Below are positions 1 to 36,444 of a stretch of DNA of 36,444 nt, in pieces. Numbering within the stretch: position 1 is the first letter of the stretch; the number at the start of each line of letters is the position of its first letter. A model generated the notes under the pieces. The model did not search any database and was not told the DNA's origin. It was given only the letters and a program-made list of their open reading frames with translations. The stretch comes from Deltaproteobacteria bacterium (GTDB taxonomy: Bacteria > Desulfobacterota > Desulfuromonadia > Geobacterales > Pseudopelobacteraceae), in contig JAFLLC010000135.1 in the NCBI GenBank assembly GCA_019162745.1, forward strand, positions 1-36,444, written 5' to 3'. A program made the position numbers and the translations under genes.

Positions 1-19
1 TGTGGTTTAAAAGGGTTAA

Positions 20-57
20 AGAGTGTGCTCTGGAAGCCCGGCAACACCCTCTTTTTT
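20..57 (+). terminator. Weak candidate intrinsic terminator of an upstream gene
   Basis: AGAG (20-23) and TGT (24-26) can pair with ACA (44-46) and CTCT (49-52) around a two-base bulge, followed by a run of six T at 52-57. The stem is short and imperfect, so this is only a possible terminator for a gene left of the window. Confidence 0.3.
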
Positions 58-300
58 ATCTGCACAGAATACCTCAGAAGGGCAGCTTTCTCAACATCAA
101 AAAACGGATTGGATTATTTCCGCGTAACAGCAATTGCCTAATGGTGTAATTCGAGGCAAAGAGAGGTGTCAATAATCCGACACATTCAATGGTTTGACAC
201 GTGCGGATAAACCGGTTTTCAGGTACACACCATGACGCTGAAGGCTGTATCGCCAGAGTGGTCAGTATTACGGCCGTAGCCCCGGCATGATCAGTAGTGG

Positions 301-316
301 CGGCATGGAAAATGCA
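301..316 (+). promoter_or_regulatory. Candidate sigma-54 (-24/-12) promoter for the flagellar block
   Basis: CGGCATG-GAAA-ATGCA keeps the invariant GG-N10-GC spacing (GG 302-303, GC 314-315) and differs from TGGCACG-N4-TTGCA at three positions. Transcription would start near 327, about 40 nt before the flhA ATG. Flagellar genes of Geobacter relatives are known to use sigma-54. The match is read by eye only. Confidence 0.45.
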
Positions 317-369
317 TAATTAAGCAGTTCGACACTACGCACGATAAGGCGGCTGACAGATATATTTTT

Positions 370-2454
370 ATGGCAAATGGTTCGGTGGAAGCAATAGAGT
401 TACGCGGATTCCGTAAAAACTCAGACATCTATGTCGCCGTGGGTTTGATAGGCATCCTGTCGCTGATGATTATCCCCCTCCCGGCATTCATGCTCGATAT
501 TTTTCTGGCCGCCAACATCACAATATCACTGGCAATTCTGCTGATTTGTCTCTATACGATGCAGCCGCTTGATTTTTCGGTTTTTCCCTCGGTACTGCTG
601 GTCACGACCCTGTTCAGGCTGGCCCTCAATATCGCCGGAACCCGTTTGATACTGCTGCACGGGAGTGAGGGGGCTGAGTCGGCCGGTGCCGTTATCAAGG
701 CGTTCGGGCAGTTCGTGGTCGGCGGCAATTACATTGTCGGAGCAGTGCTGTTCCTGATTCTGGTGGTCATAAACTTTGTGGTTATCACCAAGGGCGCCGG
801 GCGAGTTGCCGAGGTTGCCGCGCGTTTTACCCTGGATGCCATGCCTGGCAAGCAGATGGCGATTGATGCCGACCTCTCAGCCGGCCTGCTGACCGATAAA
901 GAAGCGAAGCTGAGACGCATGAAGATATCTCGCGAAGCCGATTTTTACGGTTCCATGGATGGTGCCAGCAAGTTTGTGCGCGGGGATGCGGTCGCGGGGA
1001 TCATGATCGTCCTGATAAACATCTTCGGCGGGCTGATCATCGGGGTCTGGCAGCAGGGAATGCCGCTCATGAACGCTCTTTCCAACTATACGCTGCTGAC
1101 TATCGGCGAGGGATTGGTCGCCCAGATTCCTGCTCTCATTATTTCGACCGCTGCCGGTATCCTCGTAACCCGCTCCGCCGATGAAAACAGTTTTGGCCAG
1201 GAACTTACCGGCCAGTTTCTTAACTATCCCAAGGCCTTTTTCGTTGCCTCCGGCGTCATGTTCCTGTTTGCGCTCATTCCGGGATTGCCGCATTTTGCTT
1301 TTCTGCTGGTATCGGGTGTTACTTTTCTGGTCGGTAAAATGGCCCGTGAGAAGGCAGAGGTCGTTGAAGAAACGGCCTTGGCCGAAACAACCGCCGGTGA
1401 GGAGTCGATCGATCAGGCGTCAAATATCCGACCCCTGGATGTGCTGGAGCTGGAAGTCGGTTATGGCCTGGTGCCGATGGTTGACGCCGCCCAGAACGGC
1501 GAGCTGCTGGAACGCATCCGCTCTATCCGCCGCCAGACAGCACAGAAGATGGGTTTCGTCGTCCCACCTATTCATATCCACGACAATCTGCAGCTCAAGC
1601 CTTACGAGTACAATCTCCTTATTCGCGGTGCGCGGGTGGGGGGGAGCGAGCTGACCGGCCAGTATCTGGCAATGGATTCCGGCGGCGTCACCGCCAGCAT
1701 GCCTGGTATGACGACCAAAGAGCCGGTATTCGGACTGCCGGCTGTCTGGATACGGAGTGAAGATCGCGATCAGGCACAGATCAACGGTTATACTGTTGTA
1801 GACAGCACCACCGTTGTGGCCACACATGTCAGCGAAATTATCAAACGTTACTCGCATGAACTGGTCGGCCGGCAGGAGCTGCAGCAGCTGCTTGACAATG
1901 TTGCCATCACCGCCCCAAAAGTTGTTGATGAGCTGATACCTAACCTGCTTAACCTTGGGACAGTGCTGCGGGTGGTCAAGAGCCTGCTCAAAGAAGGGGT
2001 TTCGGTCCGTGATATGCGCACCATCCTGGAAAGCCTGGCCGACTATGCTTCGCTTACCAAAGATCCTGACGTGCTGACTGAATTTGTCCGGCAGGGGCTG
2101 GGAAGGTTTATCGTTGATCAGTACAAGCTGGATGATGAAACGCTCTTTCTGGTTACGATAGACCGTGAGGTAGAAGATATGATCGCCGAAGCGATCCAGC
2201 CGTCAGATCAGGGGAGTTATCTGGCGATAGAGCCGGCGATTGCCCAGCAGATCATATCGTCTGTCCGGAGTATGTCCGAACGGTTCGGGGCGAGCGGGGC
2301 CCAGCCGCTGCTGCTGGCCTCTCCGTCGATCCGCCGTCACGTGCGGAAATTGATTGAGCGTTTTGTCCCTCATATGGCGGTGCTCTCACACAACGAAATA
2401 CCTCAGAATGTTAAAATCCAGTCACTAGGGGTGGTAAGTTTAAATGCTGGTTAA
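370..2454 (+). CDS. flhA: Flagellar biosynthesis protein FlhA
   Basis: FlhA is the large integral membrane subunit of the flagellar type III export gate. It docks chaperone-substrate complexes and couples export to the proton motive force. The 694-residue length is normal for the family. The N-terminal half has several hydrophobic segments (from about residue 20 to 330), and the FHIPEP-type signature RFTLDAMPGKQMAIDADL lies at 152-169. The rest is the soluble cytoplasmic domain. The ribosome site before the ATG is weak, so the start is slightly uncertain, but the following sequence aligns well with FlhA N-termini. The end overlaps flhF by 11 nt, suggesting translational coupling. It is the first gene of the visible flagellar block, behind a candidate sigma-54 promoter. 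Confidence 0.96.
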   Translation: MANGSVEAIELRGFRKNSDIYVAVGLIGILSLMIIPLPAFMLDIFLAANITISLAILLICLYTMQPLDFSVFPSVLLVTTLFRLALNIAGTRLILLHGSEGAESAGAVIKAFGQFVVGGNYIVGAVLFLILVVINFVVITKGAGRVAEVAARFTLDAMPGKQMAIDADLSAGLLTDKEAKLRRMKISREADFYGSMDGASKFVRGDAVAGIMIVLINIFGGLIIGVWQQGMPLMNALSNYTLLTIGEGLVAQIPALIISTAAGILVTRSADENSFGQELTGQFLNYPKAFFVASGVMFLFALIPGLPHFAFLLVSGVTFLVGKMAREKAEVVEETALAETTAGEESIDQASNIRPLDVLELEVGYGLVPMVDAAQNGELLERIRSIRRQTAQKMGFVVPPIHIHDNLQLKPYEYNLLIRGARVGGSELTGQYLAMDSGGVTASMPGMTTKEPVFGLPAVWIRSEDRDQAQINGYTVVDSTTVVATHVSEIIKRYSHELVGRQELQQLLDNVAITAPKVVDELIPNLLNLGTVLRVVKSLLKEGVSVRDMRTILESLADYASLTKDPDVLTEFVRQGLGRFIVDQYKLDDETLFLVTIDREVEDMIAEAIQPSDQGSYLAIEPAIAQQIISSVRSMSERFGASGAQPLLLASPSIRRHVRKLIERFVPHMAVLSHNEIPQNVKIQSLGVVSLNAG

Positions 2455-3778
2455 AACATTTCAAGCGGCGAGTATGCCGGAAGCGCTGCGCATGATAAAG
2501 GCCGAACTCGGCCCCGATGCCATGATTCTCTCGACAAAAAAAGAGAAGGTTGGCGGCTTCCTCGGATTTTTCAGCAAGCAGGTCTACCGTGTTACGGCGG
2601 CGATAGATCCGGTACGCAAACCGGCTCCACCACAGGCTCCTCCTGTCATCCCTCGTGACGTGGCGCCACGTGAGCGGACGGCGCGGGAGGAGATGGAAAG
2701 TTCAATGCTGGCTCCATTGGCACGGGAGCTGAAAGATCTGCGCGAAAAGGTGGAGTCACTTACCCGCCGTGAAGAGGAAGTCCGCGCGGAAGTGAAGCCG
2801 ACTGACGAAGCAGAAGCAAAAGAACAGCAGGATATCGGGATAAACCTCAAAAACATTCCCCGCTCCGATCTGGAGGAGATCAAAAAGCTGCTCCTTGCGA
2901 CGTTGGCAAAAAGCCATGATGGGGGCGCCAAAGATGTCCAATGGCCGACAATTTCCGACGGAGCTGCCCCGGAGATGCCGTCTGGCGCTGATCTCCTCCC
3001 GGAGGATTCACCACTGGCGAGAGAGTTGGCAGCCAGCGGGGTCTCTACCGATCTGATCAGGAAAATTGTCGATACACTCAATACGCTGCCACTGCAGAGC
3101 GGCAGCCAGAGTGTCAAGGGGCGGTTGGGTGAAACGCTCGGCCGCTTGATCAAGTTTGCCGGCGCGCTCAAGCTGAAAAAAAACTCTCCCCGCATCATCG
3201 CCTTGGTCGGGCCGACCGGCGTCGGCAAGACAACGACAACCGCCAAGCTGGCCGCTATGTACGCACTCAACAAAGGGAACAAAGTTGCGCTGATTACCAT
3301 GGATATTTTCAGGGTGGGGGCGGTAGAACAGCTCAAAACCTATTCCCGCATCATGGGGATCCCGCTGGAGGTTGCTTCGACCCCGAAAGAGCTGGAAAAG
3401 GCCGTGGAGAAACATTCGGCCTGCGATTTGATTTTTATCGATACCGCCGGTCGCAGCCACAAGGATAAGGAAAAGCTTGATGAAATGAAGAACTTTCTGG
3501 AGGATAAAATTCCGATGGAAGTGTTCCTCTGTCTTTCAGCTACCACCAAGGATCGGGAACTGGAGGAAATTCTTAACCGTTTCAGAATTTTTCAGATAAG
3601 TAAGGTCGTTTTTACAAAAATAGATGAGTGTGAAAGTTTCGGGAATATGGTCAACCTGTTGATGAAGGATAATTTGCAGATTGCCTATTTTACCACCGGC
3701 CAGCGCGTGCCTGAAGATATAGAAATTGCGACTCCGGCCAAGCTGGCAGATATGATTTTTCGTGAGGGGGCAGAATGA
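2444..3778 (+). CDS. flhF: Flagellar SRP-like GTPase FlhF
   Basis: FlhF is an SRP-family GTPase that sets where and, together with FlhG, how many flagella are built. Visible features are the family N-terminus (MLVKTFQAASMPEALRMIK), a charged low-complexity linker at about 60-135, an N-domain, and a C-terminal G domain. The G domain has the P-loop GPTGVGKT at 256-263, DTAGR at 333-337 and TKID at 391-394. The length of 444 residues is typical. Its ATG overlaps the end of flhA, and its stop overlaps the flhG start as ATGA. The pairing with flhG points to a polar flagellum, which is inference from known FlhF/FlhG systems. Confidence 0.95.
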   Translation: MLVKTFQAASMPEALRMIKAELGPDAMILSTKKEKVGGFLGFFSKQVYRVTAAIDPVRKPAPPQAPPVIPRDVAPRERTAREEMESSMLAPLARELKDLREKVESLTRREEEVRAEVKPTDEAEAKEQQDIGINLKNIPRSDLEEIKKLLLATLAKSHDGGAKDVQWPTISDGAAPEMPSGADLLPEDSPLARELAASGVSTDLIRKIVDTLNTLPLQSGSQSVKGRLGETLGRLIKFAGALKLKKNSPRIIALVGPTGVGKTTTTAKLAAMYALNKGNKVALITMDIFRVGAVEQLKTYSRIMGIPLEVASTPKELEKAVEKHSACDLIFIDTAGRSHKDKEKLDEMKNFLEDKIPMEVFLCLSATTKDRELEEILNRFRIFQISKVVFTKIDECESFGNMVNLLMKDNLQIAYFTTGQRVPEDIEIATPAKLADMIFREGAE

Positions 3779-4707
3779 GCGCCAGCAACATGCAGGGGAC
3801 CGGTGATCAGGCTGACACTCTCCGCCAGATGGCTCACACAGCAAAAGCAAACAAGAGAGCCGATTCTACCTCAGCGGGTGGATTGGCTGACCAGCAGGGG
3901 ATCAGGGTTATCTCGGTTACCAGTGGCAAGGGTGGTGTCGGCAAGAGCAATGTCGTCTCCAATCTGGCCATCGCGCTTTCGGCCCAGGGAAAGAAAGTGC
4001 TGCTGATCGATGCTGACCTTGGTCTCGGCAATCTGGATGTGCTGTTGGGACTTTCACCGCAGTACAACCTGAATGATGTTCTGAACGGTGAAAAGAACAT
4101 TATGGACATCCTGATTGACGGCCCGGCCGGAATCAAGATCATCCCGGCCGGTTCTGGAGTGCAGGAGCTGACCAGCCTGGGGCAGCATGCAAAACTGAAG
4201 CTGCTGGACGAACTGGACATGCTGGAAGAACAGTTCGACATAATGATTGTAGATACCGAAGCCGGTATCTCGGAAAATGTCACCTATTTCACCGTCGCCG
4301 CCCAGGAGATTTTTGTGGTAGTCACCCCCGAGCCGACCTCTATCACCGATGCCTACGCCCTGATTAAACTTCTGGCGACCCGCTATTCAGAACATCATTT
4401 CAAGGTTCTCGTCAATATGGCCAAGGACAGTGAGGAGGCGCTGGAGGTCTTTCGCAAGCTGGCCAACGTGGCGGGACGTTTTCTGGACATTTCGCTCGAT
4501 TACCTGGGGTGTGTTGTGAAAGACGAGAAAGTCGTCGAGGCTGTCAAACGTCAAAAAGCCGTCACCGAACTTTTCCCCGATTCTGAAGCGGCACAATGTT
4601 TTAACACGCTGGCCAAGCGGGTTGTTGAAAACAAGCGTCAGGGCAGGGTCAAAGGAAATATCCAGTTTTTTTTCCGCAGGATGCTTGATAATGCCGGAGG
4701 GAACTAA
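3775..4707 (+). CDS. flhG: Flagellar number regulator, MinD-like ATPase FlhG (FleN/YlxH)
   Basis: FlhG is a ParA/MinD-family ATPase that limits flagellar number and stimulates the FlhF GTPase. The deviant Walker A SGKGGVGKS is at residues 50-58, followed by an IDADLGLGNLDVLLG motif typical of MinD-like proteins. The N-terminal extension contains DQADTLR (11-17), matching the DQAxxLR element by which FlhG activates FlhF in characterised systems. The C-terminus is basic and hydrophobic (IQFFFRRML), consistent with an amphipathic membrane-targeting helix. The 310-residue length is typical. It is coupled to flhF by a 4-nt ATGA overlap and followed at once by fliA. Confidence 0.94.
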   Translation: MSASNMQGTGDQADTLRQMAHTAKANKRADSTSAGGLADQQGIRVISVTSGKGGVGKSNVVSNLAIALSAQGKKVLLIDADLGLGNLDVLLGLSPQYNLNDVLNGEKNIMDILIDGPAGIKIIPAGSGVQELTSLGQHAKLKLLDELDMLEEQFDIMIVDTEAGISENVTYFTVAAQEIFVVVTPEPTSITDAYALIKLLATRYSEHHFKVLVNMAKDSEEALEVFRKLANVAGRFLDISLDYLGCVVKDEKVVEAVKRQKAVTELFPDSEAAQCFNTLAKRVVENKRQGRVKGNIQFFFRRMLDNAGGN

Positions 4708-4711
4708 AACG

Positions 4712-5458
4712 ATGACTGACGGGGGCGGTTCCAGCACTGGTGTAAGCTACTCTGCTGATCGCGAACAGCTGATACTGGCACATATCCCGCTGGTGCGCTA
4801 TCTGGTCGGCAGGATGTCGGCCAAACTACCCCCGCATCTTGATCAGCAGGATCTAACCAGCTCCGCCATGATTGGTCTGATAAATGCAGCAGATCGCTTT
4901 GATCCTTCACGGGGCGTGCTCTTTAAAACATTTGCCGAACAGCATATCCGCGGGACGATTCTGGATGAGCTCCGTTCATACGATGTACTCAGCCGCTCCA
5001 TGCGGGAGAAGTACAAACGGCTGGAACGGGAAATGCGCGGGCTTGAAAACATGCTTGGACGTCACCCTACCAGCGAGGAGGTTGCCGCTGCGCTGCAGAT
5101 CAGTCTGGATGACTATTTTGAGCTGCTCGACGACGTACATGTATTTACCTTTATAAGTCTGGATGACAGCTGGGAGGGGGATGACGGCAGCCCTCTCTGC
5201 CTGGCGGACGTACTGTGCGAAGCTGAAGCAAAAAATCCGCAGCAGCAGGTAATGTCCATGCAGCTGGCCGAAGCGCTCGGGGGGGCTATTGACACACTGC
5301 CCGAGAAGGAACGGCTGGCGGTAACGCTCTATTATAATGAAGATTTTAATCTCAAGGAGATCGGTGAGACGCTTGGTCTGACAGAGTCCAGGATTTCACA
5401 GCTTATCAGTCAGGCGATGGTCAGGTTGCGCTCGCGTCTCAAGCTGCACAAAAATTAG
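4712..5458 (+). CDS. fliA: Flagellar sigma factor FliA (sigma-28)
   Basis: FliA directs RNA polymerase to late flagellar and chemotaxis promoters. The product of 248 residues shows sigma-70 region 2 (RFDPSRGVLFKTFAEQHIRG), region 3 (HPTSEEVAAAL) and a C-terminal region 4 helix-turn-helix (FNLKEIGETLGLTESRISQL). I chose the ATG at 4712, which has GGAGG at 4696-4700 about 11 nt upstream. The frame is open farther upstream, but that would bury the N-terminus inside flhG. The gene begins 4 nt after flhG ends. No anti-sigma factor FlgM is seen in the window. Confidence 0.94.
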   Translation: MTDGGGSSTGVSYSADREQLILAHIPLVRYLVGRMSAKLPPHLDQQDLTSSAMIGLINAADRFDPSRGVLFKTFAEQHIRGTILDELRSYDVLSRSMREKYKRLEREMRGLENMLGRHPTSEEVAAALQISLDDYFELLDDVHVFTFISLDDSWEGDDGSPLCLADVLCEAEAKNPQQQVMSMQLAEALGGAIDTLPEKERLAVTLYYNEDFNLKEIGETLGLTESRISQLISQAMVRLRSRLKLHKN

Positions 5459-5475
5459 CACAAGGGGAAGCCGCT

Positions 5476-6213
5476 ATGAACAGTGGTATGTACGCAGCAG
5501 TATCAGGAAGCCTGGCCGCCATGCAGCGCCTGGACGTTATCAGCAATAATCTGGCGAATATAAATACCCCCGGTTATAAAAAAGACAAGATGTCGTTCGA
5601 AGGTTTACTGGCCGGCAACATCAACCCACCGGCAGTTCCGCAGGGGATGACTGCTGATCCTATCCTGCAGAAGGATAATATTTATATCGATTATGCCAGC
5701 GGCCCGATCAGTCAGAGTGGTAATCCACTCGATCTGGCGCTTGACGGCGACGGCTTTTTTGCTGTTACCACTCCGGAAGGGACCGCCTACACCCGTCAGG
5801 GTAATTTCCGTACATCGGTTGACGGCACTCTGGTGACCGTCGATGGTTATCCGGTTCAGGGAACGGGAGGGGCGTCAATCAGCATCCAGGGAAGTCGGAT
5901 TGAAATCGATGCCAGAGGTGTTGTTACGGTTGACGGCACCGAGACCGGCTCGATCCCGGTCATGGACTTTGAAAAACCGTATGCCATGACCAAGCTCGGC
6001 AACGCGCTGTTTATTCCTGCCGATCCGCAGGCGGCTCCTCAGGCCGGCAAGGCGCAGATCCGGCAGGGGCACATCGAAGGCTCGAATGTCGAGAGTATTT
6101 CGGAAATGGTACAGATGATCGAAACCAACCGTTATTTCGAAGCATGTTCAAAGGTTATAAAAGGGTTCGACGATATGGCGGCAAAAGCTGCCACCGAAAT
6201 TGGCAGGGTCTAG
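5476..6213 (+). CDS. flgF: Flagellar basal-body proximal rod protein FlgF
   Basis: FlgF forms part of the proximal rod that crosses the periplasm. The 245-residue product has the N-terminal rod motif with SNNLANINTPGYKKDK at about 25-40. A middle segment includes GNPLDLALDGDGFFAV, the sequence typical of the hook-basal-body family. The C-terminal helix (VESISEMVQMIETNRYFEA) is the conserved heptad region used for axial packing. AAGGGGAAG precedes the ATG at a suitable distance. It sits 17 nt after fliA and just before its paralogue flgG. Confidence 0.93.
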   Translation: MNSGMYAAVSGSLAAMQRLDVISNNLANINTPGYKKDKMSFEGLLAGNINPPAVPQGMTADPILQKDNIYIDYASGPISQSGNPLDLALDGDGFFAVTTPEGTAYTRQGNFRTSVDGTLVTVDGYPVQGTGGASISIQGSRIEIDARGVVTVDGTETGSIPVMDFEKPYAMTKLGNALFIPADPQAAPQAGKAQIRQGHIEGSNVESISEMVQMIETNRYFEACSKVIKGFDDMAAKAATEIGRV

Positions 6214-6242
6214 GATTTCATTTATCTACAAGGAGCTGCATC

Positions 6243-7031
6243 ATGATTCGTTCACTCTGGACCGCCGCGTCCGGCATGCAGGGACAGCAGAAGAGCATCG
6301 ACGTTGTTGCCAACAACCTGGCTAACGTAAATACAACCGGCTTCAAAAAAAGCAGGGCAGATTTCCAGGACCTCATCTACCAGAACCTGAAATCAACCGG
6401 TGCCCCCGCTACCAACGCTACCCAGGTACCGACCGGAATTCAGATAGGTTTGGGAAGCCGTCTGGCATCGGTTACAAAAATATTTACGGCGGGAGATTTT
6501 ACCCAGACCGGCAACGAACTGGACGTCGCCATCGAAGGGGAAGGTTTTTTCCCGATTACAATGCCTGACGGTACGACCGGCTATTCGAAGGCCGGCGCTT
6601 TTAAACGCGACAGTACCGGGCAGATCGTAACGCCCGATGGTAATCCACTCTCTCCTTCAATACTTATCCCAAACAATGCTACAAAAATAAATATCGGCAG
6701 TGACGGCACGGTATCGGTGCAGGTGGCTGGCCAGAGCGCCACGACGACGGTAGGAAACATCGAACTGGCGTCTTTTTCCAATCCGTCCGGCCTCTCAAGC
6801 CAGGGGAAAAACATTTATCTCCCGACTGACGCCTCCGGAACAGCTACGGTTGGGACTCCAGGAAAGGACGGACTTGGCACGATCGCCCAGGGACTTTTGG
6901 AGATGAGCAATGTCAACGTGGCGGAAGAGATGGTCAACATGATCGTCGGTCAGCGGGCCTACGAGATCAACGCCAAGGCGGTCACCGCTTCTGACGAGAT
7001 GCTGCAGACCGCCAATAACCTCAAACGGTAG
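6243..7031 (+). CDS. flgG: Flagellar basal-body distal rod protein FlgG
   Basis: FlgG is the distal rod (drive shaft) subunit. The start at 6243 is set by AAGGAG 8 nt upstream and gives 262 residues, matching the usual FlgG length of about 260. An upstream in-frame start would add 33 unrelated residues. The N-terminus MIRSLWTAASGMQGQQKSID is diagnostic of FlgG, followed by VVANNLANVNTTGFKKS. The C-terminus holds LEMSNVNVAEEMVNMIVGQR, the conserved D0 helix. It lies 29 nt downstream of flgF. Confidence 0.95.
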   Translation: MIRSLWTAASGMQGQQKSIDVVANNLANVNTTGFKKSRADFQDLIYQNLKSTGAPATNATQVPTGIQIGLGSRLASVTKIFTAGDFTQTGNELDVAIEGEGFFPITMPDGTTGYSKAGAFKRDSTGQIVTPDGNPLSPSILIPNNATKINIGSDGTVSVQVAGQSATTTVGNIELASFSNPSGLSSQGKNIYLPTDASGTATVGTPGKDGLGTIAQGLLEMSNVNVAEEMVNMIVGQRAYEINAKAVTASDEMLQTANNLKR

Positions 7032-7049
7032 AACCGGACCTGATTTCTC

Positions 7050-7763
7050 ATGAAACTCACACTGTCACATGTTTTTATTCTGCTCCTGGTCTTTACGCTC
7101 CTGCTCCCACGTCAGGCCTCATCTGCAACCGGCCGGGAACAGGAGGTCCGCCAGGCTGTCACCGCCTTTGTGATAACCCGTACTGCCGGAATGGGATGGG
7201 ATGTCCGCATCCGCCGGATGACTATTCCTGATACTTTGAAATTCCCGGAGGGGAAGGTTGACTACGAGATCATCGCTCCGCAGCAGTGGGAAGGGTGGGG
7301 GAATATAAACATAGCTGTTATTGCCCGGCAGAAAGAGAGGGTGCTGCGCAATATTTCTGTCAGGGTGGACGTAGAAGCGTTGACTGATATGGTTGTTGCC
7401 CTGCACCAGATTGAACATGGGGAACTGATATCTGCTGCCGATGTTGTGCTGCAAAAGCGTGAAATATCACAGAACACTAATCTTGCCGCCCGTACAATAG
7501 ATGAAGTGGTTGGGCAAAAAACCCGCATGACCATCAGGGCCAATCAGCCGGTTCGTGCTGACAGGATCGAAAGGGTGCCGCTGATCAAGTCGGGTCAGAT
7601 GGTGACTATCGTTGCGGAAAATGAAGTGTTGAAGATCTCCGTCTCCGGGAAAGCCCGCAGTTCCGGTGCAGAAGGGGATACCATCAGGGTGCAGAACCTG
7701 ACCTCACTCAAAGAAATAGCGGCCGTAGTCGTCAGTGCAACCACCGTACAGGTTCCATTCTGA
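7050..7763 (+). CDS. flgA: Flagellar P-ring assembly chaperone FlgA
   Basis: FlgA is a periplasmic chaperone needed for assembly of the P ring by FlgI. The 237-residue product starts with a hydrophobic export signal (residues about 5-20, likely cleavage after SSA near 26). It then has a mixed N-terminal region and a C-terminal SAF/ChapFlgA domain with the family sequences GELISAADVV and NQPVRADRIE. The last segment (GQMVTIVAENEVLKISVSGKA) also fits the family. The gene sits between flgG and the ring genes flgH/flgI, as in many deltaproteobacterial flagellar loci. Its 3' end lies 25 nt before the flgH start. Confidence 0.9.
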   Translation: MKLTLSHVFILLLVFTLLLPRQASSATGREQEVRQAVTAFVITRTAGMGWDVRIRRMTIPDTLKFPEGKVDYEIIAPQQWEGWGNINIAVIARQKERVLRNISVRVDVEALTDMVVALHQIEHGELISAADVVLQKREISQNTNLAARTIDEVVGQKTRMTIRANQPVRADRIERVPLIKSGQMVTIVAENEVLKISVSGKARSSGAEGDTIRVQNLTSLKEIAAVVVSATTVQVPF

Positions 7764-7788
7764 ACAGATTCCGGCTGAAGGAATGTAT

Positions 7789-8463
7789 ATGAAACAGATA
7801 TGTTTGTTAATGCTGCTGTTGTTACTATCCGCATGTGCAGTTGAAAAAACCGATGTCAAGACCGCCGGATTTGAGGAGCCGCAGTCGAAGCCGGTTGCCG
7901 ATTATTCAAACGGTTCGATCTGGCAGTCGGCGTCAGCCAGCTTGACTGAGGACCTGAAAGCCCGCCGCAGAGGGGACACAGTCACTATAGTTATTTCCGA
8001 GGTCGCCAGTGCTTCCAAGGAGGCCAAGACCGGAACATCGCGCGACAGCTCGGTGAGTGCCGGAATTCCCAACCTGGTGGGGCTTGAGAACAATGGTTTT
8101 GTCAAAAATAATTTCGCTGACCTAGCCAAGCTGATCAGCGCCAGTACAAGTTCAAAATTCGAGGGTGCCGGTTCTACTACGCGTCAGGAAAATCTGAATG
8201 CGACCATTACCGCCCGTGTGGTGGATGTCCTCCCGAGCGGCAACCTGATGATAGAGGGGCGCCGCAATATCAGGGTCAACGAAGAGGACCAGATTATTGT
8301 TCTCGAAGGAACCGTACGCTCACGGGATATCGCCCCTGACAACACCGTAAATTCGATCTACATCGCCGATGCGCGCATCAGCTATTCCGGGCGGGGGATC
8401 ATATCTGACCGGCAGAGTCCAGGGTGGCTGCTGAATATTATTGACAAGATCTGGCCTTTCTGA
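7789..8463 (+). CDS. flgH: Flagellar L-ring lipoprotein FlgH
   Basis: FlgH forms the outer-membrane L ring around the distal rod. I chose the ATG at 7789, with GAAGGA at 7777-7782, which gives 224 residues and a classic lipoprotein signal: MKQICLLMLLLLLSAC with the lipobox cysteine at residue 16. Conserved FlgH features follow: SIWQSASASLTEDLKARRRGD, then TVTIVISE. The C-terminal half contains GNLMIEGRRNIRVNEEDQII and the GVIRSRDI-like segment GTVRSRDIAPDNTVNS. It is followed by flgI after 36 nt. Confidence 0.94.
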   Translation: MKQICLLMLLLLLSACAVEKTDVKTAGFEEPQSKPVADYSNGSIWQSASASLTEDLKARRRGDTVTIVISEVASASKEAKTGTSRDSSVSAGIPNLVGLENNGFVKNNFADLAKLISASTSSKFEGAGSTTRQENLNATITARVVDVLPSGNLMIEGRRNIRVNEEDQIIVLEGTVRSRDIAPDNTVNSIYIADARISYSGRGIISDRQSPGWLLNIIDKIWPF

Positions 8464-8499
8464 TCGCTTGATATCTGTGCATCCACAAAAGGTAACCTT

Positions 8500-9600
8500 A
8501 TGAAAAACATAGCAACCATCATTGTATGTCTCCTTGTAATCCTGGCGACATCCACTGCCCACGCAATACGGATCAAGGATATTGCTTCGTTCGCAGGGGT
8601 GCGGGATAACCAGCTGATAGGTTATGGTCTGGTGGTCGGGTTGAACGGTTCCGGAGACAGCGATCAGGCAAAGATTCAGACCCAGTCTGTCGTAAATATG
8701 CTTGAGCGGATGGGGATCACCACCTCCGCTAATGATATCAAGCTTAAAAACGTGGCCGCTGTTATGGTAACGGCGAATCTCCCCCCCTTTGCCAAACAGG
8801 GAAACCGCCTGGATGTGCTTGTTTCATCCCTTGGGGATGCCAAAAGCATTGCCGGCGGGACACTGCTCATGGCTCCGTTGAAAGGTGCTGACAATCAGGT
8901 CTATGCCGTTGCCCAGGGGTCGATTCTGACAAACTCGTTCGCTTTTGGTGGCCAGGGCGCCACCGCCCAGAAAAACCATCCGACCGCCGGGCGGGTGCCT
9001 AATGGAGCATTGATCGAGCGGGAACTTCCCAACACTCTGGCTGGCAAGACGGTATTAAATCTAAATCTGAGCGTTGCCGATTTCACCACCGCCTCGCGCA
9101 TCGTCACCGCTGTCAACGACAAATTTAAGAGTGCCGTTGCCGTCAGCAGAGATCCTGGTTCAGTGACCTTGACGATCCCGGAAGCCTATGCAAACAACGC
9201 TGTCGAGTTTGTGGCGGCTCTGGAGCGACTTGAGGTCAAGCCGGATGTACAAGCAAAAGTGGTGCTGAATGAGCGCACCGGCACCATCGTACTGGGAGAC
9301 AACGTGCGGATCTCTACCGTGGCGATCACTCACGGTAGTCTGACGCTGGTTATCAAGGAAACTCCGCTGGTATCGCAGCCGGCGCCGCTCAGCAAGACCG
9401 GCGAGACCAAAGTTGTGCCGCGCACCGATTTGAAGGTCGCGGAGGAGAATCGGAGATTGATGGTACTGCAGGAAGGTGTCAGTATCGGCGATGTCGTCCG
9501 GGCACTCAATCTGCTGGGGGTGACTCCGCGCGATCTGATCAGTATTCTCCAGGCGGTCAAGGCGGCGGGAGCGCTGCAGGCGGAGTTGTCGATCATTTAA
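8500..9600 (+). CDS. flgI: Flagellar P-ring protein FlgI
   Basis: FlgI is exported to the periplasm and polymerises into the P ring in the peptidoglycan layer. The 366-residue product has a Sec signal peptide with predicted cleavage after AHA at residue 22. The family hallmark RIKDIASFAGVRDNQLIGYG follows, then GLVVGLNGSGDS. Other conserved segments are NVAAVMVTANLPPFAKQGNR and the C-terminal DVVRALNLLGVTPRDLISIL. The length and end match characterised FlgI proteins. Start is supported by a short AAAGG-containing ribosome site. Confidence 0.95.
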   Translation: MKNIATIIVCLLVILATSTAHAIRIKDIASFAGVRDNQLIGYGLVVGLNGSGDSDQAKIQTQSVVNMLERMGITTSANDIKLKNVAAVMVTANLPPFAKQGNRLDVLVSSLGDAKSIAGGTLLMAPLKGADNQVYAVAQGSILTNSFAFGGQGATAQKNHPTAGRVPNGALIERELPNTLAGKTVLNLNLSVADFTTASRIVTAVNDKFKSAVAVSRDPGSVTLTIPEAYANNAVEFVAALERLEVKPDVQAKVVLNERTGTIVLGDNVRISTVAITHGSLTLVIKETPLVSQPAPLSKTGETKVVPRTDLKVAEENRRLMVLQEGVSIGDVVRALNLLGVTPRDLISILQAVKAAGALQAELSII

Positions 9601-9604
9601 AACT

Positions 9605-9631
9605 CAATTTTTATACAGAGCGGGACGATAA
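9605..9631 (+). promoter_or_regulatory. Candidate FliA (sigma-28) promoter
   Basis: CAATTTTT (9605-9612), 11 nt, then GACGATAA (9624-9631). The -10 matches GCCGATAA at 7 of 8 positions, and the -35 matches TAAAGTTT at 5 of 8, with the canonical spacing. The start site would fall next to the flgJ ATG, so this promoter would mainly serve flgN, flgK and flgL, which are late genes in other bacteria. Confidence 0.4.
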
Positions 9632-9639
9632 GAGCCGAT

Positions 9640-10017
9640 ATGGATATGAATATTGCCACAGCATTTCCGGATACATCCGAAAGCGCGGCGGACAAGGCAC
9701 GTCTGCTGCAGCGTTCGGCTTCGAACGGCACTGCCGGGGTGACTGAAAAACAGCGCCTGCAGGCCAAAAAGGTCTCGCAGGATTTTGAGGCGCTGTTCGT
9801 CGGCATGATGATGAAGTCGATGCGTGCGACGGTCGGCAAAGATAAGTTAACCGGCGGCGGTCACGGCGAAGATGTCTATCGATCGATGCTCGATCAGGCA
9901 TACGCCGATGCTTCTGTAAAAGGGGGCGGCGGGTTGGGGATTGCCAGGATAATTGAAAAAGATATCATCCGTCAGGAAAGCCGCAAGGTTGCTCCACAGG
10001 TTGACACGAAGGAATAA
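9640..10017 (+). CDS. flgJ: Rod-binding protein FlgJ, single-domain form
   Basis: The 125-residue product matches only the N-terminal rod-cap/scaffold domain of FlgJ (Rod-binding domain). The conserved core is KKVSQDFEALFVGMMMKSMR, followed by GGHGEDVYRSMLDQAYAD. The C-terminal muramidase (glucosaminidase) domain of enterobacterial FlgJ is absent. The stop at 10015-10017 is followed directly by flgN, so there is no room for it. Single-domain FlgJ is known in several non-enteric lineages, where a separate enzyme opens the peptidoglycan. The ATG at 9646 is an alternative start. Confidence 0.88.
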   Translation: MDMNIATAFPDTSESAADKARLLQRSASNGTAGVTEKQRLQAKKVSQDFEALFVGMMMKSMRATVGKDKLTGGGHGEDVYRSMLDQAYADASVKGGGGLGIARIIEKDIIRQESRKVAPQVDTKE

Positions 10018-10030
10018 CAGGTGAGTTGCA

Positions 10031-10531
10031 ATGCAGATTAATAGACAGGTGTACGATTCTTTGCATGAGATTAATGCTGTTCTTGGCGAGTTGTGTACAT
10101 TGGCACTGCAAGAGCGTCAGGATATTGTTGAGATTAATCTTGCAGGACTCGACGAACGGCGTATCGCGATTGAAAAGCTGCTTGGGCGTACGGGGGATCT
10201 CAATGCACAGATTGCGTCTCAGATAGGCTCAGCATGCGATGCACTCGGCCTTATTGGTGAGAAAACTCTTTCCTCGCTGATAACGGACCTCCTTAAGCCT
10301 GAGAGGGACAGCTATTCCGCTCTCCAAAAATCGGTGAGGGCAAATTCAGTAGCGGCCAAAAATAACCTGTTGATCAACCAGGCCTTGATGAAAGACTCGC
10401 TGGCTTTTACCAATTACTCGCTGCAGACGTTCACCGGGATTCTCAAGGCGAGCAGCAGCGGCACGTATGGCCAGCAGGGGCGTTTCATTGACACGATCGA
10501 CCAGCCACGGATTATCTGCAAGGAGATTTGA
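10031..10531 (+). CDS. flgN: FlgN-family flagellar export chaperone
   Basis: This 166-residue, largely helical protein occupies the usual flgN position before flgK. FlgN is a cytosolic chaperone that escorts the hook-filament junction proteins FlgK and FlgL to the export gate. The N-terminal helices (LHEINAVLGELCTLALQERQ, then EIEKLLG-like segments) and the C-terminal SLAFTNYSLQTFTG region fit the FlgN fold, which is poorly conserved in sequence. AGGTGA lies upstream of the ATG. The stop codon is directly followed by the flgK ATG, indicating coupling with its client. Confidence 0.8.
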   Translation: MQINRQVYDSLHEINAVLGELCTLALQERQDIVEINLAGLDERRIAIEKLLGRTGDLNAQIASQIGSACDALGLIGEKTLSSLITDLLKPERDSYSALQKSVRANSVAAKNNLLINQALMKDSLAFTNYSLQTFTGILKASSSGTYGQQGRFIDTIDQPRIICKEI

Positions 10532-12034
10532 ATGAGTATAGGTGCGATTTTCAATTCCGCCAGTACAAGCCTCGCTGCGCAGCGGGCCGCCCTTGATGTG
10601 ACGAGCGAAAATATCTCGAACGTAAATACGGAAGGGTATTCCCGCCAGCGAGTCATAATGGAAACAGGGCCAACTATAACTAAAAATGGCCTTCCGGTCG
10701 GGGGAGGGGTCTATGTAGCCTCTGTGCAGCGCATCTACGACGATGTTCTCAATAAACAGATCAATGATGGCACCTCTCTTCAGGGTAATAATGATGCCAA
10801 ACTGCAAACACTCCAGCAGGTTGAACCGTATCTGAATGAAATAAGCGGTAATTCGATCGGCGATGCGATGCAGGGGTTGTCAGATTCATGGCAGTCACTT
10901 TCACTGAACCCGGCCGGTATTTCAGAGCGCCAGACGGTACTTGGAAAGGCTCAAATTCTGGTCGACACATTTCATCAGGTCAGTGGCGGCATTATCAATG
11001 CCCAAAACTTTGCTGACCAGAGCCTGACGGCGGTTGCAACTGATGTTACCGCGAAGGCCAAAGAAATAGCCGACCTCAATACCCAGATCAAGATGACTGA
11101 GATGGCAAACGGAAATGCCAACGAACTCAGGGATCGTCGTGACCTGCTGATCCAGAATCTTTCAAAGCAGGTGGGAGTCAGCTACACCGAACAGTCGGAC
11201 GGCATGAAGGTAACGCTTTTAGGAGGAGAAACACTTGTTTCCGGTGCCCAATATGCGACGCTCTACACCAATAAAGTTGGATCTGGAGTGACTACCAATG
11301 AGATCCGTATAACTGCCGCTGGTGCGCCGCCATCGACCACGAATCCTGCCGGTGATGTAAATGTCACTGCAACAATAGGCGGCAGTAATAATTCCAAAGG
11401 GGCCATAGGCGGTCTATTATATGCGCGGGACACCGCCATGCCGGCCTACCTTGGCAAGCTTGATGAGCTTGCCTACAACCTTTCCTATCAGATTAATACC
11501 CAGCACGCTGCCGGTTGGAACCTTAATAATACCACCGGACAAGCCTTCTTCTCCCCTGCTGCCGGGTCCACGGCTCCGCCGGCCTTGCCCGCTGATTATG
11601 CCGGCTACAGCAGCAGTATTGCACTTGCAAAGAAGAGTAGTAACCCTCTTGTTGATATCGACACTAATGATATCGCTGCGGCAGATACAAATCCGCTCAC
11701 CGGCGGGATCGGTAATAACAAAAATGCCCTGCTGCTTGCAGGCGTTGCAAATACGCAAGTGGCTTTCTCTGGCGGTGTCATGTCCACAACAGCCAACTTT
11801 TACAACTCGCTGGTCGCCAATATCGGCGTAGATGTTCAGGGTTCCAAGAACCTGTCCGCGCAAAACGAAGCGTTTGTCCGGCAGCTAAATAATCTGAGGG
11901 CTTCCAACTCCGGTGTCTCTCTTGATGAAGAGTTGACGAACCTGATCAAATATCAGAAAGCCTTCGAAGGTGCTTCAAAGGTTATCAGCACCGCCAGTCA
12001 GATGATGGACACGCTTCTTGGTTTGATCCGATAA
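10532..12034 (+). CDS. flgK: Flagellar hook-associated protein FlgK (HAP1)
   Basis: FlgK is the first hook-filament junction protein. The 500-residue product begins with the typical MSIGAIFNSASTSLAAQRAA and the NISNVNTEGYSRQRV motif. It ends with the conserved D0 helix (LTNLIKYQKAFEGASKVIST). The central region is variable, as usual, and rich in Ala, Gly, Ser and Thr. AAGGAG precedes the start, and the start codon abuts the flgN stop. Together with flgL it would be exported through the FlhA-containing gate. Confidence 0.94.
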   Translation: MSIGAIFNSASTSLAAQRAALDVTSENISNVNTEGYSRQRVIMETGPTITKNGLPVGGGVYVASVQRIYDDVLNKQINDGTSLQGNNDAKLQTLQQVEPYLNEISGNSIGDAMQGLSDSWQSLSLNPAGISERQTVLGKAQILVDTFHQVSGGIINAQNFADQSLTAVATDVTAKAKEIADLNTQIKMTEMANGNANELRDRRDLLIQNLSKQVGVSYTEQSDGMKVTLLGGETLVSGAQYATLYTNKVGSGVTTNEIRITAAGAPPSTTNPAGDVNVTATIGGSNNSKGAIGGLLYARDTAMPAYLGKLDELAYNLSYQINTQHAAGWNLNNTTGQAFFSPAAGSTAPPALPADYAGYSSSIALAKKSSNPLVDIDTNDIAAADTNPLTGGIGNNKNALLLAGVANTQVAFSGGVMSTTANFYNSLVANIGVDVQGSKNLSAQNEAFVRQLNNLRASNSGVSLDEELTNLIKYQKAFEGASKVISTASQMMDTLLGLIR

Positions 12035-12058
12035 AGTACCGCTCAAGAGGAGCAGGAT

Positions 12059-13189
12059 ATGAGAATTACCGATACGATGACCGCTAGTAATGCCATCTAT
12101 AATATTAATGAGGGCCGTATCAAGTTGGATCGGCTGAACGAAGCTATTTCATCAGGCAAGGTCGTGAACCGCCCTTCCGACGATCCGGTCGCAACTAAAA
12201 AGATTCTTGACCTTGAAACCCAGATCAAGTCGTCGAACCAGTATGTCAGCAATATAAAAACCGGTCAGACCTGGCTTGACATGGCCGGCACCAGTCTGGA
12301 GGGGTTGCTGAGCAGCGTCATGTCTATCAAAGGGGTCGCAGGTCAGGCCTTAGGCTCCATAACTGATCCTGTTAAAAAAGATAATGTTCTGAGTCAACTC
12401 AAGGCGTTCAGAGACCAGCTGACAGATTATCCCGATGTACAGGTTGGCGGGCAGTATGTTTTCAGCGGTTTCAAAAACGATGTGCCCCCCTTCGGTGAGA
12501 GTACTGTTACGGCAGACATTACTTCTGGAAGTTTAGGCATTACCAACATCGACACCACTGATCTTTACCCCGGTCTTCCTATAACCGGACCCGGAATCCC
12601 TCCAGACAGCACTGTCTCCACCATAACCACCTCTTCCACAGGGGTTGGCATCAGTAACGGTGCCATTACCTTCACAAACCCAAACATGCCTCCCATCGCG
12701 GCAACTGCAACGGCTACAACGGCTACTCTGACCTTCACCGGTAAATTTAACGGCACCGAAGATATTGTCAATATGGAGATCACCAAGGGGGTGCAGGTTC
12801 CGATCAGTATCTCCGGTGGAGTTGTCCTGCGAGGTGGAACGCCACCCGGTTCGACAGGGGTTGATATCATTAAGACGCTTGATACGTTGATCGCCGATAT
12901 TAATAGTGGTAATACAGCAGGTATTAATGCCGCAAATATCGCACTAGATAAAGCGAATCAGCAACTGCTCGGCGCCATCAGTGATGTCGGGATGCGCAAG
13001 GCGCGCATGGATAATGCTCTGACGGCGCAGCAGCGAAATTTGAATGTGCTCTCGGAAATTCACGATAACCTGCAGAATGTCGATTATGCTAAAGCCGCTA
13101 TAGAGCTGACCAATCAGAAGACAGCTTTCGAAGCGGCTCTTGCTGCAACGGCCAAGATTGCACCGTTGTCGCTGCTTAACTATCTGTAA
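12059..13189 (+). CDS. flgL: Flagellar hook-associated protein FlgL (HAP3) with an internal insert
   Basis: FlgL is the second junction protein linking FlgK to flagellin. The 376-residue product has the flagellin-like N-terminus (MRITDTMTASNAIYNI, RPSDDPVATKKILDLE) and C-terminal coiled region (ALTAQQRNLNVLSEIHDNLQ, VDYAKAAIELTNQ). It is longer than the usual roughly 300 residues because of an extra segment at about 148-227. That segment is rich in Thr, Ile and Gly and contains LYPGLPITGPGIPPDSTVST. This resembles short beta-rich modules seen in many bacterial surface and phage-tail proteins. The insert falls where FlgL has its exposed variable domain. AGAGGAGC precedes the ATG. It is the last flagellar gene in the window. 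Confidence 0.92.
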   Translation: MRITDTMTASNAIYNINEGRIKLDRLNEAISSGKVVNRPSDDPVATKKILDLETQIKSSNQYVSNIKTGQTWLDMAGTSLEGLLSSVMSIKGVAGQALGSITDPVKKDNVLSQLKAFRDQLTDYPDVQVGGQYVFSGFKNDVPPFGESTVTADITSGSLGITNIDTTDLYPGLPITGPGIPPDSTVSTITTSSTGVGISNGAITFTNPNMPPIAATATATTATLTFTGKFNGTEDIVNMEITKGVQVPISISGGVVLRGGTPPGSTGVDIIKTLDTLIADINSGNTAGINAANIALDKANQQLLGAISDVGMRKARMDNALTAQQRNLNVLSEIHDNLQNVDYAKAAIELTNQKTAFEAALAATAKIAPLSLLNYL

Positions 13190-13255
13190 CACAGTACGTA
13201 TTTGGCGGGGTTGAGTAGAACCGTCTACATTTGTCTTGTCTACTGCTGAAAAACG

Positions 13256-13284
13256 TTGACCAGCATTCACCCAAGCCATATAAA
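13256..13284 (+). promoter_or_regulatory. Candidate sigma-70 promoter of the MATE gene
   Basis: TTGACC (13256-13261), 17-nt spacer, TATAAA (13279-13284): each hexamer has one mismatch to consensus. The start point would fall at about 13291, the chosen ATG of the MATE gene, so the transcript would be leaderless or translation would start farther in. Confidence 0.5.
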
Positions 13285-13290
13285 GTAGGC

Positions 13291-14643
13291 ATGCCGTTAC
13301 CAACATTTTTCTCATTATTCACCTCTTCAAAGCCTGTCTCCATTCGTCGCGACGTCTTCCGCCTCTCCATGCCGGTACTGCTATCATCCCTTTTTCAGCG
13401 GCTTGTTTCAATAATTGATGTTTTTCTAACAGGCGGTCTTGGTGCTTCAGCCATCGCTGCCACCGGCTTGGGGCAGCTCCTGATGGTCACCACGATGACA
13501 GTCTTCTGGGGACTGTCTACCGGAGTAACAGTTGTGATCTCACATCTCTGGGGCGCCGGACGGCGTGAAGATGCCGGCCGGGCAGCGTATGTGGCATGCC
13601 TGGCCGGCTTGGTCATGACGGTAGTTTGCTCGCTGGCCGGCTCCCGCTGGGGTGGCGACATCGCCCGGTTGATGGGGGCCTCCGGTGATGTTCAGGAGTT
13701 GGCGGCCGAATACATCCGCCTGGTGTTTCTCTGGATGCTCTGGACTACCGGGCTGAATCTCCTCTCGGCCATCATGCATGGTGCCGGTAATACCCGCACG
13801 CCGATGGAGGCGATCATTCTGGTCAATATCCTCCATGTACTGCTGGCCTGGCCGCTGATTTACGGGAAATGGGGGATGCCGGCGCTGGGGGTCAAGGGGG
13901 CGGCGATCGCCATCAACAGCTCCGAGTTCGTCGGCTTCGCCTACCTGCTGATACAGGCACTGCGCAAGCGCTATATTACCTTCAGTCGTCCCGATTTCGG
14001 GCTCTTCGGCAGAATCTGGAAGGTCGGCTGGCCGGTGGCGCTGGAGCGTGTGGCCCAGCAGAGCGGCCAGCTTTTCTACTCCAGCTTTATCATCGCCTAC
14101 GGTACAACCGCCTATGCCGCTCACCAGATCGGTCTTTCGATCGAGTCGCTTTCGTTCATGCCGGGTGCGGGGATGGGAATTGCTGCGGCAACGCTGATGG
14201 GGCAATCGCTGGGTGCCGGCAAGATCCGCCGGGCCAGGATCAGTCACAACGAGGCGTTGCGGCTGGCGATCGGCGTGATGACCGTTATGGCGCTTGTATT
14301 CTTCTTCGCGCCGCACTTTCTGATCGGTCTTTTCAGCCAGGACCCGGACGTGATCGAGAAGGGGAGCATGTTTCTGAAGCTGGTTGCCTTCGCCCAGATC
14401 CCGCTGGCGATCTCGTTCGTTTACGCCGGGAGCCTGCGCGGTACCGGTGACACGTTCTACGTATTCATCATCACGCTGGTTGCGATGTGGGGGATAAGGG
14501 TGGCGCTGTCGTGGGTGGCGTCGAGTTGGCTGCATCTTTCACTCTATGCGGTATGGGGGGTGTTCCTGATCGACTGGTATTTCCGCGGAGCGGCCTTTGC
14601 CTGGCGCTATCATCGCCGGGATCTGTATTCGGCGGTGCTGTAG
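13291..14643 (+). CDS. MATE-family multidrug/cation antiporter
   Basis: The product is a membrane antiporter of the MATE family, which exports cationic drugs or metabolites in exchange for sodium ions or protons. With the start at 13291 it has 450 residues, the normal size, and about twelve hydrophobic segments in two homologous halves. Family signatures include DVFLTGGLGASAIAATGLGQ in the first half and AHQIGLSIESLSFMPGAGMG in the second. The frame is open 20 codons farther upstream, but a candidate promoter overlaps that part. It follows flgL by 101 nt and converges with baeR, 11 nt away. The substrate cannot be told from sequence. Confidence 0.88.
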   Translation: MPLPTFFSLFTSSKPVSIRRDVFRLSMPVLLSSLFQRLVSIIDVFLTGGLGASAIAATGLGQLLMVTTMTVFWGLSTGVTVVISHLWGAGRREDAGRAAYVACLAGLVMTVVCSLAGSRWGGDIARLMGASGDVQELAAEYIRLVFLWMLWTTGLNLLSAIMHGAGNTRTPMEAIILVNILHVLLAWPLIYGKWGMPALGVKGAAIAINSSEFVGFAYLLIQALRKRYITFSRPDFGLFGRIWKVGWPVALERVAQQSGQLFYSSFIIAYGTTAYAAHQIGLSIESLSFMPGAGMGIAAATLMGQSLGAGKIRRARISHNEALRLAIGVMTVMALVFFFAPHFLIGLFSQDPDVIEKGSMFLKLVAFAQIPLAISFVYAGSLRGTGDTFYVFIITLVAMWGIRVALSWVASSWLHLSLYAVWGVFLIDWYFRGAAFAWRYHRRDLYSAVL

Positions 14644-14681
14644 CGGGTACAGTGTTATTCTCTCTCATACTTGTAGCCCGC
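14643..14681. terminator. Weak hairpin between convergent MATE and baeR genes
   Basis: GCGGG-TACA (14643-14651) can pair with TGTA-G-CCCGC (14672-14681) with one bulged G and a 20-nt loop. There is no clean T run, and one arm lies inside the 3' end of baeR. It may act as a bidirectional stop for convergent transcription, but the support is thin. Confidence 0.22.
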
Positions 14682-15326
14682 ACCATATAAAGAGTGAATA
14701 AACTCCTTGTCTGGATCAACAACCGCCATTTTTTTGCGCAGCTTCTTGATGTGGCTGTCGATGGTGCGGTCGCTGACGATCCGCTGGTCCGGGTAGATAT
14801 GGTCCATCAGGTGCTGGCGCCCGTAAATGCGTCCAGGGTTTGCCGCCAGAAGAGTGAGGAGCTTGAATTCAACGGCGGTGAGATCCAGATTTATGCCGTG
14901 GAGGGCCGCCCGGTAACGTGATTCGTCGAGGATCAGGCCGGTATCGTTCTGCGGTTCAACCCCCTTACCACGCCGCAATACCGCCTTGACCCTGGCGACA
15001 ACCTCGCGGGGGCTGAAAGGTTTGCAGATGTAATCATCAGCCCCAAGTTCCAGGCCAAGCAAGCGGTCAATCTCCTCTACTCGCGCCGTAATCATGATGA
15101 TCGGTGTTGAGGAGAAAGCACGGATTTCTTTACAAATCTCCAGCCCCCCCTTTCCCGGCAGCATCAAATCAAGCAGAATCAAGCGTGGCTGGTGCTCCTG
15201 AACCCACGGTACGACCGTCAGTCCGTCATGGAGACAGTGCGCCTCATAACCAGCCTGGCAGAGATAATCAACGAGAACCTGTGCCAGTTTTCCTTCATCT
15301 TCCACAATCAGGATGATCTCGCTCAT
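14655..15326 (-). CDS. baeR: BaeR-like response regulator (OmpR family)
   Basis: This is a DNA-binding response regulator, partner of the adjacent kinase. Of 223 residues, the receiver domain has the acidic pair near E9-D10, phospho-acceptor D53 in LLDLMLPGKGGLEIC, and a conserved lysine in ICKPFSPREV. The C-terminal winged helix ends with DRTIDSHIKKLRKKM. The segment EEIDRLLGLELGADDYICKP is nearly the same as in E. coli BaeR as I remember it, so I use that symbol. Start at 15326: the codon overlaps the kinase stop as ATGA, and GGGAG lies 7 nt upstream. BaeSR in enterobacteria responds to envelope stress and drives efflux genes. A similar role here, with export genes on both sides, is inference. 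Confidence 0.88.
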   Translation of the reverse strand: MSEIILIVEDEGKLAQVLVDYLCQAGYEAHCLHDGLTVVPWVQEHQPRLILLDLMLPGKGGLEICKEIRAFSSTPIIMITARVEEIDRLLGLELGADDYICKPFSPREVVARVKAVLRRGKGVEPQNDTGLILDESRYRAALHGINLDLTAVEFKLLTLLAANPGRIYGRQHLMDHIYPDQRIVSDRTIDSHIKKLRKKMAVVDPDKEFIHSLYGAGYKYERE

Positions 15327-16765
15327 ACTACGACTCCCGGCAACTCTATTCTGATCCAAAGCCCGCCGAGCGGTGAAATCTCCGCCGTGATACTTCCACC
15401 ATGAGCCTCAACGATATTGTGGCAGATTGCGAGCCCCAGGCCTGCGCCTCCTGTCGATCTGTTGCGGGACGATTCCACCCGGTAGAGCCGCTCAAACAGC
15501 CGCTCCAGTTCTGATGGGTGGACGCCGGGAGCCGAATCCTTCACGTCAACCACCACAACGCCGTCGATTGTTCGCAGCACTATCTGCAATGTGCCGCAAG
15601 CATCGGTATATTTGAGGGAATTGTCGAGCAGATTGGCAAAGAGCTGGCGTAAGCGTTCCTTGTCACCAAAAACAGCCGCGCCCCCCGTTTCAGGAATATC
15701 CGCTTCAAGCAGTATTCCCTTGGAGAAAAACTCAGGCCTGTAATGCGCGATGATTCCAGCCAATAATTCAGCCAGATCCAGCCCGGTTTTTCGGTAGGTG
15801 AGCGCTCCGACGTCCGACAGCGACAGTTGATAAAGGTCGTCCACCAACCTGCCGAGCCGTTGTACTTCGTCGTGCAGCGAGGCGATGTTTTTATGAGTCG
15901 GTTGGCGGATGCCGTCTTGAAGTGCCTCGATCTCGCCCCGTAAAATAGCCAGCGGGGTACGCAGTTCGTGCGAGATGTCCGCCACCCATTGACGCCTGGT
16001 CAGCTCACTCTTTTCCAGCGCTAGCGCCAGCGAATTGAAGTCACTCGCAAGTTGCCCCAGCTCATCTTGTGAGTTAACCGGCACCCGGACGGTGAAGCTG
16101 CCCGCCGTCAGTTGGTGGGTCGCATTGGTCAGTTCGCCGAGCGGCCGCACGAGCCGCCGGGCAAGGAGCAGGGAGAGCAGAGCTGACAGAAGAACCACAG
16201 CTCCCGCTACCAATGCAAAGGCCGACTTCTGTTCACGCAGAAAACGCTGATGCGGCGCATCGGTTATGTTCGTGCGCGGCAGCAGCCCCAGATATCCGAC
16301 GACTGTACCTTGATAAAGCAGCGGTGTCATGGCGTTGTCAACCGGCACTTCGCCTTGATCTATCAAAGATTTCCTGTCGGCATCGAGCAGAAACAGGCGT
16401 TGATCAAAGTGCCGTGCCAGATGCGGCGGCAAAGGTCCACGCTTCCCTTCGTCAAAGCGTTCCGGCTGTGACCCGGCAGGCTGCTTCTCTTCCGGTGGTT
16501 GCGGGGGTGCTTGCGGCAAAGCGGCCGCCACCAGCTGCCGCCACCGTGCCGGATCTCGGCGCAGAAACTCCCAGTTCCGCTCTGTGCGGTAGCTACCCTC
16601 AAGTTCTGCAGCCAGGCGGGATATCCCTGTTTTTTCCATCTCATTGATAAACTTGAGAAAGCCCCTGCTGAGGCTCCATTGCATGATCAGGGCGGAACTG
16701 ATCACGGCAAGACCTGCCGCAGTAAGGATTACCAGAAACAGTTTATGTGTAATGCTGGTCTTCAT
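15323..16765 (-). CDS. baeS: BaeS-like sensor histidine kinase
   Basis: This is a membrane sensor kinase of 480 residues. TM1 is at about 9-29, followed by a periplasmic sensor region of about 150 residues containing a proline-rich stretch. TM2 is at about 181-202, with HAMP at 203-255. The phospho-acceptor H266 lies in ADISHELRTPLAIL. The ATPase domain has the N box NLLDNSLKYTD and G2 box GGAGLGLAICHNIVEAHGG. Sequence around HAMP, HisKA and the end closely resembles E. coli BaeS. Start at 16765 is fixed by GGGAGGTG five nt upstream. It forms a two-gene operon with baeR and diverges from the EF-hand gene across 291 nt. Confidence 0.9.
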   Translation of the reverse strand: MKTSITHKLFLVILTAAGLAVISSALIMQWSLSRGFLKFINEMEKTGISRLAAELEGSYRTERNWEFLRRDPARWRQLVAAALPQAPPQPPEEKQPAGSQPERFDEGKRGPLPPHLARHFDQRLFLLDADRKSLIDQGEVPVDNAMTPLLYQGTVVGYLGLLPRTNITDAPHQRFLREQKSAFALVAGAVVLLSALLSLLLARRLVRPLGELTNATHQLTAGSFTVRVPVNSQDELGQLASDFNSLALALEKSELTRRQWVADISHELRTPLAILRGEIEALQDGIRQPTHKNIASLHDEVQRLGRLVDDLYQLSLSDVGALTYRKTGLDLAELLAGIIAHYRPEFFSKGILLEADIPETGGAAVFGDKERLRQLFANLLDNSLKYTDACGTLQIVLRTIDGVVVVDVKDSAPGVHPSELERLFERLYRVESSRNRSTGGAGLGLAICHNIVEAHGGSITAEISPLGGLWIRIELPGVVV

Positions 16766-17056
16766 CTTGCCACCTCCCGTCACCACGACCATGTTTTTAT
16801 CACAGGTGGAGGCGTCAGAAACAGAGTCATTCCGGGGGATGTATGCATTTCCTTATTTCTTACACATTTCCTGCACATTCGGCTGTTAGAAAGTACCCTC
16901 AGAATAATAAGCGAAGGGGGTGATACAACAGGGCAGGACCAAATCTACCGGGAAAGGAGGCAGCATCAGAGTACATGGAAGCGGAAACAGAAAATGTTCT
17001 ATTGAGTGGCGCGAACGGGTGTGTTCATGCGTCATAAAAAGAAAGGAGCGCGCAAA
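16766..17056. promoter_or_regulatory. Divergent intergenic region between baeS and the EF-hand gene
   Basis: No gene is seen. The only pattern is a set of related pyrimidine-rich words: CATTTCCT at 16846-16853 and again at 16865-16872, then CATTC at 16876-16880. These could be regulator half-sites for BaeR, but their spacing (19 and 11 bp) is not clearly regular. No convincing -35/-10 or -24/-12 promoter was found by eye. Confidence 0.3.
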
Positions 17057-17863
17057 ATGGTAAGTTCAATTGGGAGCAGTTCAGGTGGATTAAATGCAGC
17101 CGCACTGAAGAAGATGCAGGAAGAGATGTTTAAGGCGGTTGACAGCAACAGCGACAACAAGATCGATAAAGCGGAAATGAGTGCCTACCAGCAGACCCAA
17201 CAGGCGAACGGCGGGCAGGGTGGGCCAAGTGTTGACGACATTTTCAAGAATCTGGATGCTGATAACGACAGTGCTATCAGCAGGCTTGAATCAGATGCGG
17301 GGATTGCCAAACTCGCCCAGCAGATGCAGAGTCAAAAAAAGGAATCCGGCTCATCCACGGCCATGAAGGACAAGGTGTTCAGTAGCGCCGATCAGAACAG
17401 CGATGGCGCTATCAGTAAGGATGAGCTAACGACTTTGATGGGCAATTCCAATCAGAGCAGTGCCGATATCGCTGAAACATTCGATGCTCTGGATACGAAC
17501 CAGGATGGTTCCGTCAGCAAGAGTGAATCCGATGCTGCCGTTGACAAGGCCGGTCAACAGCGGAAGGCTCAGGGGCCTCCTCCACCCCCGCCGCCGTCTG
17601 ACAGCTCATCATCTGAGAGTACATCCAGTAGCACGGTTTTTGACGAACTGGATACGAATGAAGACGGGACTGTCAGTGCCAGTGAATTGTTAGCGGCGTT
17701 TACAAATGACGACAGCAGTTCTTCGTCAAGCACTTCTGCAGAGAGTTCAGCCGTCAAGCAACTTTTTGCTGCCGCTATAAAAAGTTATATGCAGGCAAGC
17801 ATGAACAGCTTTGCCCAGAATTCCACAGCGGCAACATTCTCATCTTCTGCCGTGTACGTGTAG
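17057..17863 (+). CDS. EF-hand calcium-binding protein with five loops
   Basis: The 268-residue product contains five 12-residue EF-hand loops: D29-E40, D67-E78, D112-E123, D146-E157 and D199-E210. The third, fourth and fifth fit DxNxDGxxSxxE closely. The second lacks the central glycine (DADNDSAISRLE), and the first has asparagine in that place. A proline run (seven Pro at 174-180) and serine-rich stretches at 182-192 and 220-231 act as linkers. The N-terminus (MVSSIGSSSGG) has no clear signal peptide or membrane anchor, so location is unknown. AAGGAG at 17043-17048 sets the start at 17057. It diverges from baeS, so it may belong to the same stress response. Ca2+ binding is a family-based prediction; the function is unknown. 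Confidence 0.82.
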   Translation: MVSSIGSSSGGLNAAALKKMQEEMFKAVDSNSDNKIDKAEMSAYQQTQQANGGQGGPSVDDIFKNLDADNDSAISRLESDAGIAKLAQQMQSQKKESGSSTAMKDKVFSSADQNSDGAISKDELTTLMGNSNQSSADIAETFDALDTNQDGSVSKSESDAAVDKAGQQRKAQGPPPPPPPSDSSSSESTSSSTVFDELDTNEDGTVSASELLAAFTNDDSSSSSSTSAESSAVKQLFAAAIKSYMQASMNSFAQNSTAATFSSSAVYV

Positions 17864-17870
17864 TTGCAGT

Positions 17871-18002
17871 CAGGTATCGATAAACCATGAAAGCAGGCTG
17901 GACCTCTTTGAGGGAGCCTGGGTGGATGCCGACCGACTGACGCATTCAATACCTGAATAGGGACTTCTACCATAGAGACATAGCCTGCCTCTCATGGGGC
18001 AG
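17871..18002 (+). ncRNA. Candidate structured RNA or leader segment
   Basis: Several exact complementary pairs fold this stretch. CAGGTAT (17871-17877) pairs with ATACCTG (17949-17955), enclosing a hairpin. In that hairpin CAGGCT (17894-17899) pairs with AGCCTG (17915-17920) and CCTC pairs with GAGG around a TTT loop. A second hairpin pairs CTGCCTC (17985-17991) with GGGGCAG (17996-18002) around TCAT. GCAGGCT can alternatively pair with AGCCTGC at 17982-17988. It ends 28 nt before a strong terminator and lies ahead of the export operon. I do not recognise a known RNA family; it could be the 3' untranslated region of the EF-hand mRNA. Confidence 0.35.
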
Positions 18003-18029
18003 AGTTGAAACAAAAAGAAAATTTGAACT

Positions 18030-18067
18030 AAAGCCGCTAATCAGATAGGGTGATTAGCGGCTTTATT
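18030..18067 (+). terminator. Strong intrinsic terminator ahead of the export operon
   Basis: AAAGCCGCTAATC (18030-18042) and GATTAGCGGCTTT (18052-18064) form a perfect 13-bp stem around a 9-nt loop, ending in a short T-rich tail (CTTTATT). It either ends the EF-hand gene transcript or serves as a regulated stop in a leader for the export operon, whose first ATG is only about 50 nt downstream. Confidence 0.85.
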
Positions 18068-18114
18068 GCGCGCTGCGGGCTAATTCTCCGCAACGACTGG
18101 CTTTGGAGTATAAA

Positions 18115-19578
18115 ATGACGACGGTACAATATTCAGTCAGTATATTCAGCATCCTCACCCTGATCTTTCTGCCGGGCTGCGTAGTCGGGCCCGATTACCG
18201 CACACCTGTTATCGAAACTCCACCGACATGGCAGGGCGGACTATCAGGTGGATTGAAAAACGGCGCGAATGAATCAGTTCAGCTTGCCCGGTGGTGGCAG
18301 ACCCTTGGCGACCCGCTGCTGTCCAGTCTGGTTGATGAGGCTGCGGCAAATAACCTCGATCTGAAGCTTGCAGCGGCGCGGTTGCGGGAATCCCGTGCCC
18401 GGCGTGGAGTTACCGCAGCTGACCGTATGCCCACGGTAATGGCCGGTGTCGGCGCCGGTCGTAATCGTTCCAGTGCGGAAATGGGAACGGGGGCGAGTCG
18501 AACGTCCGACACCTTCACGGCCCAGTTTGATGCCAGTTGGGAGCTGGATCTGTTCGGCGGCAGACGCCGCGCCCTGGAGGCGGCTTCAGCTACGCTGGAC
18601 GCCTCTTTGGAAAATATGCGTGATGTCCAGGTAAGCCTGCTGGCAGAAGTGGTGCTGGCCTACATCGAGATCCTTTCGTATCAGGCACAGATTACCAGCA
18701 CCGGTGACACCATCGCCAGCCTGGCGGATACAGAGCAAATTGCCGGCTGGCGCTTTCAGGCCGGACTGGTCAGCCAGCTGGATGTTGAACAGGCCCGGCT
18801 GAATCTGGAGCAGACCCGTGCCCAGCTTCCGACACTGCACAGCCAGATGGAGCAGTCCAAAAACAACCTTGCCCTGCTGCTTGGCCGGGTGCCCGGGGGG
18901 GTGAAGGAGTTGCAGGTAAAAATGCCGCTTCCACTGCCGCCTGTCGTGATTGCGATCGGAGTCCCCGCAGAAACCCTGCGCCGCCGCCCCGATATCCGCC
19001 GTGCCGAACGTCAACTGGCGGCGGCAACCGCCCAGATCGGCGAGGCTGAGGCCGCACGCTACCCGGACTTGACCCTTTCCGGCACGCTTGGCTTGCAGGC
19101 TGTCTCACTCGGCAATCTCCTCAATCCGGGCGCCCTTATGTACTCCCTTGCCGCCAATACGGCGGCGACGATCTTTGACGGCGGCCGTCTCATGCAAATG
19201 GTTGAAATACAGAATGCGCTCCAGGAACAGGCGCTGATCAGTTATCAATCTGCTGTGCAGAGTGCGCTGCGTGATGTGGAGAACGGCCTGGTGGCCTATG
19301 CCGAGGAGCAGAACCGGTACCGCATGCTGAAGTCTGCCGTGCAGTCGGCGCAGAATTCAGAGGGACTTGCGCAGGGTCAGTATGCCGCAGGTCTGATTGA
19401 TTTTACGACGGTGCTTGATACCCAGCGCTCGCTCCTCTCCCTTCAGGAACAGCTCATCCTGAGTGAAGCCGCCGTCATCTCCAATCTTGCGCGACTCTAT
19501 AAAGTGCTCGGGGGAGGCTGGAGCAACATTGATGCACTTACCACGCCACCACTCGCAGCGGCAGGAGTAAAACCATGA
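18115..19578 (+). CDS. NodT/OprM-type outer membrane efflux lipoprotein
   Basis: This is a TolC-like outer membrane channel lipoprotein, the exit duct of a tripartite exporter. The 487-residue product starts with a lipoprotein signal ending in FLPGC (Cys22), then VVGPDYRTPVIETPPTW, a NodT-family hallmark. Two outer-membrane-efflux repeats follow, with DLKLAAARLRESRARRGVTA and a second copy near RRPDIRRAERQLAAATAQIG. GGAG at 18105-18108 supports the ATG at 18115; a TTG 12 nt upstream is in frame but has no ribosome site. It is coupled to macA by an ATGA overlap, so channel, adaptor and pump are made together. Confidence 0.9.
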   Translation: MTTVQYSVSIFSILTLIFLPGCVVGPDYRTPVIETPPTWQGGLSGGLKNGANESVQLARWWQTLGDPLLSSLVDEAAANNLDLKLAAARLRESRARRGVTAADRMPTVMAGVGAGRNRSSAEMGTGASRTSDTFTAQFDASWELDLFGGRRRALEAASATLDASLENMRDVQVSLLAEVVLAYIEILSYQAQITSTGDTIASLADTEQIAGWRFQAGLVSQLDVEQARLNLEQTRAQLPTLHSQMEQSKNNLALLLGRVPGGVKELQVKMPLPLPPVVIAIGVPAETLRRRPDIRRAERQLAAATAQIGEAEAARYPDLTLSGTLGLQAVSLGNLLNPGALMYSLAANTAATIFDGGRLMQMVEIQNALQEQALISYQSAVQSALRDVENGLVAYAEEQNRYRMLKSAVQSAQNSEGLAQGQYAAGLIDFTTVLDTQRSLLSLQEQLILSEAAVISNLARLYKVLGGGWSNIDALTTPPLAAAGVKP

Positions 19579-20882
19579 CAGAGCCAACAAAAGTGGAATC
19601 AAAGGTTCCAGCCAGCGACATTGCCCACACGCTGGGACTTGACAAGGAGACAACCCTGTTTATTCGCCTGAAACCGTATCTGCTCTGGGGTGGAGTGCTG
19701 CTGCTGGTAGTGATCATCGCGCTGCTGGCCTGGAAAAAGCGTACCGCGAATAATCAGGTGGGTTATCAGACCCAGGAGGTCAGCCGTGGCAACTTAACCA
19801 TTACCGTATCTGCTACCGGCACACTCCAGCCTAACAATCAGGTGGATGTCGGGAGCGAGATTTCCGGCACGTTCAAGACGGTCGAAGTCGATTACAACGA
19901 CCGGGTCAAACGGGGGCAGGTGCTGGGACGCATTGATACGGCAAAGCAGGAGGCCCAGGTCAAACAGACAGTTGCTTCGCTTGAATCTGCCCGCGCCAAG
20001 GTGTTACAAGCCCATGCGACCGTGAGTGAAACAAAGGCCAAGCTTGCACGGCTGGTTCAGGTGCAGGAGGCGAGCGGCGGCAAAGTGCCGGCGAAATCCG
20101 AGATGGATTCGGCCTGTGCTACGTTTGAGCGCGCTGTTGCCGATGAAGCGAACTCAAAAGCTGCCGTGACACAGGCGGAAGCATCACTTGAGGTGCAGCG
20201 CATCGACCTTTCCAAGTCGGTCCTTCGCTCACCCATTAACGGCATTGTCCTGAAACGGGCGGTCGAGCCGGGTCAGACGGTGGCCGCCTCGCTGCAGACT
20301 TCTGTGCTGTTTACGCTGGCGGAGGATTTGACCCAGATGGAACTGCAGGTGGATGTAGATGAGGCCGATGTCGGTAAAGTGCAGCCGGGGCAGCGTGCCA
20401 CATTTACCGTTTCCGCCTATCCTGACCGGACCTTTCCGGCGGTCGTCAGCCAGGTGCGCTTCGGCTCCAAAACGGAGGCCGGTGTCGTCACCTATACAAC
20501 GATTCTGAAAGTCAATAATGCCGACCTGCTGCTCCGTCCCGGTATGACCGGCACGGCGGGCATTACCGTACAAAAGGTTGATAACGTCACACTGGTGCCG
20601 AATACGGCGCTCCGTTTCTCACCTCCCGTTGCAGCAGCGGTTAAACAGTCAAGCGGCGGCAGTCTGCTGGGCAAGCTGATGCCCCGCCCGCCCAGCTCTG
20701 CTCCCAAGCCACAGGAGGATGCCGCAGGTAAACAGCAACATATATGGTGCTTACGTGACGGGGAGCTGTTGCAGATTGCCGTTACGGTGGGGATGACTGA
20801 TGGTGTCAAGACTGAAGTAACGTCAGGCGCGTTAGCGCTCGGTATGCCGGTTGTTGTTGATCTGGCTGAGGTAAAAAAATAG
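19575..20882 (+). CDS. macA: MacA-like periplasmic adaptor (membrane fusion protein)
   Basis: This adaptor protein links the inner-membrane MacB pump with the outer-membrane channel. Of 435 residues, one membrane helix lies at about 35-52 after a 30-residue cytoplasmic tail. Then come the barrel-sandwich/lipoyl halves (TVSATGTLQPNNQVDVGSEI and LRSPINGIVLKRAVEPGQTV) with a helical hairpin between them at about 125-210. A beta-barrel domain follows with the RPGMTGTAGITVQ motif typical of MacA/HlyD proteins. A low-complexity insert at about 355-390 (PRPPSSAPKPQE) sits before the last domain. It overlaps the upstream channel gene by 4 nt and lies 2 nt before the ATPase gene. Confidence 0.88.
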   Translation: MTEPTKVESKVPASDIAHTLGLDKETTLFIRLKPYLLWGGVLLLVVIIALLAWKKRTANNQVGYQTQEVSRGNLTITVSATGTLQPNNQVDVGSEISGTFKTVEVDYNDRVKRGQVLGRIDTAKQEAQVKQTVASLESARAKVLQAHATVSETKAKLARLVQVQEASGGKVPAKSEMDSACATFERAVADEANSKAAVTQAEASLEVQRIDLSKSVLRSPINGIVLKRAVEPGQTVAASLQTSVLFTLAEDLTQMELQVDVDEADVGKVQPGQRATFTVSAYPDRTFPAVVSQVRFGSKTEAGVVTYTTILKVNNADLLLRPGMTGTAGITVQKVDNVTLVPNTALRFSPPVAAAVKQSSGGSLLGKLMPRPPSSAPKPQEDAAGKQQHIWCLRDGELLQIAVTVGMTDGVKTEVTSGALALGMPVVVDLAEVKK

Positions 20883-20884
20883 TC

Positions 20885-21613
20885 ATGAGTGAAGCGGTCG
20901 TAACGGACAGAAAGCCTTTGATCGAGCTGAGCGGCGTAATCAAGACCTACGGCAAGGGAACGGCGGCGATGCAGGCGTTGTGCGGTGTGGATGTGCAGAT
21001 TGAAACCGGTGAATTTGTCGCCGTTATGGGGCCATCCGGTTCCGGCAAGAGCACCTGCATGAATATCCTCGGCTGTCTTGATACGCCGACACGTGGCAGT
21101 TATCGATTCATGGGGGTGGAGGTGGGGAGCCTCAGCCGCGACCAGCGTGCCCTGCTGCGGAGACAGTACCTCGGCTTCGTGTTCCAGGGGTTCAACCTGC
21201 TCAACCGGACCACGGCACTGGAAAATGTCGAACTGCCGCTCGTGTACCGCGGTGAACCGATCAGTATCCGCCACCGTAAGGCGCGGGAGGCGCTTGCGGC
21301 CGTCGGGCTTGACGGGTGGGAAAATCACACCCCCGGAGAACTGTCCGGCGGGCAGCAGCAGCGGGTCGCCATTGCGCGGGCCATCGTCACCCAACCGGCC
21401 GTGCTGTTTGCCGATGAGCCGACCGGCAGCCTCGACACCACCCGCAGCCGGGAGATCATGGAAATCCTGACGAAGCTTAATCGGGAAGAGGGGATCACGG
21501 TTGTTATGGTTACGCACGAAGCTGATATGGCGGCCTACGCGAGGCGCACGATTCATTTTCGCGATGGCCTGGTGGTGGCAGAGCATGCGGCAGAACGTAA
21601 GGAGGTGCAGTGA
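20885..21613 (+). CDS. MacB-type ABC exporter, ATP-binding subunit
   Basis: This ATPase belongs to the MacB/LolD-type family. The 242-residue product has the Walker A GPSGSGKST at 49-57, a Q-loop in FVFQGFNLLNR, the signature LSGGQQQRVAIARA and the Walker B/catalytic segment VLFADEPTGSLDT. In E. coli MacB this domain is fused to the permease; here it is a separate polypeptide followed by its own permease gene. The stop overlaps the start region of the next gene (TGATG). With the adaptor and channel it would power export of a periplasmic substrate, perhaps a peptide, macrolide or siderophore; the substrate is not determined. Confidence 0.9.
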   Translation: MSEAVVTDRKPLIELSGVIKTYGKGTAAMQALCGVDVQIETGEFVAVMGPSGSGKSTCMNILGCLDTPTRGSYRFMGVEVGSLSRDQRALLRRQYLGFVFQGFNLLNRTTALENVELPLVYRGEPISIRHRKAREALAAVGLDGWENHTPGELSGGQQQRVAIARAIVTQPAVLFADEPTGSLDTTRSREIMEILTKLNREEGITVVMVTHEADMAAYARRTIHFRDGLVVAEHAAERKEVQ

Positions 21614-22818
21614 TGTTCTGGAACGCTCTGATATTGGCTCTGAGAGAAATACGGCGTAATGTGCTCCGCTCGATCCTCACGATTCTCGGCATCGTGATCG
21701 GCGTTGCTGCCGTCATCGTCATGGTGACGCTCGGCGGCGGCGCCACGGCTCAGGTGACACAGCAGATCGCCAGTCTTGGAAGCAACCTGCTGGTTGTCAG
21801 CCCCGGTAAAAGGATGGGGCCGGGACAGAATGTCGGTGCGGCACCATTTACGTCGGAGGATGTCGAGGCGCTGCGCCGGGATATTCCGCAACTGGTGGCG
21901 GTGGCGCCGATGGCTTCCAAGTCGATGTCGGTCATCTACGGGAATGCCAACTGGTCAACCCAGATTACGAGCAGCACGAACGCATTTTTTGAGGCGCGAA
22001 ACTGGAAGGTCAAAGGGGGGCGGCTCTTCACCGACAGTGAGCTCCGCTCGGGGGCGGCGACCTGTATAATTGGCAGCACCGTGCGCACCAAGCTGTTTGG
22101 CAATCAGAATCCACTCGGCAGCAACATCCGTTTGCAAAGCATCTCCTGTCAGGTGATCGGCCTGTTGGAATCAAAGGGACAATCCTCCATGGGTTCGGAT
22201 CAGGACGATATCGTCGTCATGCCGCTGCGCGCTTTCCAGCGCCGTATCGCTGGTAATCAGGACGTCAATCTCATCCAGGTCTCGGTGCGCGACGGCGTAT
22301 CGACGACGAGGGTACAGCAGGATGTCGAGCGTTTGATGCGTGAACGACGGCATCTCTCCGCCACCGATGAGAACAACTTCAACGTCATGGATATGAAGGA
22401 GATCGCGACGATGCTCACCTCCACCACCAAGGTGCTGACCGCGCTGCTGAGTGCGGTGGCGGCGGTCAGTCTGCTTGTCGGGGGGATCGGCATCATGAAT
22501 ATCATGCTGGTATCGGTGACCGAACGGACCCGTGAGATCGGTATCCGGCTGGCTATCGGGGCTTTTGAACGGGAGGTGCTGATGCAGTTTTTGGTGGAGG
22601 CGGCGGTGCTCTCTTCATTGGGCGGAGTCGTCGGCATCGTGCTGGCACTGGTCAGTTCCGTACTGCTGGCGTCGCTGTTAAACGTGCCGTTTATCTTTAA
22701 TGCCCCGATTGTCGCAATCGCTTTTGCTTTTTCCACCGCTACCGGACTGGTCTTCGGCTATTTCCCGGCGCGAAAGGCGGCGCAGTTGGACCCGATCGAG
22801 GCGTTGCGCTACGAGTGA
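21613..22818 (+). CDS. MacB-type ABC exporter, permease subunit
   Basis: This is the membrane partner of the preceding ATPase. The 401-residue product has TM1 at about 18-40, a large periplasmic MacB_PCD domain, and three TM segments after about residue 275. The last part has GIGIMNIMLVSVTERTREIG and the FGYFPARKAAQLDPIEALRY ending, both signatures of the FtsX/MacB permease family. I chose the ATG at 21613, which overlaps the ATPase stop and has GGAGGTG five nt upstream; a GTG at 21610 is possible but too close to that site. It is the last gene of the operon and converges with the helicase gene. Confidence 0.9.
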   Translation: MFWNALILALREIRRNVLRSILTILGIVIGVAAVIVMVTLGGGATAQVTQQIASLGSNLLVVSPGKRMGPGQNVGAAPFTSEDVEALRRDIPQLVAVAPMASKSMSVIYGNANWSTQITSSTNAFFEARNWKVKGGRLFTDSELRSGAATCIIGSTVRTKLFGNQNPLGSNIRLQSISCQVIGLLESKGQSSMGSDQDDIVVMPLRAFQRRIAGNQDVNLIQVSVRDGVSTTRVQQDVERLMRERRHLSATDENNFNVMDMKEIATMLTSTTKVLTALLSAVAAVSLLVGGIGIMNIMLVSVTERTREIGIRLAIGAFEREVLMQFLVEAAVLSSLGGVVGIVLALVSSVLLASLLNVPFIFNAPIVAIAFAFSTATGLVFGYFPARKAAQLDPIEALRYE

Positions 22819-22868
22819 CCTAAGAGGCGATAGTTTAAAGGTCCGCGCTGCCTCATCGCGTCTGGCTG

Positions 22869-25157
22869 TCAGGCCCGTTCCAGTCCGGCAAAGCGGAGCA
22901 TAAGCTTTTTCGGCCCGACCGAGAACCAGACGACTACCTTCTGCCCGTCCCCTTCACCCTCCATCTTGCGAATAGTGCCGACACCGAACTTGGAATGCCG
23001 CACCTTCATGCCGATATAAACGCCATCCTGCTCTTCAGCCGGTTCCGGAATAATTTCGATTTCGTCGTTAAAAGCAGCGGCGATGGCAGACAGGTTGTGG
23101 GCCGGTACGGCGGATTCGGTGCGGGTTAGCGGTGTAGAGTCAATCCGCATCCGGCCCGCAGCGCTGAAGTGCCCTATCTCCGCAGCGGAGGGATAGGGGG
23201 TGGCGAACGGTGTATGGCCGGAGTCACCTGCCGTTCCTCCACCATCTTCCAGTAATTCCGGCGGAATATCCTTCAAAAAACGTGACGGAGGGTTGCACTG
23301 CTCCTGGCCAAAGACGTATCTCCGGCGGGCGTTCAGCAGATAGAGCCGTTCGCGGGCGCGGGTCATGCCGACGTAGCAGAGGCGCCGCTCCTCCTCCATA
23401 CCGTCCAGATCATCGAGTGAACGGGCATGCGGAAAGAGCCGCTCTTCCATGCCGAGCATGAACACCACCTTGAATTCCAGCCCCTTGGCGGCGTGAAGGG
23501 TCATCAGGGTGACCGATGGCTGTCCGACCTCCCCCTGCTCAAGGTCGGAAACCAGCGACACCTGCTCCAGAAATTCGGACAGTCCCGCTTCCGGGTTCTT
23601 TTCGCTGAACTCCTCGATCGCCGCCAGAAGCTGTTCCAGGTTTTCCAGCCGTTCGGCGTCATCTTCGTCGCGACTGATCTTCAGCCGGTCCAGATAGCCG
23701 CTTCGCTGCATGATCGATCGGGCCAACTCAGCAAGGTTGCTGCTGGAGGCTGTTTTACGAAAATCATCCAGCAAAGTTACAAAGGCGGCAACTTTACTAC
23801 GTGCGCCGGCGGCAAGGAGGCCGTCGCCTGTGGCATCCTGCAAGGCATCAAAAAAAGTCCCCCCCTGCCGGGACGCCTGGAGAGAAATCTTGTCCACAGT
23901 CGTGGTGCCGATACCACGTGCTGGGACGTTGATGATCCGCTTCAGCGACACTTCATCAGCCGGGTTATCCAGTACCCGCAGGTAGGCGAGGATATCTTTG
24001 ACCTCCAGGCGGGAGTAGAAGCGGACGCCACCGACGATGTGATAGGGGAGCGCGCTTCCGACCAGCGCCTCCTCGATCAGGCGGGACTGGGCGTTGGTAC
24101 GGTAGAAGACCGCCATCTCCTCCAGCGGGACGGAGCTGTTTTTCAAATGCCCGATCTCGCGGGTGACAAAGCGGGCCTCTTCACGGTCGGATTCAACCCG
24201 TTCGTAGCGGATCTTTTCGCCGGGCGGATTTTCAGTCCAGAGCGTTTTTCCCTTGCGGCCGAAGTTCTGTTTGACGACTTCACCGGCCGCAGCCAGGATG
24301 GTGGAGGTAGAGCGGTAATTCTGTTCCAGCCGAATGATCTTGACGCTTGGAAAATCCTTTTCAAATTCGAGAATATTACGGATATCGGCCCCGCGCCAGG
24401 AGTAAATCGACTGGTCATCGTCCCCCACCACGCAGAGATTGCGGCGCTCTCCTGCCAGCAGGCGGATCAAGCCGTACTGCACCGGGTTGGTGTCCTGATA
24501 TTCATCCACCAGCAGCCACTGAAAGCGTTCCCGGTAATAGCTGCAGACCTCCGGAAAACGGGTCAGAAGACGCACGGTCTGGATCATCATGTCACCGAAG
24601 TCGAGGGCGTTACACTTTTTGAGGCGTTCCTGGTAGGCGGCGTAAATCTCGACAACTTTCTGATTGTAGACATCGCCGGGGGGGACGGGGCCGATCTCCT
24701 CCGGAAAGAGGCCGCGGTTCTTAAAATCGTCGATACGCCCGGAGACCGCTTTGACCGCAAAACGCTTTTCATCGAGATCCAGTTCGTTGATGACGTCCTT
24801 CAGCAATCGGTCACTGTCGCGGTCGTCATAGATCGCAAATGAAGATTGGAAACCGAGATGGTGGATGTCGCGGCGCAGGATGCGTCCACAGGCGGCGTGA
24901 AAGGTGGAGATAAGCGGCAGATCCCCGCCACCCAGCAGCTTGCCGACCCGTTCGGCCATCTCCTTAGATGCCTTGTTGGTGAAGGTCACCGCCATGATAT
25001 TCCAGGGGCGCACCCCGCGCTCGCGGATCAGGTAGGCGATACGGTTGGTGATGACACGGGTCTTGCCAGAACCGGCCCCGGCAAGGATCAGCAACGGCCC
25101 TTCGCCGTGCAGCACCGCTTCTTTTTGTGGGGGATTGAGGTGTCTGAGCAGGTCCAT
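22869..25157 (-). CDS. UvrD/PcrA-type DNA helicase
   Basis: This superfamily 1A 3'-5' helicase acts in nucleotide excision repair, mismatch repair or removal of replication blocks. The 762-residue product has the motif order of the family. Motif I is GAGSGKT at 27-33, then AVTFTNKASKEMAERVG (Ia), LLVDEYQDTNPVQY (II), VVGDDDQSIYSWRGAD (III), LEQNYRST (IV), VTLMTLHAAKGLEFKVVF (V) and YVGMTRARERLYL (VI). The C-terminus ends in a Tudor-like PcrA tail (MKVRHSKFGVGTIRKMEGEG). The ATG at 25157 gives the standard MDLLRHLNPPQKEAV start; open frame upstream lacks similarity. It diverges from the PAS activator gene and is probably a stand-alone housekeeping gene. Confidence 0.93.
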   Translation of the reverse strand: MDLLRHLNPPQKEAVLHGEGPLLILAGAGSGKTRVITNRIAYLIRERGVRPWNIMAVTFTNKASKEMAERVGKLLGGGDLPLISTFHAACGRILRRDIHHLGFQSSFAIYDDRDSDRLLKDVINELDLDEKRFAVKAVSGRIDDFKNRGLFPEEIGPVPPGDVYNQKVVEIYAAYQERLKKCNALDFGDMMIQTVRLLTRFPEVCSYYRERFQWLLVDEYQDTNPVQYGLIRLLAGERRNLCVVGDDDQSIYSWRGADIRNILEFEKDFPSVKIIRLEQNYRSTSTILAAAGEVVKQNFGRKGKTLWTENPPGEKIRYERVESDREEARFVTREIGHLKNSSVPLEEMAVFYRTNAQSRLIEEALVGSALPYHIVGGVRFYSRLEVKDILAYLRVLDNPADEVSLKRIINVPARGIGTTTVDKISLQASRQGGTFFDALQDATGDGLLAAGARSKVAAFVTLLDDFRKTASSSNLAELARSIMQRSGYLDRLKISRDEDDAERLENLEQLLAAIEEFSEKNPEAGLSEFLEQVSLVSDLEQGEVGQPSVTLMTLHAAKGLEFKVVFMLGMEERLFPHARSLDDLDGMEEERRLCYVGMTRARERLYLLNARRRYVFGQEQCNPPSRFLKDIPPELLEDGGGTAGDSGHTPFATPYPSAAEIGHFSAAGRMRIDSTPLTRTESAVPAHNLSAIAAAFNDEIEIIPEPAEEQDGVYIGMKVRHSKFGVGTIRKMEGEGDGQKVVVWFSVGPKKLMLRFAGLERA

Positions 25158-25331
25158 CTGCCTGTTGTAGCCCGTCGGGTAGCCAGCGTCAAGCGTAAAG
25201 GCGCAGGCTAATAGTATCGTCGATAGCCGCTTGGAGTTGATAAGACGTTGCATTCGGAGGCACAAGGTTGTACACCGGTAAAAACAAAACGTCGTTACTT
25301 AGAACTATGGCGGGTATATCCGGAGTCTTCC

Positions 25332-26759
25332 ATGATCATACACAAAAACGGCTGGGTTCATAATCTGCTCCTGTCGCTTTCCAGGCGGGCGGAGCAGTCT
25401 GAAAAAGACGGCCTCATGCTGGAGGATGCCCTGGGACATGCCTACGAAGGTTTAATTATTACCGATGCGAATGGCGTTATATTGAAGGTTAACGAGGCAT
25501 ACGCCCACTTTCTTGAAACAAAAATCAGTGATCTGGTCGGCAAGCAGGTTACCGACGTGATCGAGAATACCCGTATGCATCTGGTGGCTAAAAACGGTGT
25601 TGCCGAGATTGCGCAGTTGCAGAAGATCAAGGGGCATGAAATGATCTGCAGCCGCATTCCGATCATCGAAAACGGGAGCGTGGTTGCTGTCGTCGGCAAG
25701 GTCATGTTTCAAAACATTGAAGATCTCTTCTCGTTTACCGAAAACTTCAAGAAGCTTAAGACAGAGCTGGAGTTTTACAAAAGGGAACTCAGCAAACATC
25801 TGAGCGCCAAGTACTCATTCGACCATATCATAGGCATCAGCAAAGAGCTGGAGTGGGTCAAGGACCTCGGCCGGAGGGTGGCGATGAGCACCACTACCGT
25901 ACTGCTGAAGGGGGAGAGCGGCACCGGCAAGGAACTGTTTGCTCACGCCATACATAACGCCAGTCCACGGGCATTCGGCCCGTTTATAAAGGTCAATTGC
26001 GCCGCCATTCCGGAAACGCTCTTCGAGTCCGAGCTGTTCGGTTACCGGGAAGGTGCTTTTACCGGGGCGCAGAAAAAGGGGAAAAAGGGGAAGTTTGCCC
26101 TGGCAGATAAGGGGACGATCTTTCTGGATGAGATCAGTGAACTGCCGCTGACGATGCAGGTGAAGCTGCTGCGGGTACTCCAGGAAAAGGAGATTGAGCC
26201 GGTCGGTGCAGAGGCTTCCGAGGCGGTGGATGTACGGATAATTGCCGCTTCAAACCGTGATCTGGAAACGCTGGTCAAGGGCGGCCTGTTCCGCCATGAT
26301 CTGTATTATCGCCTCAATGTGGTCATGCTGGAGATCCCGCCACTTCGGAGCCGCCGTGATGATGTCCCGCTGCTGATCCAGTTTCACCTCCGCCAACTGG
26401 AGAAGGAGACCGGTATTCCGGTGGAAGGGGTCGAGCCTGATGTTGCCGAGATCCTCAAGCAGTATGACTGGCCGGGCAATGTAAGGGAACTGCGTAATGT
26501 TCTCGAACAGGCGCTTTACGTAAAAGTCGGCACCACAATTACGCGTAATGATATCCCGGGGGCTCTTGTCAAAGGGGTCGGTGCTTCGTCATCGCCGGAA
26601 ACCTGTCGCAGCCTGAAGTTTATTACCCGGCTGGCCGAAGAGGAGGCTATCCGGACAGCCATCCGCGAGGAGAAGGGGAACAAACAGGCGGTTGCCGCCC
26701 GGCTCGGGATAAGCAAGTCATCGCTTTATGCCAAAGTTTGCCAGTTTGACATCGGGTAG
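25332..26759 (+). CDS. PAS-domain sigma-54-dependent transcriptional activator
   Basis: This enhancer-binding protein of 475 residues opens promoters with sigma-54 RNA polymerase. An N-terminal PAS domain covers about residues 30-130 ([20 protein letters not shown]), then a coiled segment at about 138-158. The AAA+ domain has Walker A GESGTGKE at 194-201, the sigma-54-contact loop GAFTGA at 241-246 and Walker B FLDE at 264-267. A Fis-type helix-turn-helix lies at 445-470 ([20 protein letters not shown]). There is no receiver domain, so it probably senses a ligand or redox cue directly. GGAG at 25322-25325 supports the ATG at 25332. It lies immediately upstream of three dyad sites and a sigma-54 promoter, so the downstream operon is its likely target. 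Confidence 0.92.
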
Positions 26760-26788
26760 TAATTGCAGTAAGGAATTACAATCATCAA

Positions 26789-26812
26789 CTAATTCCAAAA
26801 TATCGGAATTAG
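26789..26812 (+). promoter_or_regulatory. Candidate activator site 1 (perfect inverted repeat)
   Basis: CTAATTCC (26789-26796), 8-nt spacer, GGAATTAG (26805-26812): both 8-nt arms match exactly. The centre is at 26800.5, about 276 bp before the predicted transcription start. It begins 30 nt after the stop codon of the activator gene. Confidence 0.65.
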
Positions 26813-26828
26813 CTCCAAAATATTGGAA
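26813..26828 (+). promoter_or_regulatory. Candidate activator site 2
   Basis: CTCCAAAATATTGGAA differs from the core of site 1 (TTCCAAAATATCGGAA) at two bases and is centred at 26820.5, exactly 20 bp, about two helical turns, from it. Side-by-side sites on one DNA face suit cooperative binding. Confidence 0.62.
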
Positions 26829-26929
26829 CCTTCCGGTGCTGGTAAATAATATGCTTTAGAAACGGTATCTTGAATAACCATCCCCCATGTAAAACCGCAC
26901 AAGTAAATCTCCTGTTCTCTGCCAGTTTG

Positions 26930-26944
26930 TCCAATTTTCTGGAA
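26930..26944 (+). promoter_or_regulatory. Candidate activator site 3
   Basis: TCCAATTTTCTGGAA keeps the TCC-N8-GGAA layout of sites 1 and 2, with a different spacer. The centre is 116 bp from site 2 (about 11 turns) and about 115 bp upstream of the -24 element. Confidence 0.45.
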
Positions 26945-27050
26945 TATCGGCGCTCTCCTGTTTGATTGGTTACACTGTTTTGTCATTACGGTAATAAAAA
27001 AAGCTTATATTGCAGTATGTTATATATTATTGCTGAAGCGCTGTGGCGTA

Positions 27051-27066
27051 TGGCATGGCACTTGCT
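27051..27066 (+). promoter_or_regulatory. Sigma-54 promoter of the usp-liv-sco-thl-bdh operon
   Basis: TGGCATG-GCAC-TTGCT matches TGGCACG-N4-TTGCW with one mismatch and exact GG-N10-GC spacing (GG 27052-27053, GC 27064-27065). Transcription would start near 27077, 26 nt before the usp ATG. This is the best -24/-12 match I found in the window. Confidence 0.82.
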
Positions 27067-27102
27067 TTATTTTTGTATAAATCTGTTTTATTTGGAGCCG
27101 TC

Positions 27103-27897
27103 ATGAGTATCAAAGATATTCTCCTGCATCTGGACGATTCTCCCGCCTGTGAACGAAGGATTGATGTTGCCTTGACTCTGGCGCAGACACATGGCGCGCG
27201 GGTAACGGGACTCTCAATCGTGACCTACGAATATTATCAGCCGCACTATCAACATACTGAAGAAAAAATAGCGGCTGTCTGCGCGCTGCTGGGAGTGAAA
27301 GCAGAGGCTGCCGGCATCGAGGTGGTATGTCGCAGTATCGAATCAAGCGTGGTAGGTGTGGGGGCGCGCGAACTGCTGATCCGCGCGTCGCACTGCAGTG
27401 ATCTGATTGTCGTCGGCCAGGAATCACGCCGGACAACTCGCGCTTCATCTTTAGTAGAGCCACTTGTGACAGGTGGAGGGCGACCGGTGCTTGTTGTACC
27501 TGCAGCAGGCGCTTTTTCCACCGTCGGCTCGCGCGTTCTGGTGGCCTGGAAGAACGGCCGGGAGGCGGCCCGTGCGCTGCATGATGCGATGCCGATCCTG
27601 CAGCAGGCAGAACAGGTGACGTTGCTGGCGATCGCTTCCGGGGAAGAGTCTAGTCAGTACAGCTGGGAGGGGATACAGGAGCATCTTCAGCGTCATGGCA
27701 TCGTGGCCCGGTCTGAAATTCAGCCTGTTACCTCGGCTTCCCTGGCGGACAGCCTGCTGAACCAATCCTGTGAAGGTGGTTACGATCTGCTGGTGATGGG
27801 CGCCTATTACCAGGGACCCCGCGGCGGATCACATTTTGGCAAGGTAGCAGGCCAGATTCTTCGGGAGATGACTATCCCGGTTTTAATGTCCCATTAG
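27103..27897 (+). CDS. Tandem universal stress protein (UspA family)
   Basis: This is a cytoplasmic protein with two Usp folds in 264 residues. The first starts at MSIKDILLHLDDSPACERRI, the second near GSRVLVAWKNGREAARALHD at about 145. The C-terminus carries YDLLVMGAYYQGPRGGSHFG, close to the nucleotide-binding GxxG-9-G(S/T) motif of ATP-binding Usps. The start at 27103 is required because upstream in-frame codons overlap the sigma-54 promoter; GGAG at 27094-27097 supports it. As first gene of the operon it may help cells cope with the switch to, or stress from, the imported acid. This role is inference. Confidence 0.85.
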   Translation: MSIKDILLHLDDSPACERRIDVALTLAQTHGARVTGLSIVTYEYYQPHYQHTEEKIAAVCALLGVKAEAAGIEVVCRSIESSVVGVGARELLIRASHCSDLIVVGQESRRTTRASSLVEPLVTGGGRPVLVVPAAGAFSTVGSRVLVAWKNGREAARALHDAMPILQQAEQVTLLAIASGEESSQYSWEGIQEHLQRHGIVARSEIQPVTSASLADSLLNQSCEGGYDLLVMGAYYQGPRGGSHFGKVAGQILREMTIPVLMSH

Positions 27898-27937
27898 TGC
27901 AAAAGAATAGGTGTTACAAGAACCAGGAGCGAAGCAG

Positions 27938-28690
27938 ATGACGGATCATATTCTCGAAACAAAAAATCTGTCCAAGGAATTCAAAGGGTTCACAGCTGTT
28001 TCTGCCGTTAACCTGCAGATTCAGCGTGGCCATATACACGCTCTGATCGGACCGAACGGCGCCGGTAAGACCACCGTTTTCAATCTCCTCACTAAATTCC
28101 TCATACCGACCGCCGGCAGTATCCATTTCAACGGTACTGACATCACGAGTGAAAAATCGGCCGATATTGCCATGCGCGGAATTGTCCGTTCTTTCCAGAT
28201 ATCGGCGGTCTTCCCGAATCTGACCCCTTTGGAGAATGTGCGGCTGGCGCTGCAGCGCAAGCTCGGTATTTCCTATCATTTCTGGAAATCGGACTCCATT
28301 CTTAACCAGTTGGATGAGCGGGCGATGGAACTGCTGGATGCGGTAGGTCTGGCTGAATTCGCCGGAGAGGTCACCGCTGAGTTGGCGTACGGGCGGAAAC
28401 GGGCTCTGGAGATTGCCACAACGCTGGCGCTTGATCCTGAGTTGATGCTGCTGGATGAACCGACCCAGGGGATGGGGGTCGAAGATGTGGATAAAATAAC
28501 CGCGCTGGTGAAGAAGGTTTCCGCTAACCGCACCATCTTGATGGTTGAGCACAATCTTAAGGTTGTGGCAACGCTGGCAGACAGGATAACTGTCCTCCAG
28601 CGGGGGGCGATACTCGCTGAAGGGGCATACGCGGAAGTGTCTCAAGATCCGCAGGTTTTGGAAGCGTATATGGGGAGTGCTCATGAGTGA
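27938..28690 (+). CDS. livG: Branched-chain-type ABC transporter ATP-binding protein LivG
   Basis: This is one of two ATPases of a HAAT-type (hydrophobic amino acid/amide) importer. The 250-residue product has Walker A GPNGAGKTT, a Q-loop in RSFQISAVFPNLT, the LivG-type signature LAYGRKRALEIATTLALDP, and Walker B LMLLDEPTQGMGVED. AGGAG at 27925-27929 supports the ATG at 27938; a GTG farther up is less likely. It lies 40 nt after usp and overlaps livF by 8 nt. HAAT importers also carry amides, organic acids and aromatic acids, so amino acid import is not certain here. Confidence 0.9.
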   Translation: MTDHILETKNLSKEFKGFTAVSAVNLQIQRGHIHALIGPNGAGKTTVFNLLTKFLIPTAGSIHFNGTDITSEKSADIAMRGIVRSFQISAVFPNLTPLENVRLALQRKLGISYHFWKSDSILNQLDERAMELLDAVGLAEFAGEVTAELAYGRKRALEIATTLALDPELMLLDEPTQGMGVEDVDKITALVKKVSANRTILMVEHNLKVVATLADRITVLQRGAILAEGAYAEVSQDPQVLEAYMGSAHE

Positions 28691-29399
28691 ATCTGAACAC
28701 AAAGAGATGCTGCGGATAACTGATCTGCACGCTTTTTATGGTGAATCCCACATCCTCCACGGCATCGATCTGACCGTCGGAGAGGGAGAAGTCGTCACGC
28801 TTCTGGGGCGAAACGGTGCCGGGCGAACCACGATTCTCAAGTCGATCATCGGGCTGGTCGGGCGGCGGAGCGGTTCTATCACAATCAACGGCGTTGAAAC
28901 CGTCACGATGCCGACTCACAAGATCGCCCACCTCGGTATCGGATACTGTCCTGAAGAACGCGGAATCTTTTCCAGCCTGAATGTTGAAGAAAATCTGCTG
29001 TTGCCGCCGGTTGTAAAAGAGGGAGGCATGTCACTCCCGGAAATTTACGCGATGTTCCCCAATCTGCTGGAGAGGCGGAGCAGTATGGGAACCAGGCTTT
29101 CGGGCGGAGAACAGCAGATGCTGGCAATGGCGAGGATTCTGCGCACCGGGGCGAAACTCCTGCTGCTGGATGAAATTACCGAAGGACTGGCGCCGGTAAT
29201 AGTTCAGACCCTGGGACGGCTCATCGGCCAGTTGAAGGAAAAAGGCTTCACTATCATTCTGGTGGAGCAGAATTTCCATTTTGCCGCTGACCTGGCTGAC
29301 CGCCATTATGTGATTGATCACGGCGTTATAGCAGAGATGATAACCAGGGACGAACTTGGCTCCAGCAGGGAGAAACTTAACCGATACCTGGGCGTCTGA
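28683..29399 (+). CDS. livF: Branched-chain-type ABC transporter ATP-binding protein LivF
   Basis: This is the second ATPase of the importer, with 238 residues. The Walker A reads GRNGAGRTT: arginine stands where the nucleotide-binding lysine is expected. The codon at that point is CGA, so a single sequencing error to lysine (AAA or AAG) is unlikely. The signature LSGGEQQMLAMARIL and Walker B LLLLDEITEGLAP are otherwise normal. GGGGAG at 28672-28677 precedes the ATG at 28683. The gene overlaps livG by 8 nt. I believe some LivF homologues carry the same change, so it may be a subfamily trait in which one ATP site is weakened. Confidence 0.9.
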   Translation: MSESEHKEMLRITDLHAFYGESHILHGIDLTVGEGEVVTLLGRNGAGRTTILKSIIGLVGRRSGSITINGVETVTMPTHKIAHLGIGYCPEERGIFSSLNVEENLLLPPVVKEGGMSLPEIYAMFPNLLERRSSMGTRLSGGEQQMLAMARILRTGAKLLLLDEITEGLAPVIVQTLGRLIGQLKEKGFTIILVEQNFHFAADLADRHYVIDHGVIAEMITRDELGSSREKLNRYLGV

Positions 29400-29429
29400 T
29401 CAGGTATACAAACTGAAAGGGGAATCTGT

Positions 29430-30653
29430 ATGAAAAATCTGTTTTCAAACGTAGCAATGACAGTCGCCGTATTGGCAATGACAAGTGGAATGGCTGGCGC
29501 GGCAAGCAAAGGGGTTTCAGACGGCGTAGTCAAAATCGGGGTGCTGACCGACATGTCCGGTGTCTACTCAACCCTCGGGGGAAAAGGGACTCAGGTCGGC
29601 GTAGAAATGGCGGTCAAGGACTTTGGCGGCAAGGTACTCGGCAAGCCGATTCAGGTTATTGGCGCCGACCATCAGAACAAGGCCGATATCGCCTCTGCCA
29701 AGGCCCGTGAATGGATTGATAATGAAAAAGTGGACATGATTACCGGCCTGCTGAATTCAGGCTGCGCCCTGGCGGTGCAGAAACTTGCGGGAGACAAGAA
29801 AAGGATCACGATGAACACCGGCGCGGGCAGCACTGATCTTACCAATAAAGCCTGCACTCCGTACAGTATCCACTACGTGTATGACACCTACGCAACCGGC
29901 AAGGTAACGGCCCAGGCTATTGTTCCAACCGGGGGCAAAAGCTGGTTCTTTATCACCGCCGATTATGCCTTTGGTCATTCTCTGGAGCAGAACACGACGA
30001 ACTTTGTGAAAAAAATGGGCGGCAAAGTGCTCGGCTCGGTGCGTCACCCTCTTTCTACCTCTGATTTTTCATCGTACCTGCTCCAGGCCCAGTCATCAGG
30101 GGCCCAGATCATCGGTCTGGCTAATGCCGGCGGCGATACAATCAATGCGATAAAGCAGGCGCGGGAGTTCGGCATCGACAAGAAGGGGCAGAAACTGGTC
30201 GGCCTGCTGGTATTCGATACCGACATAAAGAGCCTCGGTTTGAACGTTGCACAGGGAATGCAGTTCACTTCCGGCTTTTACTGGGATCGGGATAATGCCA
30301 CCCGCGCTTTTGCCAAGCGTTACTACGCCATCCACAAGGCGATGCCGACAATGGACCAGGCCGGAGCATATTCCGCCACGATGAACTACCTGAAGGCGAT
30401 CAAGGCTGCCGGTACCGATGATTCGGATGCGGTCATGGCAAAACTGAAATCCATGGATATCTCCGATTTCTTCGCTGTCCACGGCAAGATAAGGGCTGAC
30501 GGGCGGATGGTGCATGATATGTATCTGATGGAAGTGAAGAAACCTTCCGAGTCCAAGGGGGAATGGGATCTTCTCAAGATTGTAAAAACCGTTCCTGCCG
30601 CTGAGGCCTTTATGCCTCTCTCCGAGAGCACCTGTCCATTGGTTAAAAAGTAA
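29430..30653 (+). CDS. livK: ABC transporter periplasmic substrate-binding protein (LivK type)
   Basis: This soluble receptor of the importer is exported by a Sec signal peptide with likely cleavage after AGA near residue 25. The mature part begins with SDGVVKIGVLTDMSGVYSTL, the start of the Peripla_BP_6 (Leu/Ile/Val-binding) fold. The 407-residue length is on the long side of normal. Later segments (ITADYAFGHSLEQNTTNFVK) follow the fold and the C-terminus is hydrophilic. AAAGGGGA precedes the ATG. The binding pocket cannot be read by eye, so the ligand is inferred only from the catabolic genes downstream. Confidence 0.9.
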   Translation: MKNLFSNVAMTVAVLAMTSGMAGAASKGVSDGVVKIGVLTDMSGVYSTLGGKGTQVGVEMAVKDFGGKVLGKPIQVIGADHQNKADIASAKAREWIDNEKVDMITGLLNSGCALAVQKLAGDKKRITMNTGAGSTDLTNKACTPYSIHYVYDTYATGKVTAQAIVPTGGKSWFFITADYAFGHSLEQNTTNFVKKMGGKVLGSVRHPLSTSDFSSYLLQAQSSGAQIIGLANAGGDTINAIKQAREFGIDKKGQKLVGLLVFDTDIKSLGLNVAQGMQFTSGFYWDRDNATRAFAKRYYAIHKAMPTMDQAGAYSATMNYLKAIKAAGTDDSDAVMAKLKSMDISDFFAVHGKIRADGRMVHDMYLMEVKKPSESKGEWDLLKIVKTVPAAEAFMPLSESTCPLVKK

Positions 30654-30657
30654 GTCG

Positions 30658-30742
30658 AAATCCCCCCTAGCCCCCCTTTCGTAAAGGGGGGAATTTTAAG
30701 GCCTCCCCCTTTATGAAAGGGGGATTGAGGGGGATTTTTTTT
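30658..30742 (+). repeat. Two-hairpin C/G-rich palindromic repeat between livK and livH
   Basis: The outer arms AAATCCCCC (30658-30666) and GGGGGATTT (30729-30737) are complementary. Inside lie two hairpins: CCCCCCTTT/AAAGGGGGG (30671-30679 with 30683-30691, 3-nt loop) and CCCCCTTT/AAAGGGGG (30705-30712 with 30716-30723, 3-nt loop). Eight T residues follow the outer arm (30735-30742). The form resembles dispersed intergenic palindromes common in Geobacter-type genomes. In the mRNA it could act as a partial terminator or protect the livK 3' end. Confidence 0.85.
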
Positions 30743-30797
30743 GAATGTGAAAAGATGGCATTATTGAAGAGCAGATTTCATCACGAGGGAGCTGGTC

Positions 30798-31703
30798 ATG
30801 GATATATCCTTTCAGATGGTCATGTCGCAGGTTATGCTGGGCCTCAACAACGGTGTGTTTTACGCCATTCTGAGCCTCGGTCTGGCGGTTATTTTCGGCC
30901 TCCTGAACATTGTCAACTTTGCCCATGGCGCACTCTACATGCTGGGCGCGTATGTGGCGCTGCTCGGCTTTACCTCGCTGGGGCCGCTGCTCGGGATGCC
31001 GGACTTCCATCTCAATTACTGGGCGGCGCTGATCGTCTCTCCACTTGTGGTAGGTGCGTTCGGGATCGTGGTTGAACGGACCATGCTGCGCAGACTGTAC
31101 AAGTTTGACCACCTTTACGGCCTGCTGCTGACTTTCGGCCTGGCCCTCATTATCCAGGGGGTCTTTACCAATTTCTTTAATGTATCCGGTGACCCGTATG
31201 AAGCGAAACCGGAGATTCTGAACGGGGTGGTTAATCTCGGCTTTATGATGTTTCCGAAATACCGCCTCTGGGTAATTGTCGTCTCGCTGCTGGTCTGTTT
31301 CGGCACCTGGTATGTTATCGAGCGGACCAAGCTCGGCTCCTATCTTCGCGCCGGCACTGAAAATCCGGAACTGGTGAAGGCCTTCGGCGTCAACGTGCCG
31401 CTTATGATCACGCTGACATACGGTTATGGCGTGGCTCTGGCCGCCTTTGCCGGAGTGCTTGCCGCACCGATCTATTCAGTCAGTCCGGTTATGGGCTCGG
31501 AGATGATTATCACCGTGTTTGCCGTGGTCGTCATCGGCGGGATGGGTTCTATTATGGGTTCTATCGTTACCGGCCTGTTGCTCGGCATGGTGGAGGGTTT
31601 CACCAAAGTTGTGTATGCCCCTGCCTCCAGTACCGTTATCTTCCTGATCATGGTAATCGTTCTGCTGGTCAAGCCCGCCGGCCTGTTCGGGAAGGAGTCG
31701 TAA
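30798..31703 (+). CDS. livH: Branched-chain-type ABC transporter permease LivH
   Basis: This inner-membrane permease of the HAAT importer has 301 residues and about eight hydrophobic segments. Family motifs are GLNNGVFYAILSLGLAVIFG and NIVNFAHGALYMLGAYV near the N-terminus. AVVVIGGMGSIMGSIVTGLL near the C-terminus is the cytoplasmic coupling region. GAGGGAG lies upstream of the ATG. It is separated from livK by 144 nt holding the two-hairpin repeat, and livM begins directly after its stop. Confidence 0.92.
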   Translation: MDISFQMVMSQVMLGLNNGVFYAILSLGLAVIFGLLNIVNFAHGALYMLGAYVALLGFTSLGPLLGMPDFHLNYWAALIVSPLVVGAFGIVVERTMLRRLYKFDHLYGLLLTFGLALIIQGVFTNFFNVSGDPYEAKPEILNGVVNLGFMMFPKYRLWVIVVSLLVCFGTWYVIERTKLGSYLRAGTENPELVKAFGVNVPLMITLTYGYGVALAAFAGVLAAPIYSVSPVMGSEMIITVFAVVVIGGMGSIMGSIVTGLLLGMVEGFTKVVYAPASSTVIFLIMVIVLLVKPAGLFGKES

Positions 31704-32645
31704 ATGAACAAGTATGTCTGGTGCGCCCTTATACTCCTTGGTCTGCTGGCGCCGTTTGTTGTGTATCCGATATTCATGATGAAGCTGCTCTGCTTTGCGC
31801 TGTTTGCCTCCGCGTTCAACCTGCTGCTTGGCTACACCGGGCTTCTTTCCTTCGGACATGCCGCATTTTTCGGGGGGGCGTCTTATGTCACCGGCTATCT
31901 GGTTAAAAACAGCGGCCTGACTCCTGAATTAGGGGTTCTGGGCGGTACGCTCTTCGCCGCGCTGCTGGGGTACATCGTCGGCAGCCTCGCGATCCGGCGG
32001 CAGGGGATCTATTTTGCCATGGTGACTCTGGCCCTGGCACAAATTGTCTATTTTGTCGCACTCAAGGCCCCCTTTACCGGCGGTGAAGATGGCCTGCAAG
32101 GCATTCCCCGTGGCGATCTCTTCGGCCTGATCAACCTGGGACATGTGTACCATGTCGGTGGCAGCCCGCTCGGGCTCAACCTTTATTACTTCGTCTTCGT
32201 CATGTTCTGCCTTGGTTTCTGGGTCATTCACCGGACGATTCATTCACCCTTCGGCCAGGTGCTGAAGGCGATCCGTGAGAATGAACCGCGCGCGGTTTCA
32301 CTCGGGTACAAGGTGGATAGATTCAAGCTGATCGCTTTTGTCATCTCTGCGTCCCTGGCCGGAATGGCCGGTTCGCTCAAATCCCTGGTGTTCCAGCTCG
32401 CTTCACTGACCGATGTCAGCTGGCATACGTCCGGAGAAGTGGTCCTTATGACGCTTCTTGGCGGGGTCGGTACGGTGCTTGGGCCGCTGGCCGGCGCATT
32501 TACCGTGGTGACTCTCCAGTCAGAGCTGAGTTCGGTTGGCTCCTGGATAACTGTCATCATCGGCAGTATCTTTGTGATCTGCGTGCTGCTTTTCCGCCGC
32601 GGGTTTATCGGAGAACTGGGGCGCCTGTTGAAGCGGTCACTGTAA
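31704..32645 (+). CDS. livM: Branched-chain-type ABC transporter permease LivM
   Basis: This is the second permease of the importer, 313 residues with about nine hydrophobic segments. Family motifs include [20 protein letters not shown], the coupling segment [20 protein letters not shown], and [19 protein letters not shown]. The ATG follows the livH stop without a gap, with AAGGAG inside the end of livH. It completes a five-part importer with livG, livF, livK and livH. Confidence 0.92.
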
Positions 32646-32670
32646 ACATATTCGCTCAAGGAGGCAGCTG

Positions 32671-33369
32671 ATGGAGTGCAAAACAATACACGATGCGCTG
32701 GCATGGATTCCGGATGGTGCGACCCTGATGGTCGGCGGTTTCGGTCTGGTGGGGATACCGGAAAACCTGATCATCGGCTTACGGGATCTGGGAACCAGGG
32801 ATCTGACCGTGATTTCCAATAATTGCGGGGTTGATGACTGGGGGCTGGGGTTGCTGCTGCAGAACCGCCAGATAAAAAAGATGGTATCCTCATATGTTGG
32901 CGAGAACAAGGAGTTTGAGCGCCAGTACCTCTCGGGTGAGCTGGAGGTTGAGCTGGTGCCGCAGGGGACGCTGGCTGAGCGGTGCAGAGCCGGCGGAGCC
33001 GGCATTCCGGCCTTCTACACTCCGGCCGGTGTCGGCACCCCGATTGCCGAAGGGCGGGAAACCCGTTTTTTTAATGGCCGGGAATACCTGCTGGAAACCG
33101 CCCTGAGCGCTGACTTCTCACTGGTCAAGGGGTGGCGCAGCGACCTGATGGGGAACCTGCAGTATCGCAAAACCGCCCAAAACTTCAATCCGATGATGGC
33201 TGCCGCCGGACGGATAACCATCGCCGAGGTGGAAGAGGTGGTGGAGGTCGGCGCCATGGACCCCCATCATGTGCATACCCCCAGTATCTATGTCCAGCGC
33301 TTTATTTGCTGCAGTCACCAGGAGAGGCGGGTTGAACGCCGCACCGTGCGGAAAGGAGAGGGAGCATGA
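32671..33369 (+). CDS. 3-oxoacid CoA-transferase subunit A
   Basis: This is the alpha subunit of a two-subunit CoA-transferase (ScoA/AtoD type) that moves CoA to acetoacetate from succinyl-CoA or acetyl-CoA. The 232-residue length is typical. Family marks are [37 protein letters not shown] and [20 protein letters not shown]. The last two resemble the succinyl-CoA:3-ketoacid type more than E. coli AtoD, but the CoA donor cannot be fixed from sequence. AAGGAGG precedes the ATG. The stop overlaps the subunit B start as ATGA, as expected for a heteromeric pair. Confidence 0.9.
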
Positions 33370-34007
33370 GTTGGACACGCGAGCAGATAGCACAGCGGGC
33401 GGCCCAGGAGATTGAGGATGGCTTTTACGTCAATCTCGGGATCGGCATGCCGACTCTGGTGGCCAATTACATCCCGGAGGGCAAACGGGTAGTCTTTCAG
33501 TCGGAAAACGGGTTGCTCGGAATCGGCCCCTACCCTACCGAAGAAGAACTTGACCCTGACCTGATCAATGCCGGTAAGGAGACGGTCACCATGATACCGG
33601 GGGCGGCCCTGTTCAGCAGCGCCGAATCTTTCGCCATGATCCGGGGCGGCCATATTAATCTGGCCATTCTGGGTGGAATGGAGGTCTCGGCCGGAGGTGA
33701 TCTTGCCAACTGGGTCATTCCCGGCAAGATGGTCAAAGGAATGGGGGGGGCCATGGACCTGGTAAACGGCGCCCGCCGGATCGTGGTGATCATGGATCAT
33801 GTCAACAAAGAGGGCGAACCAAAGATTCTGAACAGCTGCAGCCTGCCGTTGACCGGCCGTGGGGTGGTCAACCGGATCATCACCGACCGGGCCGTGCTGG
33901 ATGTCACACCGGACGGACTGCGTCTGGTTGAGGTTGCGCCGGGGTATACCCCGGCTGAAATCCAGGCCTGCACAGAGCCGACCTTGATTATACCGCAGAC
34001 TCTCTGA
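33366..34007 (+). CDS. 3-oxoacid CoA-transferase subunit B
   Basis: This is the beta subunit of the CoA-transferase, carrying the catalytic glutamate E47 in the motif [10 protein letters not shown], which forms the glutamyl-CoA intermediate in this family. The 213-residue length is normal. [20 protein letters not shown] and [20 protein letters not shown] are conserved in ScoB/AtoA proteins. It is translationally coupled to subunit A by a 4-nt overlap and followed after 20 nt by the thiolase, which would cleave the acetoacetyl-CoA it makes. Confidence 0.92.
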
Positions 34008-34027
34008 GCTAAAGGAGTTCTACTATT

Positions 34028-35212
34028 ATGCGCACTGTTATCATAGCATCTGCCGCCCGGACCCCGATCGGATCGTTCGGAGGGTCACTCTCCTCACTCT
34101 CCGCTGTCCAACTGGGCCAGCTTGTCATCAGTGAAGTTATCAAGCGGACGGGTCTCAAGCCTGAACAGGTCGAAGAGGTCATCATGGGGCAGATTCTTCA
34201 GGCCGGCTGCGGGCAGAATACGGCGCGCCAGGCAGCTGTTGGCGCCGGTATCCCGGACCATGTCCCCTCCTACACGGTCAACAAGCTCTGCGGCTCCGGC
34301 CTGAAGAGTGTGGCACTGGGCGCTCTGGCTATTGCCGCCGGGGAAGCGGATGTGATTATTGCCGGCGGTATGGAGAGCATGAGCCGGGCGCCCTATCTGC
34401 TTGACAAGGCACGCTCCGGTTACCGTATGGGTAACGGCGTCCTGGAGGATACCATTCTTAAGGACGCGCTGACGGATGCTTTCCACAATATCCATATGGG
34501 CATTACGGCCGAGAATATTGCCGATCAGTATCATATCTCGCGAGAAGAGGCGGATGCCTTTGCCCTGCAGTCGCAGCAAAAGGCTGCCAAGGCGGTTCAG
34601 GAAGGGCACTTCAAGCGTGAGATCGTCCCGGTCGCAATTCCCGGTCGGCAAGGCCAGGAAGTTATCGTGATGGAGGATGAATATCCGCGCCGCGACACTA
34701 CCATGGAAAGTCTGGCAAAGCTCCGACCGGCCTTCAGGGAGGTCGGTGTGGTCACGGCCGGAAATTCTTCAGGCATCAACGATGCCGCAGCAGCGGTTCT
34801 GCTGATGGAGCTGGGGGCGGCCGGCCGGGCCGGTATTCGTCCGCTGGCCCGCATAGTGGGGTGGGGATCGGTCGGGGTTGATCCAAAAATTATGGGGATG
34901 GGACCGGTTGGGGCGATCCGCAAGGCGCTGGAGAAAGCCGGTCTGAGGCTGGATGATATCGATCTGGTGGAGCTGAACGAAGCCTTTGCGACCCAGTCCC
35001 TGGCGGTGATTCGCGAATTGCGCCTGGACAGCCGCAAGGTCAATGTCAATGGCGGCGCCATTGCGCTGGGTCACCCGGTGGGGGCCAGCGGCGCACGCGT
35101 GCTGGTAACGCTGCTGCATGAGATGGAACGGCAGGGTCTGCGGCGGGGACTTGCCTCGCTCTGTATCGGTGGCGGGCAGGGGATTGCGATGATAGTCGAG
35201 CGTGATATTTAG
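34028..35212 (+). CDS. Acetyl-CoA acetyltransferase (thiolase)
   Basis: This biosynthetic-type thiolase in the degradative direction splits acetoacetyl-CoA with CoA into two acetyl-CoA. The 394-residue length is standard. Catalytic residues are visible: nucleophile C88 in [12 protein letters not shown]349 in [14 protein letters not shown], and C379 in [19 protein letters not shown] at 34011-34017 serves the ATG. Its place between the CoA-transferase and hydroxybutyrate dehydrogenase genes supports a ketone-body degradation role; reversal toward polyhydroxybutyrate synthesis is possible, but no phaB or phaC is nearby. Confidence 0.94.
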
Positions 35213-35231
35213 TAAGAAGGGAGGGGGGGGT

Positions 35232-36014
35232 ATGCTCAAGGGTAAAAGTGCACTTATAACCGGTTCGACCAGCGGCATCGGGCTCGGCATCGCCCGTGCT
35301 CTGGCAGGGCAGGGATGTAATATCATGTTGAATGGCCTGGGGGACGCGGGAAAGATTGAAACGACCCGAAGAGGGCTGGAAACCGGGTTCGGGGTTACCG
35401 CTCGATTTCACGGCGCCGATATGACCAGGCCGGAGGAGATCGCGGCATTGGTGGAGAGCACGGCAGCCGGCTTCGGCGGCGTTGACATTCTGGTCAATTG
35501 TGCCGGTATCCAGCATACCGCACCGGTAGAGGAGTTTTCACCCGAACGGTGGGACGCCATTATCGCAGTTAACCTCACCTCCGGTTTTCATACGATCCAC
35601 CATGCACTCCCGTATATGCGGCGCGGTTGCTGGGGGCGGATCATCAATATTGCCTCGGTGCACGGCCTGGTGGCATCGGCCAACAAAGCGGCCTACGTCA
35701 CCGCCAAACATGGCCTGGTGGGCCTAACCAAGGTCGTGGCGCTGGAAACGGCCGGTTCCGGCATTACCAGCAACGCCATCTGCCCCGGCTGGACGAGAAC
35801 CGAGCTGATCGAACCGCAGATCGCCGCCCGCGCCAACACTCTCGGGGTAGATCTCGAAGCGGGAGGGCGCAGTATGCTGGCGGAGAAACAGCCGTCACAG
35901 CAGTTTGTAACGATTGAGCAGCTCGGGCAGCTGGCGCTCTTTCTCTGCTCATCCGGTGCAGATCAGATTACCGGTACGGCGGTTCCTGTTGATGGCGGCT
36001 GGACGGCGCAATGA
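35232..36014 (+). CDS. D-3-hydroxybutyrate dehydrogenase
   Basis: This NAD-dependent short-chain dehydrogenase oxidises D-3-hydroxybutyrate to acetoacetate. With the start at 35232 (GGAGG-rich site just upstream) it has 260 residues. The cofactor motif is TGSTSGIG at 10-17, and the catalytic set is N114, S142, Y155 and K159. The positions known from the Pseudomonas fragi enzyme structure to contact substrate are all present with matching numbers: Q94, H144, K152, W187, Q196 and W257. This makes the call much firmer than for a generic SDR. It ends the operon, and the next gene is convergent 30 nt away. Confidence 0.93.
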   Translation: MLKGKSALITGSTSGIGLGIARALAGQGCNIMLNGLGDAGKIETTRRGLETGFGVTARFHGADMTRPEEIAALVESTAAGFGGVDILVNCAGIQHTAPVEEFSPERWDAIIAVNLTSGFHTIHHALPYMRRGCWGRIINIASVHGLVASANKAAYVTAKHGLVGLTKVVALETAGSGITSNAICPGWTRTELIEPQIAARANTLGVDLEAGGRSMLAEKQPSQQFVTIEQLGQLALFLCSSGADQITGTAVPVDGGWTAQ

Positions 36015-36044
36015 CTTGAGTTGAGACAAGTAACGGTGGACCGG

Positions 36045-36060
36045 TCAGGGCGCTCCCTGA
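36045..36060. terminator. Short hairpin between convergent genes
   Basis: TCAGGG (36045-36050) and CCCTGA (36055-36060) form a perfect 6-bp stem around CGCT at the end of the minus-strand gene. No T run follows on either strand, so an intrinsic terminator role is doubtful. Confidence 0.25.
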
Positions 36061-36444
36061 TGAAGGTCATTTTCAGGATTATTCACCCCTGGAAGTTTTG
36101 CGAGTTTGGCAATCCCTTTCCTGTTCCAGAGGACAACTTTTTTGCTCCTGAACGGCTGTTGGAAATAGACATCTTCCTGGTTGACAGCTCTTGTCCTGGC
36201 TTCATAGGTTATGAGAGCCACCTTGTCATGATTGGCTGCATATTCGCCGATCGCCTCTTTAGTATCCAGAGGGACAAGCGGTTGGGTTAATCTGCCTATG
36301 AACTGGTACTGTCCATGATATTTCCCGAAATGCATTATATTAAATCCGGAGTCCTGTTTTTCTTTTATTGCCTGGGAAATACCGCGGAGATCATACTTGT
36401 CAAAAAACGTATTCCCGCTGAACAGAATGAGTACAAAAAAAACA
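36045..36444 (-). CDS. C-terminal part of a membrane glycosyltransferase (GT39/ArnT-like), cut by the window edge
   Basis: The frame is open from the right edge to a stop at 36045-36047, giving about 132 residues, with no need for a start inside the window. The first residues (VFFVLILFSGNTFFDKYDLR) look like the last membrane helix and the start of a small soluble tail. The motif order DKYDLRGISQAIKE, then FGKYHGQYQFIGRLTQPL and KVALITYEARTR, resembles C-terminal domains of dolichyl-phosphate-mannose or ArnT-type transferases. These move sugars from a lipid carrier to lipid A or proteins. The call rests on the tail only. An internal ATG at 36335 is unlikely to be the true start. Confidence 0.6.
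   Translation of the reverse strand, partial: VFFVLILFSGNTFFDKYDLRGISQAIKEKQDSGFNIMHFGKYHGQYQFIGRLTQPLVPLDTKEAIGEYAANHDKVALITYEARTRAVNQEDVYFQQPFRSKKVVLWNRKGIAKLAKLPGVNNPENDLHQGAP

Follow-up and report, generated by a model that had tools for sequence, protein, structure and literature searches.

The E. coli AtoSC-atoDAEB system combines the two-component AtoSC, sigma-54 activation, a CoA-transferase AB, a thiolase and the AtoE carrier. Here we analyse a 36,444-nucleotide stretch of DNA from a deltaproteobacterium (the window), which has in common with atoDAEB the CoA-transferase AB, the thiolase and sigma-54 activation, but differs in having a PAS-only activator, an extra D-3-hydroxybutyrate dehydrogenase (BDH) gene and no member of the AtoE family in the genome.

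In Pseudomonas, HbcR (PA2005) acts with RpoN to control the catabolism of (R)-3-hydroxybutyrate, a compound to which it also responds (PMC10482368), and its PAS domain spans residues 17–123 (PMC8694187). The window activator resembles HbcR in being a PAS activator and in its predicted dependence on RpoN, and is 37–44% identical to five aligned homologues from another order. An earlier sequence-only reading of this DNA knew of no described case in which a HAAT importer and a PAS-only activator serve this route; as to the activator, HbcR/RpoN in Pseudomonas (PMC10482368, PMC8694187) shows that control of 3-hydroxybutyrate use by a PAS-only, sigma-54-dependent regulator is of a known type. The P. 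putida operon PP_2047-2051 feeds (R)-3-hydroxybutyrate into acetoacetate and acetyl-CoA (PMC13390443), the same substrate route that we propose for the window, but is controlled by a regulator of the LysR type and not by a sigma-54 activator.

Organization and conservation of the locus

Activator, dyads, promoter, universal stress protein, importer and catabolic enzymes all lie on one strand between positions 25332 and 36014 of the window. Every named gene is an open frame at the coordinates below, and Pfam and NCBIfam profile searches returned the expected families, so that the single run of genes and sites originally described stands.

25332..26759, + strand: HbcR-type sigma-54 activator with PAS, AAA+ and Fis-HTH domains and without a receiver; Pfam PF00989, PF00158, PF25601, PF02954
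26793..26808, no strand: dyad 1, TTCCA-N6-CGGAA, putative activator site; motif search and conservation
26813..26828, no strand: dyad 2, CTCCA-N6-TGGAA, putative activator site; starts 20 bp past dyad 1 start
26929..26944, no strand: dyad 3, GTCCA-N6-TGGAA, putative activator site; starts 116 bp past dyad 2 start
27051..27066, + strand: sigma-54 -24/-12 promoter TGGCATGGCACTTGCT, starting 122 bp after dyad 3; consensus match and conservation
27103..27897, + strand: universal stress protein, accessory; PF00582
27938..28690, + strand: LivG-type ATPase of ABC importer; PF00005, PF12399
28677..29399, + strand: LivF-type ATPase; PF00005
29430..30653, + strand: Peripla_BP_6-type periplasmic binding protein, candidate for binding 3-hydroxybutyrate/acetoacetate; PF13458
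30657..30738, + strand: strong hairpin followed by a T run, with palindromic CCCCCTTT/AAAGGGGG repeat; folding energy and repeat search
30798..31703, + strand: LivH-type permease; PF02653
31704..32645, + strand: LivM-type permease; PF02653
32671..33369, + strand: 3-oxoacid CoA-transferase subunit A; TIGR02429, 265.8 bits, cutoff 128.5
33366..34007, + strand: 3-oxoacid CoA-transferase subunit B; TIGR02428, 331.1 bits, cutoff 243.55
34028..35212, + strand: acetyl-CoA acetyltransferase (thiolase); TIGR01930, 508.6 bits, cutoff 240.55
35229..36014, + strand: D-3-hydroxybutyrate dehydrogenase (BDH); TIGR01963, 332.2 bits, cutoff 307.05

The activator (match at E 1e-120) is found in 22 of the 141 genomes of the order, own genome counted, and the binding protein also in 22; both are present in 21, with one genome holding the activator alone and one the binding protein alone. 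Of 20 fetched relatives, 19 repeat importer, dyads and promoter, the importer lying downstream of the activator. CtfA, CtfB and BDH are kept in all 16 fetched relatives that reach that far, the thiolase is absent from the cluster in 7 of 17, and the universal stress protein had no match in 5 of 19. Some relatives of the operon carry extra genes, such as the short-chain dehydrogenase (PRK07576 type) between activator and dyads in L007. Synteny, dyad and promoter conservation, and the co-occurrence of activator and binding protein support reading the locus as a single unit, conserved and jointly regulated, that takes up and degrades D-3-hydroxybutyrate. Calling it self-contained, as was first done, is an overstatement: the RpoN gene is sited outside the operon, elsewhere in the genome, the CoA donor for the CoA-transferase comes from central metabolism, the thiolase is absent in those 7 relatives, and a hairpin may split expression.

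The activator, its putative sites and the promoter

Pfam models for PAS, AAA+ and Fis-type HTH domains matched the activator and no receiver model did, confirming a receiver-less PAS protein; we class it as HbcR-type from these domains and from its linkage to BDH and to a -24/-12 promoter. The only matches to TTCCA-N6-TGGAA with at most one mismatch in the 36.4-kb window are the three dyads (26793, 26813, 26929), while at up to two mismatches there are 19, which is chance level (shuffle mean 16.7; 37 of 100 shuffles reach 19). The promoter, earlier described as near-consensus, is an exact match to TGGCAYRN4TTGCW, and the one match in the window at up to one mismatch is not above chance (mean 1.62).

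With these window counts at chance level, it is conservation among relatives that rules out a chance origin, and we judge the dyads and promoter to be above chance because of it. At least two dyads followed by a -24/-12-like site occur in 19 of the 20 fetched relatives (two dyad mismatches allowed; promoter score ≥10/12, a permissive criterion), and among 20 rows, one of them the window, 16 have their last dyad starting 122–127 bp upstream of the -24 box; L043 has one weak dyad only. Furthermore, a dyad pair with 20-bp spacing was found in 15 of the 22 genomes with the activator versus 2 of the 119 without it, at a single place per genome hit.

The PAS activator would sense 3-hydroxybutyrate or a close metabolite and bind the three TTCCA-N6-TGGAA-like sites, two of them 20 bp apart and one ~115 bp further on; the 20-bp spacing puts dyads 1 and 2 on the same helix face. 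It would then drive RpoN polymerase at 27051. On this reading, the sigma-54 regulon is expected to consist of one operon and to be marked by a defined DNA site.

Catabolic enzymes

The BDH also exceeds the NF009093 cutoff (332.1 vs 258 bits) and falls below that of NF009931 (280.4 vs 340 bits). It aligns to 1wmb over its full length (E 1.4e-98), and by eye Gln94, Ser142, His144, Lys152, Tyr155 and Gln196 of 1wmb, which we take to be substrate or catalytic residues, are all identical. The CoA-transferase did not pass as an AtoDA acetate CoA-transferase, scoring 223.8 bits against a cutoff of 315 for NF007394 (alpha subunit). Judged by family, BDH would convert 3-hydroxybutyrate to acetoacetate, CoA-transferase AB would form acetoacetyl-CoA from acetoacetate and a CoA donor, and the thiolase would yield two acetyl-CoA. 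The enzyme families of the complete route initially read from the sequence are thus present, and their activities are predicted.

A profile search of the own genome (99.49% complete) found no AtoE family member (PF02667), and an AtoE-type carrier was rejected. PhaC_N was also absent from the own genome, by a search that misses some PHB synthase classes, and on this absence we rejected an intracellular PHB cycle. BDH is reversible, and BDH and thiolase are part of PHB metabolism, so the enzyme might run in reverse and the operon might serve PHB turnover or excretion of 3-hydroxybutyrate as an electron sink; we consider this very improbable given the missing PhaC_N and an ABC importer whose periplasmic binding protein works inward. 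Across the 22 activator genomes, 18 lack a PhaC_N match, three (G082, G096, G102) have weak partial ones and one (G120) has full ones.

The importer and its binding protein

The transporter has the make-up of HAAT (Liv) importers: a Peripla_BP_6 binding protein, whose N-terminus resembles a signal peptide by eye, two BPD_transp_2 permeases and two ATPases. These components would import 3-hydroxybutyrate and possibly acetoacetate. Searches of an open-access library showed no HAAT importer assigned to 3-hydroxybutyrate. The novelty seen earlier in a HAAT importer and a PAS-only activator on this route fails for the activator, a type known from HbcR/PA2005; the use of such an importer on a 3-hydroxybutyrate route looks new.

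Could this be an ordinary branched-chain amino acid importer, with leucine-derived acetoacetate feeding CoA-transferase and thiolase? Its domains are those of HAAT importers, the solved structures nearest to the binding protein (3i09 and 3n0w) are both named after branched-chain amino acids, and leucine degradation yields acetoacetate. However, BDH would be superfluous for such a route and no leucine pathway gene is among the families assigned in the run. The binding protein is also 19% identical to LivJ and LivK, and no acidic residue stands where LivJ has Glu226: in a sequence alignment at this 19% identity, the position is Leu or Met in all 12 family members compared, chosen out of 83 and including the window protein (Leu), while the Thr102 position is Gly or Ala and the Tyr202 position Ala in all 12. 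We take these three LivJ residues to be ligand contacts, with Glu226 holding the amino group of the ligand. Overall, we give the leucine explanation hardly any credence. Acetoacetate is reportedly modelled in the pocket of 3i09, a lead to which we gave no weight.

The 144-bp gap between the binding-protein gene and LivH, with its hairpin, was absent from the sequence-only reading. The gap folds with an MFE of -63.8 kcal/mol (z -4.9), and the CCCCCTTT/AAAGGGGG repeat of the hairpin recurs in the own genome. Much of the transcript might stop at this hairpin, which may split expression upstream and downstream of the binding-protein gene and probably leaves the cell with more binding protein than membrane components.

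Relatives of the importer in other bacteria

A 3HB-oligomer hydrolase (PF10605) was found by HMM behind LivM in L074, L067 and L070, at positions that agree with the genome search, and clustering placed the hydrolase beside importer relatives in eight Duganella-group loci. Nine of 16 tested genomes encode the hydrolase, and it was seen adjoining the importer only in Duganella-group loci, so that adjacency as a general rule was rejected. Immediately upstream of LivG lies an AB-type CoA-transferase in L052 and a fused one in L008, L055 (both by HMM) and L012 (by clustering). BDH follows LivM in L008 (above the TIGR01963 cutoff), L012 and L043, the last together with a 64% activator.

Many importer relatives (in Marinobacter, Zoogloea, Pandoraea and others) have no adjoining BDH or CoA-transferase, and the neighbours scanned there are GMC and aldehyde dehydrogenases, AMP-ligase, acyl-CoA dehydrogenase, IlvD, ornithine cyclodeaminase and zinc alcohol dehydrogenases; the importer family may therefore take several small acids. 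The main substrate here might then be another short acid (acetoacetate, butyrate, 3-hydroxyvalerate or a branched hydroxy or keto acid), with the enzymes serving broader substrates. This is in keeping with the acyl-CoA ligase, acyl-CoA dehydrogenases and alcohol and aldehyde dehydrogenases beside importer relatives and with the extra PRK07576-type dehydrogenase of some operon relatives. We nevertheless think it unlikely, since BDH is retained in every relative reaching that far and the hydrolase linkage in the Duganella group points to 3-hydroxybutyrate itself; butyrate would require acyl-CoA dehydrogenase and enoyl-CoA hydratase, while the ten genes of the run belong to other families.

Homologues of the activator in another order

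We also examined 16 loci with the activator's best homologues from the order to which Marinobacter pelagius belongs. A BDH-like gene lies less than 4 kb from the homologue in 12 of them, on the same strand in 10 of these, a raw count uncorrected for linkage to random genes; all 12 genes pass the NF009093 cutoff and 10 pass that of TIGR01963. A -24/-12-like site follows the homologue within 250 bp in 10 loci, with 0.28 expected, and a 3HB-oligomer hydrolase lies directly upstream of the homologue in four.

In contrast, the dyad of the window is not common to these HbcR-like loci. TTCCA-N6-TGGAA was found within 400 bp behind the homologue in none of the 16, and it was rejected as a general motif of this kind of activator; across the loci as a whole, at up to one mismatch, there were 22 matches against 6.4 expected (mononucleotide shuffles, codon bias ignored).

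The carriers also differ, being TRAP or permease in the six loci scanned for a transporter. The TRAP-carrier BDH loci L149 and L154, the latter of Marinobacter pelagius, have a homologous activator like that of the window, a 3HB-oligomer hydrolase and a BDH above both the NF009093 and NF009931 cutoffs. In these loci and in L145, TRAP DctP and DctM genes stand where the window has its ABC importer, and in M. pelagius the activator homologue with its TRAP carrier is on a different contig from the Liv genes. Two probably Pseudomonas-like loci (L151, L152) have a polytopic permease of no matched family between activator and BDH, joined in L151 by an OprD porin and followed there by an AMP-binding/ACAS_N ligase, whereas the window has the HAAT importer and the CoA-transferase.

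Discussion

From these sequence comparisons, we consider it likely that this Geobacterales-type bacterium, whose genome shows neither an AtoE-type carrier nor a PhaC_N PHB synthase, uses the locus as an inducible operon to scavenge (R)-3-hydroxybutyrate from its surroundings. The substrate, at first proposed from the enzymes, is now supported by three independent lines, namely the importer–hydrolase linkage of the Duganella group, the activator–BDH linkage and the missing LivJ acid.

More broadly, we lean towards the view that the 3i09/3n0w group of "branched-chain amino acid" importers are carriers for 3-hydroxybutyrate and its close kin, that the HbcR-BDH core swaps permease, TRAP and ABC transporters, and that the Geobacterales core gained its own three-dyad site controlling a single operon. 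The operon offers a testable substrate for a large group of ABC importers annotated as amino acid carriers, two solved structures included. It also points to 3-hydroxybutyrate shed by other microbes as a food source for some relatives of iron-reducing bacteria.

Gene organization of the operon

The sequence-only reading described a PAS activator followed by an importer and 3-hydroxybutyrate (3HB) enzymes; this observation is confirmed, and its coordinates for the activator and the ten-gene run are correct:

25332-26759, + strand: activator gene with PAS, AAA+ and Fis-type HTH domains
3' of the activator: intergenic region of 343 bp, then the ten-gene run, + strand, to 36014

Domain scans gave no receiver match in the window activator. 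In the ten-gene run they identified Usp, two Liv-type ATPases, a Peripla_BP_6 binding protein, two BPD_transp_2 permeases, CoA-transferase A and B (CtfA and CtfB), thiolase and, as the last gene, D-3-hydroxybutyrate dehydrogenase (BDH). The BDH scored above the TIGR01963 and NF009093 cutoffs for 3-hydroxybutyrate dehydrogenase and below that of NF009931, and aligned over its full length with the solved D-3-hydroxybutyrate dehydrogenase 1wmb (E 1.4e-98). All the 1wmb residues that we take to be catalytic or substrate residues are identical in the window protein. Elsewhere in the window, 17006-17863 encodes a predicted 285-aa protein in which several EF-hand-like repeats were seen by eye.

Regulatory sites and conservation

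Allowing one mismatch, TTCCA-N6-TGGAA has just three matches in the window, the dyads at 26793, 26813 and 26929; the promoter TGGCATGGCACTTGCT at 27051 is an exact match to TGGCAYRN4TTGCW. Because dyads and promoter are each within chance by window counts alone, we fetched the activator surroundings from related genomes. The order has 22 genomes with an activator match at E 1e-120, and 20 of them were covered (all except the own genome and G120). All 19 regions with the importer contain at least two dyads (≤2 mismatches), 17 of them at least three, and all 19 contain a -24/-12-like site by a permissive criterion (score ≥10 of 12). Where the dyads form a close pair (18 rows, window counted), 20 or 21 bp separate the starts of the first and second; the last dyad begins upstream of the -24 box, by 122-127 bp in 16 of the 20 rows, 134-135 bp in two and 103-104 bp in two. 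Among 141 genomes, the 20-bp dyad pair (≤2 mismatches) was found in 17 (15 of them among the 22 activator genomes, 2 among the 119 others), at a single place in each, compared with 1 of 141 for a reversed-pattern control. Thus the dyad array is real and, at the stringency used (≤2 mismatches), serves a single operon.

The importer lies 3' of the activator in 19 of 20 fetched regions, the exception (L110) being a 7.4-kb contig. Activator and binding protein occur together in 21 of the 141 genomes of the order; only G083 (78% complete) has the activator without the binding protein and only G074 the reverse (Fisher p 9e-23, uncorrected for kinship). CtfA, CtfB and BDH are present in 16 of 16 regions extending that far. 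Region L122 is cut before BDH, with CtfAB and thiolase present, and regions L112 and L115 are cut earlier still. Thiolase was found in 10 of 17 relatives and Usp in 14 of 19. These counts separate a fixed core (activator, dyads, promoter, importer, CoA-transferase and BDH) from the variable Usp and thiolase. An extra short-chain dehydrogenase lies between activator and dyads in loci L006, L007 (where it is of the PRK07576 type), L009, L109, L111, L113, L116 and L117; in L113 (3510-7011) about 3.5 kb separate it from the dyads, which are still intact together with the promoter.

A probable regulator-BDH core with exchanged transporters

In the order around Marinobacter pelagius (G149), the window activator was matched at E 1e-80 in 16 of 145 genomes, one each. 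A BDH-like gene lies less than 4 kb away in 12 of the 16 loci, on the same strand in 10 (a raw count without random-gene control), and is absent within this distance from L148, L153, L156 and L160. All 12 exceed the NF009093 cutoff (258 bits) and 10 that of TIGR01963. A 3HB-oligomer hydrolase is encoded directly 5' of the activator in L149, L154, L155 and L157 (4/16, also raw and without random-gene control). In L154 (7170-7979; M. pelagius) the hydrolase match is split over two frames and may be broken or misassembled. Ten of the 16 loci have a -24/-12-like site at most 250 bp 3' of the activator, against 0.28 predicted by the frequency of such sites across these loci; the TTCCA-N6-TGGAA dyad was found within 400 bp 3' of the activator in 0 of 16.

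The transporter differs from the ABC importer in all six loci in which it was scanned. L145, L149 and L154 carry TRAP DctP and DctM, and L147, L151 and L152 a polytopic permease, accompanied in L151 by an OprD porin. The permease, for which neither Pfam nor NCBIfam gave a model match at E 0.01, is likely a 3-hydroxybutyrate permease:

L151:6112-7503, L152:5663-7054, L147:7317-8744: polytopic permease, ~463 aa, between activator and BDH

The picture is of a regulator-BDH core common to both orders, with transporters exchanged, which makes a strong case that the substrate of BDH is what the transporter carries. In L153 (7484-14033), a 38% activator homologue adjoins a CoA-transferase-B-like gene (30%) and a Liv cluster of more distant kinship (29-42%), which may be a further acid importer with this type of control.

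Importer relatives and the binding pocket

The binding protein has relatives in at least 589 coding stretches, of which the best 80 were retained; a tree was built from 83 relatives with LivJ and LivK. Among the 83 relatives listed, the 13 rows with this type of operon fall into a single group (100/99). Inside this group, L008, L010, L011 and L012, from MAGs labelled Holophagaceae, have a different gene make-up: L008 and L012 encode a fused CoA-transferase (FadX-like in L008) 5' of LivG and BDH 3' of LivM, the L008 BDH exceeding the TIGR01963 cutoff, and L010 and L011 are cut. In L008 (6665-8329) and L012 (6621-8291), the binding protein is 86-89% identical to that of the window and sits inside the tree's Geobacterales group, and a fused CoA-transferase takes the place of CtfAB; either horizontal transfer or a wrong MAG label may explain this.

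Outside the operon group, L043 (Myxococcales) combines the importer with a 64% activator and a BDH above the TIGR01963 cutoff, and has one weak dyad only. CoA-transferase AB (L052) or a fused CoA-transferase (L055) lies directly 5' of LivG. In the Duganella group, eight loci among the matches listed have a member of cluster c20 directly 3' of LivM, identified by HMM as 3HB-oligomer hydrolase (PF10605) in 3 of 3 scanned (L074, E 1e-267; L067 and L070, E <1e-268). This enzyme releases 3HB from its oligomers, and the link to 3HB is independent of the window's own enzymes. However, in many relatives listed, from Marinobacter, Zoogloea, Pandoraea and others, none of these enzymes adjoins the importer, which counts against a narrow substrate.

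The binding protein aligns with E. coli LivJ and LivK at 19% identity; among solved structures it is closest to 3i09 (E 1e-141) and 3n0w (E 7e-107). Twelve members picked from the 83, window included, were aligned at the LivJ positions Glu226, Tyr202 and Thr102, which we take to be ligand contacts, Glu226 presumably holding the amino group. All 12 have Leu/Met, Ala and Gly/Ala there, respectively, and 11 of 12 retain the Ser at Ser79. The loss of the acid at Glu226, in this low-identity alignment, fits a ligand free of an amino group.

A hairpin between binding protein and LivH

The 144-nt gap between the binding protein and LivH genes has a folding energy of -63.8 kcal/mol (z -4.9), and a T run lies 3' of its hairpin. 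When the window was compared with 17 relatives (whose energies are without shuffle control), the gap reached -24 kcal/mol or lower in 15 of the 18, the exceptions being L109, L111 and L116; the sequences mostly differ, and in most relatives the gap holds hairpins other than that of the window. The hairpin could divide the run into two transcription units; we interpret it as a means of keeping the binding protein in excess. The window hairpin (30657-30738) is built from a palindromic repeat like CCCCCTTT-N4-AAAGGGGG, which the own genome matches 14 times in forward and 13 times in reverse orientation (≤2 mismatches, some overlapping).

Proposed working and physiology

External 3HB would enter the cell through the ABC importer and be converted by BDH, CoA-transferase and thiolase to two acetyl-CoA, with the PAS activator sensing 3HB and driving RpoN. 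The own genome has two sigma-54 DNA-binding-domain genes (C46:15081 and C89:10067). (R)-3-hydroxybutyrate metabolism in P. aeruginosa is reported to be governed by HbcR (PA2005) and RpoN, and HbcR of P. fluorescens to respond to (R)-3-hydroxybutyrate (as cited in PMC10482368 and PMC8694187). The earlier statement that no PAS-only activator was known for this route is therefore wrong. A HAAT importer on the 3HB route did not turn up in the open-access literature searched. The interpretation in the sequence-only reading was mostly right but less new than claimed, and the new part of the system is the transporter.

PhaC_N gave no match in 18 of the 22 activator genomes, a weak partial match in three and a full match in one. 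Because the own genome has neither an AtoE-type carrier nor PhaC_N, scavenging is more likely than turnover of the cell's own store.
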